From positions 124,001 to 188,000 of the forward strand of contig NZ_FMTY01000005.1 of the NCBI RefSeq assembly GCF_900100625.1: DNA of 64,000 bases. Direction: 5' to 3'. The notes below the pieces were generated by a model. It searched no databases and was not told the DNA's origin. It saw only the letters and a program-made list of their open reading frames with translations. Shown piece by piece: positions 1 through 64,000 of the stretch. Positions within the stretch are counted from its first letter, which is position 1. Every line of letters begins with the position of its first letter. The translations under genes were made by a program, and so were the position numbers. The DNA is from Flavobacterium saliperosum (GTDB lineage Bacteria; Bacteroidota; Bacteroidia; Flavobacteriales; Flavobacteriaceae).

Positions 1-55
1 AGGATGAAAAGAAACCGAAAGACAGCATTGCTAAAAACAGAATTAAATTTTTCAT
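1..55 (-). CDS. N-terminus of a secreted protein, cut by the window edge
   Basis: An ATG on the minus strand at 55-53 opens a frame that stays open to the edge. The 18 visible residues read MKNLILFLAMLSFGFFSS, a Lys-Asn start followed by an uninterrupted hydrophobic core, which is a typical Sec signal peptide or lipoprotein leader. The body of the protein lies outside the window, so no function can be given. The gene is divergent from the DUF1697 gene. Confidence 0.6.
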   Translation of the reverse strand, partial: MKNLILFLAMLSFGFFSS

Positions 56-197
56 AATCAGGGTATTTTGGATTCAACATTAAGTGAATTTAACCATAAT
101 GGCTGAATTTCTTTTTCAGCGAACAGTGAAAATCGTTATCGGTTATTGTATTATCGTTAAAGAACAATAAATAAGAAGTTACTTCCAAATACATTTG

Positions 198-205
198 TAT
201 TTTTG
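198..205 (+). promoter_or_regulatory. -7 promoter motif of the DUF1697 gene
   Basis: TATTTTTG matches the Bacteroidota -7 consensus TAnnTTTG exactly. It lies 28 bases before the ATG at 234, giving a short leader. No TTG is visible at the usual -33 distance. Confidence 0.5.
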
Positions 206-233
206 AAGTTTATTTTGAAATTCAGGAATACCT

Positions 234-776
234 ATGAAAACCCACTTAGCACTTTTGCGCGGAATTAATGTTTCCGGTCATAACATGATTAAAATGGATG
301 CCTTGAAAACAATGCTTGAAGATGTTGGTTTTCAAAACGTTCAAACCTATATACAATCGGGGAATGTTTTTGTGGATTCGGAAGATGAAAGTCCTTCAGC
401 GGTTGGTTTTAAAATTAAGCAGGAAATTTTTAAGAGGTTTGGTCATGAGGTTCCTGTAGTGGTAATAGGGAAGGAAGATCTGGAAGCCTGTTTTAAAAAC
501 AATCCGTATCTCAAAGAAAATCACGCGGATACTAAAAAACTGTATGTGGCGTTTATATCTAAAGAATTGGCGTCTGGTGCTTTAAACGATTTGAAAATGA
601 GTCAGGTAAAGCCAGATGAAGCTTCGATTGATGCATCCAGAATTTATATAAAATATGATGTGGGTGCCGGAAAGACCAAATTTGATCAAAAGTACATTGA
701 AAAGAAATTAAATGTTACGGCAACTATCCGAAATTGGAATACGGTTTCAAATTTACATGCACTGTTTTCGAAATAA
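234..776 (+). CDS. DUF1697 family protein
   Basis: This 180-residue protein has the family's usual length and its N-terminal signature (LLRGINVSGHN, then TYIQSGNVFV around residues 40-50). The family is cytoplasmic, widespread in bacteria and has no established biochemical role. No signal peptide or membrane segment is seen. The gene stands alone: a divergent gene lies upstream, and a 222-base AT-rich gap without a recognisable feature separates it from rocD downstream. The ATG at 234 fits the -7 motif at 198-205. The family assignment is firm; the function is unknown. Confidence 0.85.
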   Translation: MKTHLALLRGINVSGHNMIKMDALKTMLEDVGFQNVQTYIQSGNVFVDSEDESPSAVGFKIKQEIFKRFGHEVPVVVIGKEDLEACFKNNPYLKENHADTKKLYVAFISKELASGALNDLKMSQVKPDEASIDASRIYIKYDVGAGKTKFDQKYIEKKLNVTATIRNWNTVSNLHALFSK

Positions 777-998
777 AGAAAATTATCACATTTTATTTGA
801 TTTTTGTTAACCTCTTGTAATATAACTCCTTCCTTTATTTTTTGTTATAATTAACTATAAATTAATTGATATCTGTTATAAAAACACTAAATTACACTGT
901 TAAAGTTTATTTTTTTCATTTTGAATTAGTAACTTGCGAAAAAATTAACCATTAAATAGTTACGTATAAAACAAAACTACTAAACCCCAATATTAATA

Positions 999-2243
999 AT
1001 GCAAGTTTTAGAAAAAATGAGTTCAGCAGAAGCAATTCAGTTAGAAGACAAATTCGGTGCGCACAATTACCACCCGTTGCCGGTTGTTTTGAGTAAAGGA
1101 GAAGGCGTATACGTGTGGGATGTGGAAGGTAAAAAGTATTATGATTTTCTATCTGCGTATTCTGCTGTAAATCAAGGACATTGTCATCCAAGGATTATAG
1201 GAGCCATGATGGAACAGGCGCAAACGCTTACCCTTACATCACGTGCTTTTTACAATGATAAATTGGGTGTTTACGAAGAGTTTGTAACCAATTATTTTGG
1301 TTTCGATAAAGTGCTTCCGATGAATACCGGCGCCGAGGCTGTGGAAACGGCTTTGAAATTGTGCCGTAAATGGGCTTATGAGAAAAAAGGAATCCATGAA
1401 AATGAGGCTCAGATAATCGTATGTGAGAATAATTTCCACGGAAGAACCACAACCATTATTTCGTTTTCCAACGATGAAAACGCGCGTAAAAACTTTGGAC
1501 CATACACCGCTGGATTTATAAAGATTGCCTATGATGATCTCGATGCTTTGGAAAAAGCAATCAGTTCTTCACCAAATATTGCCGGATTCCTTGTGGAGCC
1601 AATTCAGGGCGAAGCCGGAGTTTATGTGCCTTCTGAAGGATATTTGGCTAAAGCAAAAGTTTTATGTGAAAAATACAATGTTTTATTCATTGCCGACGAA
1701 GTTCAGACAGGAATTGCTCGTACCGGAAAATTATTAGCCGTTCACCACGAGAACGTGCAACCGGATATCTTAATTTTAGGGAAAGCATTGTCTGGAGGAG
1801 TTTATCCTGTTTCTGCCGTTTTGGCTAATGATTCCATCATGAATGTTATCAAACCGGGACAACACGGCTCTACTTTCGGCGGAAATCCCATTGCGGCTGC
1901 TGTTGCAATCGCTGCTTTGGAAGTAGTAACGGACGAGAAATTGGCTGAAAATGCCGAAAAATTAGGAAGACTTTTCCGTTCCGAGATTGGAAAATATATT
2001 GAAACATCATCTATTGCGACTTTAGTACGCGGAAAGGGATTGCTTAATGCTATTGTAATTAACGATACGGAAGAAAGCGATACAGCCTGGAATATTTGTA
2101 TGGCTTTGCGCGATAACGGTTTGTTGGCCAAACCAACCCACGGAAACATTATTCGTTTTGCACCGCCTTTAGTAATGGACAAAGAGCAATTGTTGGATTG
2201 TGTTCGCATTATTACCGAGACGCTGAAACAATTTGAAAAATAA
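999..2243 (+). CDS. rocD: Ornithine--oxo-acid aminotransferase
   Basis: A 414-residue class III PLP-dependent aminotransferase. It moves the delta-amino group of ornithine to 2-oxoglutarate, giving glutamate-5-semialdehyde, and links arginine breakdown to proline and glutamate. The fold-type I landmarks are present: the PLP-aspartate in FIADEVQTG (about D233), the Schiff-base lysine in ILGKALSGG (about K262) and HGSTFGGNP near residue 290. The N-terminal [10 protein letters not shown] and [13 protein letters not shown] segments are typical of ornithine aminotransferase and argue against acetylornithine aminotransferase (ArgD). The protein is cytoplasmic. It is a single-gene unit closed by the hairpin at 2261. 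ATG codons at 999 and 1017 are both possible starts; 999 keeps the usual N-terminal length. Confidence 0.93.
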
Positions 2244-2260
2244 GCCTCATAGCATATAAT

Positions 2261-2290
2261 AAAAAAATCCGCTTTTAAGCGGATTTTTTT
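2261..2290. terminator. Bidirectional rho-independent terminator
   Basis: A perfect 14-bp stem (AAAAAAATCCGCTT paired with AAGCGGATTTTTTT) has a 2-base loop. It has U-tracts in both directions and sits between rocD and the convergent CCC-motif gene. Confidence 0.85.
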
Positions 2291-2304
2291 ATTTAAGAGA
2301 ATGG

Positions 2305-2634
2305 TTATTTGCCTTTTTGCAGTTCCTCAATCATTTCCATGTATTGCGATTGCATTTCTTCGTATTTTCCGGTTGCAAGCAGGTAAACAAGATAAATCAC
2401 AAAAAGGGCGCTGATAATCAGACTTACCAGGTTTATGATTTTCCATGTTTTTAAGGAGCCTGGAAGGTAACCCTCTGGATTTTCAGTCAAAAGTTTCTCA
2501 TCTTTATTGGCAAGGTAAAGACCAATTCCCGATAAAATCACGCCTAAGATGCCGTTTGTGCAGCAACATCCGATATAGGATAATATTCCCAGAATCATAA
2601 CTACTTGTTCATTCGGTAATTTTTGTTTTTCCAT
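2305..2634 (-). CDS. Small membrane protein with CCC motif
   Basis: A 109-residue protein with a hydrophobic N-terminal half (about 11-42) holding three consecutive cysteines at 23-25 (YIGCCCTNG), a charged loop (LANKDEKLL), a second membrane segment (about 70-88) and a hydrophilic tail. This matches the flavobacterial CCC-motif membrane proteins, which are related to DUF4190 and have no known function. The DUF2752 gene lies 29 bases upstream on the same strand, and the two are probably cotranscribed. A link to metal or thiol chemistry through the three cysteines would be speculation. Confidence 0.65.
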   Translation of the reverse strand: MEKQKLPNEQVVMILGILSYIGCCCTNGILGVILSGIGLYLANKDEKLLTENPEGYLPGSLKTWKIINLVSLIISALFVIYLVYLLATGKYEEMQSQYMEMIEELQKGK

Positions 2635-2663
2635 AATTTAAATATTGGTTAGTGATTGATTTC

Positions 2664-2936
2664 TTAAAAATGTTTTATGAAATAGGAGATTACCATAACG
2701 GCAGCATTGATTATTCCCAAGCTAACGATGTATTTATGGTAATTGCGGCTCTTGTCGATAAAATTAAGTCCTATTACAAAAAGAAAAGGAATCAGGGTGT
2801 AAATGGCAGGAAATAGGGTAAAGGCGTTTGCAAACTCGCCTTTAAGAAGCAGAACCAAAGCTCTTTGTGTTCCGCAGCCAAAACATTCAATTCCTAAAAA
2901 TTTTTTACTTAGACAGGGCAGCATGTATTCTTCCAT
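2664..2936 (-). CDS. DUF2752 membrane protein
   Basis: Translated from the ATG at 2936 this gives 90 residues. An upstream in-frame start at 3014 would add a stretch that does not fit the family. The hallmark LGIECFGCGTQRALVLLLKG segment, with its Cys-x-x-Cys pair, lies near the N-terminus and is followed by two or three membrane helices. DUF2752 proteins are small inner-membrane proteins of unknown role. Pairing with a CCC-motif gene downstream suggests a shared membrane function that cannot be named. Confidence 0.75.
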   Translation of the reverse strand: MEEYMLPCLSKKFLGIECFGCGTQRALVLLLKGEFANAFTLFPAIYTLIPFLFVIGLNFIDKSRNYHKYIVSLGIINAAVMVISYFIKHF

Positions 2937-3014
2937 AGTAAGCTTTTTCTGTAAGCCAAAGTAATAAAAAAATATATAATTTTGGAATAATAGTACTGCT
3001 ATTTTAAAGTTCAC

Positions 3015-3022
3015 TATTTTTG
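3015..3022 (+). promoter_or_regulatory. -7 promoter motif of the small membrane protein / Smr operon
   Basis: TATTTTTG matches TAnnTTTG and lies 17 bases before the ATG at 3039. No -33 TTG is visible. Confidence 0.5.
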
Positions 3023-3038
3023 AAAACTAAAAAAAATT

Positions 3039-3221
3039 ATGAAAACAATATATATACTACTTATTTTCGGACTGATGGGGTGGGCATTTTACGAGCAGAC
3101 CAAACCCAATCCGAATGTGTTTATTCAGGTGATAGGCGTACTGGCTTTTTTCTACGGAATGATGAAACTGATGTCTAAAGTGTCCTCAAATACTAATGAT
3201 AAAAAAGAAGAGGATGTTTAA
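3039..3221 (+). CDS. 60-residue membrane protein, unknown function
   Basis: Two hydrophobic stretches (about residues 3-18 and 29-44) are separated by a polar turn (YEQTKPNPN), so this is a hairpin-like inner-membrane protein with a charged C-terminus. I do not recognise a family. The stop codon overlaps the start of the Smr-domain gene by eight bases (ATGTTTAA), so the two are translationally coupled. The -7 motif just upstream supports expression. Confidence 0.6.
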   Translation: MKTIYILLIFGLMGWAFYEQTKPNPNVFIQVIGVLAFFYGMMKLMSKVSSNTNDKKEEDV

Positions 3222-3768
3222 TATAGGGGATAGGGTTTTTGTACTTGATGAAGACTTCAGTGGCGTAGTGGTTGGCTTTCAAAAAGAGCAGGTTATTGTC
3301 GAAACAGAGGACGGATTTATGATGACATATTTTGTCAACGAATTGATTAAAGAGCAGATTTCCAATGATTTAAAGTCTTTTACTTCAAGTCATAATATAA
3401 ATCAGGTTTTAAAAGAGAAAGAGCAGCCACAAAAGCGTTCTTTTGTGAAAGAAAAGAAATCCCGTAAGGAAGAATTTGTGCTGGAAGTCGATTTGCACAT
3501 CGAAAAATTAGTGCCTAATAAACGCGGAATGTCAAACTTTGATATCTTGAATTTACAGATGGAAACGGCAAAACGCCAACTCGATTTTGCGGTCAGAAAC
3601 CGAATGCCGAAAGTGGTTTTTATCCACGGTGTGGGTGAAGGGGTTTTAAAAGCCGAACTGGATTTTCTGTTGGGAAGGTATGAAGGGATTTCGTTTCAGG
3701 ATGCCAACTATCAGAAATACGGATTGGGTGCCACCGAAGTGTACATCAAACAAAATCCGAACCGGTAA
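3214..3768 (+). CDS. Smr-domain protein (MutS2 C-terminal-like)
   Basis: From the ATG at 3214 (MFNIGDRVFVLDEDF) the protein has 184 residues; an earlier in-frame ATG at 3196 adds only a lysine-rich stub. An N-terminal SH3-like beta domain (about 1-50) and a basic linker lead to a C-terminal Smr domain. That domain has the characteristic DLHIEKL motif, a helix (NLQMETAKRQLDFA) and VVFIHGVGEGVLKAEL. Smr domains bind or nick nucleic acids; in Bacteroidota these stand-alone proteins are often mislabelled MutS2. It is cytoplasmic. The exact substrate is unknown. Confidence 0.8.
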   Translation: MFNIGDRVFVLDEDFSGVVVGFQKEQVIVETEDGFMMTYFVNELIKEQISNDLKSFTSSHNINQVLKEKEQPQKRSFVKEKKSRKEEFVLEVDLHIEKLVPNKRGMSNFDILNLQMETAKRQLDFAVRNRMPKVVFIHGVGEGVLKAELDFLLGRYEGISFQDANYQKYGLGATEVYIKQNPNR

Positions 3769-3777
3769 AAATGGAAA

Positions 3778-4299
3778 TTATAAAGTAGTAGTGTAGGTTC
3801 CGAAAAGGTATTCGTCAAAAACAAACGAATCGTTGCTGCCCACAAACTGAATGTTGATAAACTTGATTTGGTGATTGTAGCCTGTTGTTGTAACTTCTCC
3901 AGTAATCTCATCGGTTATGGTAATGGCTGTGGTAATTATTTCAACCGTTCCTCCGTTAGCGGCAGTCCATTCGTTTGAAACTATAGGAGAGGCTGGCGGA
4001 ACATCCGCGCAAATGCTGCTGCTTGACACGTTATCACTGTATTTACGGTATAAAACACGGTTTATTGATGAAATGGTTGCAATTCTGGGTTCTCCGTCCG
4101 GTGTAATTTCATTGGGGAAATAAATGGATGGAATATCCAATAACAACATTTCCTCTTCATTGATTTTAAACAGAACTTCTTTGTTACTGCATTTCTGAAT
4201 GGCAACTGTGTCAAAGTTAAATGACTGTAAAACAATTTCGCCATCATCACAAGAGGATAAAAGCAGGGCACTAACCAATATTCCGAATAACTTTTTCAT
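3778..4299 (-). CDS. Lipoprotein, unknown function
   Basis: The start at 4299 gives 173 residues opening with MKKLFGILVSALLLSSCDDG, a clear lipoprotein signal peptide with lipobox LLSSC. An upstream start at 4329 would bury the signal. Two acidic residues follow the lipidated cysteine. The mature part is rich in beta-strand residues, Thr and Ile, with three further cysteines, and no family was recognised. It is convergent with the Smr gene (9-base gap) and divergent from the FHS transporter. Confidence 0.65.
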   Translation of the reverse strand: MKKLFGILVSALLLSSCDDGEIVLQSFNFDTVAIQKCSNKEVLFKINEEEMLLLDIPSIYFPNEITPDGEPRIATISSINRVLYRKYSDNVSSSSICADVPPASPIVSNEWTAANGGTVEIITTAITITDEITGEVTTTGYNHQIKFINIQFVGSNDSFVFDEYLFGTYTTTL

Positions 4300-4381
4300 A
4301 AGTAGCAATGTTTGGGACAAAAATAGCATTTTTAGATTGCAAAAGCCAATAAAAGAAATAACGAAAATTCAGCAATATTGC

Positions 4382-4389
4382 TATATTTG
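4382..4389 (+). promoter_or_regulatory. -7 promoter motif that decides the FHS transporter start
   Basis: TATATTTG matches TAnnTTTG. Transcription would begin about 4393, too close to the ATG at 4398 to leave a ribosome landing site, so the ATG at 4413 (MSSKHQ) is the better start. Confidence 0.55.
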
Positions 4390-4412
4390 AAATCCAAATG
4401 AAAAACGAATTT

Positions 4413-6191
4413 ATGTCATCTAAACACCAAACCAATTATCCTGCGCTCTATACGCTAATTACGGTCTTCTTTTTTTGGGGATTCATCGCAGCGGGAAACA
4501 GTATTTTTATTCCCTATTGCAAAATTAAATTTTCACTGGATCAGTTTCAGTCACAGTTAGTCGATTTTGCGTTTTATACGGCGTATTATGTGGGTGCCTT
4601 GTTGCTTTTTATTTTCGGCACCTCCAAGCAGAAGGATATTGTAGGGAGTTGGGGCTATAAAAAAAGTATTGTTTTCGGATTGTTGTTTTCCGCTTTGGGT
4701 GCCGGAGCGATGATTATTGCTGTAGAGGCCAATATCTATGCAGGAATGCTGGCCGGTTTATTCATCGTGGCGTTAGGGTTTTCGTTGCAACAAACCGCTG
4801 CCAATCCGTTTGCCATTTCCTTGGGTAATCCGAAAACGGGAGCCGATCGCGTGAATTTGGGTGGTGGAATCAACTCTTTCGGAACAACCATCGGACCTTT
4901 GGTGGTCGGATTAGCGCTTTTCGGAACTACGGCGTCGGTAACCGATGAGCAAATTAAAGGGTTGCCGTCAGACAAAGCGATATTGCTTTATATCTGTGTC
5001 GGACTTTTGTTCGTTGCTGCTGCGGCACTTTTCCGTTTTTCGAAAAAAGTTCCCGAAGGAATTTCCAACGAGCCCATGGAAAAAGCCAATAAGGCATTAC
5101 GCACCTTGTTAATCATGACAGGATTGCTGGCTATAATGTTTGCTCCAGTTTTTAACAGTTATAAGAGTAAAGAAGCACTTCAGATTGTAGATCTTGAAAG
5201 GAGAATAGAAACAATTAAAACACAGTTTTCCACTAATGAGGTACGTGATTTGTCTGGGGATGAACTGAATAGATTAAGAGCCGAAATCACTGTTCATGAG
5301 GCTGAAATAGGAACAATCAAACCGGGACTGGAACAGTACAGAATGTATTGGCTTTTGGGAGCGCTGATTGTTGTGGTAGGAGGATTGTTGTTTTCCTATA
5401 AAGCTGCTCAGAAAAATAGTGAAGGTTGGGGCGCCATGAAATATCCGCAACTGGTATTGGGTATGTTGGCCATCTTTACATACGTTGGCGTTGAAGTGGC
5501 TATCGGAAGTAATTTAACGGAATTATTGAAGTTGAAAGCGTTTGGCGGTTTCAGTGTTTCAGACAGCGCTCCGTATATTTCGATGTATTGGGGAAGTTTG
5601 ATGATTGGTCGTTGGGCCGGTGCCATAAGTGTATTTCATTTGAATAATACCAAAAAAACATTGGCTTTAATTATTGTTCCGCTAATTGCATTCGGAGTGA
5701 TTATCGGAGTAAATACATTGGCACAGAAAGACATGACTCCGTTGTATTATTATGTGGTTTGTGTCGTATTGCAGATTATAGCGTTCTTTATCAGTAAAGA
5801 CAAACCGGCACGCACGTTAACGATTTTCTCGATTTTCGGAGTTGCGGCCATGCTTATCGGATTGTTTTCAACAGGAACCGTGGCAATTTATGCTTTTTTA
5901 GCGGGCGGATTGGCGTGCAGTATCATGTGGCCGGCGATTTTCAGCTTGTCGATTATCGGATTAGGAAAATATACTTCTCAGGGTTCTGCTTTCCTGGTAA
6001 TGATGATTTTGGGTGGTGGTATCATTCCTCCGATTCAGGGTAAATTGTCTGATATTATCGGAATCCATCAATCCTATGTTATTCCGGTGCTTTGTTTCGG
6101 ATACTTGTTGTTCTTTGCGGTTGCCGTAAAATCAATGCTTAAAAAACAAGGAATTGAGGTAGATGAAATCGAAGTGGAAGCGGGGCATTAA
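4413..6191 (+). CDS. FHS-type sugar MFS transporter with long central insertion
   Basis: A 592-residue inner-membrane protein of the fucose-galactose-glucose/proton symporter branch of the major facilitator superfamily. The first helix ([18 protein letters not shown]) and the [16 protein letters not shown] and [10 protein letters not shown] segments are typical. FucP-like members usually have about 440 residues and 12 helices. This one carries an extra region around residues 230-340: two additional hydrophobic helices flank a charged, probably coiled-coil stretch ([28 protein letters not shown]). The substrate cannot be told from sequence. The gene stands alone, with a short gap before the EamA gene. 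Confidence 0.8.
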
Positions 6192-6262
6192 GTCTTAATA
6201 AAATAATAATATCCAATTCGGAGCGGGGGAAATGATTTACCTTTGCTCCGAATTTCTTTTAT

Positions 6263-7195
6263 ATGCGAATCAACAAATACTATCTGGCCGCATTCATAGC
6301 CTTTGTTATATGGGGCTTCTTCAGTCTGGCGTTAAAGCCGATTCATCATTATCCTTCGTTGGATATTTTGTTTTACCGCGTTTTCTTTAGTGTGGTGCTT
6401 ATCTCGGCCATCAATTTGATTATCAGAAGGAATGTGCTTTTAAAAGACTGGAAAAACTACAAGTCAAAATCGAAATCAGACCGAAATAAAATTATTCGCG
6501 TGAATGTTGGCGGCGGATTACTGTTAACGGCCAATTGGTTTATTTTCATTTATGTGATGAATCATATCAGTGTTAAAGCCGCATCGTTTGCGTATCTGGT
6601 TTGCCCGATTCTCACAACCGTTTTGGCTTTCATTATTCTGAAGGAGAAATTGAGTAAATGGCAATGGACTGCTGTTGGAATCAGTGTTTTAGGATGTACG
6701 CTGCTTTCCTTTAACAGTTTTGCCGATATCTTTTACAGTCTGATTGTAGCGCTAACGTATGCTTTCTATCTGATTTCCCAGCGAAAAAATACCGAAGTGG
6801 ATAAGTTCGTCGGGCTGAATATTCAGATACTGACTTCCGGATTGATTTTATTGCCGTTTTTTCCGGCGTTCAGCGGACCGGTTCCAACCGACAGTCTCTT
6901 CTACATTTGTCTGGCTTTTATAGTCATTTTGTTTACCATAATTCCGTTGTTTCTGAATTTATTCGCACTTAAAGGAGTCAATTCATCTACAGTCGGAATC
7001 ATGTTGTATATCAATCCGTTGATAAATTTCGTTTTGGCGGTTTTTTATTATAAGGAAGCGGTCAATGAAATTCAGCTGATTTCGTATTCCCTGATTTTAA
7101 TTTCGATTATAGTTTTCAACGAAAAACTTATCTTTAACAGAAAATTGAACCCACAGAAAGTTACTGAATCTCATGAAGAAAATATATCTAGATAA
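6263..7195 (+). CDS. EamA/RarD-type membrane exporter
   Basis: A 310-residue inner-membrane protein of the drug/metabolite transporter superfamily, with about ten helices and the two-fold EamA repeat. The start (AAFIAFVIWGFFSLALKPI) and LDILFYRVFFS resemble RarD-type members, which tend to be described as metabolite exporters without a proven substrate. A long loop (about residues 70-88, SKSKSDRNKII) is unusually basic. The last 23 bases overlap the cysteine desulfurase gene, so the two are translationally coupled. Assignment to the superfamily is firm; the subfamily is moderately sure. Confidence 0.8.
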   Translation: MRINKYYLAAFIAFVIWGFFSLALKPIHHYPSLDILFYRVFFSVVLISAINLIIRRNVLLKDWKNYKSKSKSDRNKIIRVNVGGGLLLTANWFIFIYVMNHISVKAASFAYLVCPILTTVLAFIILKEKLSKWQWTAVGISVLGCTLLSFNSFADIFYSLIVALTYAFYLISQRKNTEVDKFVGLNIQILTSGLILLPFFPAFSGPVPTDSLFYICLAFIVILFTIIPLFLNLFALKGVNSSTVGIMLYINPLINFVLAVFYYKEAVNEIQLISYSLILISIIVFNEKLIFNRKLNPQKVTESHEENISR

Positions 7196-8294
7196 CGCCT
7201 CTACCACACCATTACGCCCTGAAGTTATTCAGGAAATGACCAAAGTGCTTTCGGAAGATTTCGGAAACCCGTCATCCACTCACAGTTTTGGACGAAGTGC
7301 TAAGGTTTTGATCGAATCGGCGCGCAAATCCATTGCGAAGCAACTTAACGCTGCAGCTTCCGAGATTATTTTCACGTCCTGCGGAACCGAAGCCAATAAC
7401 TGGATTTTGCGTTCGGCGGTAAAGGATTTGAAGGTTGAACGAATTATTACCAGTAAGATCGAGCATCATGCCGTTTTACATACGGTGGAAATGTTGCAGC
7501 ACGAATTTGGTATTCAGGTGGATTTTGTAGCTGTTAAACCCAATGGTGAAATCGATTTTACCGATTTGGTCGAATTGCTTTCACAGCAAAAAAAGACGTT
7601 GGTGAGTTTAATGCACGTGAATAACGAAATCGGTACGGTATTGAATGTGGAAAAAGCGGTTCGGCTTTGTCAGGCGCATAACGCGTTGTTTCATACCGAT
7701 ACGGTACAATCTGTCGGGAAAACCGAAATCGACGTACAAAAGACTCCGGTGGACTTTCTGGTGGCTAGTGCGCACAAGTTTCACGGTCCAAAAGGAGCAG
7801 GGTTTGCCTATGTTAAAAAGAACAGCGGTTTACAGCCCTTGTTTTTTGGAGGAGAGCAGGAAAAAGGATTTCGGGCCGGAACCGAAGCCGTACATCAGAT
7901 TGTAGGAATGGCAAAAGCACTGGAATTGGCCTACGAACATCTTAACGATGAAAGAAACTACATTTCCGAACTGAAAAACTACGCCAAAGAGCGTTTTGAG
8001 ATTGATTTTCCGGAAAGTAAAATTAACGGGGAAGATACCTTTTACAACATTCTGAATGTGAATTTGCCCTTGTCGGAAGAGAAAACAGCCATGCTTTTAT
8101 TTCATCTGGACATTAAAGGGATTGCGGTTTCCAGAGGAAGTGCCTGCCAGAGCGGAAGTGTGAAACCATCCCACGTTTTAGCCGAAATTCTCGATATGGA
8201 GGAAGTCAAGAAACCGAGTCTGCGTATTTCGTTCAGTCATTACAACACCAAAGAAGATATTGATGTGTTGATGGAAGGCTTAAAAGCGCTCTAA
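7173..8294 (+). CDS. Cysteine desulfurase, group I (IscS/NifS type)
   Basis: A 373-residue PLP enzyme that takes sulfur from cysteine as a persulfide for Fe-S clusters or tRNA thiolation. DNASTTPLRPEV opens the protein. The PLP lysine is in SAHKFHGPKG (about K202), and the persulfide cysteine is in RGSACQSGSV (about C325). The extended SACQSG loop marks group I rather than SufS. No scaffold or ferredoxin gene is adjacent, so a role in tRNA thiolation or another sulfur transfer is as likely as Fe-S assembly. It overlaps the EamA gene by 23 bases. Confidence 0.88.
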   Translation: MKKIYLDNASTTPLRPEVIQEMTKVLSEDFGNPSSTHSFGRSAKVLIESARKSIAKQLNAAASEIIFTSCGTEANNWILRSAVKDLKVERIITSKIEHHAVLHTVEMLQHEFGIQVDFVAVKPNGEIDFTDLVELLSQQKKTLVSLMHVNNEIGTVLNVEKAVRLCQAHNALFHTDTVQSVGKTEIDVQKTPVDFLVASAHKFHGPKGAGFAYVKKNSGLQPLFFGGEQEKGFRAGTEAVHQIVGMAKALELAYEHLNDERNYISELKNYAKERFEIDFPESKINGEDTFYNILNVNLPLSEEKTAMLLFHLDIKGIAVSRGSACQSGSVKPSHVLAEILDMEEVKKPSLRISFSHYNTKEDIDVLMEGLKAL

Positions 8295-8382
8295 ATCGGA
8301 TTTAAAATCAAGGAAAAAGATTTTTTCGTAAATTTAGTCGTCCCAAATTTATAGCGTCATTACGAATCTTAAATTTAGCGGT

Positions 8383-8997
8383 ATGAAAAAGTTTCTTCTT
8401 CTGTTTTTTACTGTTTTCAGCGTAACAGCTTACTCTCAAGGTAAAGGTGATGTAGAATTTGGACTTCATATCGGTGGCAACTTTTCCAATATTACACAAG
8501 CCGATTATACGTATTCTTATGCCATAGGTTTTAACGCCGGTGTTTCGATGGAGTACTATTTTTCAAATTCCTGGGGAATTAAAACCAAACTGATGTACGA
8601 TCAGATGGGGTGGAACGACGATGTGATTTATGACCCTGTTACGGATAGGTATGTCGATACCAATTTCAGACTGAATTACTTAACCATTCCGGTGATGGGC
8701 AAATACCATTTCGGAAATAAGAAAGAGTTTTATTTTAATGCAGGACCATATTTAGGAATTCTTCTGGAAGCCCACGATACGCGATACGATACCGATGTGA
8801 AAGAATTTTTTAACACTACCGATTTCGGACTGATGTTGGGTGTTGGATACACTGCTTTGCTATCCGAAAAGGTTAAGTTTTTTGCCGGTTTTGATGCCCG
8901 CGGCGGTGTAATTGATATTATTAAATACAATGAGAATCCGGTGGTTTTGAATTCCTGTATGAATTTTAATGTTGGAATAAACATGCTTCTGAAATAA
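8383..8997 (+). CDS. Outer-membrane beta-barrel protein (PorT-like)
   Basis: A 204-residue protein with signal peptide MKKFLLLFFTVFSVTAYSQG. The repeated amphipathic strands (DVEFGLHIGGNFS, GFNAGVSMEYYFS, WGIKTKLMYDQ) end in an aromatic-containing strand, the pattern of the eight-stranded outer-membrane barrels of Bacteroidota (OMP_b-brl_2/PorT-like). Such proteins are structural or of unknown function. It is convergent with the Mla operon. No transporter or regulator context gives a role. Confidence 0.75.
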   Translation: MKKFLLLFFTVFSVTAYSQGKGDVEFGLHIGGNFSNITQADYTYSYAIGFNAGVSMEYYFSNSWGIKTKLMYDQMGWNDDVIYDPVTDRYVDTNFRLNYLTIPVMGKYHFGNKKEFYFNAGPYLGILLEAHDTRYDTDVKEFFNTTDFGLMLGVGYTALLSEKVKFFAGFDARGGVIDIIKYNENPVVLNSCMNFNVGINMLLK

Positions 8998-9029
8998 CTT
9001 CTGATACACCATCTGTAAATAAGTGATTT

Positions 9030-10007
9030 TTACTTCTTTAACGCTTTTTGCTGCTCTTTTTCCTGTTTTTTGAAATACCCTCTGAAAAGGAAATTATGTT
9101 TCAAGGCTTCCATATTCTGATTCAGTTTGATACTCGATTGGTTGATGTTCGTCATGGTCGAATCGATTTTCTGTACCAGTTTCGGATCGTTAGAAAGGTA
9201 ATTGATGGCTCCTTTTCCGTCTTTGGCATTGGTAATCGTCGCGTTCAGATTCTCCACCACACTGTCAATCTTGATGCTGGATTTTTCTAAATTAGTCACA
9301 ATATGTTTTATTTTATTGGCGACGGCTGTATCGTTAATGACTCCCACCACATTATCCTTCCGGTTTAAGGAAGCCATCAATTGGTTTAATTGCGCGACCG
9401 ATGTTGTGGTTCCCTGACTCGTAATTTTAAGATAATGTAACGTTTCTTTTAAATCGTTCGCCATCGAAGTATCGTTCAAAAGCATCCCGACGGTTCCCTT
9501 ACCATCGGTTATTTCTTTGGTAATCTTAATTAAATCGGCAGTTAAAATAGCCGCGTTTTCGTTGGTGACACTCAGCGTTTTCAATATATCTTCGGTGCGT
9601 ACTTTACTGAAAGATTTAATGACATCGCCCGCCTTTACATTAGGAGCATTGCCTTTTCCGGGAAGAATATTAATGATCATGTTTCCTACCAATCCGTCTG
9701 AGCTTATCGTTGCCACAGCATCGGTTTTTATGTGCGGCAGAATTTTATCGTTGATTATCATATCCACCCGAATCATGGTATCGTTAATCATTTCGATATC
9801 TTTCACTGTTCCGACATTGATACCGGAATACCGCACGTTATTTCCAAGCTGTAACCCGTTCACATTATTGAAAACCGTACTGATATGCGACGTTTGCCCG
9901 AACATGTTTTGTTTTTTTCCAATAAAATATACGGCAGCCACAAATAGTGTTAAGCCTGCCAAGACAAAGATTCCGAGTTTTATTTTTTGTGCATTCGTTT
10001 TTTCCAT
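9030..10007 (-). CDS. mlaD: MCE-domain lipid transport protein (MlaD-like)
   Basis: A 325-residue periplasmic protein anchored by one N-terminal helix (about 13-30, GIFVLAGLTLFVAAVYFIG). An MCE domain follows at about 35-125, with NNVNGLQLGNNVRYSGINVG and the G-x-V-x-x-I pattern. The remainder is mostly helical with repeated TDL/IT and coiled-coil-like segments and a basic C-terminus (KKQEKEQQKALKK). It is the substrate-binding component of an Mla-type phospholipid trafficking system. It is the last gene of the mlaE-mlaF-mlaD operon, 7 bases behind the ATPase. No MlaC or MlaB gene is seen. Confidence 0.88.
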   Translation of the reverse strand: MEKTNAQKIKLGIFVLAGLTLFVAAVYFIGKKQNMFGQTSHISTVFNNVNGLQLGNNVRYSGINVGTVKDIEMINDTMIRVDMIINDKILPHIKTDAVATISSDGLVGNMIINILPGKGNAPNVKAGDVIKSFSKVRTEDILKTLSVTNENAAILTADLIKITKEITDGKGTVGMLLNDTSMANDLKETLHYLKITSQGTTTSVAQLNQLMASLNRKDNVVGVINDTAVANKIKHIVTNLEKSSIKIDSVVENLNATITNAKDGKGAINYLSNDPKLVQKIDSTMTNINQSSIKLNQNMEALKHNFLFRGYFKKQEKEQQKALKK

Positions 10008-10014
10008 ACCCGTT

Positions 10015-10746
10015 TTATTTAAAGAAAGCTTTTACCTTGGGATCTGTTGACGAGGAGAGTTCCTTAAAAGTTCCTTCGGCATAATTAATTCCGTCCACCA
10101 GTAAAATCATCCGGTTCGAAATCACCCTGGCACAATCCACATCATGCGTGATGATAATCGAAGACGTTTTGTATTTTTCCTGTACCGATTGCATTAGTAC
10201 GATAATTTCTTTTGATGTGATGGGGTCAAGCCCGGTTGTTGGCTCGTCGTATAATATGATTTTTGGTTGTAATATCAATGTACGCGCTAAAGCGATACGA
10301 CGTTTCATTCCGCCGGAAAGTTCGTTGGGCATCAAATCAATGGCATGTTCCAGACCGACATTGCGCAGGGCTTCCGTTACCAGTGGTGTGGTGTCTTCAA
10401 TAATGCCGAATTTCTTGGTATGCCGTCGCAACGGAAATTCCAGATTTTCCCGCACCGACATCGAGTCGTACAAAGCACTTCCCTGAAACAAAAAACCAAT
10501 TTCGGTGCGCAATTCGTCCATAGCATCCCTTTCGAGTTTCATGATATCTTTTCCCATGATTTCTATGCTGCCGCTGTCCGCTTCTTCCAGTCCAATGAGA
10601 CATTTGATCATTACCGATTTTCCCGAACCGGATTTTCCCATGATTACCAAATTTTCGCCTTCATTTAAAATCATATTGAAGCCGTCTAATACATGATTGG
10701 AACCATAGCTTTTTTTCAGATCTTTTATGACGATTATCGGGTTCAT
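10015..10746 (-). CDS. mlaF: ABC transporter ATPase (MlaF-like)
   Basis: A 243-residue cytoplasmic ATPase energising Mla-type phospholipid movement. Walker A is GKSGSGKS (37-44), the Q-loop is in LFQGSALYDSMSVREN, the signature is LSGGMKRRIALART, Walker B is IILYDEPTTGLDP and the switch histidine is in ITHDVD. LSGGMKRR and SALYDSMSV are typical of the MlaF/Ttg2A group. The start is 2 bases behind the permease stop, consistent with one transcript. Confidence 0.9.
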   Translation of the reverse strand: MNPIIVIKDLKKSYGSNHVLDGFNMILNEGENLVIMGKSGSGKSVMIKCLIGLEEADSGSIEIMGKDIMKLERDAMDELRTEIGFLFQGSALYDSMSVRENLEFPLRRHTKKFGIIEDTTPLVTEALRNVGLEHAIDLMPNELSGGMKRRIALARTLILQPKIILYDEPTTGLDPITSKEIIVLMQSVQEKYKTSSIIITHDVDCARVISNRMILLVDGINYAEGTFKELSSSTDPKVKAFFK

Positions 10747-10748
10747 GC

Positions 10749-11531
10749 TTATAAATCGTAAAATATATCGGTAACAAAAACCGCCACAAAATCAATGATA
10801 AACAACAGCATCGATGTATATACAACCGCCGAATTGGCTGCTAAACCCACTCCGGCTGTCCCTTTGGTGCAATAATACCCTTTGTAACATCCTACTAATC
10901 CAATGGCAAAGCCGAAAAAGAATGATTTGATGGTAGCCGGCATCAGATCGCCAAATTCCAACGCTTCAAATACCTGATTGAAATACAACTGAAAAGAGAC
11001 GTTTCCTTTTAAATTCTCAACCAAATACGAACCATATACCGCAATGGCATCACCGATGATGACCAAAACGGGTAACATGAATGTAGTGGCCAATATTCGG
11101 GTAACGACTAAGTATTTGAACGGATTGGTTCCGGACACCTCCATGGCATCTATTTGTTCGGTCACCCGCATGGAGCCTAGTTCGGCACCAATACCCGAAC
11201 CGATTCTTCCGGCGCAGATTAACGCGGTGATAATCGGACCGATTTCCCGGATAATCGAAATACTCACCATGGAGGGCATCCAGGAAACCGCTCCGAATTC
11301 CTGTAAAGTAGGGCGGGACTGCAACGTGAAAACCAACCCGATGATAAATCCGGTTACCGCCACTAGCAAAAGCGAACGGTTGCCCATATTATAGCATTGC
11401 CGTAAAAACTCTTTGAATTCGAATGGTCTTTTGAATACTTCCTTAAAAAAACGACCGGCAAAATAGGAGAGATCGCCAACTTCGGATAAAAAAGATTGGA
11501 AGGATTCGGATATTTTTAAAACTGTACTCAT
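10749..11531 (-). CDS. mlaE: ABC transporter permease (MlaE-like)
   Basis: A 260-residue inner-membrane permease with about five or six helices. The family signatures are present: VAVTGFIIGLVFTLQSRP, IIREIGPIITALICAGR, GAELGSMRVTEQIDAMEVSG and FGFAIGLVGCYKGYYCTKG. It forms the membrane channel of the Mla-type system. It is the first gene of the operon, behind a -7 motif at 11564-11571. Together with the MCE protein it probably maintains outer-membrane lipid asymmetry. Confidence 0.9.
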   Translation of the reverse strand: MSTVLKISESFQSFLSEVGDLSYFAGRFFKEVFKRPFEFKEFLRQCYNMGNRSLLLVAVTGFIIGLVFTLQSRPTLQEFGAVSWMPSMVSISIIREIGPIITALICAGRIGSGIGAELGSMRVTEQIDAMEVSGTNPFKYLVVTRILATTFMLPVLVIIGDAIAVYGSYLVENLKGNVSFQLYFNQVFEALEFGDLMPATIKSFFFGFAIGLVGCYKGYYCTKGTAGVGLAANSAVVYTSMLLFIIDFVAVFVTDIFYDL

Positions 11532-11563
11532 GGAATGAATTCATTTTTAAGCAATGAGTTACT

Positions 11564-11571
11564 CAAATATA
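11564..11571 (-). promoter_or_regulatory. -7 promoter motif of the Mla operon
   Basis: On the minus strand TATATTTG matches TAnnTTTG, 33 bases before the mlaE ATG. No -33 TTG is visible. Confidence 0.5.
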
Positions 11572-11606
11572 AGCTTTTTCTGTAAGTTATTGATTGTAAA
11601 TGAAAT

Positions 11607-11640
11607 AAAAAAATCCGTTCTGCTTTCACAAAACGAATTT
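11607..11640 (-). terminator. Terminator of the AraC-type gene (member of a repeated hairpin family)
   Basis: The stem AAATCCGTT / AAACGAATTT carries one mismatch and encloses CTGCTTTCAC. A U-tract follows on the minus strand. The whole element closely resembles those at 16320 and 17265, including the loop. Confidence 0.6.
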
Positions 11641-11672
11641 CAGATACTGTTCCTGAATCCTTGTTTCGAATC

Positions 11673-12236
11673 TTATAGTTCTTCTAACATGATTCGTTTT
11701 TTGTATTGTTTTATTTTCTTAAAATAAGTTGGGGTCAATCCGGTGATTTTTTTAAACTGATGGGATAGATGGGCAACACTGCTGTAATCCATTAATAAGC
11801 TGATTTCCGTAAGACTTAACTCGTCATATAAAAGGAGCTCTTTTACCCTTTCGATTTTGTTGATTATAATGTAGTTACCTATGGTTGTACCCGTAACTTC
11901 TGAAAAAAGTGTGGCAAGATGATTGTAATTGTAATCCAGTTTTTCGCTTATGTAATCCGAATAATTGACTTTAGGATATTTTTCCGAGTAGTGGATAAGT
12001 TCGATAATGGTGGTTTTGGCTTTTTCTATCAGTAACGATTTTTTATCGTCAATTAACTCAAGCCCTTTTTTTAAAAGTCCAATCCGTAACAACTCCCTGT
12101 CATCACCCGAAATAGCCTTTTTAAGATTTATTTCACCTAATTCAATGGCGGTATGTTTTAGTTTTAATCGGTCTAATTCTTCCTTCACTGCCATTTTACA
12201 ACGCAGTGAAACCATATATTTTATGTGTAATTTCAT
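11673..12236 (-). CDS. Short AraC-type transcriptional regulator
   Basis: A 187-residue cytoplasmic DNA-binding protein. The C-terminal ~100 residues form the double helix-turn-helix of the AraC family, with LSLTEISLLMDYSSVAHLSH and FKKITGLTPTYFKK. The N-terminal ~75 residues (MKLHIKYMVSLRCKMAVKEE) are too short for a cupin sensor and match a group of small AraC proteins common in Bacteroidota, in which this part resembles a ferredoxin-like fold. The ligand and targets are unknown. No adjacent metabolic gene suggests a regulon. Confidence 0.82.
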   Translation of the reverse strand: MKLHIKYMVSLRCKMAVKEELDRLKLKHTAIELGEINLKKAISGDDRELLRIGLLKKGLELIDDKKSLLIEKAKTTIIELIHYSEKYPKVNYSDYISEKLDYNYNHLATLFSEVTGTTIGNYIIINKIERVKELLLYDELSLTEISLLMDYSSVAHLSHQFKKITGLTPTYFKKIKQYKKRIMLEEL

Positions 12237-12400
12237 GATATAAGTTTACTAATTAGTTAAGTTGTATATCTGTTGGTAGTTCAAAATATCAAGCACTTTT
12301 CTAATTTACAGTCTTATAAAGGTATTCTTTTTTGGCGGTTTAGAGTTTGTTTATCGAAGTTATTTGTTTTGATTTAAAATCCTGTCATACACTTTTTTCA

Positions 12401-12434
12401 AAAAAAAATCCGTTTGGGTTAGCAAACGGATTTT
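12401..12434 (-). terminator. Terminator of the ice-binding/OmpA operon
   Basis: A perfect stem AAAATCCGTTTG / CAAACGGATTTT (12405-12416 and 12423-12434) encloses six bases and is followed on the minus strand by a run of U. It lies just past the OmpA-family stop. Confidence 0.85.
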
Positions 12435-12440
12435 AGGAAT

Positions 12441-14453
12441 TTATTTAATTATATCTATAATAACGGTTCGGTTATAGAATCGTTCTTCGGGATATTTGTT
12501 CTCAAAGGGTGCAGCTTTTTCGTCTTCACCATCACCGCGAACTTTAAACGTTACATCGGTTCTTCCGGCAGCCGCAAGACTTTTTTCCAGAATACTTTTC
12601 ACATCATTTGCTCTAGCTAAGGATAAGTTTTTATTGTGATCCACTTCTCCGATTACATCGGTGTGCCCTGTTATGATAACGGTAGCATTTTTCGGAATTT
12701 TAGGAGCAACAATTTCCGTTAAATACTTATCATAAATTGCAATGGATTTCGATTCGTTGAATTCATAAATGACACTGAATCGAATGCTTTCCTGAACGAC
12801 AGGCGCTACGTAAGGAGCCAAATGCATGGTGCTTTCCTGACGGATGCTTTTTCCTGATTTTGTAGTTCCGGTCATTACAATCTTGTAATCGCCTTCCGGT
12901 TGGTTAGCCATAATTGTTTTTCTTGGAATACTGATTTCCTCTTCTGTGTAAGGACCAAAATTTTGTGTTTTTCCTTTTTCATCTTTAATTTGTAAAGACC
13001 ACATTTTTAAGGTTTCCTCAGCGCCTTTAACGTTAAAGACCACATCATTGTTAGGATTTTGATTGCCTGTAATGATTTCTATAGGTTTTAATGGTGCATT
13101 TTTACCACTTTGAAATTCCATCAATAATTCGGAGGAGTTACTCTCGATGGAGACTCTTCGGTCGCCTTCTCTAAGTAATCCAAGTTCTTTTGTACCTCCG
13201 GTTTGTTCGGATGGCACTTCAGGTTTATCTCTTCCTTCTACTGCAATTCTGTTTTCTTTAATTTCAAAAACGGTAGTAAGATAGTTCTTTACATTTTGCG
13301 CCATGGCTAATCCCTCTTGACGACCATTTTCTGATGAGCCTACCAAAGTGATTTTGGCATTGGGATTTTTAACCATTCGGTCTCCCAGAATGTTTAGAAT
13401 ATTGTAATACACTAACATTTGGCGATCAGAACGACCCGACATGTTTTTAGGAGTATTGAATTGCACCTGATCTTCTTTGAAATCTTTAACCTGATTTTTA
13501 CTTAATAAAACATATCGGTTTGGAATTTCTGTTGAACCTTCATTAAAAAACACATAATTACGGATAGGGAATACTTCTCTTACCACTTTTACATTTTCAA
13601 CGTTTGCAGGAGGGTTCACTGAGAAGGTTACCTGCCCATCAACGGGTGTTTCCATTAATTTACCCTGACCGAATTTCAATACCATTCCGGCTCTTAAAGT
13701 AGTAACATTCCAGGTTTCCACACTTCTTGGGTTTTGACCAAAGTAAGGATGATAGGATACAAACGGCGATAAAACGAATTGTGTTTTACTGGTTGTGGCA
13801 TTAAGAGGAAAATCATATCCTAATCCGATTTGCATGGAGATGATGTTTTTATTGACAGCACTGAAATCCCCTTTTACATCCGGATTTTGCTCTTGACCCG
13901 GATAATCCGGATTCGTTCCTTGCTCATAGGTGAACGATTTGTTCTGAATAAAAGCAAATCGTGGTCCGCCATATAAGTAGAAATCAGATTTGAAAGGAGC
14001 AAATCGTAAACTAGGTTCAATTGTGATATAGCTTAGTTTCGTGTTCAAATCGGCAGGACAATTACAAGGAGTTGTTACTTCTTTAAATTTTCCGCGACGA
14101 CTGTCGTAACCTGCTTGTAAAATGAATCCAAATCTCGAGTCCGGTCGATGGAATTCAATGTTGGGAGCAATGAATAAGCCTACACCGTTTCCATTATGAA
14201 ATGCTGTTGGGGGTGTAAAAGTCTCGTTTAACATAAAGGTGGAGCCGCGATAGAAATTAAAATTGGCTCCTGCCGCTACACCAAATAACCACGAAGGTTT
14301 TGTGTATTGGTTTACTTGTATGGTTTCCTGCGCATTTACTTTAGTTGAGCTCGTAAGAATAAGTAGTGTAATTACAAATAAGGCTTGTAATTGAAGCAGG
14401 CTTTTGAATCTCATATTGGGAGATGCAGCCGCTGTTGTATAATTGATTTTCAT
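12441..14453 (-). CDS. OmpA-family outer-membrane protein
   Basis: Started at 14453, this is a 670-residue protein (an in-frame start at 14483 would read into the upstream gene). A signal peptide ends near STKVNAQE. Residues about 35-250 look like an outer-membrane barrel. The last ~110 residues are an OmpA peptidoglycan-binding domain (IITGHTDVIGEVDHNKNLSL, RANDVKSIL, FYNRTVIIDI). A second, divergent OmpA-like stretch lies around residues 350-450 (ITLVGSSENGRQEGLAMAQN, LLREGDRRVSIES). It probably ties the cell wall to the outer membrane. It lies 16 bases behind the ice-binding-like lipoprotein and is probably cotranscribed with it. Confidence 0.82.
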   Translation of the reverse strand: MKINYTTAAASPNMRFKSLLQLQALFVITLLILTSSTKVNAQETIQVNQYTKPSWLFGVAAGANFNFYRGSTFMLNETFTPPTAFHNGNGVGLFIAPNIEFHRPDSRFGFILQAGYDSRRGKFKEVTTPCNCPADLNTKLSYITIEPSLRFAPFKSDFYLYGGPRFAFIQNKSFTYEQGTNPDYPGQEQNPDVKGDFSAVNKNIISMQIGLGYDFPLNATTSKTQFVLSPFVSYHPYFGQNPRSVETWNVTTLRAGMVLKFGQGKLMETPVDGQVTFSVNPPANVENVKVVREVFPIRNYVFFNEGSTEIPNRYVLLSKNQVKDFKEDQVQFNTPKNMSGRSDRQMLVYYNILNILGDRMVKNPNAKITLVGSSENGRQEGLAMAQNVKNYLTTVFEIKENRIAVEGRDKPEVPSEQTGGTKELGLLREGDRRVSIESNSSELLMEFQSGKNAPLKPIEIITGNQNPNNDVVFNVKGAEETLKMWSLQIKDEKGKTQNFGPYTEEEISIPRKTIMANQPEGDYKIVMTGTTKSGKSIRQESTMHLAPYVAPVVQESIRFSVIYEFNESKSIAIYDKYLTEIVAPKIPKNATVIITGHTDVIGEVDHNKNLSLARANDVKSILEKSLAAAGRTDVTFKVRGDGEDEKAAPFENKYPEERFYNRTVIIDIIK

Positions 14454-14469
14454 AGTTGATTTTTTAGTT

Positions 14470-16230
14470 TTACTGAGGAACATTTATGGTTGTATTTACC
14501 ATTGTTACTGATGCTACAAGTGATAGTGCTCTTCCGTTCAGTACCGTTTGAGCTGCATTACCGGCAGTTGAGATTGTAACACCTGAATTGGCAATTATCG
14601 TACCTACCATGGTTCCGCCACCAGCACCATTGATAGTAGCCGTGCTTCCAACATACCAGAATACGTTTTTAGGTAAGGCACCATTGATTAAGACGACACT
14701 CTTTGCTCCAGTGGGTCCGGCAATACCTACTGTTAAGCCGGAAGCTGTTTGAAAAACCCATACTGCGTTTGGATCACCTTGCGCATCAAGCGTTAAGTTA
14801 CCATTTGAAATGTTGAACGTTCCGCTGGCTGATTTATAAACACCGGGAGCCAATGTTAATCCACCCAATTCTCCAGCTCCGGGATCAGTACCTCCAGGCA
14901 TTGATGCGGGTGAAATACTTAGGTATGCTGCATTGGCATCAGATAGTGCTTGAGTTGCAATTGCAAATGATGTTGCTGTACCGGGCATTGGTGGTGCTGT
15001 GAAAATTGCTCCGGTTACCCGACCTACATTTAGAGGTGTTTCGGTATAAATTGCTGTGGCATCGTGAAAACCGGTTACTAATGTAGAGGCTGCAGTTGTT
15101 GCAATGCTTCCGTTAATTACCGTGTTTAAACCTTGATTGGTTATGCCGGCATTTCCGCCAAACGCTCCAAATTGTGCCGCTGATCCTAAATTCGGACTAA
15201 TCGAACTGTTGATGGTACTAAATGTCCAAACATAATCGGTAGCGATAGAATCACCTGCAGGGTTTTTGGCTCCTGTTGTAATGGTGGCAGTAAATACCGC
15301 ATTTTCCAAAAGTGGATTTGCAGGTGTAAATGACGCCATGTTTCCACTATAGCTTACTGTACCCACAACGGTGTTTGCTCCTTGTTTTAAAGTAAAAGTT
15401 GTGGCAGATATTGTTAAAGGATCCATAGCCATATCAAATGTTGCTGTAACCACTTTATTAAGTGCGACACCAGATGCATTGTTTGCCGGATCGGTTAAAA
15501 TTACCGTTGGCGCTACAATTGTTCCTGTTGTAAAATTCCATGTATAATCGGTTCCTAAAGGAACATTGGCAGTATTTTCTGCTCCGGTAGTAATGGTAGC
15601 TGTATATACTGTGTTGGCAGTTAAGTTTACATTAGGAGTAAAAAAAGCCTCATTCCCGGAATATGTAACAATACCGGTAATGGTGTTGGTTCCTTCTTTT
15701 AATGTAAATGTTGTTGTGTTGATTGTTGCAGCATCCATTGGCATATTAAAGGTAGCGCCGACTACTATGTTTAAGACCACTCCGGTTTCATTTCTTGTGG
15801 GGTTGGTTGCAATTACCAGAGGTTGCAAAGTTGCTCCCGTACTGAAAGTGAAAATGTAATCTTCCTGTAAAGCATTACCTCTTAAGTCTTTTACTGCAGT
15901 TGTAATTCTTACGGAATATGTAGTGTTTGTAGTTAAATTTACTGTTGGAGTAAAAGTAGCGGTTACACCCGAATAAGTCAGAGTACCTGTAATTGTTGCG
16001 TTTCCGTTTACTATAAAAGAAGAGGAATTGATTGTAGAAGGGTTCATCTCCTCATTAAAAGTAACTGTGATTACTTGATTAAGAGGAACGTTTACAGCCG
16101 CATCAGTAGGATTTGTCGTGACAACAACAGGACATAAGCCAGCCGTTTCCTGAAAATCATCTTTTGCGCAACCTGTAATTAAAGTAGCTAAAACTATCGC
16201 AATAGTTACTAAAAAGTTTTTTTGTTTCAT
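14470..16230 (-). CDS. Ice-binding-like (DUF3494) lipoprotein with three Ig-like domains
   Basis: A 586-residue lipoprotein. The lipobox is LITGC, with cysteine 21 followed by AKDD, which resembles the K-D/E-D/E surface-export signal described for Bacteroidota lipoproteins. Three bacterial Ig-like (Big_5) repeats of about 102 residues follow, each with a V-T-F-N/D-x-x-M core and a DY-x-F/W-T/S-F-x-T-G end. The last ~235 residues are a DUF3494 domain (FGAFGGNAGITNQGLNTVIN, GDPNAVWVFQTASGLTVG, LNGRALSLVASVTMVNTTI), the fold of bacterial and diatom ice-binding proteins. Ice binding is inferred from the family; not all DUF3494 proteins bind ice. It is the first gene of an operon with the OmpA protein. 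Confidence 0.88.
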   Translation of the reverse strand: MKQKNFLVTIAIVLATLITGCAKDDFQETAGLCPVVVTTNPTDAAVNVPLNQVITVTFNEEMNPSTINSSSFIVNGNATITGTLTYSGVTATFTPTVNLTTNTTYSVRITTAVKDLRGNALQEDYIFTFSTGATLQPLVIATNPTRNETGVVLNIVVGATFNMPMDAATINTTTFTLKEGTNTITGIVTYSGNEAFFTPNVNLTANTVYTATITTGAENTANVPLGTDYTWNFTTGTIVAPTVILTDPANNASGVALNKVVTATFDMAMDPLTISATTFTLKQGANTVVGTVSYSGNMASFTPANPLLENAVFTATITTGAKNPAGDSIATDYVWTFSTINSSISPNLGSAAQFGAFGGNAGITNQGLNTVINGSIATTAASTLVTGFHDATAIYTETPLNVGRVTGAIFTAPPMPGTATSFAIATQALSDANAAYLSISPASMPGGTDPGAGELGGLTLAPGVYKSASGTFNISNGNLTLDAQGDPNAVWVFQTASGLTVGIAGPTGAKSVVLINGALPKNVFWYVGSTATINGAGGGTMVGTIIANSGVTISTAGNAAQTVLNGRALSLVASVTMVNTTINVPQ

Positions 16231-16319
16231 ATTATTATTAGATATGAGGCAAAGGTGATTCTAAAACAAGCGGATAGTGTTACACAAAAAAAAGTATTTG
16301 TTACATAAATACCACCTAT

Positions 16320-16353
16320 AAAAAAATCCGTCCTGTTTTCACAAAACGGATTT
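16320..16353 (-). terminator. Terminator of the cupin gene (repeated hairpin family)
   Basis: AAATCCGT pairs with ACGGATTT around a CCTGTTTTCACAAA loop, with a U-tract on the minus strand. It is nearly identical to the element at 17265. Confidence 0.75.
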
Positions 16354-16406
16354 CAAAATGTATTGGCTTTGAAATGTATTTCGATTCAATAAGTTAAAAC
16401 GACCGG

Positions 16407-16817
16407 TTATTTTTTTTCGGTAGTCATTTTGGTTTTCATTTTTTTCATCATCAGGCAAGGTTTAACTTCGGTTACTACCATTTTTATGGTGTTTGTTCCG
16501 ATGTTTTTAGCCATATGTGTCACAGACGGTATGAATAAGGCGTCTCCCGCTTTAATATCATACACCACACCTGTTTTTCCTTTGTCTGTAATTTCCAGTT
16601 TACCGTCAGTCAAGGCGTAAGCCACATGATCCGGATGGTTGTGCCACGGACCTGTTTCACCGGCGGCAAATTCAATCTCAATAACCCTTACTTTGTCATT
16701 GTCAATAAGCACTTTTTTGTAAATATTTGGAGCAGCAACCACCGGGTCCTGAGCATATGAAGAATTACAGACCATTAGAAATCCCCCTAAGAGCATTCCT
16801 GTTACAATCCGTTTCAT
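16407..16817 (-). CDS. Secreted cupin-domain protein
   Basis: A 136-residue protein with a signal peptide (about 1-22, ending SSYAQ) and one small cupin barrel. The first cupin motif, with metal-binding histidines, is GPWHNHPDHVAYALTDG; the second is DALFIPSVTHMAKN. The C-terminus is lysine- and methionine-rich (MMKKMKTKMTTEKK). It is probably periplasmic and metal-binding, with unknown substrate. The gene has its own terminator, and the DUF4242 gene lies 70 bases upstream. Confidence 0.8.
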   Translation of the reverse strand: MKRIVTGMLLGGFLMVCNSSYAQDPVVAAPNIYKKVLIDNDKVRVIEIEFAAGETGPWHNHPDHVAYALTDGKLEITDKGKTGVVYDIKAGDALFIPSVTHMAKNIGTNTIKMVVTEVKPCLMMKKMKTKMTTEKK

Positions 16818-16887
16818 TGCGTTTGGATTTAAATTAAATTAATTTAATCGCGTGGTATTTTTCATTTTTAATTTATTGCCGAAAACA

Positions 16888-17160
16888 TTATTCAGCAGTT
16901 ACAGGGTCAATAATTTCGGTTACTTTGTTTACGGAATTAGCGGGAAATCCGCCTTGTTTCGCATGTTCGCGAATCATTTCTTCATTTGGAGCGTTATAAA
17001 CACAATATATTTTATCCGCTGTCACATAACTGTGTACCCACTGGATTTCAGATCCCATTTTACTCAAAACTCCACAGGAAGTTTGTGAAATGGCTTTTAA
17101 CTGTTCGGGACTAAAATTTCCTGCTCCGGGAATTTCTCTTTCGATTACATACTTCGGCAT
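16888..17160 (-). CDS. DUF4242 family protein
   Basis: A 90-residue cytoplasmic protein beginning PKYVIEREIPGAG. WVHSYVTADKIYCVYNAPNE and IREHAKQGGFPA are characteristic of DUF4242, a ferredoxin-like small protein family that includes a Streptomyces nickel-binding member. Here the histidines (WVHSYV, REHAKQGGFP) are kept. The role is unknown; metal binding is a family-based inference. It lies directly upstream of the cupin gene on the same strand. Confidence 0.8.
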   Translation of the reverse strand: MPKYVIEREIPGAGNFSPEQLKAISQTSCGVLSKMGSEIQWVHSYVTADKIYCVYNAPNEEMIREHAKQGGFPANSVNKVTEIIDPVTAE

Positions 17161-17264
17161 ACTGTTTTGTTTTTTGATTAGTATTGGTTTTAAGCGACTT
17201 TAAAGTTACGAAAATATCGTGGTTTATTTTGTGTAACTGCTTGTTATGTAGAATTTTATGAAAT

Positions 17265-17301
17265 AAAAAAATCCGTTCTGTTTTCACAAAACGGATTTTT
17301 T
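17265..17301. terminator. Terminator of lpdA (repeated hairpin family)
   Basis: AAAAATCCGTT pairs with AACGGATTTTT-type arms around CTGTTTTCAC. It has A- and U-tracts on both sides and lies past the lpdA stop. Confidence 0.8.
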
Positions 17302-17305
17302 ACTA

Positions 17306-17333
17306 TTTCTGAATTCTAATTTCTGAATTCTAA
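17306..17333. repeat. Two tandem 14-bp repeats
   Basis: TTTCTGAATTCTAA occurs twice without interruption between the lpdA stop and its terminator. The period of 14 fits the heptanucleotide-based repeats found elsewhere in the window. Confidence 0.75.
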
Positions 17334-17340
17334 ATTAAAG

Positions 17341-18729
17341 TTACAAGTGAATCACTTCGCCGTAAGCATCAGCCACAGCTTCCATAACCGCTTCACTCAT
17401 GGTAGGGTGAGGGTGAACTGCTTTTAAGATTTCGTGACCTGTAGTTTCCAGTTTACGGGCCACAACTGCTTCAGCAATCATATCGGTAACGCCGGCACCA
17501 ATCATGTGGCAACCCAACCATTCGCCGTACTTTGCATCGAAAATTACTTTTACGAATCCGTCCGGAGTTCCGGCAGCTTTCGCTTTTCCTGAGGCAGAGA
17601 ACGGGAATTTACCGATTTTCAGTTCGTATCCTTTTTCCTTAGCTTGTTTTTCGGTCATACCTACTGAAGCAATTTCAGGAGTAGCATACGTACAACCCGG
17701 AATGTTTCCGTAATCTAACGCTTCCACGTGTAAACCTGCGATTTTCTCCACACACAAAATTCCTTCCGCAGAAGCAACGTGAGCCAAAGCCTGACCCGGA
17801 GTCACATCACCAATAGCATAATAACCTGGAATGTTAGTTTGGTAGAAATCGTTAACCAAGATCTTATCTTTGTCGGTAGCAATACCGGTTTCTTCTAATC
17901 CGATGTTCTCGATGTTGGTTTTGATTCCAACTGCCGATAATAAGATATCCGCTTCCAAAACTTCTTCTCCTTTTGCTGTTTTAACAAATGCTTTCACTCC
18001 TTTTCCGGAAGTGTCGATACGTTCTACAGAAGAATTGGTCATTACAGTGATTCCTGCTTTTTTCAACGAACGCTCAAATTGTTTTGAAATGTCTTCGTCT
18101 TCCACCGGAACTACGTTTGGCATGAATTCCACAATAGTCACTTCGGTACCCATTGCGTTATAGAAATGTGCAAATTCCACTCCGATAGCACCGGAACCAA
18201 CAACAATCATTTTCTTTGGCTGCTCTGGTAACACCATTGCCTGACGGTATCCGATTACTTTTTTACCGTCCTGCGGTAAGTTCGGTAATTCACGGGAACG
18301 TGCGCCAGTAGCGATAATGATATGATCCGCCGAATATTCGGTAACTTTTCCGTCAGCGGCAGTTACGTCTACTTTTTTACCCGGTTTCACTTTTCCGAAA
18401 CCATCGATAACGTCAATTTTATTTTTCTTCATTAAGAACTGAACACCTTTGCTCATTCCTTCTGCCACACCACGGGAACGCGCGATAACAGCGTTGAAAT
18501 CTTTATCAAATTCCTTTACGGTTAAACCATAATCGGAAGCATGTTTTAGGTAATCAAAAACCTGAGCCGATTTTAATAACGCTTTTGTTGGAATACATCC
18601 CCAGTTCAGGCAGATTCCTCCAAGGTTTTCTTTTTCGATAACGGCTACTTTAAAGCCTAATTGTGATGCTCTGATAGCAGTTACGTAACCACCTGGGCCA
18701 CTTCCTAAAACAATAATATCGTATTTCAT
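17341..18729 (-). CDS. lpdA: Dihydrolipoyl dehydrogenase (E3)
   Basis: A 462-residue flavoprotein that reoxidises the lipoyl groups of the pyruvate and 2-oxoglutarate dehydrogenase and glycine cleavage complexes with NAD+. The FAD motif is GSGPGGYV (9-16), and the redox-active disulfide is in GGICLNWGCIPTKALL (C40, C45). The NAD motif is GSGAIGVEFA, the second FAD site is YAIGD, and the C-terminal active-site histidine is in HPHPTMSEAV. It is cytoplasmic and transcribed alone from the promoter at 18764-18793. No E1 or E2 genes are nearby, which is usual in this group. Confidence 0.95.
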   Translation of the reverse strand: MKYDIIVLGSGPGGYVTAIRASQLGFKVAVIEKENLGGICLNWGCIPTKALLKSAQVFDYLKHASDYGLTVKEFDKDFNAVIARSRGVAEGMSKGVQFLMKKNKIDVIDGFGKVKPGKKVDVTAADGKVTEYSADHIIIATGARSRELPNLPQDGKKVIGYRQAMVLPEQPKKMIVVGSGAIGVEFAHFYNAMGTEVTIVEFMPNVVPVEDEDISKQFERSLKKAGITVMTNSSVERIDTSGKGVKAFVKTAKGEEVLEADILLSAVGIKTNIENIGLEETGIATDKDKILVNDFYQTNIPGYYAIGDVTPGQALAHVASAEGILCVEKIAGLHVEALDYGNIPGCTYATPEIASVGMTEKQAKEKGYELKIGKFPFSASGKAKAAGTPDGFVKVIFDAKYGEWLGCHMIGAGVTDMIAEAVVARKLETTGHEILKAVHPHPTMSEAVMEAVADAYGEVIHL

Positions 18730-18763
18730 GTCAAATAATTATTTCTTTGTTAGTTTGTGATTG

Positions 18764-18793
18764 CGAAAATAAGGATTTATTTTTTTGCAGCAA
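18764..18793 (-). promoter_or_regulatory. Promoter of lpdA
   Basis: On the minus strand TTG (18793-18791) is followed after 19 bases by TATTTTCG (18771-18764), one mismatch from TAnnTTTG. It lies 35 bases before the ATG. Confidence 0.55.
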
Positions 18794-18873
18794 TGAAACT
18801 AGTTTTCAAATTAGTTTGGTTTCTGATCTTACAGTGTGCTACGATGGAATTAACAGGAAAAATAGTTTTAATC

Positions 18874-18881
18874 TATATTTG
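18874..18881 (+). promoter_or_regulatory. -7 promoter motif of the CPBP gene
   Basis: TATATTTG matches TAnnTTTG and lies about 57 bases before the ATG at 18939. No -33 TTG is visible. Confidence 0.45.
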
Positions 18882-18938
18882 TAATAAATAAAGTTTTTAT
18901 TTTGGGATACAAAAGATGTTTAATTTCTAATGTAGTGA

Positions 18939-19598
18939 ATGCTTATGAATACCCTTTCGAAATTTCTTAATGCCAAGATTGGTGTTTTTGTGTTGTTAGC
19001 CATTTCGTTTGGATTAATTTACAATCCTCTTACAAAATTTCCCGTCACATTTTGTGTTATTATTGTCTTCATTTTCTTGTCGACTTATTTGCAGGATGGT
19101 AATTTCAAGGCTCTTAATTTTAATAGATTGAACCTGAAAACTGTTGGGCTGATTTTGTTATTGTATGTTTTTTTGGAAGTAACGGCGGATTTCGTTATCC
19201 AGCCTTTAATTACTAAAATATTTAACGAACCGGCCGATTATTCGAGTTTTAAATTTATTGAAGGCGACACTCCTAACTATTTAAAGTATTTGATTTTCAT
19301 GTGGATTAGTGCCGCTTTTGGGGAAGAGTTATTGTTTCGTGCTTTTGTCTTTTCCCAGTTGAAAAAAATTATAGGGGAGCAAAAAATTGTGATTGTATTG
19401 TTGAGTACTGTTTTATTTTCACTTCCACATTTGTATCAGGGTACTGCAGGTTTGGTAATTACCTTTTTGTTTGGGATATTTTTCGGATTGATTTATCTTA
19501 AATTTAAAAATATTTGGATAAACATTATTGTACACGGTCTTATTGATACCGTATTTTTAACACTTAGCTATTATGGATTGTTATCGTTTTACAGTTAA
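18939..19598 (+). CDS. CPBP-family intramembrane glutamic endopeptidase
   Basis: A 219-residue membrane protein with about six to eight helices and the three conserved motifs of the CPBP/Abi (Rce1-like) family: GEELLFRAFVF (E-E-x-x-x-R), LFSLPHLYQG (F-x-x-x-H) and IIVHGLIDT. The glutamates and histidines form the proposed catalytic site of this intramembrane protease family. Bacterial members are linked to bacteriocin immunity or maturation, but no bacteriocin gene is adjacent. ATG codons at 18939 and 18945 are both possible starts. Confidence 0.85.
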   Translation: MLMNTLSKFLNAKIGVFVLLAISFGLIYNPLTKFPVTFCVIIVFIFLSTYLQDGNFKALNFNRLNLKTVGLILLLYVFLEVTADFVIQPLITKIFNEPADYSSFKFIEGDTPNYLKYLIFMWISAAFGEELLFRAFVFSQLKKIIGEQKIVIVLLSTVLFSLPHLYQGTAGLVITFLFGIFFGLIYLKFKNIWINIIVHGLIDTVFLTLSYYGLLSFYS

Positions 19599-19642
19599 AT
19601 TCGAATGGATTTAATCCGTTTTTTGAAAACAGATTTATAGAA

Positions 19643-21397
19643 TTAATTGTTATTCTCCACTGCAAATTGCGATTCGTACAAATTTTTGTAATAGCCTTCC
19701 GGTTTACTGATTAATTCGTAATGTTTGCCTTCTTCCACAATCATTCCTTTATCCATTACAATGATTTTATCGGCGTTGATTACCGTTGCCAATCGGTGTG
19801 CAATGACAATGGAAGTACGTCCTTTGGTGATTTTTTCCGTGGCTTCCTGAATCAGTTCTTCCGAATAGGTATCAATGGAAGAAGTCGCCTCATCCAGAAT
19901 CAGAATACTCGGGTTACTTACATAGGCGCGTAAAAAAGCAATCAACTGTCGTTGTCCCGAAGACAGCATCGCACCGCGTTCTTTTACATTATAGTCGTAT
20001 CCTTCGGGTAAACTCATGATGAAATCGTGTACGCCAATTTTTTGGGCCGCCGCGATAACTTCTTCACGGGAAATAGCGGTGTTGTTTAAGGTAATGTTGT
20101 TCAGAATCGTATCGGCGAACAGAAAAACGTCTTGTAAAACAATGGCAATTTGTCGGCGCAGACTGTCCAGATCGAAATCGTTGATGTCCGTGCCGTCAAT
20201 CAGTATTCGTCCGCTGTTGATTTCGTAAAAACGGTTCAACAGATTGATAATGGTTGATTTTCCGGCTCCCGTAGCACCCACAATGGCAATTGTTTCCCCG
20301 GCATTTACTTTCAGGTTGACGCCTTTTAAAACCTCTTCGTCCTGAATATAACTGAAACGTACATTCTCCAGTGTGATATCGCCCTTAAAATGACCCGCAA
20401 TTTTAGTTCCTTTTTTCTGCACCAAATCTTCACGGTCTAAAATTTCAAAAACACGTTCGGCTGCAATAATCCCCATTTGCATCACGTTGAATTTATCCGC
20501 AATCTGACGCAAGGGATTGAATAACATACCAATTAACATCGTGTAAGCGAACAAATCTCCGAAAGTGGTCATTGTATCGCCGTGCATAATGTTCCAACCG
20601 CCGTACCAAACCACCAAACCTAAAGTTACTGATGATAAAATATCGGCGATAGGGAAGAAGATGGAGTTGTATAAGATGTTTTTTAGCCAGGCTTTATTAT
20701 GCAATTCGTTGATTTGCTTGAATTTTTCCAGTTCAATTTCTTCACGATTGAACAGCTGTACGATTTTCATTCCGGTTACACGTTCCTGTACGAAGGTATT
20801 CAGATTGGCCACCTGATTACGCACTTCTTCAAATGCGATTTTCATTTTTTGCTGAAAAATACGGGTCGCATACAGTAAAATAGGCATCCCCATCACTACG
20901 ATAAGGCTCAGTTTCCAGTTCATGTAGAACATGATACCGAGTACCACAAACATTTTCATCAAATCACTCACAATCATGAACAATCCCTGACTGAAAATAC
21001 TCGCAATGGATTCGATATCGGTTACCGAACGCGTGACTAATTTTCCAACCGGTTCGTTGTCGAAGTATTTCATTCGGAACGTCGTAATGTGGCGGAACAG
21101 TTTTTCACGGATGTCTTTTACAATATCCTGTCCGAGCCAACTGGCCCAATACGTAAAATAGAATTGGGAAGCGACCTCCAGTATCAAAACGATTCCCATT
21201 AAAGCGATGTAGTATAAAAGTCCGACCTGATCGTGTTCTTTTAGGTAACCATCGACGGTTTGTTTTAATAAATAGGGGCGGACTGCCGCGAAAATGGAAA
21301 GCGTAACCGAAAACAAAACCACCATGTAAAGCCTGTTTTTATAAGGCTTCGCATACTGCATTACTTTCTTTAGTGATATGGATTGGATGACTTTCAT
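19643..21397 (-). CDS. ABC exporter, fused permease-ATPase
   Basis: A 584-residue half-transporter of the MsbA/multidrug type. Six membrane helices occupy about residues 17-310, with an exporter coupling region. The nucleotide-binding domain has Walker A (GATGAGKST), signature (LSSGQRQLIAF, with Ser for the usual Gly), Walker B (ILILDEATSSID) and a switch histidine (IVIAHRL). It probably exports lipid or drug as a dimer. The substrate is not deducible. Its ATG overlaps the truA stop (TAATG), so it is translationally coupled to truA. Confidence 0.88.
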   Translation of the reverse strand: MKVIQSISLKKVMQYAKPYKNRLYMVVLFSVTLSIFAAVRPYLLKQTVDGYLKEHDQVGLLYYIALMGIVLILEVASQFYFTYWASWLGQDIVKDIREKLFRHITTFRMKYFDNEPVGKLVTRSVTDIESIASIFSQGLFMIVSDLMKMFVVLGIMFYMNWKLSLIVVMGMPILLYATRIFQQKMKIAFEEVRNQVANLNTFVQERVTGMKIVQLFNREEIELEKFKQINELHNKAWLKNILYNSIFFPIADILSSVTLGLVVWYGGWNIMHGDTMTTFGDLFAYTMLIGMLFNPLRQIADKFNVMQMGIIAAERVFEILDREDLVQKKGTKIAGHFKGDITLENVRFSYIQDEEVLKGVNLKVNAGETIAIVGATGAGKSTIINLLNRFYEINSGRILIDGTDINDFDLDSLRRQIAIVLQDVFLFADTILNNITLNNTAISREEVIAAAQKIGVHDFIMSLPEGYDYNVKERGAMLSSGQRQLIAFLRAYVSNPSILILDEATSSIDTYSEELIQEATEKITKGRTSIVIAHRLATVINADKIIVMDKGMIVEEGKHYELISKPEGYYKNLYESQFAVENNN

Positions 21398-22140
21398 TAG
21401 TGCTTGTGAATATACGGATAAATTACTTTGGTTAAATACAAACCATGTGCCGGTACCGAAAATCCGGCTTTTCCTCTGTTTTTACTTTCAATGATGTTTC
21501 GGAAATCGTCTAGGGATATTTTCCCGATGCCTACTCCGATAAGCGTTCCTACAATCGCACGAACCATGTTTCTCAGAAAGCGGTCGGCAGAAATGGTAAA
21601 CACAAGTTTCGTTCCGTTTTGTTGCCAAAAAGCTTCTTTGATAACACAATTGAATGTTCTTACATCGGTATGCGTTTTGGAAAAACATTCGAAATCAATG
21701 TAATCAAACAGGATTTTCGCGGCTTCATTCATTTTTTCCACGTTAAGCGGATGAAAATGGTACCAGCTTCCTTCGTTTTCAAAGGCGTCCTTAAATGTGT
21801 GAATGTGATACTCATACGTTCGGCTGGTAGCGTCAAATCGGGCATGGGCATCATCGTGAAGCGGAAGCAATCCGTACACCACAATGTCTTTCGGCAAGAA
21901 CGAATTCAGTTTCTGAGTCCAATACGCCGAATCCAACATTTCATCATAATCAAAATGGGCATACATCTGTTTGGCATGCACACCGGCATCAGTACGCCCT
22001 GCGCCCATAAGCTCTATGTCTTTTTTCAGTAAAAGCGATAAGGCTTTGGTTAGGGTTTCCTGCACGGATACCGATTGTGGCTGGTATTGCCAACCGTGGT
22101 ACTGTTTTCCGTTGTATGCGAATTCGATGAAGTATCTCAA
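21397..22140 (-). CDS. truA: tRNA pseudouridine synthase A
   Basis: A 247-residue cytoplasmic enzyme that converts uridines 38-40 of the tRNA anticodon arm to pseudouridine. The N-terminal YNGKQYHGWQYQP is typical. The catalytic aspartate lies in GAGRTDAGVHA (about residues 47-57), followed by RFDATSRTYEYHI and FLRNMVRAIVGTLI. It is the first gene of a two-gene unit with the ABC exporter, from the -7 motif at 22170. Confidence 0.94.
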   Translation of the reverse strand: MRYFIEFAYNGKQYHGWQYQPQSVSVQETLTKALSLLLKKDIELMGAGRTDAGVHAKQMYAHFDYDEMLDSAYWTQKLNSFLPKDIVVYGLLPLHDDAHARFDATSRTYEYHIHTFKDAFENEGSWYHFHPLNVEKMNEAAKILFDYIDFECFSKTHTDVRTFNCVIKEAFWQQNGTKLVFTISADRFLRNMVRAIVGTLIGVGIGKISLDDFRNIIESKNRGKAGFSVPAHGLYLTKVIYPYIHKH

Positions 22141-22169
22141 GGTGATTAAGGCTCAAAGTTTAAGAGTAG

Positions 22170-22177
22170 CAAAGTTA
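22170..22177 (-). promoter_or_regulatory. -7 promoter motif of truA
   Basis: TAACTTTG on the minus strand matches TAnnTTTG, 30 bases before the truA ATG. Confidence 0.5.
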
Positions 22178-22210
22178 CAAAGATTTTATGTTTTGGAAAG
22201 GTTAAAGTTG

Positions 22211-22241
22211 TAAGGGAAAAGGGAAAAGGAAAAGGGAAAAG
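22211..22241. repeat. Purine-rich heptanucleotide tandem repeat
   Basis: Four or more imperfect copies of GGGAAAA lie in the intergenic gap between truA and the phosphodiesterase gene. The 7-base unit is also the basis of the array at 35253. Confidence 0.75.
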
Positions 22242-22307
22242 ACAGAGAGGTTGTTGGTATACTTTAAAATTGGAAGTATCTTAGCGGTTTAGCTTATTCA
22301 GTAAACA

Positions 22308-22805
22308 ATGAAGAAGATTCTTTTGCTCTCCGACACGCACAGTCACATTGACGAGACTATTTTGAAATACGTTCGCTTAGCCGATGAAGTCTGGCATGCG
22401 GGAGATGTCGGGGATTTATCGGTTACGGATACCATTAAGAAAATCAAGCCGTTGCGAGGAGTTTATGGTAATATTGATGATGCCAAAGCGCGTTTGGAAT
22501 TCCCGTTACACAACCGTTTTTTCTGTGAAGGCGTTGATGTCTGGATTACACACATTGGCGGTTATCCGGGGAAATACAATCAGGATATTCGCAGTGAAAT
22601 AAAGCAAAATCCTCCGAAATTATTCATCTGCGGACATTCCCATATTTTAAAAGTACAGTTTGATAAGGAACTGAATTTGTTACACATGAATCCGGGTGCT
22701 GCCGGCATACACGGGTTTCATCAGGTGCGTACCATGCTGCAGTTTGAAATCGACGGCGATAAGATTCAGAATTTAAACGTTGTGGAAATTGGAACCCGGG
22801 GCTGA
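22308..22805 (+). CDS. YfcE/MJ0936-type metallophosphoesterase
   Basis: A 165-residue cytoplasmic calcineurin-like phosphoesterase. All five metal-site motifs are visible: SDTHSH, HAGDVGD, GNIDD, ITHIGGYPG and CGHSHI. The small single-domain type hydrolyses phosphodiesters such as artificial substrates or cyclic nucleotides in vitro; the natural substrate is open. Its last 33 bases overlap the end of the convergent histidine kinase gene. Confidence 0.9.
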   Translation: MKKILLLSDTHSHIDETILKYVRLADEVWHAGDVGDLSVTDTIKKIKPLRGVYGNIDDAKARLEFPLHNRFFCEGVDVWITHIGGYPGKYNQDIRSEIKQNPPKLFICGHSHILKVQFDKELNLLHMNPGAAGIHGFHQVRTMLQFEIDGDKIQNLNVVEIGTRG

Positions 22806-24560
22806 TTTCGATTCCGGAATCTGTACTTTGATATAAATAATGGTACCCGATTGCTCTTTGGAATTGATAGTCATGCTTCCGTTCAGACTTTTGATACGCG
22901 TTTTTATCTGCGAAAGTCCGAGGCCTTCTTTTGGTTTTCCTTCTTTGGTGCTGAACCCTTTTCCGTTATCTTCAATATTAATGGTAAGTTGATCGTTCTC
23001 TTTGTCAAGGGTTAATGAGGCTTCCGCAGCATTACTGTGCTTCATGATGTTGTTGAACAATTCGGCAACGATAAAATACAGTTTCATTTCAAAATCATTC
23101 TGAAAACGAAGGTCTTCTTCTATGAAATTGTTGAATTGAAAATGAATCAGTGAATTGGAATTCTTTTCACACAAATCTTCAAAAGCGGCAATCAACCCTA
23201 ATTTTTCCAGTACGGGCGGAATCAGATCGTGTGATAAATCGCGTACTTTATCATGGGCTTCTTTGATAATTGCTTTGGTTTTTTTGAGCTCCCCGTCAAT
23301 TTCCGGATGATTCGCTTCAAAGGCCATTAAATGCAGACTTGCCGAGGAAAGCAACGCACTGATGTTATCGTGCAAAACCCCCGAAAGGCGTTTGCGTTCT
23401 TCTTCCTGACCATCTATGGTAGCATTTACAAGGTTTTGCTGTACGTTATGGTTTAGGTCTTTCAGTTTGTTTTTTTGTCTCAGTTTTAAATTCTGATAGA
23501 AAAAGTAAAACAAGATGCCCGCAAAAGCCAATAAGGCCAGCATGAGGTACAATATTTTTTCGCTTTTGAGTTGTTTCTGGTTTAAAAGCTTTTCCTGATT
23601 CCGGAACTCTTTTTCCGCTTTGTCCAGTTCGTATTTGGTACGGATGCCTTCAATCTCACTGTCGAATTTTTTAGTAATGGTATTTTCCTGATAATCGATG
23701 TATTTATTCAAATAGTTATTTGCGGTTTTAAAATCCCCTAATTCTTCATAAACCATGGAGATATTTAAATATGCAATCGCAAGATCTTCGTTCAAAGGAT
23801 CATTTTCATTTTCGGCAATTAATTCCAGATAGATATCTCGTGCTTTATTATAATCAATTTCTTCAGTTAAATAATGCACGCCAAGATTGCTTTTGGCGGC
23901 ATTTATAGTTAGCCTGTCTTTAGATTTTTCGGCGTAAATCATACTGGAATCTAAATATTTTTTGGCGATATCCTTTTCTTTGATGAGTGAGTAAAAAGCA
24001 AAATGTGTATTATAAGCAGCTGCAATTTTTTGATTATCCTTTATTTTTCTTGCACCTTTTAAGGAAGGTTCCAGATGCGGGAAAGCGTTTTGAGAATCCT
24101 TGATTGTCAGGTAGTTGCGAAGAACTACATAGTTTAATATTTGAGTAATGGTATCGTTTTTGGAGTGCGATGCCATTTTTAATCCTTTTTTAGCAATCTC
24201 ATTGCTTTTATCAAACTGTTGTAATCGGGAGTAGATTGCCGATATTTCGGGATAAAGTTTTACTTTTTCAAATTCAGGTACATTGTTTAATAGTGTAAGT
24301 GACTCATAAATAATTTTTAAAGAACGTTTATGGTCTTTAATGTTTTTTGAAAGAATTCTCGATTTATTGGTAATGTGTTTTATGTAATTGGAATAATCTT
24401 TTTTGTTTAAAAAATAGGCTGCTTTTTTATCCGAGTAATCCAACGCTTTCTGGAACTGGCTGTTTTCTTTGTAATAATCAAAAGAATCTTTCACGACTTT
24501 TTGCTGCGAAAAGGCCGTGAAAGAAAAAAGTAAGAGGAATAAATAATTATTTTTTTTCAA
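22773..24560 (-). CDS. TPR-containing sensor histidine kinase
   Basis: A 595-residue membrane kinase with signal peptide MKKNNYLFLLLFSFTAFSQQ. Tetratricopeptide repeats form a periplasmic sensor over about residues 30-300. One membrane helix follows (about 336-356, LYLMLALLAFAGILFYFFYQ), then a HisKA_3 dimerisation box (EEERKRLSGVLHDNISALLS, phospho-accepting His in LHDN). The HATPase domain has VAELFNNIMKHSNA and DNGKGF / GLGLSQIKTRI. It is the last gene of an operon with the NarL-type regulator and a small unknown protein; the regulator is its likely partner. The stimulus is unknown. Confidence 0.88.
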   Translation of the reverse strand: MKKNNYLFLLLFSFTAFSQQKVVKDSFDYYKENSQFQKALDYSDKKAAYFLNKKDYSNYIKHITNKSRILSKNIKDHKRSLKIIYESLTLLNNVPEFEKVKLYPEISAIYSRLQQFDKSNEIAKKGLKMASHSKNDTITQILNYVVLRNYLTIKDSQNAFPHLEPSLKGARKIKDNQKIAAAYNTHFAFYSLIKEKDIAKKYLDSSMIYAEKSKDRLTINAAKSNLGVHYLTEEIDYNKARDIYLELIAENENDPLNEDLAIAYLNISMVYEELGDFKTANNYLNKYIDYQENTITKKFDSEIEGIRTKYELDKAEKEFRNQEKLLNQKQLKSEKILYLMLALLAFAGILFYFFYQNLKLRQKNKLKDLNHNVQQNLVNATIDGQEEERKRLSGVLHDNISALLSSASLHLMAFEANHPEIDGELKKTKAIIKEAHDKVRDLSHDLIPPVLEKLGLIAAFEDLCEKNSNSLIHFQFNNFIEEDLRFQNDFEMKLYFIVAELFNNIMKHSNAAEASLTLDKENDQLTINIEDNGKGFSTKEGKPKEGLGLSQIKTRIKSLNGSMTINSKEQSGTIIYIKVQIPESKSAPGSNFHNV

Positions 24561-24565
24561 TGTTG

Positions 24566-24847
24566 TTAAAGTGTAATAACAATCTTTGGTTTTGTAATTG
24601 TTGAGCCATTAAGTTTCTGTTCGAAGTTAATGTTTGCGGCATTGTTGTCTGCTGAAACCGTGTGATTGCAGGGAACAAAGACACCTGAAGGTTGTGACTG
24701 TCCGGAGTTGAGCTGAACAGTTATAGTATTAATTTTTTTTGTTGCATCGTAATGCGTGGTAAAATTACAATTGTTGGGAATTGTAAAGGTTACATCGAAT
24801 TCATCATCCGGCAAGGAGTCGAAGCCAAAAGTTCCTAATAGTGCCAT
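24566..24847 (-). CDS. 93-residue protein of unknown function inside the two-component operon
   Basis: A short protein (MALLGTFGFDSLPDDEFDV) with no signal peptide and no hydrophobic helix. It is rich in Thr, Asn and Val, looks beta-stranded and has two cysteines (NNCNF and VPCNH). I do not recognise a family. It lies 20 bases behind the response regulator and 5 bases before the histidine kinase, so it is in the same transcript. Position suggests an accessory or target of the signalling pair, but nothing in the sequence proves it. Confidence 0.55.
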   Translation of the reverse strand: MALLGTFGFDSLPDDEFDVTFTIPNNCNFTTHYDATKKINTITVQLNSGQSQPSGVFVPCNHTVSADNNAANINFEQKLNGSTITKPKIVITL

Positions 24848-24867
24848 AGTTTTTGTTTTTTAGTTGA

Positions 24868-25533
24868 TTATTGATTGATTAAATTATGTTTGAGAGCAAA
24901 TTTCACGAGTCCGACCGTAGTTTTAACGTTGAGTTTCTTAATCAGGTTTTTGCGATGGGTTTCCACCGTATTGGTACTGATGAACAACGCTTCGCTGATT
25001 TCTTTTCCGCTGTATTCCAGTGAAATCAGTTTTAAGATTTCCAGTTCCCGGTCGGTAATGGATTCCGGGGATATTTGGCCGTTTGTAGCGTCGTTTTCTT
25101 TTTCCTTTCCGGTAAACGAAAGAAAGATTTTCTCTCGCACCGATTTCGAATAGTATTCTTCGCCGTTGTAAACGGTGGTTATGGCTTCAATGATGTTTTC
25201 TCCCGCCGATTGTTTGGTCAGATAGCCTTTGGCGCCCAATTGCAGTACTTCCTTAATCAGTTTAATGTCGTCGAAACTTGAAAATACGATGACATTACAG
25301 GAAAAACCTTTGCTGTTAAATTCCTTCAGCACTTCAATACCGTCTTTGCCGGGCATGTTGATGTCCATGATTAACACGTCGATGTTTTTATCGGCAACTT
25401 CATCCACAAGGTTTTCACCGGATAGGGAATAACCCACCACTTCAAACAATTTGTTGGTTTTTAAAACAGCGACCAGTCCGTCTATAAGTATCTGATGGTC
25501 ATCGGCAAGGAAGAGGCGTATTTTTTCTGTCAT
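24868..25533 (-). CDS. NarL/FixJ-type response regulator
   Basis: From the ATG at 25533 (MTEKIRLFLADDHQIL) the protein has 221 residues; the upstream codons at 25542 are not needed. The receiver domain has the acidic pair LADDH, the phosphorylated Asp in VLIMDINMPG and the conserved Lys in GAKGYLTKQ. The C-terminal LuxR helix-turn-helix runs LTDRELEILKLIS to TVETHRKNLIKKL. It is the first gene of the three-gene operon and the likely partner of the TPR kinase. The palindrome at 25602-25625 is a candidate binding site for it. Confidence 0.92.
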   Translation of the reverse strand: MTEKIRLFLADDHQILIDGLVAVLKTNKLFEVVGYSLSGENLVDEVADKNIDVLIMDINMPGKDGIEVLKEFNSKGFSCNVIVFSSFDDIKLIKEVLQLGAKGYLTKQSAGENIIEAITTVYNGEEYYSKSVREKIFLSFTGKEKENDATNGQISPESITDRELEILKLISLEYSGKEISEALFISTNTVETHRKNLIKKLNVKTTVGLVKFALKHNLINQ

Positions 25534-25586
25534 TCGGTACAATTGATTAATCCAAATTTAACATTTATATTGAAATTTGAATTCAT

Positions 25587-25625
25587 TAAATTTAGTGATT
25601 TTATATCACTAAATTTAGTGATATA
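25587..25625. promoter_or_regulatory. Large palindrome upstream of the response regulator
   Basis: Bases 25602-25625 form a perfect 24-bp palindrome (TATATCACTAAA followed by its reverse complement). To its left, 25587-25599 is a third arm (TAAATTTAGTGAT) that pairs with 25605-25617 across a 5-base spacer. The same 12-base word therefore occurs three times in alternating orientation, 70-90 bases before the regulator ATG. It has no U-tract, so it looks like an operator rather than a terminator. Confidence 0.55.
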
Positions 25626-25628
25626 AAT

Positions 25629-25661
25629 AAAAAAATCCGAACCAGTTAAGATTCGGATTTT
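25629..25661 (-). terminator. Terminator of the DUF4293 gene
   Basis: The stem AAAATCCGAA / TTCGGATTTT encloses a 10-base loop and is followed on the minus strand by a U-rich run. It lies just past the DUF4293 stop. Confidence 0.75.
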
Positions 25662-25690
25662 CCGCGCACTAATAAACTAAGATGAAAGGT

Positions 25691-26101
25691 TTATCGTAAT
25701 CGGTCTACAGATTTTACGAGATCTTCATCCTTCTTGATGGCCTTATTGGCCAAAACCAACAAAACGATAGAAACAATAGGAAGGAACATCCCAATACCCT
25801 TCTCAGAAACCGTGGTTTCTCCGGATAAGCTTAGTAAACGATACACAAATAATCCTAGTAATATAAAGTTCAATATTATGTTCAGTCGGTTCATCACAAA
25901 CTGATTTTGTCTTTTCTTGTAACTGAAAATGCTTACTATGGCAAGTGTCGTACACAAACCAAAAACAGCAGCATAGCTCATATCCAGCATAAAGTAAAAA
26001 TCTTTTCCTGCCGCATCTTTCCATAACGGAAAAACGAAAGGCAAAACCCCTGAAAAAACAAAGGCTAAAAAAAGATAAACGGTCTGAATTCGTTGAATCA
26101 T
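25691..26101 (-). CDS. DUF4293 membrane protein
   Basis: A 136-residue protein with four predicted membrane helices and the start MIQRIQTVYLFLAFVFSGVL, which is typical of DUF4293. It is an inner-membrane protein found across Bacteroidota, often beside rho as here, with unknown function. It is divergent from rho. It has a -7 motif just upstream and its own terminator. Confidence 0.85.
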   Translation of the reverse strand: MIQRIQTVYLFLAFVFSGVLPFVFPLWKDAAGKDFYFMLDMSYAAVFGLCTTLAIVSIFSYKKRQNQFVMNRLNIILNFILLGLFVYRLLSLSGETTVSEKGIGMFLPIVSIVLLVLANKAIKKDEDLVKSVDRLR

Positions 26102-26120
26102 TTTTGGTTCTATTGTTGCA

Positions 26121-26128
26121 CAAAAATA
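26121..26128 (-). promoter_or_regulatory. -7 promoter motif of the DUF4293 gene
   Basis: TATTTTTG on the minus strand matches TAnnTTTG, 20 bases before the ATG at 26101. Confidence 0.5.
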
Positions 26129-26151
26129 GTTTCTTTTTCGTAAAAATGCTA

Positions 26152-26180
26152 TTGTTTGTTAAATTAAATTCGTATTATTG
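26152..26180 (+). promoter_or_regulatory. Promoter of rho
   Basis: TTG (26152-26154) is followed after 18 bases by TATTATTG, one mismatch from TAnnTTTG. This gives a leader of about 100 bases before rho, long for this window and a possible place for autoregulation. Confidence 0.4.
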
Positions 26181-26286
26181 CAGTATAAAATCGTAAGTAC
26201 TTCATTCTTCGATTGTTTCGATTCAAAAAAAATCCTTACCCAAAAGTCTATTCTACATTTACCTTAATTAAATTCAGATTCAATAC

Positions 26287-28008
26287 ATGTTTGATATTTC
26301 TGTATTAAAAGAAATGAAGCTGCCTGAGCTTCAGGAAATTGCAAAAGTTGCCAAAATCAATAAATATCGTAATCTTAAAAAAGACGAATTGGTTTATCAG
26401 ATTTTGGATTATCAGGCAGCCAACCCCGAAGTGGTCAAACCTGCTTTGGCAGAACAACCACAACAGGAAGAAAAGGCCAAAAGAGCCCGAATTGCTCCCG
26501 TAAAAGGACCGGCAAAATCGCCTGCAGAAAATAAGAAAACCCCTTTTGCTCCCAAAAAGGAAGAAAAAGAAATACAAGCGGCGGTAGCTCCTGAAGCAGT
26601 TACTGAAAAACCCGCAGCAGCAGAACCGGAAATGAAACGCGAACCTTTTGTACCTAAAAAGAAAGAGTTTCTTCAAAAACCACGTTTTGTAAAAGAAAAC
26701 AACCCGAACGCTCCGGCACGTCCACAGCAAAATAGGGAAGTAAAAGAAACTTCGGAAGCGACTGAAACGGAGACTGAAACTCCGGTTGCAAAATCTCAGA
26801 ATCCGAATCCGAATCAGAATCTGAACCAAAATCCGAACCATAACCCGAATCAAAAGCACAAAAAACAGAATTTCAGAGAATCCGATTATGAATTCGACGG
26901 AATCATTGAAAGCGAAGGTGTTTTGGAAATGATGCCGGACGGTTACGGCTTTTTGCGTTCTTCCGATTATAACTATTTGGCTTCGCCCGATGATATTTAT
27001 CTGTCGACCTCCCAAATCCGTTTGTTCGGATTAAAAACAGGAGATACTGTAAAAGGTGTGGTACGTCCGCCAAAAGAAGGTGAGAAATACTTCCCTTTGG
27101 TAAAAGTGCTGAAAATTAACGGACATGATCCTCAAGTTGTTCGTGACCGAATTTCTTTCGAGCATTTAACGCCTGTTTTCCCAACAGAAAAATTCCGTTT
27201 GGCCGAAAAACAGAGTACCATTTCCACTCGTATCATTGATTTGTTCTCTCCGATTGGAAAAGGACAGCGTGGAATGATTGTGGCACAGCCGAAAACCGGT
27301 AAGACGATGTTGTTAAAAGACATTGCCAATGCGATTGCCGCCAATCATCCGGAAGTGTATTTAATCGTACTTCTAATTGACGAACGTCCGGAAGAGGTAA
27401 CCGATATGCAGCGTAGTGTTAGAGGTGAGGTAATTGCTTCGACTTTCGACAGAGAGCCGCAAGAACACGTAAAAATTGCCAACATTGTTTTGGAAAAAGC
27501 GAAACGTTTGGTAGAATGTGGTCATGATGTGGTAATCCTTTTGGATTCGATTACGCGTTTGGCACGAGCTTACAACACGGTACAACCGGCCTCCGGAAAA
27601 GTATTGAGTGGTGGTGTGGATGCGAATGCATTACAAAAACCAAAACGTTTCTTCGGAGCGGCCCGTAATGTGGAAAACGGTGGTTCCTTAAGTATCATCG
27701 CTACTGCCTTAACGGAAACCGGTTCTAAAATGGACGAAGTGATTTTCGAAGAATTCAAAGGAACAGGTAACATGGAATTGCAGTTGGACAGAAAAATTGC
27801 CAACCGTCGTATTTTCCCTGCTATCGATCTTACGTCTTCCAGTACGCGTCGTGACGATTTGTTATTGGATGAGAACACGATTCAGAGAATGTGGATTATG
27901 CGTAAGTATCTTGCCGATATGAACCCGGTAGAGGCGATGGATTTCATCAATGACCGATTCAAGAAAACCAGAAACAACGAAGAGTTTTTAATCTCAATGA
28001 ATGATTAA
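26287..28008 (+). CDS. rho: Transcription termination factor Rho, long-linker form
   Basis: A 573-residue hexameric RNA helicase, longer than the ~420-residue E. coli protein. Residues about 1-45 form the Rho N-terminal domain. A ~160-residue low-complexity linker rich in Lys, Glu, Pro and Ala follows, including alternating Pro-Asn/Asn-Gln units. The cold-shock-like RNA-binding domain is at about 210-275 ([10 protein letters not shown]), then the ATPase core with Walker A ([13 protein letters not shown]), [17 protein letters not shown] and [12 protein letters not shown]. The linker is typical of Bacteroidota Rho. It is a monocistronic gene closed by the hairpin at 28025. Confidence 0.95.
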
Positions 28009-28024
28009 GTAATTGATATAAAAT

Positions 28025-28053
28025 AAAAAATCCACCAATTGGTGGATTTTTTT
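28025..28053. terminator. Bidirectional terminator between rho and endonuclease I
   Basis: AAAAAATCCACC pairs with GGTGGATTTTTT around AATT, with U-tracts on both strands between convergent genes. Confidence 0.85.
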
Positions 28054-28071
28054 ATGACTGTAAGTGAAGGA

Positions 28072-29160
28072 TTAGTTCACTAAAATTTTCTTGGTTGTAG
28101 TCTGATTATCCGCAGAAGACAATTTCACGAAATAGAAGCCTTGTGGTAAGTTTTCTAAAGTATAGGTGTTCTGAACGCGGTTAGGGTTTTTAATCATTTG
28201 AATCACCTGACCGTTAAGGTTGATTAACTGAATTTCATTCAATTCCACTTCCGAGGTAATGTTGATTCGGTTGTCTCTGGTTGGGTTTGGATAGACAGTT
28301 ACGTTTGCTAAAGCGTCAAAGGTATCTGTGCCTAATGTTGGGCCCCAAATAACCGCTACCCATTCCGGATGGTCGATATAAGGGTTTCTGTTATTCTGAC
28401 GGGCATAAATAGCATTGTTACGGTCAATTTCCCTTTGAGACACAGGATCCAAAATATGCCATTGCTTTAATATTTCAAGATGTGTATTGGTAAAAACCTG
28501 ATTGCTGGTATTGTTAAACATAGCGTATGACCAACCTGCAACCTGATCTTCATAACGGGTTGCAAAATAGAGAATCATTCGGGCAATATCACCTTTGAAT
28601 TCGTTAATAGGTTCGAAAACAGTCCCGCTGTACCCTGCAGAATATCCTGAATTTAAGTTATTTCCTTTTTTTGAGCCATTAGAATATGTGTTGGTAGCAG
28701 TTTGGACAACCCCAAAAGGAAAGTTATCTCTTTGTGCATTTACATATTTGTCTGATGGTGTGACAAAATGCGCATCAGAAACCATCGGATTTGCAGAGCC
28801 AAAAACTGATTGTGGAATGATGTGTTCGCGATTGTATTTATCACATTCACTTCCTCCACCTGTTCCGTCATCCTGATTTGTTCCGTAGGTAAAAGCGCAT
28901 TCCGCCCCGGTGGGATTTTCGGTGTACATGTCCAGCATCGTACCGTCATTTTCATAATAACTGTCGATGTCAGAAGTTAAGTACGTGGTGTATAAACCTG
29001 CGTAAGTTCTGTCGGTATGATTGTCGATGATATTAAAAAGTTGTGTTTTTAAGGTGTAACCCGTTCCGGTTGCAGTACTGTAATATCCTGGAGGAACACC
29101 TGTTTGAGCAAAACCAAAAGCAACGCTCAATAACAATACTAAAGAGTAGATTTTTTTCAT
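28072..29160 (-). CDS. Secreted endonuclease I with T9SS sorting domain
   Basis: A 362-residue secreted nuclease. It has a signal peptide (MKKIYSLVLLLSVAFGFAQT), then an endonuclease I domain with the catalytic CDKYNREHIIPQSVFG and SDAHFVTPSDKYVNAQRDN motifs (His-Glu-His type metal site). The last ~75 residues are a type A T9SS sorting domain (VYPNPTRDNRINI, GQVIQMI, LPQGFYFVKL, KKILVN). The enzyme should be exported across the outer membrane and degrade extracellular DNA or RNA for nutrient use. It lies 11 bases behind the rRNA methylase gene and is probably cotranscribed. Confidence 0.9.
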   Translation of the reverse strand: MKKIYSLVLLLSVAFGFAQTGVPPGYYSTATGTGYTLKTQLFNIIDNHTDRTYAGLYTTYLTSDIDSYYENDGTMLDMYTENPTGAECAFTYGTNQDDGTGGGSECDKYNREHIIPQSVFGSANPMVSDAHFVTPSDKYVNAQRDNFPFGVVQTATNTYSNGSKKGNNLNSGYSAGYSGTVFEPINEFKGDIARMILYFATRYEDQVAGWSYAMFNNTSNQVFTNTHLEILKQWHILDPVSQREIDRNNAIYARQNNRNPYIDHPEWVAVIWGPTLGTDTFDALANVTVYPNPTRDNRINITSEVELNEIQLINLNGQVIQMIKNPNRVQNTYTLENLPQGFYFVKLSSADNQTTTKKILVN

Positions 29161-29171
29161 TTGGGATGATT

Positions 29172-30386
29172 TTATTGTTTTCTGTCTAATAAGGCCATGT
29201 AAAATCCATCAAATCCCGACTCGGAAGCCAAGACCTTCACATCTTTTACAAAGGTAAAGTTTTTTCCACTTTCCGTACTTAAGAATTTCTCAATTTGCTC
29301 CTGATTTTCAGAAGGTAATACCGAACAAGTGGCATAAACCAATTTTCCGCCGGGCTTCACAATTTTGGAATAACTTTCCAAAACTTCCGCCTGAACTTTT
29401 TTAATATTATCGATGAATTCCGGTTGTAATTTCCATTTGCTGTCCGGATTACGTTTCAAAACGCCCAAACCGCTACACGGAGCATCAATCAGTACTCTGT
29501 CCGCTTTTTCATAAAGCTTTTTAATTACTTTCGTGTTTTCAATTACGCGGGGTTCAATATTGAACGCACCGTTTCTTTTCGCACGAAGTTTCAATTGTTT
29601 TAACTTACTTTCATATAAATCCATCGCAATCAATTGCCCTTTGTTTTCCATTAAAGAAGCAATGTGCAATGTTTTTCCTCCCGCACCTGCGCAGGTATCC
29701 ACAACTCTCATGCCTGGTTTTACGTCTAAGAAACGGGCTACCAATTGCGAAGAAGCGTCCTGAACTTCAAACAAGCCTTCTTTGAAAGCATCCGTTAGAA
29801 ATACGTTCGCTCTTTCTTTTAAAATCAGAGCGTCCGGATATTCGGCAGGGGTTTCTGTATCGATATTCAAATCCATTAAGATAGCGCGAAGCTTTTCTCT
29901 GGTGGTTTTTAAGGTGTTCACACGAAGAATTACTTTTGCCTGTTCGTTTTGCGCTGCCAATTCTTTGGTCCAGACCTCTTCGCCCAATTCTTTCACGCCC
30001 AATTCGTCCATCCAATCCGGAATGGATTCACGGAAACGTCGGTCTTTGGAAAGTTCGTCAAAACGTCCTTTGATTTTACGCACCGGAGTCGATTCGAAAT
30101 ATTTCCAATCGGGTAGGGTGTAGCCGCGTAAAACCGCCCAAACTGCAAACATTCTCCAGATGTTGTCTCTGTCGTAAGGTTCTTTCACTTCGGCAATTTC
30201 GGCATACAAACGCTTCCATCGAACGATTTCATAAATAGTTTCGGCAACAAATTTTCGGTCATGGCTTCCCCAGCGTTTGTCTTTTTTCAAAGCTAAAGCT
30301 ACCATTTTGTCGGCATATTGTCCTTCATTGAAAATCGCCATAAGCGAGTCAATGGTTGTAAATACTAAGTTTCTGTGTAATCTCAT
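29172..30386 (-). CDS. RsmB-like rRNA (cytosine-C5) methyltransferase
   Basis: From the ATG at 30386 (MRLHRNLVF) the protein has 404 residues; the -7 motif at 30405 rules out the in-frame start at 30407. The N-terminal half is helical and may bind RNA. The C-terminal half is a SAM-dependent NOL1/NOP2/Sun methylase with VVDTCAGAGGKTLHIASLM, IDAPCSGLG (catalytic Pro-Cys) and VYATCSVLPSEN (second catalytic Cys). It probably modifies 16S rRNA. The exact position is not readable from sequence. Confidence 0.88.
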   Translation of the reverse strand: MRLHRNLVFTTIDSLMAIFNEGQYADKMVALALKKDKRWGSHDRKFVAETIYEIVRWKRLYAEIAEVKEPYDRDNIWRMFAVWAVLRGYTLPDWKYFESTPVRKIKGRFDELSKDRRFRESIPDWMDELGVKELGEEVWTKELAAQNEQAKVILRVNTLKTTREKLRAILMDLNIDTETPAEYPDALILKERANVFLTDAFKEGLFEVQDASSQLVARFLDVKPGMRVVDTCAGAGGKTLHIASLMENKGQLIAMDLYESKLKQLKLRAKRNGAFNIEPRVIENTKVIKKLYEKADRVLIDAPCSGLGVLKRNPDSKWKLQPEFIDNIKKVQAEVLESYSKIVKPGGKLVYATCSVLPSENQEQIEKFLSTESGKNFTFVKDVKVLASESGFDGFYMALLDRKQ

Positions 30387-30404
30387 TGTGTAAAAATCAG
30401 CTTG

Positions 30405-30412
30405 CAAAGATA
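30405..30412 (-). promoter_or_regulatory. -7 promoter motif of the RsmB-like gene
   Basis: TATCTTTG on the minus strand matches TAnnTTTG, 19 bases before the ATG at 30386. A TTG lies 15 bases further upstream (30430-30428). Confidence 0.55.
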
Positions 30413-30434
30413 AGTAATTAATCGATTCAAAAGA

Positions 30435-31310
30435 TTATCTGTATTTATTTATGAATGAAGAGGGTGTTTCGCCGCATTTTTTTCTGAAAAGCCTCGAAAA
30501 ATAAGCGTAATCATCATACCCTAAATCATCCGCAATCTGATTGAAACTGAATTTTCGGGAAATCATTTCGCGTTTGGCTTCCAGAAAAACCCGTTCCAGT
30601 ATGATATCGGTGGTGGTTTTGCCAATCATGTTTTGGGTAATGCGGTTGAGATGTTTGGCCGACATGTTCAGCCAATCGGCATATTGCGAAGGGGATTTTT
30701 CGGTTTTATAATGTTGTTCCACCAGTTGTTCAAATTCCTGAAATTTGTTGGTATAGGAATTCTGCGGAATCACTTCCAATTCGTTTTTCCGAATGTAGTG
30801 CCGCGTACTTTCGATGTAAATCAAATCGACAAGAGAAATGATTTTATTGGATTTCAGAATAGCATCGGATTGATTTTCGGTATAAATCAATTTGAATAAC
30901 GATTTGAAATAATTAATGTCTTCAGATTCAAGATACAAAGTGGGTGAATTCTGAACGCTGTAAAAAAACGGAAAACTGTTAATTCTGTTTTTGGTGTAAT
31001 GAATGTCGTAAAACGATTGGGTGTGAAAAAAAATGAAACCCTGAATGTCGTCTGAGAGCTCCCAATGGTGCATTTGTCCGGGATTCAAAAAGAAAAGACT
31101 TCCGGGTTTCACATCGTATTTTACAAAATCGATTTCGTGAATACCGCTTCCATGCGTGAAAAGTACAGTCAGATAGAAATTGTGTTTGTGTGGTTTCAGG
31201 ATGTTTTTGTGACTTGTAATCAGGTGGTTTTCTATTGTATTGGTATAAAAATCTCTTTTGTTTTCGTTGGATTCGAATTGTTGAATATCTAAAACGGTGA
31301 AGCTCTTCAT
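30435..31310 (-). CDS. AraC-type regulator with cupin sensor
   Basis: A 291-residue cytoplasmic transcription factor. The N-terminal ~190 residues form an AraC-binding cupin-like sensor (HKHNFYLTVLFTHGSGIHEI, PGSLFFLNPGQMHHWEL). The C-terminal ~100 residues are the double HTH (FSFNQIADDLGYDDYAYFSR, LFRKKCGETPSSFINKYR). It is convergent with nothing and divergent from the DUF983 gene across a 102-base gap. The ligand and regulon are unknown. Confidence 0.85.
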   Translation of the reverse strand: MKSFTVLDIQQFESNENKRDFYTNTIENHLITSHKNILKPHKHNFYLTVLFTHGSGIHEIDFVKYDVKPGSLFFLNPGQMHHWELSDDIQGFIFFHTQSFYDIHYTKNRINSFPFFYSVQNSPTLYLESEDINYFKSLFKLIYTENQSDAILKSNKIISLVDLIYIESTRHYIRKNELEVIPQNSYTNKFQEFEQLVEQHYKTEKSPSQYADWLNMSAKHLNRITQNMIGKTTTDIILERVFLEAKREMISRKFSFNQIADDLGYDDYAYFSRLFRKKCGETPSSFINKYR

Positions 31311-31412
31311 AGGTTTGGAAATAGAATGATGTCCTAAAAGTACAAAATATTGTGCAATTCGTCTATGGTCAATCCCCGTATATTGCAGAACTTTGCCTAA
31401 AATTTATATCCT

Positions 31413-31772
31413 ATGTCAGTTTTAACAGAACTACTTACCGAAAAATGTCCGAAATGTGGAAAAGGCCAGGTGTTTGCCGAAAAAGGAAATATTTTTCTGT
31501 TCCGTTTACCGAAAATGCACACTAATTGTTCCAATTGTAACCATAGATTTGAAAAAGAACCCGGATACTTCTTTGGGTCGATGTTCGTGAGTTACGGACT
31601 GGTTTTTGCAGAAATGGTTGTTTTTTTTCTGATAGTCAATCAGTTTGTCGACAGCTATTTAACCATTGTAGTGTTAATTGGAATCCTATCCGTTGTTTTG
31701 AGTACGTTTAATTTCCGGCTTTCCAGAATGTTGTGGATTTACATGCTCGACGGAAAAGATAAACAGCTATAA
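31413..31772 (+). CDS. DUF983 zinc-ribbon membrane protein
   Basis: A 119-residue protein. The N-terminal ~50 residues contain two Cys-x-x-Cys pairs (KCPKCGKGQVF and NCSNCNHRF) forming a zinc ribbon, followed by EKEPGYFFGSMFVSYGLVF, typical of DUF983, and two membrane helices. The family is widespread and of unknown function. The BNR lipoprotein gene follows 42 bases downstream. Confidence 0.85.
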   Translation: MSVLTELLTEKCPKCGKGQVFAEKGNIFLFRLPKMHTNCSNCNHRFEKEPGYFFGSMFVSYGLVFAEMVVFFLIVNQFVDSYLTIVVLIGILSVVLSTFNFRLSRMLWIYMLDGKDKQL

Positions 31773-31814
31773 ACGTGAAATGTTTCGTAAATTAGCTTTT
31801 CAAAATTTTCCCTG

Positions 31815-32915
31815 ATGAAAAAAAGTTGGATTGCGATTCTTTCCTTTTTGTGCTTTTCCTGTGGTTTGAAATCGGTTTTCGATACACCGAAATCGGATGT
31901 GGTTTCTGATAACAAAACGGTTGTAAAAGATACCTTAAAACCCGGTTTCACTTCGGTGGAAATTGATACCTTATTGTTGGAGAAGCTTAGCATTCGCGCC
32001 CTTGAAGTGGATAAGGACAAGGTGTGGTATGCCGCGAATAACGGAAATTATGGCTATTTGAGTCTGAACGGCGGTAAAAATTTCGTCGGGAATATCGTCA
32101 AAGACACGCTGAAACTCGAATTTCGTAGTATGGCACAAACCAAAGACCATGTTTTTGTATTGAGTGTTGGTAATCCCGGATTGTTGTACCGAATTTCGAA
32201 AGACCAAACCGAAGTCCAATTAGTCTATCAGGAAAAAGGTGAAAAAGTGTTTTATGATGCGATGCAGTTTTGGAATGATATCGAAGGCATAGCCGTGGGT
32301 GACCCTACCGAAGATTGCTTTTCACTGATTATCACAAGAGACGGCGGGCAAACCTGGACCAAAACATCTTGTGAACAACTGCCTAAATTAGCCGATGGCG
32401 AAGCGTTTTTTGCTGCCAGCAATACCAATATTATCATCAAAGGGAACCGAACATGGATTGTTTCCGGTGGAAAGAAATCAAGGGTTTTTTATTCGGACGA
32501 TAAAGGAAAATCATGGCAGGTTACGGAAACGCCTATCATTCAAGGAAGTGCGATGACCGGTATTTTCTCGGCCGATTTCTATAATGAAAGTATCGGTTTT
32601 GCAACGGGTGGCGATTATGAAAAACCACAGCAGAATTTCGGAAATAAAATCATTACACTTGATGGCGGAAAAACATGGAATCTCATTGCTGAAAATGAAG
32701 GGTTCGGTTACGGTTCCTGCGTGCAGTTTGTGCCGGGAAGTAATGGCAATGAATTGGTTACGGTTGGCGCTTCCGGAGTCTATTATTCCTATACTCAAGG
32801 GAAAAGTTGGACTAAGATTGCCGATTACAAAGATTTGTTTACGATCCGTTTTACAGATGCTAAAACCGCAATAGCTGCAGGCAATAAGAAAATCATCAGA
32901 ATAAAATTCAAATAA
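31815..32915 (+). CDS. BNR/YCF48-type repeat lipoprotein
   Basis: A 366-residue lipoprotein (lipobox LCFSC, cysteine 16). The mature part is a beta-propeller with the BNR/Asp-box motif repeated about every 60-80 residues: SLNGGKNF, ITRDGGQTW, YSDDKGKSW, TLDGGKTW and YTQGKSW. The family is related to YCF48/HCF136 photosystem assembly proteins but is common in non-photosynthetic Bacteroidota, where its role is unknown. It is likely a periplasmic or surface protein. Confidence 0.85.
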   Translation: MKKSWIAILSFLCFSCGLKSVFDTPKSDVVSDNKTVVKDTLKPGFTSVEIDTLLLEKLSIRALEVDKDKVWYAANNGNYGYLSLNGGKNFVGNIVKDTLKLEFRSMAQTKDHVFVLSVGNPGLLYRISKDQTEVQLVYQEKGEKVFYDAMQFWNDIEGIAVGDPTEDCFSLIITRDGGQTWTKTSCEQLPKLADGEAFFAASNTNIIIKGNRTWIVSGGKKSRVFYSDDKGKSWQVTETPIIQGSAMTGIFSADFYNESIGFATGGDYEKPQQNFGNKIITLDGGKTWNLIAENEGFGYGSCVQFVPGSNGNELVTVGASGVYYSYTQGKSWTKIADYKDLFTIRFTDAKTAIAAGNKKIIRIKFK

Positions 32916-32944
32916 AAAGACCGATAGTCATTTACCGGTCTTTT
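32914..32944. terminator. Terminator of the BNR lipoprotein gene
   Basis: AAAAGACC pairs with GGTCTTTT around a ~14-base loop that partly pairs. It lies between the BNR gene and the convergent PAS gene. Confidence 0.65.
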
Positions 32945-32955
32945 CAGTTTCGAAA

Positions 32956-33564
32956 TTAGTTGAAGAATTTGGAGAAAAATCCTTTTTTATCTTCCACTTT
33001 TGTTACGTTGGCAGCATTTTGTTGTGCCATTGCTTTCTCATGTTCGTTCATGATTTCCATAATGAAATCCACATACGTTTTGTTTTGCTCTTCCAGGTAG
33101 CCAACAAGGTATTTTTCACTGGCTTCCATGCCGCTTGCATTTTCAATTTGGAGTAATCTTTTGTATAATGGTTCAATGTGTTTGGTTATTACTTCTTGCG
33201 GCACCGCTTTTCTTCGGGCAAAATAATTCACGATGTTTCCTTTTTCGTCTTTTGAAATATCAAAATCGGTTATTACCCAATAATAACGTCCTGATTTCGC
33301 AAGGTTTTTTACAATTGCGTGGTAATTTTCTCCTTTTTTCAAATTATCCCAAAGTACTTTAAAAATAACTTTCGGCATATCGGGATGACGGATGATATTG
33401 TGGGGTTGCGACATTAATTCATAGTCTTCATAACCACTAACATCAATAAAAACTTCATTGGCATACTCAATCGTACCAAATCGGTCTGTTTTACTCATGA
33501 TGGTTTTTGTCTTATCCCATGACACTTCTTTGTCGATAGGTACTGGTCTTTCAAATACTTCCAT
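32956..33564 (-). CDS. Aer-like PAS protein without a signalling output domain
   Basis: From the ATG at 33564 (MEVFERPVPIDKEVSW) the protein has 202 residues. Residues about 20-125 form a PAS domain very like that of the E. coli aerotaxis sensor Aer: FIDVSGYEDYELMSQPHNII, RHPDMP (R59, H60 and D62, matching the FAD-contact Arg-His-Asp of Aer) and GRYYWV. The remaining ~75 residues are helical and charged, ending KKGFFSKFFN. There is no transmembrane helix, HAMP, methyl-accepting or kinase domain. It is probably a soluble FAD redox sensor with an unknown partner. Confidence 0.8.
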   Translation of the reverse strand: MEVFERPVPIDKEVSWDKTKTIMSKTDRFGTIEYANEVFIDVSGYEDYELMSQPHNIIRHPDMPKVIFKVLWDNLKKGENYHAIVKNLAKSGRYYWVITDFDISKDEKGNIVNYFARRKAVPQEVITKHIEPLYKRLLQIENASGMEASEKYLVGYLEEQNKTYVDFIMEIMNEHEKAMAQQNAANVTKVEDKKGFFSKFFN

Positions 33565-33756
33565 TTTAAAATAAATTTTTAATTCGTTATCAATGGCAAA
33601 GTACATGGATTTTTTTGTGCCAAAACATGACAAAAATCAGCTTGCGGTTACTTTTGTTTTTTTAAAAAAACTGTGTATTTAAAGGGTTTTAAGCTGGATT
33701 TTACCCTAATTTAACCTTGATTTAACACATAGGTCAAGAAGGGTGATTTATTTAAC

Positions 33757-33783
33757 AAAAAAGGAGCAAACTGCTCCTTTTTT
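33757..33783. terminator. Terminator of the sigma/Spy-like operon
   Basis: AAAAAAGGAGCA pairs with TGCTCCTTTTTT around AAC, right at the end of the Spy-like gene. The stem is strong and bidirectional. Confidence 0.85.
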
Positions 33784-34225
33784 AACGTTGTCTTTTACGG
33801 TTTCTCATTTGCTTCAACAATTTTTCCTTGAATTCGATTTCCAACTGTTTCAGCATTAGTATTTTCTGATTCGGAATAACGCCTTGTAAATCTTTCGTCA
33901 GCTTACGGCGGTTTTCCTGAATGTCACTTTCCAGTTTATCATCTTCGTCCATCAGTGCGGCTGTTTCCTTGTCGGACAAACCGGCAGCATTTTCGGGGCG
34001 TAATTTGTGCATTAAGTGTCTTTTCTGTTTGTGCAGTTCAAACTGACGTTCGTCAAACTGATTGAAAATAGGCCAGAATTTCTGTGCTTCTTCCGGAGTC
34101 AGATCCAATCGGTCCGATATGAAAGCCACACGCAAAGCCTTGATGCGATCCATGTGTTTTTCTCTGTCCTGGGCAAAAGTTACCAGCGACAAAAAAAGCA
34201 ATAGTATGGTAATTAATTTCTTCAT
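33782..34225 (-). CDS. Spy/CpxP-like periplasmic stress protein
   Basis: A 147-residue protein with a signal peptide (about 1-18, MKKLITILLLFLSLVTFAQ). The mature part is all alpha-helical and very charged (DRLDLTPEEAQKFWPIFNQF). This is the heavy-metal sensor/Spy-like layout found next to extracytoplasmic sigma factors in Bacteroidota. It is probably a periplasmic sensor or chaperone that controls the anti-sigma protein encoded just upstream (1-base gap). The inducing stress is unknown. Confidence 0.75.
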   Translation of the reverse strand: MKKLITILLLFLSLVTFAQDREKHMDRIKALRVAFISDRLDLTPEEAQKFWPIFNQFDERQFELHKQKRHLMHKLRPENAAGLSDKETAALMDEDDKLESDIQENRRKLTKDLQGVIPNQKILMLKQLEIEFKEKLLKQMRNRKRQR

Positions 34226-34226
34226 T

Positions 34227-34616
34227 TTAATTCAAATATTCGTTAACGTAAGTTTCAGATTCGGTATCGTATAACCCTAATTCTTTTTCAATAGTGGTAA
34301 TGTCTTCGTCAGTTAGATGATAGGCAATTTCCTCGGTAGTAATATCATTGGAATAAGCCAGATATTCCTGTGAAGAAACAGAAAGCTCCGTACTTTGCTG
34401 GTTAAAATAAAACCATGTTCCGAAGGAAACCACCAAAACCGCAGCCATACCGGAAATCCAAACCGATTTGCGTTGCCACAACGAAATCACTTTCACATCC
34501 TGTTCCGGAAGCTGATTCATGATACGGTCTTCCAAATTCTCGAAATAGTGCTCGGGAATTTTGAATCCGGTTTCAATTTTCGGGTCGTTATGTAAATCAA
34601 ACTTTTTCATATTCAT
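34227..34616 (-). CDS. Probable anti-sigma factor, single-pass membrane protein
   Basis: A 129-residue protein. The cytoplasmic part (about 1-50) is followed by one helix (VWISGMAAVLVVSFGTWFYF, about 53-72) and an acidic periplasmic tail (EEIAYHLTDEDITTIEKELG). No zinc-binding anti-sigma motif is seen. Placement between a sigma factor and a Spy-like protein suggests that it holds the sigma factor at the membrane. It may start at 34616 or at the ATG at 34610 (MKKFDLHND). Confidence 0.65.
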   Translation of the reverse strand: MNMKKFDLHNDPKIETGFKIPEHYFENLEDRIMNQLPEQDVKVISLWQRKSVWISGMAAVLVVSFGTWFYFNQQSTELSVSSQEYLAYSNDITTEEIAYHLTDEDITTIEKELGLYDTESETYVNEYLN

Positions 34617-34652
34617 GTTCCTGACTGTTGGACAAAATTAAGCGCTAATGGT

Positions 34653-35195
34653 TTAATTCGTGTTTAAATATTCTTCAATTTTTTTGACGGCGTGGAAATA
34701 AGAGGCTTTCAATGCTCCTACGGAGGTACCTAAAATCTCCGACATCTCTTCGTATTTTATTTCTTCAAAATACTTCATTTTAAAAACCAATTGCTGTTTT
34801 TCGGGTAATATGGCCACCGCTTTTTGCAGTTTCAGCTGAATTTCATCACCATCATAATCCACATCGGCCGGTAAACTGTTAAGCATCTTTTCCTGTACTT
34901 CCTCATTCGAAATGCCTGATTTTTTGGCGCGCTGGTTGATAAACGTAATCGATTCGTTGGTTGCAATGCGGTACATCCACGAAAACAGCTTGCTTTCTCC
35001 CTTGAAGTTCTTCAGGTTCTGAAAAATTTTCACAAAAGTATTCTGCAACACATCATCGGTATCATCATGATTCAGTACGATTGTTCGGATATGATGGTAC
35101 AACGGTCGCTGATACTCGCGCACCAATTTCCGAAACGCTTCGTTCTGCGTTTTCGGGTTCAGTAACTCCGCGATAAAGGCTTTTTCGTCCTGCAA
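34653..35195 (-). CDS. ECF-type RNA polymerase sigma factor
   Basis: A 180-residue sigma-70 family protein. Region 2 has YQRPLYHHIRTIVLNHDDTD, DVLQNTFVKIFQNL and LFSWMYRIATNESIT (about 25-85). Region 4 has LPEKQQLVFKMKYFEEIKYE and EMSEILGTSVGALKASYFHA (about 115-175). The best start is a TTG at 35195 (LQDEKAFIAELLNPKTQ), because no in-frame ATG or GTG is available near the conserved N-terminus. It is the first gene of the operon with the anti-sigma and Spy-like genes. Confidence 0.88.
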   Translation of the reverse strand: MQDEKAFIAELLNPKTQNEAFRKLVREYQRPLYHHIRTIVLNHDDTDDVLQNTFVKIFQNLKNFKGESKLFSWMYRIATNESITFINQRAKKSGISNEEVQEKMLNSLPADVDYDGDEIQLKLQKAVAILPEKQQLVFKMKYFEEIKYEEMSEILGTSVGALKASYFHAVKKIEEYLNTN

Positions 35196-35219
35196 GTGAA
35201 ATCGATTTGTTGTAAGACT

Positions 35220-35227
35220 AAAGATAG
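35220..35227 (-). promoter_or_regulatory. Possible -7 motif of the sigma operon
   Basis: TATCTTTT on the minus strand differs from TAnnTTTG in the last base. It lies 24 bases before the TTG start and beside the 14-bp tandem array. Confidence 0.3.
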
Positions 35228-35252
35228 GGGAAAAGGTTTAATTAGTAATAAG

Positions 35253-35322
35253 GGATAAGTGAAGAGGGATAAGTGAAAAGGGATAAGTGAAAAGGGATAA
35301 GTGAAAAGGGATAAGTGAAAAG
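35253..35322. repeat. Five tandem 14-bp repeats
   Basis: Five uninterrupted copies of GGGATAAGTGAAAA (the first with a one-base change) lie between the sigma operon and the HAD gene. The unit is two related heptamers. Copy number may vary, and the array lies about 25 bases upstream of the weak sigma -7 motif. Confidence 0.85.
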
Positions 35323-35360
35323 TTTTGGAGCAAAGGGTCGTTTTGTGTCCGGTTTTGTAT

Positions 35361-35403
35361 TTCCTGCTGTCCGCTCTACGCGGTGCCGCTCCCATCAGGG
35401 CTA
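35361..35403. repeat. Short REP-like element
   Basis: TTCCTGCTGTCCGCT at one end and GCCGCTCCCATCAGGGCTA at the other share both flanks with the longer element at 42444-42526. The central stem-loop is missing, so this looks like a shortened copy. Confidence 0.55.
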
Positions 35404-35454
35404 AAGAGGAAGCCATTTTTCTTTTTGTTAACTAAAAATAACCGGGCAACTTTG

Positions 35455-35462
35455 TACCTTTG
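35455..35462 (+). promoter_or_regulatory. -7 promoter motif that decides the HAD gene start
   Basis: TACCTTTG matches TAnnTTTG. The in-frame ATG at 35460 lies within the motif, so the ATG at 35484 is the true start. Confidence 0.6.
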
Positions 35463-35483
35463 CACGCAACAACACAATTTACA

Positions 35484-36149
35484 ATGATTAAGACAGTAAT
35501 TTTCGACATGGACGGCGTGATTGTCGACACCGAACCGGTTCACAAGTATGCCTATTTCAAACATTTTGACGAATTGGGAATTCAGGTTTCCGAAGCAATG
35601 TATGGTTCTTTTACCGGAAATTCCACCCGAAATGTTTTCCAACGTATTAAAGATACCTTCCATTTAGAACACGAAGTCGAAGATTTGATTCTGAGAAAAC
35701 GCCATCTTTTCAACGAAGCGTTCGACACCAAACCCGATTTAGAACTGATAGAAGGCGTTCATGACCTGATTAAAAACCTGCACGAAAACGGCATGCAGCT
35801 TATTTTGGCTTCTTCGGCATCGAAAAGTACGATTCAGCGCGTTTTCAACCGTTTTGATTTGCACCAGTATTTCACCCATACCGTAAGCGGTGAGGATTTC
35901 CCGAAATCCAAACCACATCCGGCCATATTTTTACATGCGGCGTCACTTTCCGTTGCTCCGAAAGAACACTGTATTGTGATTGAAGACAGTACCAATGGTG
36001 TTCAGGCTTCGAAATCGGCGGAGATTTTCTGTATCGGTTATCACAGTGAAAATTCAAAGCATCAGGATTTGTCGTTGGCAGACCATATTATCCATGATTT
36101 TAGCGAAATTGACTTTGAAACCATTTTAAACATCAAGAAAAAAGCCTAA
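35484..36149 (+). CDS. HAD-superfamily phosphatase (beta-phosphoglucomutase-like)
   Basis: A 221-residue cytoplasmic enzyme. HAD motif I is VIFDMDGVIVDTE (residues 5-17), motif II is ILASSASKS, and motif III/IV are KSKPHPAIF and CIVIEDSTNGVQASK. The helical cap between motif I and II (about 18-80) is of the beta-phosphoglucomutase type. The substrate is probably a small sugar phosphate but cannot be named. The DUF3667 gene follows 20 bases downstream. Confidence 0.85.
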   Translation: MIKTVIFDMDGVIVDTEPVHKYAYFKHFDELGIQVSEAMYGSFTGNSTRNVFQRIKDTFHLEHEVEDLILRKRHLFNEAFDTKPDLELIEGVHDLIKNLHENGMQLILASSASKSTIQRVFNRFDLHQYFTHTVSGEDFPKSKPHPAIFLHAASLSVAPKEHCIVIEDSTNGVQASKSAEIFCIGYHSENSKHQDLSLADHIIHDFSEIDFETILNIKKKA

Positions 36150-36169
36150 CTTAGTAAAAACTAAGATTC

Positions 36170-36916
36170 ATGGCGGAACCTGTTAAATGTCTTCAATGTG
36201 ATTCGGCAGTAACAACAGCATATTGCGGCGTTTGCGGCCAGAAAGCATCAACGCGCAGGTTTTCATTCAAAGAAGTGGTCATAACCGATTTCATGTACGG
36301 TGTTTTTCATACCGAAAAAGGTTTTTTCTATACTGTTAAAGAGTTGGTAACCAGACCTGGGCACAGTATTCGCGAATACATCAACGGAAAAAGAGCCGTG
36401 CATTTCAGTTATTTCCCGCTTTTGATTATTCTGGTAACGATTTCATTTTTGGTGAGCCGGTTCGCAGAGATAAACATCGCAGAGATTTACGATAAAAACG
36501 GACAGGGTGTTTTCTCGGAAGTACAGGATTTCTACCATAAGTATCCCAGAGGTTATTTGTTGCTGTCCATTCCGATTTATTCGTTATTCAGCTTTGTTTT
36601 TTTTATAAAAAGCGGCCTGAATTACGCCGAAAATATAGTGCTGAATTGCTACAGAACCGCCGGTGAATCTCTTTTCACGATTGCATTTTACATCGCGTGC
36701 ATTTTCATAAAAAACATCGATCTGATCAGTGTTATGTATATTGGTTTGCAATTGCTGGTGTTGTTGTATATGATTTGGTTTTATTATCAGTTTTTCTCCT
36801 TCTACTATAAAGTGAAATGGCTTCTTTTTCTAAAAACGATTATTGTTTCGGTACTCATTACCGTATTAAGTACGGTGTCGATTATTTTTGTGATGGGAAT
36901 TTATGGTGCGAGTTAG
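36170..36916 (+). CDS. DUF3667 membrane protein
   Basis: A 248-residue protein. A zinc ribbon at the N-terminus (KCLQCDSAVTTAYCGVCGQK, about residues 4-23) leads to RRFSFKEVVITDF, the DUF3667 signature, and about six membrane helices. The family is typical of Bacteroidota and has no known function. Its 3' end overlaps the convergent photolyase gene by 4 bases. Confidence 0.82.
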   Translation: MAEPVKCLQCDSAVTTAYCGVCGQKASTRRFSFKEVVITDFMYGVFHTEKGFFYTVKELVTRPGHSIREYINGKRAVHFSYFPLLIILVTISFLVSRFAEINIAEIYDKNGQGVFSEVQDFYHKYPRGYLLLSIPIYSLFSFVFFIKSGLNYAENIVLNCYRTAGESLFTIAFYIACIFIKNIDLISVMYIGLQLLVLLYMIWFYYQFFSFYYKVKWLLFLKTIIVSVLITVLSTVSIIFVMGIYGAS

Positions 36917-38202
36917 CTGTCTAAAGCTGTTTTGTAAACGTTCAGACATTTTTCGCGCGCTTCTTTATGATCTACAATGGGTTTTGGATACTTCGAAGTT
37001 TCCAGTTCCGGAATCCATTTTTTGATGTATTTCAAATCCTTGTCGAATTTTTTAATCTGTTCCGTAGGGTTGAAAATCCTGAAATAAGGCGCCGCATCCA
37101 CACCGCTTCCGGCGGCCCATTGCCAATTCCCCACATTGCTGGCTTGTTCATAATCCAAAAGCTTTTGCGCAAAATAGGTTTCGCCCCAGCGCCAGTCGAT
37201 TAGCAGATGTTTGCAAAGAAAACTGGCCACAATCATACGCACGCGGTTGTGCATGTGTCCGGTAGCGTTAAGTTCGCGCATGCCTGCATCAACAAAAGGA
37301 TAACCGGTTTTTCCTTCGCACCATTTTTGGAACAATTCCTCATCGTTACTCCACCGAATCGCTTCGTATTTTTCACGGAAACTCCGGTTAACCGTATGCG
37401 GAAAATGCCATAGGATTTGCATGAAGAATTCACGCCAGATCAGTTCATTCCAAAAGGTTTCGTTTTTTGCGGTAATAGCTTGAGCAATCATTTTCCGAAT
37501 CGAAACCGCACCAAAACGCAAGTAGATTCCGAGTAATGAAGTCCCGGCAATAGCAGGAAAATTACGCGTGTCTTCATAATTGGCGATGAGTTTTTCGGAA
37601 ATATTGAAAGGCGGAACGGTTATGGCTGATGTTGTGAATCCAATGTCGGATAAGTTCAAAAACGGGTAGGAGTGATTGGTTATTTTTTCCAAAAGTGTTT
37701 CCGAAGGATAGTGCACCAAAGCGGTTTTACGGAAGTTTTCTTTCCATTTTTTAGAGTAGGGCGTATACACCACATAAGGGCTGCCGTCCTCTTTAACCAC
37801 TTCGCTTTTTTCAAAAATCACCTGGTCTTTACAGGTTTTGAATGCGACGGAATTCGCTTTGAAAAGGTCATTCAGCATTTTATCCCTTTTTCGGGCATAC
37901 GGCTCGTAATCGTGATTGGTGTAAACGGTTGTTATTTTGTTTTCGGACATCAGTTTCTTAAAAACCGTTTCCGGAGTTCCGTGAAACACTGCCAGTGATT
38001 TTCCAACAGTTTTCAGTTGCTCCTGAATCTTGACTAACTGACTGTGTATGAAGCTTACCCGTGCATCGTCTTTGGATAATTGGGACAGGATGTTCTCATC
38101 AAAAATAAAAATGGGAAGTGTTTCCTCATTGCTGTTTAAAGCATGAAAAAGCCCTGTGTTGTCTTCTAATCGTAAATCGCGTCTAAACCAAAAGATGTTC
38201 AT
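36913..38202 (-). CDS. phrB: Class I CPD photolyase / cryptochrome-family protein
   Basis: A 429-residue flavoprotein that uses blue light to split cyclobutane pyrimidine dimers. The N-terminal photolyase domain (FWFRRDLRLEDN) may bind an antenna cofactor. The FAD domain has WNELIWREFFMQILWHFPH, FVDAGMRELNATGHMHNR and LDYEQASNVGNWQWAAGSG, with the Trp residues of the electron-transfer chain. It is the last gene of an operon with an SRPBCC and an SDR gene, 42 bases behind the SDR. Assignment to photolyase rather than signalling cryptochrome is the more common outcome. Confidence 0.88.
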   Translation of the reverse strand: MNIFWFRRDLRLEDNTGLFHALNSNEETLPIFIFDENILSQLSKDDARVSFIHSQLVKIQEQLKTVGKSLAVFHGTPETVFKKLMSENKITTVYTNHDYEPYARKRDKMLNDLFKANSVAFKTCKDQVIFEKSEVVKEDGSPYVVYTPYSKKWKENFRKTALVHYPSETLLEKITNHSYPFLNLSDIGFTTSAITVPPFNISEKLIANYEDTRNFPAIAGTSLLGIYLRFGAVSIRKMIAQAITAKNETFWNELIWREFFMQILWHFPHTVNRSFREKYEAIRWSNDEELFQKWCEGKTGYPFVDAGMRELNATGHMHNRVRMIVASFLCKHLLIDWRWGETYFAQKLLDYEQASNVGNWQWAAGSGVDAAPYFRIFNPTEQIKKFDKDLKYIKKWIPELETSKYPKPIVDHKEAREKCLNVYKTALDS

Positions 38203-38244
38203 GTTTTATGTTTATGGTTTTATTTCAACTAATGATTTCTCTCA

Positions 38245-38943
38245 CTACCCGTTTAGTAACAAGGTTGACATACCGCCATCTACATGGAAAATTTGTCCGG
38301 TAATCCATGAACTTTTATCACTTAATAGAAAGCAAGCCATTTGAGCATTGTCTTCCGGTTTACCAACTCGTTTTAACGGATGCCGCTCGGCTGATTTTTC
38401 CTGTTTGGTTTCGTTGTTCAGGAATTTATCGGCCAGTGGCGTATCCGTTAAGGAGGGCGCTATTACATTGACTCTGATTTTTGGGGCATATTCTGCGGCT
38501 AATGCTTTGGCAAAACCTTCAATGGCACCTTTTGAAGCTGCAACGCTGGTGTGAAATGGCATTCCCATAGTGGCGGCAACACTGCTAAACATAACAATGC
38601 TTGCTTGTTCGGCAGCTAATAGGTTAGGTAAAACCGATTGAATCACTTTCACCAAGCTTATGAAATTAAGTTGTAAATCGGTTTCAAAAACTTCCGGTTT
38701 TAATCCTTTAAACGGTCTTAAATTGATGCTTCCGGGACAATACACCAAACCATCAATAACAGTTGGCAGAAGTAAAGTATCAATTGTGTCGGTTATGGCA
38801 TCGAACGAAATATGTGTCGCATTTACATCAGACAAGTTATCATTACTTCTTGAAGCAATGAAGAGGTTATTCTTGTTTTGAAGTTCTTTTGCAATGGCTA
38901 ACCCGATTCCGTAGGAACCACCTATTAATAGTATGTTTTTCAT
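38245..38943 (-). CDS. Short-chain dehydrogenase/reductase lacking the catalytic Tyr
   Basis: A 232-residue Rossmann protein with the NAD(P) motif GGSYGIGLAIA (residues 7-17) and VNVIAPSLTDTPL. In normal SDRs the catalytic site is Y-x-x-x-K; here the same place reads HTSVAASKGAIEGF, so Val takes the position of Tyr while Lys is kept. The upstream catalytic Ser region (VMFSSVAATMGMP) remains. It may be inactive as an oxidoreductase or use another residue. It lies 3 bases behind the SRPBCC stop and before the photolyase gene, so it belongs to the same operon. Confidence 0.8.
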   Translation of the reverse strand: MKNILLIGGSYGIGLAIAKELQNKNNLFIASRSNDNLSDVNATHISFDAITDTIDTLLLPTVIDGLVYCPGSINLRPFKGLKPEVFETDLQLNFISLVKVIQSVLPNLLAAEQASIVMFSSVAATMGMPFHTSVAASKGAIEGFAKALAAEYAPKIRVNVIAPSLTDTPLADKFLNNETKQEKSAERHPLKRVGKPEDNAQMACFLLSDKSSWITGQIFHVDGGMSTLLLNG

Positions 38944-38946
38944 AAT

Positions 38947-39423
38947 TTATTTTCTGGAATTTGTTCTGTCGAATTCACCAAAAAGTTCAGTCAGTATTTT
39001 TTTTCTGAAGGTAAAGATCTCATTCAGTTTCGGTCGCACCACAATCGGATGAAATAATTTTCCGATGAATCCGTAAGGTACTTTATAGTGTACGATGTCT
39101 TCCATTTCCACACCGCCGTCAATTTCTTTGAAAAAATGTTTGTGATGCCAGAATTTATAAGGTCCGAATCGCTGTTCGTCCACAAAGAATTCTTTGTATT
39201 GTACCTGCGAAATTTCAGTGACCCATTCCATGCTAATACCTGGAAAAGGCGATATTTTGTAATGAATGACCTGTCCGGCAAACATTTTACGTTCGTCTCC
39301 GGAAAGGGTGTGGAACTTCATCGAATCCGGTGTAATGGTATTTAAGTTTTTCGGATCTGAAAAGAATTCCCATGCTTTGTCAAGGGTTATGGGAAGTTTT
39401 TGCTTTGCATGAAGAGTATACAT
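38947..39423 (-). CDS. SRPBCC-fold protein (polyketide cyclase/START-like)
   Basis: From the ATG at 39423 (MYTLHAKQKLPITLDKAW) it has 158 residues. The pattern is that of the SRPBCC lipid-binding fold: an N-terminal strand, FFSDPKNLNTITPDSM, a run of beta strands (GQVIHYKISPFPG, VEMEDIVHYKVPYG) and a long C-terminal helix. No catalytic residues are known. It is the first gene of the photolyase operon and may bind a lipid or pigment substrate. Confidence 0.82.
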   Translation of the reverse strand: MYTLHAKQKLPITLDKAWEFFSDPKNLNTITPDSMKFHTLSGDERKMFAGQVIHYKISPFPGISMEWVTEISQVQYKEFFVDEQRFGPYKFWHHKHFFKEIDGGVEMEDIVHYKVPYGFIGKLFHPIVVRPKLNEIFTFRKKILTELFGEFDRTNSRK

Positions 39424-39512
39424 TGGACTATTTTTTTGTAAAATTACAACAATGTTTAATCTTTTTAAAAAATAATTAAACATAAAATCTTATTTAAGCT
39501 ATTCTTAACATT

Positions 39513-39539
39513 TTGAGTTTGTATTTTTTACTATTTTCG
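39513..39539 (+). promoter_or_regulatory. Promoter of the DUF2911 gene
   Basis: TTG (39513-39515), 16 bases, then TATTTTCG, one mismatch from TAnnTTTG. The ATG follows after 34 bases. Confidence 0.5.
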
Positions 39540-39573
39540 TTGCACAGAAATAAAATAAACGAAACCTAAGATT

Positions 39574-40419
39574 ATGAAAAAAATAATGCTGACTGCGGTT
39601 TTTGCTTTTGCAACATTGGCAATGCAGGCGCAGGTTAAAACACCACAGGCGAGTCCGATTACTAAAATTGAACAGGTTGTAGGCCTTACAGACGTTGCGA
39701 TTGACTATTCGCGTCCGAGTACAAAAGGGAGAACCGTTTTCGGAGAATTGGTTCCTTATGGTAAGCTTTGGAGAACCGGAGCAAACGCAAATACAACTGT
39801 TTCTTTCAGTGAGGATGTTACTATTGCCGGAAAAACATTAAAAAAAGGGAAGTATGCTTTGTTTACATTACCAAAAGCAGACAGCTGGGATGTGATTTTT
39901 TATTCGGACACCGATAATTGGGGTTTACCTGAAAATTGGGACGAGGCTAAAGTGGCTCTTAAAACAACGGTTAAGCCGGAAACCTTAAACCGCAAAGTGG
40001 AAACCTTCACTATTGGCGTGAATAATGTGGATAACGATTCGGCTTTTCTGGAATTGTCATGGGAGAAAACCATTGTAGCGGTTAAGTTTGAAGTGCCAAC
40101 ACAAAAAACGGCAATGAAGAGTATCGAAAAAACATTGGCCGGACCTTCATCTGCAGATTTCTTCTCTTCCGCAAACTATTTTTACCAATCTAACGGCGAT
40201 TTGAATAAAGCGTTGACTTGGGTTAATAAGGCTGTGGAAATGGAAAAAGAAGCACCTTTCTGGTACTTGCGTCTGAAATCTCTGATCCAGGCGAAAAAAG
40301 GAGATAAAGCGGCGGCTGTTGAAACGGCAAAGTTGTCTTTGGCTGCAGCTGAAAAAGCTAAAAACATGGATTATGTTAAGATGAACAAAGATTCCATTGC
40401 AGAATGGTCTAAGAAATAA
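39574..40419 (+). CDS. DUF2911 secreted protein
   Basis: A 281-residue protein with signal peptide MKKIMLTAVFAFATLAMQAQ. The DUF2911 domain spans about residues 25-185, with VDYSRPS-like IDYSRPSTKGR, LVPYGKLWRTGANANTTVSF and KKGKYALFTLP. A helical TPR-like stretch follows (about 200-281, WVNKAVEMEKEAPFWYLRLK). It is periplasmic or secreted and of unknown function. It is a single gene closed by the hairpin at 40438. Confidence 0.85.
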   Translation: MKKIMLTAVFAFATLAMQAQVKTPQASPITKIEQVVGLTDVAIDYSRPSTKGRTVFGELVPYGKLWRTGANANTTVSFSEDVTIAGKTLKKGKYALFTLPKADSWDVIFYSDTDNWGLPENWDEAKVALKTTVKPETLNRKVETFTIGVNNVDNDSAFLELSWEKTIVAVKFEVPTQKTAMKSIEKTLAGPSSADFFSSANYFYQSNGDLNKALTWVNKAVEMEKEAPFWYLRLKSLIQAKKGDKAAAVETAKLSLAAAEKAKNMDYVKMNKDSIAEWSKK

Positions 40420-40437
40420 TCTTACGTTTTATATAGT

Positions 40438-40466
40438 AAAAAGGCTGTCAATTGACAGCCTTTTTT
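40438..40466 (+). terminator. Terminator of the DUF2911 gene
   Basis: A perfect hairpin GGCTGTCAATTGACAGCC with flanking A- and U-tracts. Confidence 0.88.
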
Positions 40467-40606
40467 ATTGGTTTCGATTTAACTTCTGAAATTCTATTGT
40501 CACAGATTCCACACCCGAGCGAAGCGAACTGACGAAGTAATTCCCACGGATTGATTTATGCAAATTTGTTTAATCTGCGGCAAATAATTGCTTTATCCTA
40601 CTATTT

Positions 40607-42289
40607 TTATTCTTTAGTTTTTAGTACCGATTGCAGCAAAACGCCCAGAATAATGGTAAGCATCGCTCCGATAAAATTCAGCCAAAGGAAACTTACGATG
40701 TCAAGATAAAAAATGTAAAAGATGGTAAGTTGTGTTATAACGGCACTCCAAAATACGGCTCTCGCTTTTACAAACTTCACATAGAAGGCCACAAGGAAAA
40801 TCCCCAATACCGTTCCGTAAAAAATGGAACCTACAATATTTACCAACTGAATCAGGTTTTCGAAAAGTGTACCCACACAGGCAAACAAGATGGCAATGAC
40901 TCCCCACATTAAAGTGAAAAGCTTGGTTGATGTTACAAAATGTTTTTCAGATTTGTCGGCTTTAAGGTTTCGCTTGTAAATGTCTATGGTTGTGGTCGAT
41001 GCCAATGCGGTTAGTCCGGACGCCGAGGACGACATCGCTGCGGAAAAGATTACCGCCAATAACAAACCGATCAAGCCTTTAGGTAAGAAATTCAGAATGA
41101 AATACAGGAAAACATAGTCTTTATCGTTGGTTTCGGTTTTCTCATCCACTTTAGCGATAATCTCTTTCGCCTGTTCACGCAGATCTTTTTCCTTTCCGGA
41201 AAGGGAAACCATTTTCTGTTGTAAAATAGGGTTGTCGAAATCCTGATTCAATTGCCCCACATACAACATGCTGATTTCTTTCTTTTCGGACTGAACGGCA
41301 TCCAGCTCTTTTTCCAGTTTTTCGTATGCGGCCTTGTGAGTCGAATTTCTCACCAAATCATTATTCGTCGGATTAAAATGCAAAGGTGAGGAGTGGAATT
41401 GGAAAAAAACAAAAACCATAACACCGGTAAGCAAAATGAAAAACTGCATCGGAACTTTCAACAAACCGTTCATTATCAGTCCCATCTGACTTTCGCGAAT
41501 CGATTTCCCGCTCAAATAACGACCAACCTGCGACTGGTCCGTACCAAAATAGGAAAGCGCCAAAAAGAATCCGCCCGTAATGCCGCTCCAGAAGGTGTAT
41601 CGGGTTTCAGGATCAAACGAAAAATCAACAATGTCCATTTTATCATTCGCACCCGCAATGCCCAAGGCATTACTGAAACTCAATTCTTCGGGTAAATAGC
41701 TTAAAATCAGAAAGAAAGTGATGAACATTCCGGTCATAATTACGAACATCTGTTGTTTTTGCGTCACGTTTACGGCTTTGGTTCCGCCCGAAAAGGTGTA
41801 AATAATCACCATGATTCCAATCACAATGTTCATCAGCGTCAGGTTCCAACCCAATAAGGCCGACATGATAATCGCCGGGGCATAAATCGTCAGTCCGGTT
41901 CCCAATCCGCGCTGTATTAAGAATAGGATGGAAGCCAACGAACGCGTTTTAACATCGAATCGCTGTTCCAGAAATTCGTATGCGGTAAAAACCTTGAGTT
42001 TGTGGTAAATCGGAATAAAAGTGATGCAAATCACCACCATCGCAATCGGCAATCCGAAGTAAAACTGTACGAAACCCATGCCGTCATGATACGCTTGTCC
42101 CGGCGTGGAAAGAAACGTAATCGCGCTCGCCTGTGTAGCCATCACCGAAAGTCCGACTGTCCACCAAGGTGTTTCGTTGTTTCCTAAAATGTATTCTTCC
42201 ACGTTTTTACTGCCTTTGGTCTTCCAAGCGCCGTAAATCACAATAAATAAAAGCGTTACCGAAAGTACAATCCAATCAATGATCTGCAT
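40607..42289 (-). CDS. Sodium:solute symporter (SSS/SLC5 family)
   Basis: A 560-residue inner-membrane transporter with about 13 helices: VSVMATQASAITFLSTPGQA, AYEFLEQRFDVKTRSLASIL, the typical FSAAMSSSASGLTALASTTT (helix 8 sodium site) and TKLFTLMWG. An unusual charged loop (about 315-385, LEKELDAVQSEKKEIS, KEKDLREQAKEI) interrupts the membrane part. The solute, probably a sugar or organic acid, is unknown. A 34-codon membrane peptide gene lies 3 bases upstream. Confidence 0.85.
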   Translation of the reverse strand: MQIIDWIVLSVTLLFIVIYGAWKTKGSKNVEEYILGNNETPWWTVGLSVMATQASAITFLSTPGQAYHDGMGFVQFYFGLPIAMVVICITFIPIYHKLKVFTAYEFLEQRFDVKTRSLASILFLIQRGLGTGLTIYAPAIIMSALLGWNLTLMNIVIGIMVIIYTFSGGTKAVNVTQKQQMFVIMTGMFITFFLILSYLPEELSFSNALGIAGANDKMDIVDFSFDPETRYTFWSGITGGFFLALSYFGTDQSQVGRYLSGKSIRESQMGLIMNGLLKVPMQFFILLTGVMVFVFFQFHSSPLHFNPTNNDLVRNSTHKAAYEKLEKELDAVQSEKKEISMLYVGQLNQDFDNPILQQKMVSLSGKEKDLREQAKEIIAKVDEKTETNDKDYVFLYFILNFLPKGLIGLLLAVIFSAAMSSSASGLTALASTTTIDIYKRNLKADKSEKHFVTSTKLFTLMWGVIAILFACVGTLFENLIQLVNIVGSIFYGTVLGIFLVAFYVKFVKARAVFWSAVITQLTIFYIFYLDIVSFLWLNFIGAMLTIILGVLLQSVLKTKE

Positions 42290-42292
42290 AGT

Positions 42293-42397
42293 CTAAGCGT
42301 ACATTTGCATTAAGAAATAGAAAAGCAAAATATAGAACGCGTTGAGCAGCAACACAACCGTATAACTTTTTTTCCATTTGAATTCTTCTTCTTGCAT
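42293..42397 (-). CDS. 34-residue single-helix membrane peptide before the symporter
   Basis: On the minus strand the ATG at 42397 opens a 34-codon frame ending TAG at 42293. The charged start MQEEEFKWKKSYT is followed by one helix (VVLLLNAFYILLFYFLMQMY). Only 3 bases separate its stop from the symporter ATG, so it is very likely cotranslated. An A-rich stretch precedes the ATG. It resembles small accessory subunits found next to membrane transporters; no family was recognised. Confidence 0.55.
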   Translation of the reverse strand: MQEEEFKWKKSYTVVLLLNAFYILLFYFLMQMYA

Positions 42398-42443
42398 GTT
42401 TATTTTTTTTAGGAGCATCACGCTCGTTTTATCAATCACTTTC

Positions 42444-42526
42444 AGTCCTGCTGTACGCTATATCTTTTTTTACTGCCTTCGGGAACCGCAGTCAGAAAAA
42501 AAAGGATGCCGCTGCCATCAGGGCTA
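42444..42526. repeat. REP-like hairpin element
   Basis: The ends CCTGCTGTACGC and GCCGCTGCCATCAGG can pair imperfectly. The centre has a stem TTTTTTTACTGC / GCAGTCAGAAAAAAA with a CTTCGGGAAC loop. A shortened copy sits at 35361-35403. Such intergenic repeats are common in Flavobacterium genomes from recollection; the function is unknown. Confidence 0.6.
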
Positions 42527-42554
42527 TACAACACCTTTCGTATTTCAAATTGTG

Positions 42555-45044
42555 TTATTCCCCGATCGCAATCAGGTTGGCCATCAATCGGAATGCTCCG
42601 GGAACCCCTTCCGGCAATTCTCTGAAGAAACTCAATCCGGTATAAATATAATGCCCTTTGCCGTATTTCGCTACCAACAAACCTCCGTTTTTATCGGTTT
42701 CGCCTTTATCGTGCGCCGAAAGTATCGGAGTGAATTCTTTTGCCCATTTGTTAGGATAATACAATCCTTGTTCCTGAATCCAGCATTCGAAATCCTTTTC
42801 GGTAATTTTATTCGGGAAGTTTAAAACCGCGTGTTTCGGCTCGAGGAACGTCACTTTGGCCGTTTCTTCGGTAACCCTGTCCTGGGATAATTTCAGCTCG
42901 TAAGGAGCAATGTCGTTGGTAACCAGTTTTCCAGCCGTATTGTACTGCACTATGATGGTTCCGCCGTTTTTTACATAATCAAACAGCACGTTTTGCTTGA
43001 ATTTCAAAGCGTCAACGGTGTTATAGGCGCGAATTCCAACTATAATCGCATCAAAATCCTTAATGTTTTCTGCGGTAATTTTTTCCGGAGAAAGCAGTGT
43101 TACGGTATAATCCATCTGGCGTAAACTCTCCGGCACTTCATCGCCGGCCCCCATAATGTAACCAATATTGCTGCCACGGGTTTCAATTTCAATCTTGTTG
43201 AATTTCGCCTCCGAAGGCAACAAAACCTGCTGCAACGGAATGTGTCCGTAATCTATCGTAACCAGTTTTTTATCAAAATGTACATTGTCGATTACCGCAA
43301 TGCTTTTCGCCACGGCTTCAGTAGGATAGGATGGAGGAATCACTTCAAAAGTTACGGTTTTTTCGCTTCCTTTTTGAGGTAATTCAAACGCGATTTTTTT
43401 AGGCCAGACTTTCCAATCGGCGGGCAAATCCAAAATAACATCGCCTTTGCAGTTGTCTTTTCCGGCTTTGATTTTTACGGAAATAAGGTGTTTTCGGTTG
43501 TTCGGGAATAATTCTACTTTGTTCAGAATTTCCGTAGTCACTTCCGGTAAAACGGCTAATGGTTGGTACATTTCGCCTTTAACCGGATCGTTGAATTTGT
43601 ACACGACTTTCTTATAAATATCAAAAGGAACATCGCAAATGGAAACTTTCCAGTGCAGTTGCAGCGGATCGGTTTCGGGTTTTCCAACGCTATTTTTATC
43701 GGTTACCGAAAATAAACCCAATGTTCCTTTTTCGTTTAACCAATACGGTGACGAAAATGGTGTGGATTCCGGTATTTTGACTTGCTTTTCGGTTTTGAAA
43801 GCGACGTTGTTTCCCAGTTTTTTATCTTCTGTAATCACCGTGTTCAAAAAATCTACAGATTCAATGGTTATGAATTCATTGCTACGGTTGGTCGCTTCGA
43901 GTTTTAAAGTGATTTCGCTGTCCGGATTGGTATTCTGTATTGAGGCAACCCCTTCCAGGTACAAACCGCAACAAGCCATAATGATGTTTTCAAGCTCTTG
44001 CTTTTTAAGGGTACGCCAGTGTTCGTCGTCTAATTTGCAGATTAATTTATAGGCTTCCACCAATTTAGGCAAATGGATTTCCGGGTTTTTAAAATTGAAA
44101 TTCTGTTGAACATCCATTAGGATTTTACCAATGGCTTCTCCGCCCTTAACTCGTGTCCAGGTCGTATTAATCCCATCAAAAAGGTTGGTCTTGTCTTTCG
44201 GAAAGTCGCCTTTTAAAAATTCCAGATATTCCAATTCGTTACCGCGCGTGCCGGTACTTCCAAAACCCTGGCATTGGTGCTGACTTCTGCTTAAAGCCGC
44301 AATTTCACCATTACTCTTCCCTTTCAGAGGATAATAAACACCGGTATTGATGCTGATTAAATTCGATTTATCGGCTTTTTTGAAATTCTCTTCACTGCCG
44401 TAAAACCACCACGAGGTATTGAAAAACAAGCGTTTCGGTTGCCAAACGGACGTTGTAGTTAACTGTTCGGGATACACGGTGGCATCGTTTGCTTTTTCAA
44501 AAGCTTCATAACTTAAAATTGCCGATGCGGTATGATGCCCGTGTGTGGTTCCCGGCGTTCGGTGATTGAAACGGTTGATGATTACATCCGGTTTGAATTT
44601 TCGGATGGTTAAAATAACGTCGTTCAGGATTTCTTCCTTGTTCCAGATTTCAAAGGTTTCTTCGGGTTCTTTGGAATACCCGAAATCGTTGGCACGGGAA
44701 AAAAACTGTTCGCCGCCATCGATTCTTCGAGCTGCTAAAAGCTCCTGAGTACGTAAAACGCCCAGCAATTCCTTAAGTTCCGTTCCAATCAGGTTTTGTC
44801 CGCCGTCGCCACGGGTTAACGATAAATAACCGGTACGGGCTTTGGTTTCATTGGCTAAATAGGAAATCAGTTTGGTATTTTCATCGTCAGGATGCGCAGC
44901 CACATAAAGTACGGAGCCTAAAAAGTTGAGTTTCTCAATCTGACTGTAAATGTCGGAGGTGCTTAATTTTTGCGGTTGTTGGGCAAAAACCGGTATAGAA
45001 ATGAAATATAAAAAGGCATAAAAAAGTAAGCTGTGCTTCTTCAT
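42555..45044 (-). CDS. Secreted PIG-L deacetylase with C-terminal ThuA-like region
   Basis: An 829-residue protein with a signal peptide (MKKHSLLFYAFLYFISIPVFAQ). The PIG-L N-deacetylase domain is at about 30-300, with the zinc/catalytic motif AAHPDDENTKL and THGHHTASAIL. Beta-sandwich stretches follow, and a C-terminal Rossmann/ThuA-like segment (about 640-829) includes FDAIIVGIRAYN and KNGGTIIVQYNTAG. It probably removes N-acetyl groups from a sugar or glycolipid. The gene stands alone with a -7 motif at 45067. Confidence 0.82.
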   Translation of the reverse strand: MKKHSLLFYAFLYFISIPVFAQQPQKLSTSDIYSQIEKLNFLGSVLYVAAHPDDENTKLISYLANETKARTGYLSLTRGDGGQNLIGTELKELLGVLRTQELLAARRIDGGEQFFSRANDFGYSKEPEETFEIWNKEEILNDVILTIRKFKPDVIINRFNHRTPGTTHGHHTASAILSYEAFEKANDATVYPEQLTTTSVWQPKRLFFNTSWWFYGSEENFKKADKSNLISINTGVYYPLKGKSNGEIAALSRSQHQCQGFGSTGTRGNELEYLEFLKGDFPKDKTNLFDGINTTWTRVKGGEAIGKILMDVQQNFNFKNPEIHLPKLVEAYKLICKLDDEHWRTLKKQELENIIMACCGLYLEGVASIQNTNPDSEITLKLEATNRSNEFITIESVDFLNTVITEDKKLGNNVAFKTEKQVKIPESTPFSSPYWLNEKGTLGLFSVTDKNSVGKPETDPLQLHWKVSICDVPFDIYKKVVYKFNDPVKGEMYQPLAVLPEVTTEILNKVELFPNNRKHLISVKIKAGKDNCKGDVILDLPADWKVWPKKIAFELPQKGSEKTVTFEVIPPSYPTEAVAKSIAVIDNVHFDKKLVTIDYGHIPLQQVLLPSEAKFNKIEIETRGSNIGYIMGAGDEVPESLRQMDYTVTLLSPEKITAENIKDFDAIIVGIRAYNTVDALKFKQNVLFDYVKNGGTIIVQYNTAGKLVTNDIAPYELKLSQDRVTEETAKVTFLEPKHAVLNFPNKITEKDFECWIQEQGLYYPNKWAKEFTPILSAHDKGETDKNGGLLVAKYGKGHYIYTGLSFFRELPEGVPGAFRLMANLIAIGE

Positions 45045-45066
45045 AATGTAATGTTATTCTTGTTTT

Positions 45067-45074
45067 CAAATATA
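45067..45074 (-). promoter_or_regulatory. -7 promoter motif of the PIG-L gene
   Basis: TATATTTG on the minus strand matches TAnnTTTG, 23 bases before the ATG. Confidence 0.5.
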
Positions 45075-45202
45075 ATGAAATAGGTGGTGAGAACTATTTA
45101 TTTAACATAGAACCCATAGCAAAATAACATTTTTTTGGCAATGAATCGAAAAAGTGGGTTCCCAACGACTTAGGGCAAACAATACCTTTACCGGAAGTAA
45201 CT

Positions 45203-45238
45203 AAAAAAGGCAAAGACTGTATAGCCTCTGCCTTTTTT
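45203..45238. terminator. Terminator of the Gly/Arg-tail gene
   Basis: AAAAAAGGCA pairs with TGCCTTTTTT around a 16-base loop containing a short secondary stem, downstream of the gene on the minus strand. Confidence 0.7.
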
Positions 45239-45256
45239 CCAAATTATTTGTGTGAA

Positions 45257-45901
45257 TTAACCTCTTCTTCCGTTGCCGTTATCACCACCATTTCCTCTTC
45301 CGTTTCCGCGACCGTTTCCGTTTCCGCGGTCATTTCCCCTTTCACGGCCTTTGTCGTTTCCTCTCACATTTGCGTTGTCCCTTGAACCTCTGTATTCGTT
45401 TCTGTAATCATTGTTACTTCTTCTTTCGCTACGGTTATCGTTTTGATTTCTGTAGTAATCTCTTCTGTTATCGTCATCGCGGTCTCTTCTGTAACCGTCT
45501 CTCGGTCCATTATAAACAACCTGTGGTCTCGGGCCAATCGTTCTTTGCGCAGGTCCTCTGTACCCATGTTTGTATTTTACTTTGTGGTGTTTGTAATAAA
45601 TGTATGGGTTTGGACCGTAATCGTGTAAGCATACCTTATAGGCTCCATATAAATCATAATGTCTGTAACGGTAAGGCAAATAAGCCGCTCTGATCCATCC
45701 GCCACCATCAAAATAAATAAACATTGCAGATGGGATATCATAATAAACCTCAATGTCCGGGATGTAATAATAGCGTGTTTCGGCATAACCCACAGGACCC
45801 CAAACCGGAGGTGTTCCAATATTCACATTCACGTTAACCTGTGCCTGAGTGCTCAGCGTCATCAGCAATAATCCTGCGAATAAAAATTTGATAGTTTTCA
45901 T
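45257..45901 (-). CDS. Secreted protein with Gly/Arg-rich tail, paralog of the next gene
   Basis: From the ATG at 45901 the protein has 214 residues. A signal peptide (MKTIKFLFAGLLLMTLSTQA) is followed by QVNVNVNIGTPPVWGPVGYA and a Tyr-rich domain (about 40-125) with YYYIPDIEVYYDIPSAMFIY. The tail (about 128-214) is low complexity, made of Arg, Asn, Asp and Gly with repeated RGNGRGN-type units. The next gene at 46118 shares the first ~120 residues but has a Gly/Lys-rich tail. The Arg/Gly composition suggests nucleic acid or polyanion binding outside the cytoplasm. The family is known only as hypothetical in this group. Confidence 0.7.
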   Translation of the reverse strand: MKTIKFLFAGLLLMTLSTQAQVNVNVNIGTPPVWGPVGYAETRYYYIPDIEVYYDIPSAMFIYFDGGGWIRAAYLPYRYRHYDLYGAYKVCLHDYGPNPYIYYKHHKVKYKHGYRGPAQRTIGPRPQVVYNGPRDGYRRDRDDDNRRDYYRNQNDNRSERRSNNDYRNEYRGSRDNANVRGNDKGRERGNDRGNGNGRGNGRGNGGDNGNGRRG

Positions 45902-46062
45902 AATCGTATATTTTAATTTAACCAATATTCGTTTGATGTTTGACTATTTCCAACTTCCGTGCCAAAATAATATTTTTTCGGAAAAAGAAGTGGTGTCAAG
46001 CAATTGAAATAGTGGTTAAATAGCTGTATTTCAATAAAATAGAAAATGTTGTTTTTTGCCTA

Positions 46063-46100
46063 AAAAAATAAAGCAAGGGTATTAGCCTTGCTTGGTTTTT
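46063..46100 (-). terminator. Terminator of the Gly/Lys-tail gene
   Basis: AAGCAAGG pairs with CCTTGCTT around 7 bases and is followed on the minus strand by a U-rich stretch. Confidence 0.75.
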
Positions 46101-46117
46101 TATATTTAAAAGTGATT

Positions 46118-46651
46118 TTATTTTCCTTTACCGTTTCCTTTTCCGTTGCCGTGACCTTTTCCGCCTCCATCATTACCTTTTTTTCCACCATGGGAATTAT
46201 CATTGAAATGTATTGCGTTTCCGGATTTTGCATTCCCTTTTTTATAATGCCCGGAATGATTTCCGTTGTCGTTTTTCATTTTAAAAGGCTTCTGCTTGTG
46301 ATTCTTATATCCTTTTGGAAACTTCGCTTTGTGCATTTTATAATAACGATACGGATTATCGCCTCTGAAATTCAGCACAACTTTATAACCGTTGTATAAA
46401 TCAAAATGCGAATACCTGCTTGGTAATGTCCTTGCGTGAATCCATCCGCGCGGCCCCATATAAACAAACATTCCCGAATTTATGTCGTAATAACTTTCAA
46501 TATCCGGAATGTAGTAATAGCGGGCTTCTGCATACCCAACAGGTCCCCAAACCGGAGGTGTGCCAATGTTTACATTCACATTCACCTGTGCGGTGGCGAA
46601 TAACGAAAAGGATAAAATGAAACCGAGTAAGGCTAATTTGATTGTTTTCAT
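46118..46651 (-). CDS. Secreted protein with Gly/Lys-rich tail, paralog of the previous gene
   Basis: A 177-residue protein with signal peptide MKTIKLALLGFILSFSLFAT. The shared domain (VNVNVNIGTPPVWGPVGYAE, YYYIPDIESYYDINSGMFVY) runs to about residue 115. The tail is rich in Lys, Gly, Asn and His (GGKGHGNGKGNGKGK at the end). Same orientation and shared sequence indicate a tandem duplication; the tails have diverged from Lys to Arg, keeping positive charge. Separate terminators suggest separate transcription. Confidence 0.7.
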   Translation of the reverse strand: MKTIKLALLGFILSFSLFATAQVNVNVNIGTPPVWGPVGYAEARYYYIPDIESYYDINSGMFVYMGPRGWIHARTLPSRYSHFDLYNGYKVVLNFRGDNPYRYYKMHKAKFPKGYKNHKQKPFKMKNDNGNHSGHYKKGNAKSGNAIHFNDNSHGGKKGNDGGGKGHGNGKGNGKGK

Positions 46652-46729
46652 AGGATTTGGTTTTAAAAATGAGTTGCGTTAGTTGTATTTAAACGTAAAA
46701 TATTTTCAAAAGATAATGAAAAAACTGTA

Positions 46730-47257
46730 TTAATCCATGAACTCTCTTTCGTCGTTGTATTGTTTAATAATCGTGATCCCTTTTTGAATCAGGAGATTGT
46801 TGGGATAGGTAACGCGTTCGCCGCTTTTGGTTTTCAGGAGCGCATGAAAAGCAGTGATGTCCATGATTTCGCCCTCAACGGGAAAGTCTTTATCGTGAAT
46901 TAAGATAACATCGCCAATTTTAAAAGGAAAATTAAAGAAGAGGATGATTCCTGCAGTAATGTTACTTAGAATCGACCATTGTGCAAACATGGCCACACCA
47001 ATAATGGCCGAAATAGAAGAAGCAAACACAATAATGTGAGTGGTTCGGATTCCCCAAATCGTAAATAAAACAATGGCTGTTAGGATATTGACCAGCACAT
47101 TGATGTATTTTATCACAAGATTTGTCCGATGTTCAATCGAATCGGAAACTTTTGCAAAGCGTCGCACAATTTTAGCCAAAAAAAAGCGTACCGACAAAAA
47201 CAATAGCAGCGTTATTAACGTAGCTACAATTTCAATATAAAACTGATGATTCAACAT
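46730..47257 (-). CDS. Small MscS-type mechanosensitive channel protein
   Basis: A 175-residue inner-membrane protein with three helices and the MscS beta domain: AQWSILSNITAGIILFFNFP, IGDVILIHDKDFPVEGEIMD and YPNNLLIQKGI. It lacks the C-terminal vestibule domain of full MscS and is typical of the short family members. It probably opens under osmotic stretch. It is the last gene of the long operon, 10 bases behind maf. Confidence 0.8.
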   Translation of the reverse strand: MLNHQFYIEIVATLITLLLFLSVRFFLAKIVRRFAKVSDSIEHRTNLVIKYINVLVNILTAIVLFTIWGIRTTHIIVFASSISAIIGVAMFAQWSILSNITAGIILFFNFPFKIGDVILIHDKDFPVEGEIMDITAFHALLKTKSGERVTYPNNLLIQKGITIIKQYNDEREFMD

Positions 47258-47267
47258 TTCATTTACT

Positions 47268-47855
47268 TTACTTTACAAATGTAAGCAAATGTTGATAAAC
47301 TTTATCAACCGGAAGTCCGACAACATTGGCATAGGATCCGTCAATTCTTGCAATGGCCACGAGTCCGATCCATTCCTGAATTCCGTAGGAACCTGCTTTG
47401 TCAAACGGTTTGTAATTGTCTAAATAATAAGTGATTGCTTCTTCGGTGAGTGGGTTGAAAGTGACTTTCGTGACTTCGTAAAAAGTATCGGTTTTAGTAT
47501 TGGTTCTAATACAAACCGAGGTAATGACTTCATGCGTTTTTCCCGAAAGCGATTGGAGCATTTTAAAAGCATCCTCATAATTTTTCGGTTTGCCCAACGC
47601 TTTGTTTTCGTGCCAGACAATCGTGTCGCTGGTAACCAAAATATCGTTATCCGAAAGTTCTCCCACAAATACATTGGCTTTCAGTTCGGCCAGATAATTC
47701 GTGATTTCTTCCGCTTTTAAATCTTCGGAATAGATTTCTTCCACTTCTTTTAAGCGAATTTCGAAATCCAGATCCAAATCTTTGAAGAACTGTTGGCGTC
47801 TGGGTGAACCCGAAGCCAGAATAATGTTGTATTGTTTTAGTTTTTCCCTAAGCAT
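47268..47855 (-). CDS. maf: Maf-type nucleotide pyrophosphatase
   Basis: A 195-residue cytoplasmic enzyme with the Maf motifs LASGSPRRQQF (residues 14-24), VTSDTIVWHENKALGKPKN and FDKAGSYGIQEW. It hydrolyses dTTP, UTP or modified nucleotides to monophosphates and was linked to septum formation. The last 8 bases of the UbiA gene overlap its start. Confidence 0.9.
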   Translation of the reverse strand: MLREKLKQYNIILASGSPRRQQFFKDLDLDFEIRLKEVEEIYSEDLKAEEITNYLAELKANVFVGELSDNDILVTSDTIVWHENKALGKPKNYEDAFKMLQSLSGKTHEVITSVCIRTNTKTDTFYEVTKVTFNPLTEEAITYYLDNYKPFDKAGSYGIQEWIGLVAIARIDGSYANVVGLPVDKVYQHLLTFVK

Positions 47856-48771
47856 TGACTTTCATGTTTATTGTGATCACTACGATGGAAAGTATTCCGA
47901 AAAGTAATACCAGTTTTAAAATCAGACTCAGATGACTGAAGTCCTTTTTCGATTTGGCATTCCAGATTTTAATCAGGAAATAGAGTAGTGGCGCCAATAC
48001 AAAAAGCAACATATAATACATTACCCATTGCAATTCCAACAGGTTATTGTTTACATATAAAACCAATAAGATTACGGGAACAAACGCCAATCCAAATACA
48101 ATTTTTGCGGTTCTGTCTTTTCCTAAAAGGATGGGAAGTGTATTCATGCCTGAATTGTAATCGCCGTCCATATCTTCAATGTCTTTTACGATTTCACGAA
48201 TAAAATTGATGATGAAAGCAAATAGGGCATAATCCAAAAGAATACTGAAAAGCATGGCCATCTGGAGTTGGTTGCCGTCATACGTCGCCGGATACAAATC
48301 GAAAATCCCAACGATGATTACGCTGAAGGATAGCAGCAAGGCAACAATGATATTTCCGATTAAAAGGTTTTGTTTCAGACTTGTAGCGTACATGTATAAA
48401 GTTCCCGCAACGACAATAAAAACCGCAGAAAACATCGGTTTCTGAATGATATTGGACAAATAAAACCCAATTCCAACGCCAAGAATATTCAATGCTACGT
48501 AAATGTTATACGCCATTCCTTCCGAAATGTGTTTGCCTACAATCACATTTTTGGGCTTACTGAATGCATCCGTTTCCTGATCCATAATATTGTTAATCAC
48601 GTAACCTCCCGCGGCAATGGAAATCGTTGCAAGTACCAATAAGATAAATTGCCAATCCGCTAATGCAGTAAAGACTTCTTTTTGGTTTTTAAAAAATACG
48701 AAATGAAAAACAAGCTGCATCAAAGCTAGCATCAATAAGTTTTGGTAACGGATCAGTTTAAAAAATTTCAT
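47848..48771 (-). CDS. UbiA-family prenyltransferase (GGGP synthase-like partner)
   Basis: From the ATG at 48771 (MKFFKLIRYQNLLMLAL) it has 307 residues and about eight helices. The first Asp-rich motif is NNIMDQETDAFSKPKN, and the second is DIEDMDGDYNSGMNTLP. Flavobacterial members are annotated as geranylgeranylglycerol-phosphate geranylgeranyltransferase or as unspecified UbiA. The substrate here is not certain. Its end overlaps maf by 8 bases. Confidence 0.82.
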   Translation of the reverse strand: MKFFKLIRYQNLLMLALMQLVFHFVFFKNQKEVFTALADWQFILLVLATISIAAGGYVINNIMDQETDAFSKPKNVIVGKHISEGMAYNIYVALNILGVGIGFYLSNIIQKPMFSAVFIVVAGTLYMYATSLKQNLLIGNIIVALLLSFSVIIVGIFDLYPATYDGNQLQMAMLFSILLDYALFAFIINFIREIVKDIEDMDGDYNSGMNTLPILLGKDRTAKIVFGLAFVPVILLVLYVNNNLLELQWVMYYMLLFVLAPLLYFLIKIWNAKSKKDFSHLSLILKLVLLFGILSIVVITINMKVNA

Positions 48772-48809
48772 TCGTTGTATAGCTGTTTTTAATGTTTTGG
48801 AAATAGTAA

Positions 48810-49337
48810 TTAATCGTACTTGGCGTCGAAATGTTTCATCCACTTGCCCTGAACTTTCATAACCTGTTCAATCACATCACGAACGGCACCTTTCCCTCCG
48901 TTTTTGTGCGAAATATAATTGCTGATTGTTTTAATTTCAGGAGAAGCGTCTTGCGGACAAGTGGGTAATCCCACTAATTGCATTACGTGATAATCCGGAA
49001 TGTCGTCACCCATGTACAAAACCTGCTCGGGTTTGATGTTATACACATCGGTGAACTCTTTAAAAGTTTCCACCTTATTAGGAACCCCTAAGTGAATATC
49101 AGTAATACCTAAGTTTCGTAATCGAATACGAACACCTTCGTTACTTCCTCCGGAAATGATGCAAACCGTATAACCGTTTTCTACCGCCGCTTTCATCGCA
49201 TAGCCGTCGCGAATGTTCATTTCACGCAGCATTTCTCCGGTTGGGGTTATGTGTACGGTTCCGTCGGTAAGTACGCCATCAACGTCAAAAATAAACGTGG
49301 TGATGTCGTTCATGATCTCTTTATAACTTTTAGCCAT
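48810..49337 (-). CDS. KdsC-like HAD phosphatase
   Basis: A 175-residue cytoplasmic HAD phosphatase without cap domain. Motif I is FIFDVDGVLTDGTVHI, motif II/III regions are CIISGGSNEGV, and motif IV is MGDDIPDYHVM. It matches 3-deoxy-D-manno-octulosonate 8-phosphate phosphatase, a step in the Kdo sugar pathway for lipopolysaccharide. Its start overlaps the DUF2520 gene end by 8 bases, and UbiA lies 38 bases further on. Confidence 0.85.
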   Translation of the reverse strand: MAKSYKEIMNDITTFIFDVDGVLTDGTVHITPTGEMLREMNIRDGYAMKAAVENGYTVCIISGGSNEGVRIRLRNLGITDIHLGVPNKVETFKEFTDVYNIKPEQVLYMGDDIPDYHVMQLVGLPTCPQDASPEIKTISNYISHKNGGKGAVRDVIEQVMKVQGKWMKHFDAKYD

Positions 49338-50085
49338 TGTATTTTTGTATGGATTGGGTTAACAATCGGTAAATTGTTTTTTTATGCTCATCGTCTAAGA
49401 AAGACATATGTTTTTCTATTGTTTTCTGGTCGTTGCGTTTCGCGGGACCGGTTTGTGCTTCCAAAGGGGAAAGCGTTTTGATTTTATCGGCAGTTTCCTG
49501 AATTAACGGCATCAGAATTTCGAAAGGCACATTATTCTCATCACAGATTTCCTTACCCAGATGATACAGATGATTCACGAAGTTACATGAAAACACGGCG
49601 GCCACATGCAAGCTTTGGCGTTGATTGGAACTGATTTTGAAAACTTTATCCGAAATGGTTTTTGCAACCGATTCCAATACAGCATAATCCGATTCATTTT
49701 CAGTTTCCAAACAGATTGGAACTGCTTTGAAATCGATTGCTTTTGATTTTGAAAAGGTCTGCAAAGGATAAAAAACACCTTTACGGTTTTTAGCATTTAT
49801 AGCTTCCAATCCGACGCTTCCTGAGGTATGAACCACCAATTGGTTTTCAAAAGGGAGCTGATTGGACACTTCGGCAATGGCATCATCCGTAACCGAAATA
49901 ATGGTAATGTCGGCTGTTTTTAAATCGGAATAGTGTGTTACAATCTTGTCATCGGAAATCAGATGATTTATGCTTTCCCGTTTGCGCGAAAAAACCTGTT
50001 GCAACATGATATTTTCCGTTTGTTGAAAAACCGAAATCAAATGCTGTGCAACATTTCCTGAACCGATGATGTTAATTGTGATCAT
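49330..50085 (-). CDS. Rossmann-fold DUF2520 protein
   Basis: A 251-residue cytoplasmic protein. The NAD(P)-binding N-terminus is NIIGSGNVAQHLISVF, with VVHTSGSVGLEAINA. The C-terminal DUF2520 half is helical (VAAVFSCNFVNHLYHLGKEI). The family resembles ketopantoate or 6-phosphogluconate dehydrogenases, but its substrate is unknown. It lies 7 bases behind tpiA. Confidence 0.85.
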   Translation of the reverse strand: MITINIIGSGNVAQHLISVFQQTENIMLQQVFSRKRESINHLISDDKIVTHYSDLKTADITIISVTDDAIAEVSNQLPFENQLVVHTSGSVGLEAINAKNRKGVFYPLQTFSKSKAIDFKAVPICLETENESDYAVLESVAKTISDKVFKISSNQRQSLHVAAVFSCNFVNHLYHLGKEICDENNVPFEILMPLIQETADKIKTLSPLEAQTGPAKRNDQKTIEKHMSFLDDEHKKTIYRLLTQSIQKYNG

Positions 50086-50092
50086 TGTCGTT

Positions 50093-50848
50093 TTATGCTA
50101 CTGAAGCTACAATTGCTACAAAATCTTCCGCTTTTAATGCTGCACCACCAATCAATCCACCATCCACATCGGGTTTGGAGAAAATTTCCTGAGCATTGTC
50201 CGGTTTTACACTTCCACCGTAAAGAATGGAAACGTTTTCGGCTACAGGGCTTCCGTAATGGTGTTGGATGGTTTCACGGATAAATTTGTGCATTTCCTGC
50301 GCTTGTTCCGGTGAAGCAGTTTCTCCGGTTCCGATAGCCCAAACGGGTTCGTAAGCCAAAACGATGTTTACCCATGCATTGGCTTCCAGATGAAACAATC
50401 CGTCGCGTAACTGGTTTTCAACCACATTGAAGTGTTGTTTGTCCTGACGGTCTTTCAATTCTTCTCCGATGCAGAAAATCACACGCATTTCGTGTTTTAA
50501 AGCGGTATCAACCTTATTGGCTAAAAGCGCATCATTTTCTTTGAAATAAGCACGTCTTTCGGAATGTCCTAAAATAACGTTTTGTACTCCGATGGAAGTA
50601 AGCATGTCTGCCGAAACTTCTCCTGTAAACGCACCGCCTTCCGCCTGATGCATGTTCTGAGCGGCCACACCAATGTTGGTATGTTCCAGAATATGAATCG
50701 CTTGTGATAAATTCACAAAGGAAGGGGCTACGATAACTTCCACTTCTTTTCCTGACGGAAGTTGGTTTAAAATATCAGACAGTAACTGAGTGGTTTCTGC
50801 TGCATTTACATTCATTTTCCAGTTGCCTGCTACTATAGTATGTCTCAT
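50093..50848 (-). CDS. tpiA: Triosephosphate isomerase
   Basis: A 251-residue glycolytic enzyme interconverting dihydroxyacetone phosphate and glyceraldehyde-3-phosphate. AGNWKMN contains the catalytic Lys11, GHSERR the histidine, YEPVWAIGTG the catalytic glutamate and NVSILYGGSVKPDNA the phosphate-binding loop. Its ATG overlaps the TlpA stop by one base, so the two are translationally coupled. Confidence 0.96.
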   Translation of the reverse strand: MRHTIVAGNWKMNVNAAETTQLLSDILNQLPSGKEVEVIVAPSFVNLSQAIHILEHTNIGVAAQNMHQAEGGAFTGEVSADMLTSIGVQNVILGHSERRAYFKENDALLANKVDTALKHEMRVIFCIGEELKDRQDKQHFNVVENQLRDGLFHLEANAWVNIVLAYEPVWAIGTGETASPEQAQEMHKFIRETIQHHYGSPVAENVSILYGGSVKPDNAQEIFSKPDVDGGLIGGAALKAEDFVAIVASVA

Positions 50849-51357
50849 TATTTTAATGTTTTTAGTGTCTCAATCAGTTTGGTGTCATCGGCTTCAATCG
50901 CTCTGAAAAGTGCAATTTTACCTTTTTTGTCAATTACCATGTAACGCGGAATCCAGTTCAGATCAATCGATTTTCCGAAGACGCCCTTCATACCGTCCGT
51001 GGCCATGTAGTGTTCGCCAACCACTTCATATTTTTCAATGCCTTTTTTCCAGGCTTCCGGCGTTTTGTCCATCGAAACGAACAGATAAGTAACATCAGGA
51101 AATTGGGTTTGCAACGCTTTTACTTTCGGCATGCCTTTAATACAGTCGGAACACCAAGAGGCCCAAACGTCAATTACGATGGTTTTTCCTTTGTATTTTT
51201 TCAGAATATCCTTAAAAGCAATTGAACTTCCGTCTAAAGCAACCATTTTGTTTTCCAACGCTTCTTTTTTGAAAGCTTTGTCGTCCTGTCTGTTGGTATA
51301 GGAATAAATCACAAAGGCAGCGAGTGCAAAAACAGCTAATAGAAGTATTTTTTTCAT
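50848..51357 (-). CDS. TlpA-type thioredoxin-like protein
   Basis: From the ATG at 51357 (MKKILLLAVFALAAFVIYSY) it has 169 residues, with an N-terminal helix acting as signal anchor. The thioredoxin fold has the active site VWASWCSDCIKGMP (Cys-Ser-Asp-Cys) and VSMDKTPEAWKKGIE. It is probably periplasmic and takes part in disulfide reduction. It lies 6 bases behind the BT_3928-type gene. Confidence 0.88.
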   Translation of the reverse strand: MKKILLLAVFALAAFVIYSYTNRQDDKAFKKEALENKMVALDGSSIAFKDILKKYKGKTIVIDVWASWCSDCIKGMPKVKALQTQFPDVTYLFVSMDKTPEAWKKGIEKYEVVGEHYMATDGMKGVFGKSIDLNWIPRYMVIDKKGKIALFRAIEADDTKLIETLKTLK

Positions 51358-51363
51358 AATCAA

Positions 51364-52461
51364 TTACAATTTAACATCCTCAATATCATTCCAATGTTTC
51401 TTATCAACAATTGTTCCTTTGTGTAGCACCACGATACTCGGATTGGCTCTTTCGATGGTTTTTAACGTAGTGGCGTCACAGAAATAGTAATCGAAAGTAA
51501 TGCCGTTTTCTTGTCGGAACTTCGCAATATCTTCAATCGGAGAAGCCGACATTCCAATCACTTTATATCCTTTTTTCTGTGCTTTTTGAGAGAAGGCTTC
51601 CAGTTTGGCTAAACCTTCCGGCTTGGCTTTTTTCAGATCGTAGGAGATCAGCATCACCACTTTTGGTGCATTCAGCATTTCTTCGGTATAATCCTGTCCG
51701 TCCAGTTCAATGGTGAAATCGTGGATTGGAGGGACATAGCCCTGAGAGATTAATTTATCTTCACGACGTACGAATTCCGCACCGGCCGGTAAACTCATCA
51801 GGTCTTTTTCTCCGAAGTTTTGTTCTTTTCCGCCCACTTTATACACGAAATTCATCTCGTAAACCGAACGTGGGGCTCCCTCAGGAAACTCCATTCCTTT
51901 CTGAATATTGGTTCCGATTTTATACGCTCGGAAATCCTTCAAAGGTAAGTGATTCAGTACCCAATAGCCCATGAAAAGGCAAAGCGAATACGAAACAAAA
52001 ACCGTTAAAGCGGCCGGCATAGGTTTTAATAACGAATTGATATGCTTCTGATTAAAAAATAAAATCAGAATGAAGAACAATAATACAATGTCTTTCCAGA
52101 AAGATTCCCAAGGCGTTAATTTCAGTGCATCGCCAAAACATCCGCAATCGGTTACTTTATTGAAGTAAGCCGAATAGAACGTCAGGAACGTGAAGAAAAC
52201 AATCATCAGCAATAAACTCCACATGGTCCATTTCGGTTTGAAACCGATAAGTAAGGCTACACCCAAAACGACTTCAAAAACAACCACAAAAACGGCAATT
52301 GCCAATGCGAAAGGGATAAGCGCGGGCAGATTTAAAACGGCTTCTGAAAAATATTCTTCCAGTTTGAATGAAAATCCGGTAGGGTCATTGAGTTTGATTA
52401 ACCCCGAAATGATGAATAAAACGCCAACAATGATTCTGGATACGTGTACTAAATATTTCAT
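51364..52461 (-). CDS. BT_3928-type DoxX/MauE membrane protein
   Basis: A 365-residue protein. Four helices form a DoxX/MauE-like domain (about 1-130) with RIIVGVLFIISGLIKLNDP and FNKVTDCGCFGDALKLTPWE (possible redox cysteines). After one further helix the C-terminal ~200 residues look like a thioredoxin-like domain. Membrane redox roles are inferred from the fold and from the neighbouring TlpA gene. The arrangement DUF1599, BT_3928-type, TlpA, tpiA is conserved across Bacteroidota from recollection. Confidence 0.85.
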   Translation of the reverse strand: MKYLVHVSRIIVGVLFIISGLIKLNDPTGFSFKLEEYFSEAVLNLPALIPFALAIAVFVVVFEVVLGVALLIGFKPKWTMWSLLLMIVFFTFLTFYSAYFNKVTDCGCFGDALKLTPWESFWKDIVLLFFILILFFNQKHINSLLKPMPAALTVFVSYSLCLFMGYWVLNHLPLKDFRAYKIGTNIQKGMEFPEGAPRSVYEMNFVYKVGGKEQNFGEKDLMSLPAGAEFVRREDKLISQGYVPPIHDFTIELDGQDYTEEMLNAPKVVMLISYDLKKAKPEGLAKLEAFSQKAQKKGYKVIGMSASPIEDIAKFRQENGITFDYYFCDATTLKTIERANPSIVVLHKGTIVDKKHWNDIEDVKL

Positions 52462-52467
52462 TATTAT

Positions 52468-53013
52468 TTATTTTTTATGAAACCCCATTAAAATAAGTGC
52501 AAAAACCGAATAGTTGATCATGTCCTGATAATTGGCATCAATACCTTCGGAAACCAGTGTTTTTCCTTTATTGTTTTCGATTTGCTTTACGCGCAACAGT
52601 TTCTGAAGAATCAAATCGGTAAGCGAACTCACACGCATGTCACGCCAGGCCTCACCATAATCGTGATTTTTGGCTTCCATCAGTGCTTTGGTAATCGCGA
52701 CTTTTTCGTCGTATAACCGAACCGCTGTTTCCCAATCCAAATCCGGTTGATCCACCACGCCCAAATCCAATTGGATTAGCGCCATAATCGAATAATTGAT
52801 GATTCCGATGAATTCTCCGGTTTCGTCTTCGTCTATTTTACGTACTTCATTTTCCTGTAAACTGCGGATGCGTTGGGCTTTGATGAAAATCTGGTCGGTT
52901 AGGGAAGGAAGTCGTAAAATGCGCCATGCACTACCGTAATCCTTCATTTTTTTGCTGTATAAATCGCGGCAAATAGCGATTACTTTATCAAATTCCTGTG
53001 AGGTGTTACTCAT
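52468..53013 (-). CDS. DUF1599 (Nmad1) protein with two repeats
   Basis: A 181-residue cytoplasmic protein in which one domain occurs twice. Residues about 15-80 (KMKDYGSAWRILRLPSLTDQ, INYSIMALIQLDLG) and 108-178 (KNHDYGEAWRDMRVSSLTDL, INYSVFALILMGF) align. Pfam calls the domain nucleotide-modification-associated domain 1. A nucleotide-related role is inferred from that name. It is the first gene of the leftward housekeeping operon, behind the promoter at 53041-53070. Confidence 0.85.
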   Translation of the reverse strand: MSNTSQEFDKVIAICRDLYSKKMKDYGSAWRILRLPSLTDQIFIKAQRIRSLQENEVRKIDEDETGEFIGIINYSIMALIQLDLGVVDQPDLDWETAVRLYDEKVAITKALMEAKNHDYGEAWRDMRVSSLTDLILQKLLRVKQIENNKGKTLVSEGIDANYQDMINYSVFALILMGFHKK

Positions 53014-53020
53014 TTCTGGT

Positions 53021-53028
53021 TATCTTTG
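53021..53028 (+). promoter_or_regulatory. Possible -7 motif of folP
   Basis: TATCTTTG on the plus strand matches TAnnTTTG and lies 90 bases before the folP ATG. It sits next to the divergent promoter at 53041-53070. Confidence 0.35.
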
Positions 53029-53040
53029 TTCTTGAATTTC

Positions 53041-53070
53041 CAAATGTAAAGAATAAAGCTTGAAGTTCAA
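53041..53070 (-). promoter_or_regulatory. Promoter of the DUF1599-to-MscS operon
   Basis: On the minus strand TTG (53070-53068), 19 bases, then TACATTTG, a full TAnnTTTG match. The ATG lies 28 bases downstream. It drives a run of nine closely spaced genes. Confidence 0.65.
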
Positions 53071-53117
53071 AAAAAACACGAACTGTAAAGTACAAATAAT
53101 AAACCAGCGCTGTTCCA

Positions 53118-53945
53118 ATGACAATCAACTGTAAAGGAGAATTAGTCGATTTATCTTCCCCGAAAGTAATGGGGATTCTCAACATCACTCCCGATTCCTT
53201 TTTTGACGGCGGGAAATACAAATCCGATGCCGATTTTCTGAATCAGACCGAAAAAATGCTTTCGGAAGGTGCCTCCTTTATTGATGTTGGTGCGTATTCG
53301 TCCCGACCCAATGCGGTTTTTGTTTCGGAAGAAGACGAAATCAAGCGACTGATTCCAATTTTGGATGTTATCCTGAACCGTTTTCCCAAAGCTGTTTTGT
53401 CGATTGATACGTTCAGAGCAGCGGTTGCCAAAGCAGCAATAGAAAGCGGAGCCGCAATAATCAATGATATTTCCGCCGGAGTATTGGACGATAAAATGCT
53501 GGAAGTAATTGCCGATGCCAACGTGCCGTACATCATGATGCACATGCGCGGGACACCCCAAACCATGACAACACTTACGGAGTATGATGATATCGTAAAG
53601 GAAATGATTCAGTATTTTTCGGAGCGTGTTGCCGCCGCCAGAACCCTTGGTATCAACGATATTATTATCGACCCCGGATTCGGATTTGCCAAGACAACCA
53701 ACCAGAATTATGAGGTGATGCAAAAAATGGAGTTGTTTCAAATGTTGGATTTACCTTTATTATCGGCAATTTCTAGAAAATCGATGATTTATAAAGTATT
53801 GGATACCAACGCGCAGGAAGCCTTAAACGGAACCACTTTTCTGAATACGATTTCGTTGATGAAAGGCGCAAAAATTCTTCGTGTTCACGATGTGAAAGAA
53901 GCGATGGAATGTGTTACATTATTTAAAAAAATTACAAAACCATGA
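53118..53945 (+). CDS. folP: Dihydropteroate synthase
   Basis: A 275-residue enzyme joining 6-hydroxymethyl-dihydropterin pyrophosphate and p-aminobenzoate in folate synthesis; it is the target of sulfonamides. GILNITPDSFFDGG (pterin pocket), SIDTFRA, INDISAG, MHMRGTPQTM, IIDPGFGFAK and AISRKSMI are all present. The downstream lipoprotein gene overlaps by 4 bases. Confidence 0.94.
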   Translation: MTINCKGELVDLSSPKVMGILNITPDSFFDGGKYKSDADFLNQTEKMLSEGASFIDVGAYSSRPNAVFVSEEDEIKRLIPILDVILNRFPKAVLSIDTFRAAVAKAAIESGAAIINDISAGVLDDKMLEVIADANVPYIMMHMRGTPQTMTTLTEYDDIVKEMIQYFSERVAAARTLGINDIIIDPGFGFAKTTNQNYEVMQKMELFQMLDLPLLSAISRKSMIYKVLDTNAQEALNGTTFLNTISLMKGAKILRVHDVKEAMECVTLFKKITKP

Positions 53946-54586
53946 ATAAAGTATTGATGCTTTTTACCGTTTTGGTATTGTTTTCCTGTGGCGAGAAAAA
54001 AGAGATTTTATTGCCGAAAGCGGATGTGACTGTTGTGAAAACGGTTTCGGATATTTCAAAAATTGATTTTTTCTTCAAAATGGAGAAAAACGATACTTTG
54101 GTTGACATTAATAAAAGTACGGTCATTTCCACCACCAATTGGGTTTTTAATGTTGACAAACGTTTGCCGCTGAAAACCATTCTTCCGGAAATTATAAAAC
54201 TTCAGGAAAAAAAGCAGAAAAGAAAGAGCGAAGGGGATGTAAAAAAAGACAATTACTATTCCTATGCCGACAGTATCGGGAAGAATTTAGCGTTTATTCC
54301 GTTTACGAACGTAAGTTATGTTTTGGAAAATCATACGCATGATAAATTGGAGGATGTTTTGGTGATTCAGTTTGATAAAAACAACACAATAGCTTGTAAT
54401 GATGTACCTGTAGAGCGTTCATCCCTTGAAAATTATATCAAGGAGTTTTACAGTGACAAGAAAGTCAAAGTGTATTTGGTGTTTGATAAAAACCTTTCTT
54501 TTGATGACTATCTATCGGATAAAATCCTGTTCACCAAATTATTGTATCCCAATCTGATTTTTGAAGGAAAAGAGTACGTGTTTTAG
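53942..54586 (+). CDS. Lipoprotein of unknown function downstream of folP
   Basis: A 214-residue protein with lipobox LVLFSC (cysteine 16). The mature part has mixed strands and helices, with a Lys-rich middle (EKKQKRKSEGDVKKD) and no known domain. It overlaps folP by 4 bases (ATGA), so it is cotranslated. The family was not recognised. In many Bacteroidota the diadenylate cyclase gene follows folP; this is different. Confidence 0.6.
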   Translation: MNKVLMLFTVLVLFSCGEKKEILLPKADVTVVKTVSDISKIDFFFKMEKNDTLVDINKSTVISTTNWVFNVDKRLPLKTILPEIIKLQEKKQKRKSEGDVKKDNYYSYADSIGKNLAFIPFTNVSYVLENHTHDKLEDVLVIQFDKNNTIACNDVPVERSSLENYIKEFYSDKKVKVYLVFDKNLSFDDYLSDKILFTKLLYPNLIFEGKEYVF

Positions 54587-54629
54587 TAATAATCACAGAG
54601 TTCCGGAGTCTGATTTTTTTCTTTTGATT

Positions 54630-54654
54630 CTGCTGTCTGCTGTCTGCTGTCTGC
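54630..54654. repeat. CTGCTGT heptanucleotide tandem repeat
   Basis: Three and a half uninterrupted copies of CTGCTGT lie between the convergent lipoprotein and rlmH genes. Confidence 0.8.
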
Positions 54655-54661
54655 AACCTGC

Positions 54662-55135
54662 TTACTGATGATGATAAGGTTCATTGCGTAAAATCGTAAA
54701 TCCGCGATAAAGCTGTTCGATAAAAAACAAACGCACCATCTGATGCGAAAAGGTCATCAGCGAAAGCGAAATTTTCCCCTGTGCTTTTTTGTACACTTCT
54801 TCACTGAAACCGTAAGGACCACCGATTACGAAGACCAAGGTTTTCACTCCGGAATTCATTTTTTTCTGCAGTTCTTCGGAAAAACCTACGCTTGAGAAAT
54901 TTTTACCGTTTTCGTCCAGTAAGATTAATTGGTCGGTAGCGGAAAGTTTTGCCAGAATCAGTTCGCCTTCTTTCTCTTTTTGTTGGGCTTCCGACAGGTT
55001 TTTCACGTTTTTAATATCCGGAATAATCTCCAATTCAAACTTGATGTAGAAAGACAATCGTTTGGTGTAATCGTCGATTAAGGTTTGCAGCGCTTTATTG
55101 TCGGTTTTACCGATGGCGAGGAGTTTGATGTTCAT
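54662..55135 (-). CDS. rlmH: 23S rRNA pseudouridine-1915 N3-methyltransferase
   Basis: A 157-residue SPOUT methylase. The knotted SAM site reads FVIGGPYGFSEEV and KISLSLMTFSHQMVRLFFIE. The invariant C-terminus is EQLYRGFTILRNEPYHHQ. It acts on the ribosome as a dimer. Monocistronic, behind a -7 motif at 55154. Confidence 0.95.
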   Translation of the reverse strand: MNIKLLAIGKTDNKALQTLIDDYTKRLSFYIKFELEIIPDIKNVKNLSEAQQKEKEGELILAKLSATDQLILLDENGKNFSSVGFSEELQKKMNSGVKTLVFVIGGPYGFSEEVYKKAQGKISLSLMTFSHQMVRLFFIEQLYRGFTILRNEPYHHQ

Positions 55136-55153
55136 TACTTCGGATTAAAAAAG

Positions 55154-55161
55154 CAAAGATA
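55154..55161 (-). promoter_or_regulatory. -7 promoter motif of rlmH
   Basis: TATCTTTG on the minus strand matches TAnnTTTG, 19 bases before the ATG. Confidence 0.55.
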
Positions 55162-55304
55162 ACAGAAATTTAGATTATGGTTCAGGATGCTTTTTTTAGA
55201 CTGTTTTTGAATTGTATTTGTCATGAAATCAGATGAATATGTTAAAATTTCGACTTTACTTTCAAAACCGTTGCCCCGTAAATCTTCAAATAATCAAAAA
55301 AATG

Positions 55305-55312
55305 TATCTTTG
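55305..55312 (+). promoter_or_regulatory. -7 promoter motif that decides the class V aminotransferase start
   Basis: TATCTTTG matches TAnnTTTG. The in-frame start at 55223 lies upstream of it, so the ATG at 55331 is the real start. Confidence 0.6.
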
Positions 55313-55330
55313 ACCGCAAATGCTTTTGAA

Positions 55331-56818
55331 ATGACTACAACACAAACAACGCAGCTGGAGCAGTATTTTCAGCAATTCAGAAAAAACATCATCGGTATCG
55401 ATCAGGAATTTGATTCGCCTTTCGGAAGAAAGAAAATCATCTATACGGATTGGACCGCTTCAGGTCGTTTGTACCGTCCCATCGAAGAAAAACTGATGAA
55501 TGAATTCGGACCGTTTGTGGCCAATACGCATACTGAAACCACCGTTTCCGGTACGGCTATGACTATGGCTTATCACGAAGCGCGTCACATCATCAAACAC
55601 CACGTGAACAGTAATGAAAATGATGTGTTGATTGTTGATGGAACGGGAATGACAGGCGTAATCAATAAATTTCAACGTATTTTAGGATTGAAAGTGCCTG
55701 AAAATCTTCAGAAATATACTCAGATTCCCGACGAGAAGAAACCGGTTGTTTTTATATCGCATATGGAGCACCATTCCAATCAGACTTCCTGGTTAGAAAC
55801 AATTGCTAAAGTGGAAGTGATTCCGGCTTGCGAAAAAGGCTTGATTTGTCTGGACAGTTTTAAAGTTTTATTAGAGAAATATAAAGATTTTACCTTAAAA
55901 ATAGCTTCCATAACAGCTTGTTCGAATGTAACAGGTATACGAACACCCTATCACGAAGTGGCAAAGCTAATTCACCAATATAACGGCGTTTGTTTTGTGG
56001 ATTTTGCCTGTTCCGGACCGTATGTTAAAATTGATATGCATCCGACAGACAATCCTGAAGGATATCTCGATGCGATTTTCATGTCGCCGCACAAATTTCT
56101 TGGTGGTCCCGGTACTTCGGGAGTGTTGGTTTTCAATAAAAAATTATACAAGAATATGGTTCCCGATCATCCGGGAGGAGGAACAGTAAGCTGGACGAAT
56201 CCTTGGGGCGAGCACAAATATCTGGACAATATCGAAGAGCGTGAAGATGGCGGAACACCTGGATTTCTTCAGGTAATTAAAACTGCTTTGGCCATTCAGT
56301 TAAAAGAGCAAATGGGTATCGACAATATTCTGAAACGCGAACACGAAATTGTGGAATACGTTTTTGATCGTTTAGGGAATGTTCCTAATATCAATATTTT
56401 AGCGGGACAACATCAGGACAGGTTAGGGGTGATTTCGTTTTATATCGACGATTTGCATTTTAACCTTGGCGTGAAATTATTAAACGACCGATTCGGAATC
56501 CAAACGCGTGGCGGGTGCAGTTGTGCCGGTACGTATGGTCACTTTTTATTGCACGTGGATCAGGAAACATCTCATTATCTGACGGATAAAATTACTTCCG
56601 GTGATTTAATGGAAAAGCCGGGATGGATCAGAATGTCGATTCACCCAACGACCACTTCCGCAGAAATCGAATTCGTTTGCGATAGCATCAAAGCCTTGGC
56701 TGAAAACCATGCAGCATGGGCAAAAGACTACGAGTATAATAAATCTTCCAATGAGTTTGTGCATAAAAATGCTTTGCATCAGGAGGCAGCCATGGTGAAG
56801 AAATGGTTTTCCTTATAG
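55331..56818 (+). CDS. Class V aminotransferase / cysteine desulfurase-like PLP enzyme
   Basis: From 55331 (MTTTQTTQLEQYF) it has 495 residues, longer than SufS or IscS (~400). The PLP fold is recognisable: YTDWTASGRLYRP, HMEHHSNQTSWLET, FVDFACSGPYV, the lysine in MSPHKFLGGPGTSG (the PLP anchor) and RGGCSCAGTYGHFLLHV, which contains two cysteines in the position of the desulfurase active site. The substrate is unknown. It may be a selenocysteine-lyase-like or unspecified transferase. The gene stands alone. Confidence 0.82.
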   Translation: MTTTQTTQLEQYFQQFRKNIIGIDQEFDSPFGRKKIIYTDWTASGRLYRPIEEKLMNEFGPFVANTHTETTVSGTAMTMAYHEARHIIKHHVNSNENDVLIVDGTGMTGVINKFQRILGLKVPENLQKYTQIPDEKKPVVFISHMEHHSNQTSWLETIAKVEVIPACEKGLICLDSFKVLLEKYKDFTLKIASITACSNVTGIRTPYHEVAKLIHQYNGVCFVDFACSGPYVKIDMHPTDNPEGYLDAIFMSPHKFLGGPGTSGVLVFNKKLYKNMVPDHPGGGTVSWTNPWGEHKYLDNIEEREDGGTPGFLQVIKTALAIQLKEQMGIDNILKREHEIVEYVFDRLGNVPNINILAGQHQDRLGVISFYIDDLHFNLGVKLLNDRFGIQTRGGCSCAGTYGHFLLHVDQETSHYLTDKITSGDLMEKPGWIRMSIHPTTTSAEIEFVCDSIKALAENHAAWAKDYEYNKSSNEFVHKNALHQEAAMVKKWFSL

Positions 56819-56839
56819 ATGAAAGAATAGTATTCATGA

Positions 56840-56869
56840 AAAAATCCACTTGTTAGTAAGTGGATTTTT
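56840..56869. terminator. Terminator between the aminotransferase and LpxL-type genes
   Basis: AAAAATCCACTT pairs with AAGTGGATTTTT around 6 bases, with U-tracts on both strands. Confidence 0.85.
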
Positions 56870-56892
56870 CTTTTTTATAGCGCTTTGTTTTT

Positions 56893-56927
56893 CTGCCATC
56901 TGCTTTCTGATCACTGCCTAACTGTCT
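56893..56927. repeat. Degenerate CTGNNNN heptads
   Basis: Five consecutive 7-base units of the form CTGNNNN (CTGCCAT, CTGCTTT, CTGATCA, CTGCCTA and a diverged ACTGTCT) run into the 3' end of the LpxL-type gene. Confidence 0.45.
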
Positions 56928-57793
56928 TTAGCGTGTTTCCAGCGTTTGTGTGTCCAAAGATAATATTCCGGTTTTTCAAGAATTTGTTGTTCCACCATTT
57001 TGAAAAACATATCGGTTAATTCATAGTTGGGAACTTCTTTCGGGTTATCCACCATCGGAACAAAAGTGGCCTGGTACATTCCGCGGCCTAATTTTTCGCC
57101 TTTAACAAAAAGTACGTTCATGTCCATTCTTTTGGCAAGCATTTCAGCACCGGTATGCACGGGGACTTCAATTCCCATAAATTTAGTCCAATGGAATGCT
57201 TTGGATGCTTTCGGAGATTGGTCTGCCGCAAATCCGTAAACACCTAAAACCCCTTTTTTATGATTGTCAATCATGACTTTCGTCGTTTCTTTAGTATCGA
57301 TTAATGTGGCGTCAAACTTTCCTCGGATATCACGAACCAATTTGTCAAAGTATTTGTTTCGGATGGTTTTGTAAATCCCGAATCCTTTAAATTTGATGTG
57401 TTTGTTCATAATAAGGAGCCATTCGTAACTCGAATAATGGGCACAGAAAATGGCAATGCTTTTCCCTTTGGCTTCATATTCGTGATACAATTCCATATTG
57501 GTGAATTTAAATCGTTTGTTGATTTCCTTATCCGAAATGGTCATGGTTTTAATCATTTCCAGAAAACCGTCAACCAAATGATGATAGGATTTCTTCTCGA
57601 TAACCAAGCGTTCTTTGTCTGATAAATGGGGGAGTGCCAACGCTAAATTTTGACGCACTACTTTTTTTCTATAACCAATGATATGATACACAAGGACGTA
57701 AATACAATCGGAAACGAAGTATAATAATCGAAAGGGAAGTATTGAAATACACCATAAAACAGGGTATACCAATAGAAAAACGAGTAACTGCAT
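56918..57793 (-). CDS. LpxL-type lipid A acyltransferase
   Basis: A 291-residue inner-membrane protein with an N-terminal helix and the acyltransferase HX4E motif in IFCAHYSSYEWLLI. It also has GVYGFAADQSPK, VPVHTGAEMLAKR and YYLWTHKRWK. It adds a secondary acyl chain to lipid A precursors, completing outer-membrane lipopolysaccharide. Monocistronic behind the -7 motif at 57809. Confidence 0.88.
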   Translation of the reverse strand: MQLLVFLLVYPVLWCISILPFRLLYFVSDCIYVLVYHIIGYRKKVVRQNLALALPHLSDKERLVIEKKSYHHLVDGFLEMIKTMTISDKEINKRFKFTNMELYHEYEAKGKSIAIFCAHYSSYEWLLIMNKHIKFKGFGIYKTIRNKYFDKLVRDIRGKFDATLIDTKETTKVMIDNHKKGVLGVYGFAADQSPKASKAFHWTKFMGIEVPVHTGAEMLAKRMDMNVLFVKGEKLGRGMYQATFVPMVDNPKEVPNYELTDMFFKMVEQQILEKPEYYLWTHKRWKHAKDS

Positions 57794-57808
57794 TTATTTA
57801 AGTTTTTA

Positions 57809-57816
57809 CAAATATA
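57809..57816 (-). promoter_or_regulatory. -7 promoter motif of the LpxL-type gene
   Basis: TATATTTG on the minus strand matches TAnnTTTG, 16 bases before the ATG. Confidence 0.5.
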
Positions 57817-57899
57817 CTTTTAAAACTGATTATTCTTGGATAAAATTAACATTCTGTAAGCAAACAATGGTTATTTTTACACTGATAAAATTCAAAGAT

Positions 57900-58541
57900 A
57901 TGAACCCAGTTTTATTACTGATTATTGCAGTTACGGCTATTATAAGCTACAAAGGTTTTAGTGACGAAGCGTTTTTCCGAAAGTATGAATTCCACATAGG
58001 CAGTATTCGTGCCGGCGAGCATATCCGTATGATTACCTCTGCTTTTCTGCATGGTGATATTGGGCATCTGTTTTTCAATATGCTTACGTTATATTTCTTT
58101 GCACCTGTTGTTATCGGTTCTTTTGGGTCGTTATCGTTTATCATAATCTACTTCGGAAGTTTGATTTTCGGGAGTTTGCTCACCTTGTATTTTCATAAAA
58201 ATGATTATTATTATCGTGCCATTGGCGCATCCGGAGCGGTAACCGGTGTATTGTACTCCGCTATTTTACTCCAACCTGATATGAGTTTGTACCTGTTTTT
58301 CATCCCCATCCCCATTCCGGCCTACCTTTTCGGAATCGGTTATTTGTTGTATTCCATTTACGGAATGAAAGCCAAGAACGATAATATTGGACACACGGCT
58401 CATTTTGGCGGTGCCATTGGCGGGTATATCATTACCATTGCCAAAGTTCCCATGATGCTGACTGATAACACTTTAATGGTTGTTCTACTGGTAATTCCGA
58501 TTATTATCCTGTTTGTTTTATCTAAAATGGGCAAAATATAA
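57900..58541 (+). CDS. Rhomboid-family intramembrane serine protease
   Basis: From the ATG at 57900 (MNPVLLLIIAVTAIISYKGF) it has 213 residues and six or seven helices. The catalytic Ser is in IGASGAVTGVLYSAI, and the catalytic His is in GHTAHFGGAIGGY; FLHGDIGHLFFNMLTLYFF is the typical helix 2. The in-frame start at 57867 lies ahead of a TATTTTTA motif, so it is not used. Natural substrates are unknown. Confidence 0.88.
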   Translation: MNPVLLLIIAVTAIISYKGFSDEAFFRKYEFHIGSIRAGEHIRMITSAFLHGDIGHLFFNMLTLYFFAPVVIGSFGSLSFIIIYFGSLIFGSLLTLYFHKNDYYYRAIGASGAVTGVLYSAILLQPDMSLYLFFIPIPIPAYLFGIGYLLYSIYGMKAKNDNIGHTAHFGGAIGGYIITIAKVPMMLTDNTLMVVLLVIPIIILFVLSKMGKI

Positions 58542-58591
58542 CTGTTTTGGCATTGCTTTTGATTTGTAATAGAAAACTTAATACTTTACAT

Positions 58592-59284
58592 ATGAAAAAG
58601 ATTATTTTACTTGCAGTAACCTTATTTATCACAACATTGTCAAACGCACAAGAGATGAAAAACGTACCTCAGATTGTAGTTTCCGGTGAAGGAAAAATTA
58701 AAGTGACTCCGGATCAGGCAGTTATCAGCGTTGGAGTTGAGAATACCGGCAATGAAGCGGCCGACGTGAAAAAGAAAAATGACGAAGCCATTGACGCTAT
58801 TATCAAATTCATCAAAAAAATGAAAATCGCCACGACAGATTATCAGACACAACGTGTTTCATTGTACAAATCGTACGATTATCAAAAGAAGAAAAACACG
58901 TTTACTGCTTCCCAAAATATTGTAATCCAACTTAAAGATCTGGCAAAATATGATGAACTGATGATGGGCTTGGTGGATTCCGGAGCCAATGTGATTCAGG
59001 GTGTGGATTTCAAATCGTCCAAAGTGGCTCAATATGAAAGTCAGGCGAGAATTCAGGCGGTTCAGAATGCCAAAACAAAGGCTGCAGATTATGCTTCGGC
59101 TTTGAATCAAAAAGTGGGTAAACCGTTATTGGTTTCCGATAATTCAATGACGAACTATCCAAGACCAATATATGCAGCAATGAAAATGGAATCGGATGCC
59201 GGCGGAATATCCAGAGAAACGCTTGCAATCGGTGAAATTGAAGTGATAGCAAATGTTACGATTAACTTTGCGATTGAACAGTAA
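58592..59284 (+). CDS. SIMPL (DUF541) domain protein
   Basis: From the ATG at 58592 it has 230 residues with signal peptide MKKIILLAVTLFITTLSNAQ. The SIMPL/DUF541 domain spans about residues 30-230: ISVGVENTGNEAADVKKKND and TKAADYASALNQKVGK. It is periplasmic or outer-membrane associated. Members are linked to oxidative or membrane stress protection, without a clear mechanism. Its start lies 50 bases behind the rhomboid stop. Confidence 0.85.
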   Translation: MKKIILLAVTLFITTLSNAQEMKNVPQIVVSGEGKIKVTPDQAVISVGVENTGNEAADVKKKNDEAIDAIIKFIKKMKIATTDYQTQRVSLYKSYDYQKKKNTFTASQNIVIQLKDLAKYDELMMGLVDSGANVIQGVDFKSSKVAQYESQARIQAVQNAKTKAADYASALNQKVGKPLLVSDNSMTNYPRPIYAAMKMESDAGGISRETLAIGEIEVIANVTINFAIEQ

Positions 59285-59304
59285 ATTTATTTAGATTCTT
59301 TTGC

Positions 59305-59331
59305 TTGACTCTCAGAATCCAATTACATTTG
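59305..59331 (+). promoter_or_regulatory. Promoter of purC, which decides its start
   Basis: TTG (59305-59307), 16 bases, then TACATTTG (59324-59331), a full TAnnTTTG match. An apparent start at 59301 is therefore upstream of transcription and false. Confidence 0.65.
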
Positions 59332-59357
59332 CACCACTCAACAACAACACAACAATA

Positions 59358-60305
59358 ATGAACACAATTACAACGACCAATTTTAATTTTCCGGGTCAGA
59401 AATCCGTATATCACGGTAAAGTAAGAGAAGTATACAATATCAATGACGAGCTTTTGGTAATGGTCGCTACCGACAGATTATCCGCTTTTGACGTGGTAAT
59501 GCCGAAAGGAATTCCATACAAAGGTCAGATTCTGAACCAGATTGCCACACGATTCATGCAATTAACGCAGGATATCGTTCCGAATTGGTTAATCGCTACG
59601 CCGGATCCAAACGTTGCCGTTGGTCATTTGTGTCAGCCTTTTAAAGTGGAAATGGTAATCCGAGGTTATTTATCCGGTCATGCGGCCCGTGAATATGCTT
59701 TAGGGAAAAGAGTTTTGTGTGGTGTAACCATGCCGGAAGGCTTAAAAGAAAACGATAAATTCCCGACGCCAATTATTACGCCTTCCACAAAAGCGGATAA
59801 TGGAGAACACGATGAGGATATTTCCCGCGAGGACATTTTGGCAAAAGGCATCGTTTCCGAAGAAGATTACATCGTTTTAGAACAATACACCCGAGCTTTA
59901 TTCCAAAGAGGAACTGAAATTGCGGCTTCCCGCGGATTGATTTTAGTAGACACGAAATACGAATTCGGAAAAACCAAAGACGGAAAAATCGTTTTGATTG
60001 ACGAAATCCATACGCCGGATTCTTCCCGTTATTTCTATGCCGAGGGGTATCAGGAGAGACAGGATAAAGGCGAAGACCAAAAGCAATTGTCGAAAGAATT
60101 TGTACGTCGTTGGTTAATCGAGAACGGTTTCCAGGGAAAAGAAGGGCAACAAATCCCTGACATGACTGATGAATACATTGAATCGGTTTCGGAACGCTAT
60201 ATCGAGTTGTTTGAAAATATTTTAGGAGAGCCGTTTGTGAAAGCAGACATATCCAATATTAATGAACGTATTGAAAAAAATGTTCTGGCTTTTCTGAACA
60301 AATAA
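59358..60305 (+). CDS. purC: Phosphoribosylaminoimidazole-succinocarboxamide synthase
   Basis: A 315-residue enzyme that joins aspartate to CAIR with ATP in purine synthesis. [50 protein letters not shown] and [13 protein letters not shown] are family signatures. The length is the longer form found in Bacteroidota. Monocistronic, closed by the hairpin at 60331. Confidence 0.95.
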
Positions 60306-60330
60306 GATAACCTAATTTTGAAGATATACT

Positions 60331-60355
60331 AACCACGCTTTGCGTGGTTTTTTTG
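60331..60355 (+). terminator. Terminator of purC
   Basis: AACCACGC pairs with GCGTGGTT around TTT, followed by a U-tract. Confidence 0.85.
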
Positions 60356-60530
60356 TTCTTTGTAGTGATGAAAAAATCCGTTAACGGCTTGAAAAAATCG
60401 ATTATCGGCATCGATTTGTTAAAAGTATGTTATAATGAATAAAAGCGGGTAACGAAATAAATTTATAAGCGTCTATTCAATAAATCAATCATCACCCGAG
60501 GCATTTGATATTAAGAAAAATTAATTAATT

Positions 60531-60565
60531 GAAGCGCAGCGGAAAAATCAAAATCAATCATCATC
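60531..60565 (+). promoter_or_regulatory. Conserved leader of the acidic-repeat protein
   Basis: The leader GAAGCGCAGCGGAAAAATCA followed by ATCAATCATCATC is nearly the same as that at 61136-61165, before the ankyrin gene. Confidence 0.5.
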
Positions 60566-61069
60566 ATGAAAAAATCAATCATTTATTTAGGAATCGCTGT
60601 AGTAGCTTTTACTAATGTTACTTCAGCATTAAGCAGTCAACAATCGTTCAATAATGAATATTTCAGCTTGACTCAGTCAGTACAATCAGAACAAAGTACG
60701 GATGCGACCACAACCGGGAACGATTCAATAGAAAAAAAATCGGGTAAAGAATGTGGCGATGCAGGCAGCATTAATCCGGAAACCATCCTTTCTACTCCGT
60801 ATGCCAAAACCATAGAAGAAGTAATTGCGGAAGATAATCAAATAATTGAGAGCGAAATTTCAAGTGATGTTGTTGAAAATGCATCAGAAGAAAGTATTAC
60901 GATCGACAATCAAGTAATTGATATGACCATTTCTTCTGAAGTCGATCCTCTTTACAGTAAAAAAACAACGGAGGAAATCATTATGGAAGACAGTCTGATA
61001 ATTGAAAGCCCGATTTTCAACACAGCTCAGCCAATCAATGCTGTAAAAATCAAAAGCACCAACATTTAA
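60566..61069 (+). CDS. Secreted acidic protein with three internal repeats
   Basis: A 167-residue protein with signal peptide MKKSIIYLGIAVVAFTNVTS. The mature part is acidic and holds three imperfect repeats of about 22-26 residues: KTIEEVIAEDNQIIES, ESITIDNQVIDMTISS and KTTEEIIMEDSLIIES. The signal peptide resembles that of the ankyrin protein downstream (about 96 bases away), and both share the leader sequence. It belongs to a flavobacterial family of unknown function. Confidence 0.65.
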   Translation: MKKSIIYLGIAVVAFTNVTSALSSQQSFNNEYFSLTQSVQSEQSTDATTTGNDSIEKKSGKECGDAGSINPETILSTPYAKTIEEVIAEDNQIIESEISSDVVENASEESITIDNQVIDMTISSEVDPLYSKKTTEEIIMEDSLIIESPIFNTAQPINAVKIKSTNI

Positions 61070-61135
61070 TACTAACCATTAAAAGAAGAATAAATTTTAA
61101 ATCATTAATCAACCCAATACGCAGCCGAAGTATAT

Positions 61136-61165
61136 TGAGCGTAGCGGAAAAAATCAATCATCATC
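61136..61165 (+). promoter_or_regulatory. Conserved leader of the ankyrin protein
   Basis: GCGTAGCGGAAAAAATCAAT followed by CATCATC matches the leader at 60531-60565 closely. Confidence 0.5.
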
Positions 61166-61552
61166 ATGAAAAAAACAATCAGTTTATTAGGTTTAGCTTT
61201 AATAGCAACTGCAAATGTTGCTTTAGCTTCGAATGTTGAAACATCAACTTCAAAAAATGTAGCCATTGTTAGCTACGATGTTACCCCTCTATTTGTTGCC
61301 ATCAGTAAAGGAGATGTGGCTACAGTGAAAAAATTTGTTGAATACGGTGTGGATGTAAACGAATCCAAAAACGGAATGACGCCGTTAATGTATGCCGCAC
61401 GTTACAACAACGCTGAAATTGCAAAATTTTTAATTGAAAAAGGAGCCGATATTTCTGCAAAAGACAATAATGGTTTTACAGCATTAAAACTTGCAGAAGG
61501 CGGGAAAGCAACTCAGGTTGCGGAAGTTATCAGAGCGGCTTCAAAAAAATAA
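61166..61552 (+). CDS. Secreted ankyrin-repeat protein
   Basis: A 128-residue protein with signal peptide MKKTISLLGLALIATANVAL. Two to three ankyrin repeats fill the rest: TPLFVAISKGDVATVKKFVE, MTPLMYAARYNNAEIAKFLI and GFTALKLAEGGKATQVAEVI. Ankyrin repeats bind proteins; periplasmic bacterial ones have been linked to catalase protection. The adjacent leader and signal peptide shared with the preceding gene suggest common regulation. A strong terminator follows. Confidence 0.8.
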   Translation: MKKTISLLGLALIATANVALASNVETSTSKNVAIVSYDVTPLFVAISKGDVATVKKFVEYGVDVNESKNGMTPLMYAARYNNAEIAKFLIEKGADISAKDNNGFTALKLAEGGKATQVAEVIRAASKK

Positions 61553-61571
61553 GTTTAGGTTGGTTAGTTAT

Positions 61572-61604
61572 AAAAAAGCCGGACATAGTGTCCGGCTTTT
61601 TTTT
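61572..61604. terminator. Bidirectional terminator after the ankyrin gene
   Basis: AAAAAAGCCGGACA pairs with TGTCCGGCTTTTTT around TAG, between convergent genes. Confidence 0.9.
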
Positions 61605-61641
61605 AAAAATTAAGTAGTTTTAGTTGTGGTATTTAGTTGTT

Positions 61642-62979
61642 TTAGTTTATCAGAATCATATCAAAATAAAATTGTCCCATCCAGCACGTTGCCGATGTAT
61701 CCCCAAGCGCATCCGTGCGCACGATATTGGTGGTAATGGATGTTTGTGATTTGTTTGAATAGTTGATATTAAATGTATCAGGGTAAGAACTGTTATTGTA
61801 TGGCGCAAATATCAAACCGGAGGGAATAAAAGGCAGTTGGGGCGAAAAATCATATCGGATCTGTAATTTCTCAGGTTTCGCGGGTGCCAATAACACGGTG
61901 TTTCCACTTATGGCAGCAGTAGAGCCTGCCGTTGTAACTCTTTGTAAAACAGTCCACGTAACGGTTGTGCTTACCCCTTTTATGGTTGTACTGAAAGAAC
62001 CGGTAGTGCCTGAAGGACTGGAACTGCAAATAGGAATAGTCATATCCTGTACGACAACCAAATCCGGAATGGAAACATTACTTGCCGTAAGTTGTTGCCA
62101 AGTTGCGTTTCCGTTAGCATCTGAAACCAATGCTTTTCCTAATCCCTGATTTCCGTCTACGATTCTTATGGCCGCAGGAGCTGCAGTCGTGATAGTAATG
62201 TCATCAACATAAGCCGCATCCGCACCGGAACTTGCGGAAGTATCTTTACTGTATTCCCATTTTAAAGTTCTTAAACCGGCAGCAAGCAGATAAGTTTGTT
62301 GTGTCCATCCAACGGTACCAGACCATTGGTTTTGTACGACACCATCAATATAAAATTTCAGATAATCGAATCCACTTTCACTACTCACATTATAATAAAA
62401 ACTTAATGTGGCACCTCCGGCAGGTACTACAACCGTATGCGACATTTGTGTGGCTTGGCTATCAGCAATAGTACCAGATTTTGCGGCATAAGTTCCGGCG
62501 TTTTTAACCGTGCTTTGCGTTGCCCAATTGCCACTTCCGCCTGTAGTAAGGGGAGCTATGGCATTGGTTTCGAAATTTTGGTTTAACAAACTTCCGGCAG
62601 CTCCGATATTTTCAATGTGCAATTTGTTTGTCGGAGTGGTGGTTCCCACACCCACATTAGCCGTATTGTTGTTGTAAATGTCATTGCCCACTTTTGTCCA
62701 ATGACTTACGCCTCCGGAAAAGGGTGTCCATTTTGATCCGTCCCAGTAATAAAAACCGATTCCGGTTGTTGCATTGGTGTTGTATACCAATAAACTGGTA
62801 GCCGGTGTTGTTACCGGAGCCGCCGCATTCAAATTGGGGATTGAAATTCTTGGAATTAGTAAACCTTTATCCGTAGCCGTAATGTCAAGCATGGAACTTG
62901 TATTGGGCGTTGTGGTATTGATTCCTACCTGTGCAGAAGCCGCTCCGGAAAAAAGCAATAATAACAATAACTTTTTCAT
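61642..62979 (-). CDS. Secreted surface protein with beta-sandwich domain
   Basis: A 445-residue protein. The signal peptide (MKKLLLLLLFSGAASA) is followed by the typical flavobacterial start QVGINTTTPNTSSMLDITAT, LLVYNTNATTGIGFYYWDG and a second NVGVGTTTPTNKLHIEN. Residues about 130-270 form a MAM/jelly-roll-like domain (ATLSFYYNVSSESGFDYLKF, AAYVDDITITT). The C-terminal ~140 residues are Ser/Thr-rich with no T9SS sorting domain seen. The function is unknown; a surface or adhesion role is an inference. Confidence 0.7.
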   Translation of the reverse strand: MKKLLLLLLFSGAASAQVGINTTTPNTSSMLDITATDKGLLIPRISIPNLNAAAPVTTPATSLLVYNTNATTGIGFYYWDGSKWTPFSGGVSHWTKVGNDIYNNNTANVGVGTTTPTNKLHIENIGAAGSLLNQNFETNAIAPLTTGGSGNWATQSTVKNAGTYAAKSGTIADSQATQMSHTVVVPAGGATLSFYYNVSSESGFDYLKFYIDGVVQNQWSGTVGWTQQTYLLAAGLRTLKWEYSKDTSASSGADAAYVDDITITTAAPAAIRIVDGNQGLGKALVSDANGNATWQQLTASNVSIPDLVVVQDMTIPICSSSPSGTTGSFSTTIKGVSTTVTWTVLQRVTTAGSTAAISGNTVLLAPAKPEKLQIRYDFSPQLPFIPSGLIFAPYNNSSYPDTFNINYSNKSQTSITTNIVRTDALGDTSATCWMGQFYFDMILIN

Positions 62980-63089
62980 AATGTTTAGTTGTAGTTAGAT
63001 TAACACAACAAAAATTAGAAAAAGAAAATTCTGCTAAAAAAATATGGGATAGAGGAGTGCTTTTTTGGGAAGAATAACTAAAAGATACT

Positions 63090-63812
63090 TTAAGTCTTTA
63101 TTTTTGAGTTGTTTAGTAATTGCAAAACTTCTTCCTTATGTGTTTTTGAAATGGGTATTTTTATAGTTCCAATAGTGATGAAGTTGGCATTAAAACCCTG
63201 AATTTTTTCTTTGTTAACGATAAAACCTTTGTGTGTTTTAATGAAGTTGTCCGGAAGTTTTGTTATAAACTCGGTAATCGTGCAACGAAAACGGTATTCC
63301 TTTTCATCCGTTATAATGAGCAGGTAATTTTTTTGACTTTCCACATAAACAATACTGTCTAAGGTCACTTTTTCAAAAACTTCATGGTGTTTGATGTAAA
63401 TGAAATCACTTTCTGTTTTTGCATTCGTATTTTGTTTGTTGAAGTTAAGCAATGCAATTTCAATCGATGAAAACAGATCTGCTTTTTGGAAAGGTTTAAT
63501 CAGATAGCCATACGGATTGGTCGCAATCGCATTTTTAATGGTAATATCATCCGAATATGCCGTTAGGAAGACATGCGGAATCGTGTACTTTTCAGTAATG
63601 TAATTGGCCAGCCAAATCCCGTCTTTTTCTCCCTGAATGGTGATGTCCAATAAAGCAAACTCAACATTGTTTTCATTCAGAATTTCAATAGCTTCATTGG
63701 CATTCATGGCAGTGCCGATGACATTGTAACCCATTTCAGTAAGCAAAACAGAAATCGTTTTCTGGGTGATGTACTCGTCTTCTACAACCAATATGTTCAG
63801 CGGATGGTTCAT
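63090..63812 (-). CDS. LytTR-type response regulator
   Basis: A 240-residue protein. The receiver domain (about 1-120) has VVEDEYITQKT and the phospho-Asp in FALLDITIQGEKDG, with GYLIKPFQKADL. The C-terminal ~100 residues are a LytTR DNA-binding domain (DSIVYVESQKNYLLI, LPDNFIKTHKGFIVNKEKIQ). The ATG overlaps the stop of the kinase gene upstream (ATGA), so the pair is translationally coupled. Confidence 0.9.
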   Translation of the reverse strand: MNHPLNILVVEDEYITQKTISVLLTEMGYNVIGTAMNANEAIEILNENNVEFALLDITIQGEKDGIWLANYITEKYTIPHVFLTAYSDDITIKNAIATNPYGYLIKPFQKADLFSSIEIALLNFNKQNTNAKTESDFIYIKHHEVFEKVTLDSIVYVESQKNYLLIITDEKEYRFRCTITEFITKLPDNFIKTHKGFIVNKEKIQGFNANFITIGTIKIPISKTHKEEVLQLLNNSKIKT

Positions 63813-64000
63813 TGTATGTTGTCTTTAAAAGTAATTGTAATTGCTGTGCCGTTTTCGGTTTTCCAATCAAAGGTGCCTTCCAGTTGTTTCGATAGGCCCT
63901 GAATCAAATCAAAACCAACGGAATGTAATTTTTTCGGATTGAAATCATCCGGAAGTCCGTTTCCGTTATCTTGGATTACAAGTTTATACGTAGTATCTTC
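63809..64000 (-). CDS. C-terminus of a sensor histidine kinase, cut by the window edge
   Basis: The 63 visible codons read into the edge. They contain the ATP-binding G box (VIQDNGNGLPDDF) and a final strand (FDWKTENGTAITITF), matching the HATPase_c end of a histidine kinase. Its stop overlaps the LytTR regulator's ATG by 4 bases. The sensor part lies outside the window. Confidence 0.75.
   Translation of the reverse strand, partial: EDTTYKLVIQDNGNGLPDDFNPKKLHSVGFDLIQGLSKQLEGTFDWKTENGTAITITFKDNIQ

Follow-up and report, generated by a model that had tools for sequence, protein, structure and literature searches.

Two adjacent genes of Flavobacterium saliperosum, here called A and B, probably encode one surface-displayed adhesin which is anchored to the cell wall and carries an exchangeable tip, in this case perhaps an ice-binding one. 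Both lie on the minus strand of the window, i.e., the whole analyzed stretch of 64,000 nucleotides (contig NZ_FMTY01000005.1, positions 124,001 to 188,000), and comprise the following features, numbered from the first letter of the window:

14470-16230, minus strand: gene A, a lipoprotein of 586 aa with a DUF3494 tip on a stalk of three Big_5 domains
16168-16230, minus strand: lipoprotein signal peptide ending LITG-C (lipid Cys21), read from the sequence; Cys21 is invariant in 32 aligned proteins
16150-16170, minus strand: CAKDDF, export signal of the type C-X-K-(D/E)2 by the consensus in the available part of PMC5080379
16132-16134, minus strand: Cys33 of a G-L-C-P motif, invariant in 32 aligned proteins
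15217-16131 (end approximate), minus strand: three Big_5 (bacterial Ig-like) domains forming the stalk (Pfam)
14473-15210, minus strand: DUF3494 tip, a beta-solenoid with the B-face strands AGIT, GNLT, SGLT, STAT, SGVT and ASVT (Pfam, model)
12441-14453, minus strand: gene B, 670 aa, an OmpA-type barrel, a degenerate OmpA domain, an Ig-like linker and an OmpA domain
13662-14297, minus strand: eight-stranded beta-barrel of B, about residues 53-264 (AlphaFold2 model)
14052-14081, minus strand: barrel loop 2 (model) with Cys130-Asn-Cys132 (codons 14058-14066), both cysteines present in 81/81 proteins
13134-13556, minus strand: degenerate OmpA-like domain, the first of the two, spanning roughly residues 300-440 (model, alignment)
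12819-13052, minus strand: linker rich in beta strands and possibly Ig-like, roughly residues 468-545 (from the modeled secondary structure)
12444-12800, minus strand: C-terminal OmpA domain of the wall-binding type with invariant Asp599 and Arg614 (Pfam, alignment, fold matches)
12405-12434, minus strand: terminator-like hairpin 3' of gene B (hairpin scan)

The preliminary description had placed a second gene 16 bases behind the first, and coordinates as well as spacing were confirmed, counting B from the ATG at 14453. The longest reading frame of gene B begins at 14483 and would result in an overlap with gene A; the N-terminal KINYTTA of the shorter product is mostly retained in two close relatives. 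The hairpin behind B is weak evidence by itself, as three such sites occur in the region compared to 4.2 expected from shuffles. An AraC-family gene (11673-12236) was excluded from the unit because a homologue was present in the fetched flank, which differs in length among loci, at just 13 of the 78 paired loci.

For gene A, the lipoprotein signal, the acidic AKDD segment after the cysteine, the three Big_5 repeats and the DUF3494 domain described earlier were all recovered by sequence inspection and Pfam. Big_5 matched in three stretches (7.7e-60) and Ice_binding (PF11999) at residues 359-583 (5.4e-51, 173.6 bits vs. a cut-off of 28.7), the latter being the only PF11999 match in the organism's own genome. 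The start LITG-CAKDD combines a lipobox with C-X-K-(D/E)2, which the available part of the source gives as the export signal of surface lipoproteins in Bacteroidota (PMC5080379), and surface export of A is predicted from it. Residues +2 to +7 are net negative in 62 of 74 lipoproteins, including that of the window, and not so in the other 12.

The product of gene B was modeled with moderate confidence (mean pLDDT 65.5, about 57-59 in loop 2). Pfam detected the OmpA domain at residues 587-645 (1.1e-10), and OMP_b-brl scored just 8.9e-4 with 19.9 bits vs. a cut-off of 28.7. Fold matches include the OmpA barrels 9fzd and 1bxw and the domains 3td3-3td5. The claim of an OmpA-family barrel with a wall-binding end was upheld by the eight modeled strands and by Asp599 and Arg614, which we take to be the peptidoglycan-binding residues of OmpA domains and which are invariant in 81/81 B proteins. 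The second OmpA-like stretch reported at the outset is real, but degenerate, since a comparison by eye revealed other residues at the equivalent sites of the first copy. By OmpA topology, loop 2 would be extracellular.

The gene pair is distributed across Bacteroidota. Among the best 80 of 426 relatives, a DUF3494 gene lies directly upstream of B at 78/78 testable named loci, two further ones being cut by contig ends; these 80 loci were retrieved by two peptide patterns located outside the CxC loop, and query A1 was made from 11 B proteins, every one with a partner. The same arrangement was found for 60/60 listed stop-free B genes among 398 sampled Flavobacterium genomes, in which two other long B matches were broken, and a lipoprotein partner occurred at 13/13 further CxC loci from family-to-phylum samples, with the named, genus and wider sets overlapping in part (e.g., F. 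cheniae is contained in both the named and the genus set). Pontibacter and Bacteroidales MAGs carry the pair as well. One partner lipoprotein (G812) has no tip, and G459 has no PF11999 match and a B pseudogene. An intact B with the barrel CxC and readable upstream DNA, yet without a partner, was not found among the loci examined. Thus, the two families do occur together in other genomes, as the preliminary description had asked, and the coupling of A and B that it had only inferred is favored by this strict pairing.

The pair is further marked by three cysteines, whose co-conservation is newly recognized here. Apart from the lipid cysteine, gene A encodes only Cys33, 12 residues further on. 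In 73/73 complete named partners from the best 80 of 426 relatives, the lipid cysteine is followed at a distance of 11-13 residues by another cysteine, which is part of a CP motif, and 80/80 named B proteins have the CxC of barrel loop 2. Exactly two cysteines were counted in mature B in 80 of 81 cases and, starting with the lipid cysteine, in 60 of 74 lipoproteins. The window and 116 loci yielded 144 lipobox reading frames, of which 83 featured the CP motif, all adjoining B, as opposed to 0/61 others, the home-made lipobox rule having missed true partners such as L098, L192, L198 and L200. Likewise, no CP-motif lipoprotein was found at the 11 loci whose B homologues have no barrel CxC, and the distinction between loci with both partner and CxC and those with neither reflects mostly one deep split with few independent events. 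The three cysteines may join the two proteins. An enzyme-made disulfide is weakened by the absence of DsbA and VKOR matches in the host genome; since several partners additionally belong to anaerobic lineages (Prolixibacteraceae, Paludibacter, Lentimicrobium), a disulfide is not taken for granted. In the papers listed on Bacteroidetes disulfide systems, titles and abstract openings contained nothing on the point.

In the proposed device, the CAKDD signal would bring A onto the external side of the outer membrane, where the lipid would hold it and the Big_5 stalk would carry the tip outward. B would serve as a dedicated anchor, with its barrel in the outer membrane and its C-terminal domain gripping peptidoglycan. 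Because of the strict pairing and the conserved wall-binding residues, we infer that a pull on A would be passed to the wall via B rather than be borne by the lipid alone. Both proteins would come together at the surface of the membrane, and the CxC of loop 2 may there be within reach of Cys33, given its short distance from the lipid; from the observed co-conservation, we infer their contact and the chemistry of a three-cysteine joint. An ice-binding tip might fix the cell to ice or shield its surface from ice growth. In its widest form, the proposal is a Bacteroidota-wide display system, in which the stalk is locked to the wall-bound OmpA protein by this joint (disulfide or metal-thiolate) and in which stalk length and tip are swapped on an unchanging joint and anchor; this version is tentative, and the chances are rather against it.

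Several other readings of the pair have to be weighed. It is most improbable that A and B are mere neighbors with separate jobs, just co-transcribed, A for ice protection and B as an ordinary OmpA protein: OmpA proteins are common and each half alone falls into a known family, but every intact CxC-barrel B with readable upstream DNA among the loci examined has its lipoprotein, the cysteines are co-conserved in proteins with hardly any others, and in G459, without a PF11999 match, B is a pseudogene. More serious, and only a little short of even, is the possibility that the device exists as proposed while its cysteines do not connect A to B, the CxC being closed within B or metal-bound and Cys33 dimerizing A. 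A CxC is indeed capable of forming an internal disulfide or a metal site, and the host genome matched neither disulfide enzyme; on the other hand, at all checkable loci the barrel CxC tracks the CP-motif partner and its absence tracks the lack of one. B could also be a helper in the export or assembly of A, i.e., a chaperone or surface-transfer partner instead of a load-bearing anchor, with which the strict pairing and the order of A before B are equally compatible and for which the CxC could act as a thiol-exchange motif. This is unlikely, as an eight-stranded barrel of the OmpA type offers no channel through which a protein chain could pass, and the wall-binding residues are retained throughout the B proteins. 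Moreover, surface lipoproteins of Bacteroidota are exported by a general signal, according to the available part of PMC5080379.

The tip is exchangeable. On a quick tree of B, the tip type changes 16 times, with 3 as the least possible number and a shuffled mean of 30.4; well-supported branches force fewer changes, namely 5 for type I, to which the window's tip belongs, and 6 for type II, and 7 of the 79 tips were typed by hand. In one pair of loci from two species (L083/L084), the B proteins share 97.7% identity and the tips 37.4%. The tip of the window was modeled with a pLDDT of 92.8 as a discontinuous beta-solenoid, along which a long helix (79-98) acts as a brace, and its fold resembles solved ice-binding proteins (Z 29.4-31.5 among 25 listed entries, which include several mutants of a single protein). 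Next comes the pilin ComZ with Z 13.4, on which a beta-solenoid of related fold is mounted. With the face columns defined by the AnpIBP site (PMC7277481), threonine occupies column 4 in 6/6 coils and columns 1 and 2 hold A, G, S, T and N only. The regular Thr-rich face on which the preliminary description had staked its ice-binding reading is therefore present, although such a face of small and hydroxyl residues is not specific for ice. Gene A was not assigned to the NCBIfam ice-binding family IBP_CFB (NF045625), reaching 51.3 of the required 400 bits.

The tip of the window is about as likely to bind ice as not. The fold may instead be a scaffold, mounted on the same stalk and anchor, for a target other than ice, e.g., a polysaccharide, an algal or mineral surface or another cell, a reading that falls somewhat below even. 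Such a target is favored by the pairs found in Pontibacter and in Bacteroidales MAGs; Pontibacter and some further pair-bearing taxa are not known for an ice association. The exchange of tip types speaks for it as well, as do the Glu or Asp residues on the putative ice face of some related tips (L083, L098, L104, L115) and the solenoid on ComZ. DUF3494 is also known from ice-free habitats, and, assuming equivalent columns, a steady Thr column with an Ala-free column 2 fits the polar-marine and glacier trends poorly (PMC12337378). Against it stand the structural proximity of the window's tip to solved ice-binding proteins, its full threonine column with small neighbors and the many named Flavobacterium hosts which are cold-habitat species. 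Because charged faces exist and the partner in G812 is tip-less, ice binding is not claimed for all tips of the family.

If the wall-anchored device is confirmed, one solenoid fold would be presented in many habitats by changing the tip on a fixed mount. Load bearing by lipid-held surface lipoproteins, e.g., in holding a cell to ice, would gain an explanation through the wall-bound partner, which would in addition offer a clean genetic handle of two genes and three cysteines. Besides, a route to protein display on Bacteroidota would be opened.

A published account of the pair of DUF3494 lipoprotein and OmpA protein was not found in a search outside which most subscription journals lay, nor are we aware of any lipoprotein adhesin for which fixation to the cell wall in trans, across the outer membrane, has been described. 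Among the closest known architectures is SfIBP_1 of Shewanella frigidimarina (PDB 6bg8), reportedly a DUF3494 domain with tandem beta-sandwich domains and a proposed ice adhesin. Like the product of gene A, it would present its tip (Z 29.7 to ours) on a sandwich-domain stalk to tether cells to ice; we know of no OmpA partner or three-cysteine signature for it. The RTX ice adhesin MpIBP of Marinomonas primoryensis similarly holds cells to ice by an ice-binding domain on a long stalk, but has another ice-binding fold and is one giant protein, with no lipoprotein or OmpA partner mentioned in the available part of the source (PMC5014055). Surface lipoproteins with an LES signal share the start of A, as CAKDD fits C-X-K-(D/E)2 and DDF the F. 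johnsoniae consensus SDDFE, whereas neither a second conserved cysteine nor an OmpA partner is described in the portion available (PMC5080379). PL002-1792 from an Antarctic Flavobacterium is likewise a predicted lipoprotein with an ice-binding-like beta-solenoid from the same genus; it differs in its 402 aa and its annotation as LIPL48, and the main text, as far as available, has no OmpA, outer membrane or Ig-like terms (PMC13413566). The idea of a reinforced anchor is paralleled by AtaA-TpgA of Acinetobacter sp. Tol 5, in which, according to a simulation in the available part of the source, periplasmic TpgA strengthens the membrane anchor of the adhesin fiber against pulling (PMC13082670). 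There, AtaA is a trimeric autotransporter and TpgA a non-barrel protein, unlike the barrel B. Against the TpgA family (NF047726), B reaches 28.1 of the required 350 bits, and the likeness is one of working only. Finally, Big_5-DUF3494 proteins from Arctic sea-ice metagenomes, for which OmpA is not among the frequent neighbors given in the available part of the report, share the domain order of gene A, pfam13205_pfam13205_pfam11999, and this order was there labeled 'tethering' (PMC9957290).

The surface-lipoprotein candidate (gene A) and the OmpA-type barrel protein next to it (gene B) are found in the following setting, with positions counted within the window:

14470-16230, minus strand: gene A, 586 aa, starting MKQKNFLVTIAIVLATLITG-CAKDDF
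12441-14453, minus strand: gene B, 670 aa, starting 16 bases past the stop codon of A
11673-12236, minus strand: AraC-family regulator with an HMA-like N-terminus recognized by eye (YMVSLRCKMAVKEEL), directly after the A-B pair
9030-11531, minus strand: three consecutive ORFs close to the surface pair, judged by eye to be similar to an MCE-domain protein, an ABC ATPase and a permease, as in Mla-type lipid transport

The preliminary description of A as carrying three Big_5 repeats (Pfam 7.7e-60) and a DUF3494 domain (ice-binding-type, PF11999; Pfam 5.4e-51), closely followed by an OmpA-family gene, was confirmed by Pfam and the gene coordinates. B comprises, in this order, a signal peptide and a barrel, then a first OmpA-like domain which a beta-rich linker separates from the C-terminal OmpA domain (Pfam 1.1e-10). 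In an AlphaFold2 model of the whole protein with a mean pLDDT of 65.5, the barrel features eight strands (55-69, 87-102, 108-124, 135-151, 158-177, 204-213, 224-235, 249-263), and Foldseek matched B to OmpA barrels and peptidoglycan-binding OmpA domains. Judged from the sequence, the wall should be held by the last OmpA domain of B only, since its Asp599 and Arg614 are invariant across 81 aligned B proteins and the equivalent sites of the first OmpA-like domain, compared by eye, are occupied by other residues. The wall-binding role of both residues is known from OmpA structures, e.g., 3td4 and 3td5, both among the Foldseek matches of B. Of 78 paired loci, 13 have an AraC-family homologue within the flank that was fetched. 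It lies downstream of the pair in the window's clade and on the upstream side in Pontibacter and certain other Bacteroidota, and may control the pair in those lineages.

The co-occurrence of the two families, which the preliminary description had proposed as a check, holds across genomes. A scan of named genomes with the B alignment gave 426 relatives, the best 80 of which were used and include Flavobacterium lacisediminis, F. cheniae and F. tibetense among the closest. At 78 of these loci, the gene that ends directly upstream of B on the same strand encodes a DUF3494 protein, and at the remaining two (L102, L117) the contig stops there. The family sample (149 genomes, nearly one per genus) contains 6 genomes with PF11999, and the genus sample 99 of 398. 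In the latter, the listed B matches above 600 bits, counted as long, number 62 and come from 61 genomes; the PF11999 domain ends 27-166 bases upstream in 60 of them, and the other two, in G459 and G416, are genes broken by internal stops. In the phylum and class samples (345 and 395 genomes), a DUF3494 partner was likewise present at each of 13 further loci that carry CxC and were read together with their flanks; in G812, described below, the partner lacks DUF3494. The named, genus and wider locus sets partly overlap, so that their counts are not additive. As to the decaying copies, that of G459 (L203) is an orphan pseudogene without partner in a genome lacking any PF11999 match, and the partner is still present beside the broken B of G416 (L204), where ORFs of mobile look were noticed by eye nearby.

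A three-cysteine signature is an addition to the preliminary description. The N-terminus is complete in 73 of the 78 named partners, the other 5 being truncated by contig ends, and all 73 have a second cysteine at +12 (71), +11 (1) or +13 (1) from the lipid cysteine, directly followed by proline. This CP motif also occurs in 12/12 complete partners from the 13 further loci, the partner of L196 being cut by the contig and not counted. From the lipid cysteine onward, 60 of 74 lipoproteins, among them A of the window, contain no cysteines other than the lipid and CP ones. The counterpart in B is a Cys-x-Cys (CxC) between strands 3 and 4 in 80/80 named copies, which supplies the only two cysteines of mature B in 80 of 81. 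The window pair contains no cysteines besides Cys21 and Cys33 of A and Cys130 and Cys132 of B. By analogy with OmpA topology (N- and C-termini periplasmic), the loop between strands 3 and 4 (loop 2) would be extracellular, its modelled confidence being modest (pLDDT about 57-59). Among 144 distinct lipobox ORFs, collected by a home-made rule from the window and 116 loci, the CP motif occurs in 83, all adjoining a B (one broken, L204), and in 0 of the remaining 61. The unpaired DUF3494 lipoproteins of L106 (at 2449) and L132 (at 5738) have no CP cysteine, and L124 has a second DUF3494 lipoprotein with CP cysteine, followed by a second B. More distant B homologues at 11 loci (L170-L180) feature a barrel without CxC, the CDC of L180 lying in the reading frame before the signal peptide, and no CP-motif lipoprotein was found there by the same rule. 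Since the presence of partner and CxC versus neither mostly follows a single deep family split, this represents one association kept rather than many independent gains. At L170-L172 (G865, G786, G707), the CxC-less homologues lie beside all or some of a set of genes which by eye resemble ExbB/ExbD/TonB, a different gene setting that hints at another role of this branch.

Stalk and tip vary on this mount. Ten Pfam-scanned partners contain 1 to 10 Big_5 repeats, with 2 to 9 Flg_new_2 repeats in five. Short motifs distinguish at least four tip types (45, 22, 9 and 3 of 79 tips, seven of them typed by hand). Mapped on a quick tree of B, tip type requires 16 changes, compared with a possible minimum of 3 and a mean of 30.4 after shuffling; when only its well-supported branches are considered, type I still needs 5 changes and type II 6. 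Between Flavobacterium sinopsychrotolerans and F. limicola, identity amounts to 97.7% in B and 37.4% in the tips. DUF3494 forms the tip in every pair read except that of G812 (L169, 3743-7902), a CGC-bearing B with a GYCP lipoprotein of six Big_5 repeats without DUF3494, in a genome where PF11999 gave no match by a search that did give matches in other genomes. Mount and stalk can thus exist without a tip.

The window tip was modelled with pLDDT 92.8 and pTM 0.91 and resembles solved ice-binding proteins in 25 listed entries (Z 29.4-31.5; next fold 13.4), several of which are mutants of one protein. Its ice-face strands (AGITNQ, GNLTLD, SGLTVG, STATIN, SGVTIS, ASVTMV) were mapped by eye from printed alignments with solved relatives and the published six-residue strands of AnpIBP (accessible part of PMC7277481), after which a script was used to locate them. 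The regular Thr-rich face expected earlier is present, column 4 being Thr in 6/6 strands, but is not decisive for ice binding. No residues other than Ala, Gly, Ser, Thr and Asn occur in columns 1 and 2. Among the 264 column 4 positions of the 44 aligned tips, 216 are Thr, and Glu or Asp is present on the face of some tips (L083, L098, L104, L115). The pattern is compatible with ice binding, short of proof; provided that the column numbering matches, the face leans towards a poor fit with the ice-environment trends of PMC12337378. Ice binding by the window tip is given about an even chance.

In the proposed working of the pair, A would reach the outer surface via its LES-type start, the stalk would raise the tip above the membrane, and B would cross the membrane and grip the wall. 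According to the accessible text of PMC5080379, C-X-K-(D/E)2 suffices for surface export in Capnocytophaga canimorsus, where a signal derived from F. johnsoniae is also functional. As Cys33 of A, 12 residues from the lipid, and loop 2 of B would both lie near the membrane surface, an A-B joint is geometrically plausible; that cysteines form it is a tentative reading, given less than an even chance. Several pair hosts belong to anaerobic lineages, and neither a DsbA nor a VKOR match was found in the 2.89 Mb host genome, so that a metal-thiolate site or a disulfide made without Dsb enzymes must be considered.

No account of the A-B pair was found in the openly accessible literature. The parts are known, and it is for the strict two-gene unit, the cysteine signature and the tip exchange that no description was found. 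The Big_5-DUF3494 architecture and the label 'tethering' are already published (PMC9957290); in the available portion of that survey, OmpA is not among the frequent neighbours. MpIBP is a demonstrated ice adhesin, but its fold differs from that of the DUF3494 tip (PMC5014055, accessible part). A and B can be likened to AtaA-TpgA, an adhesin with a reinforcing periplasmic partner which, as far as the accessible text of PMC13082670 reports, about doubles the pull-out force of the adhesin in simulation.
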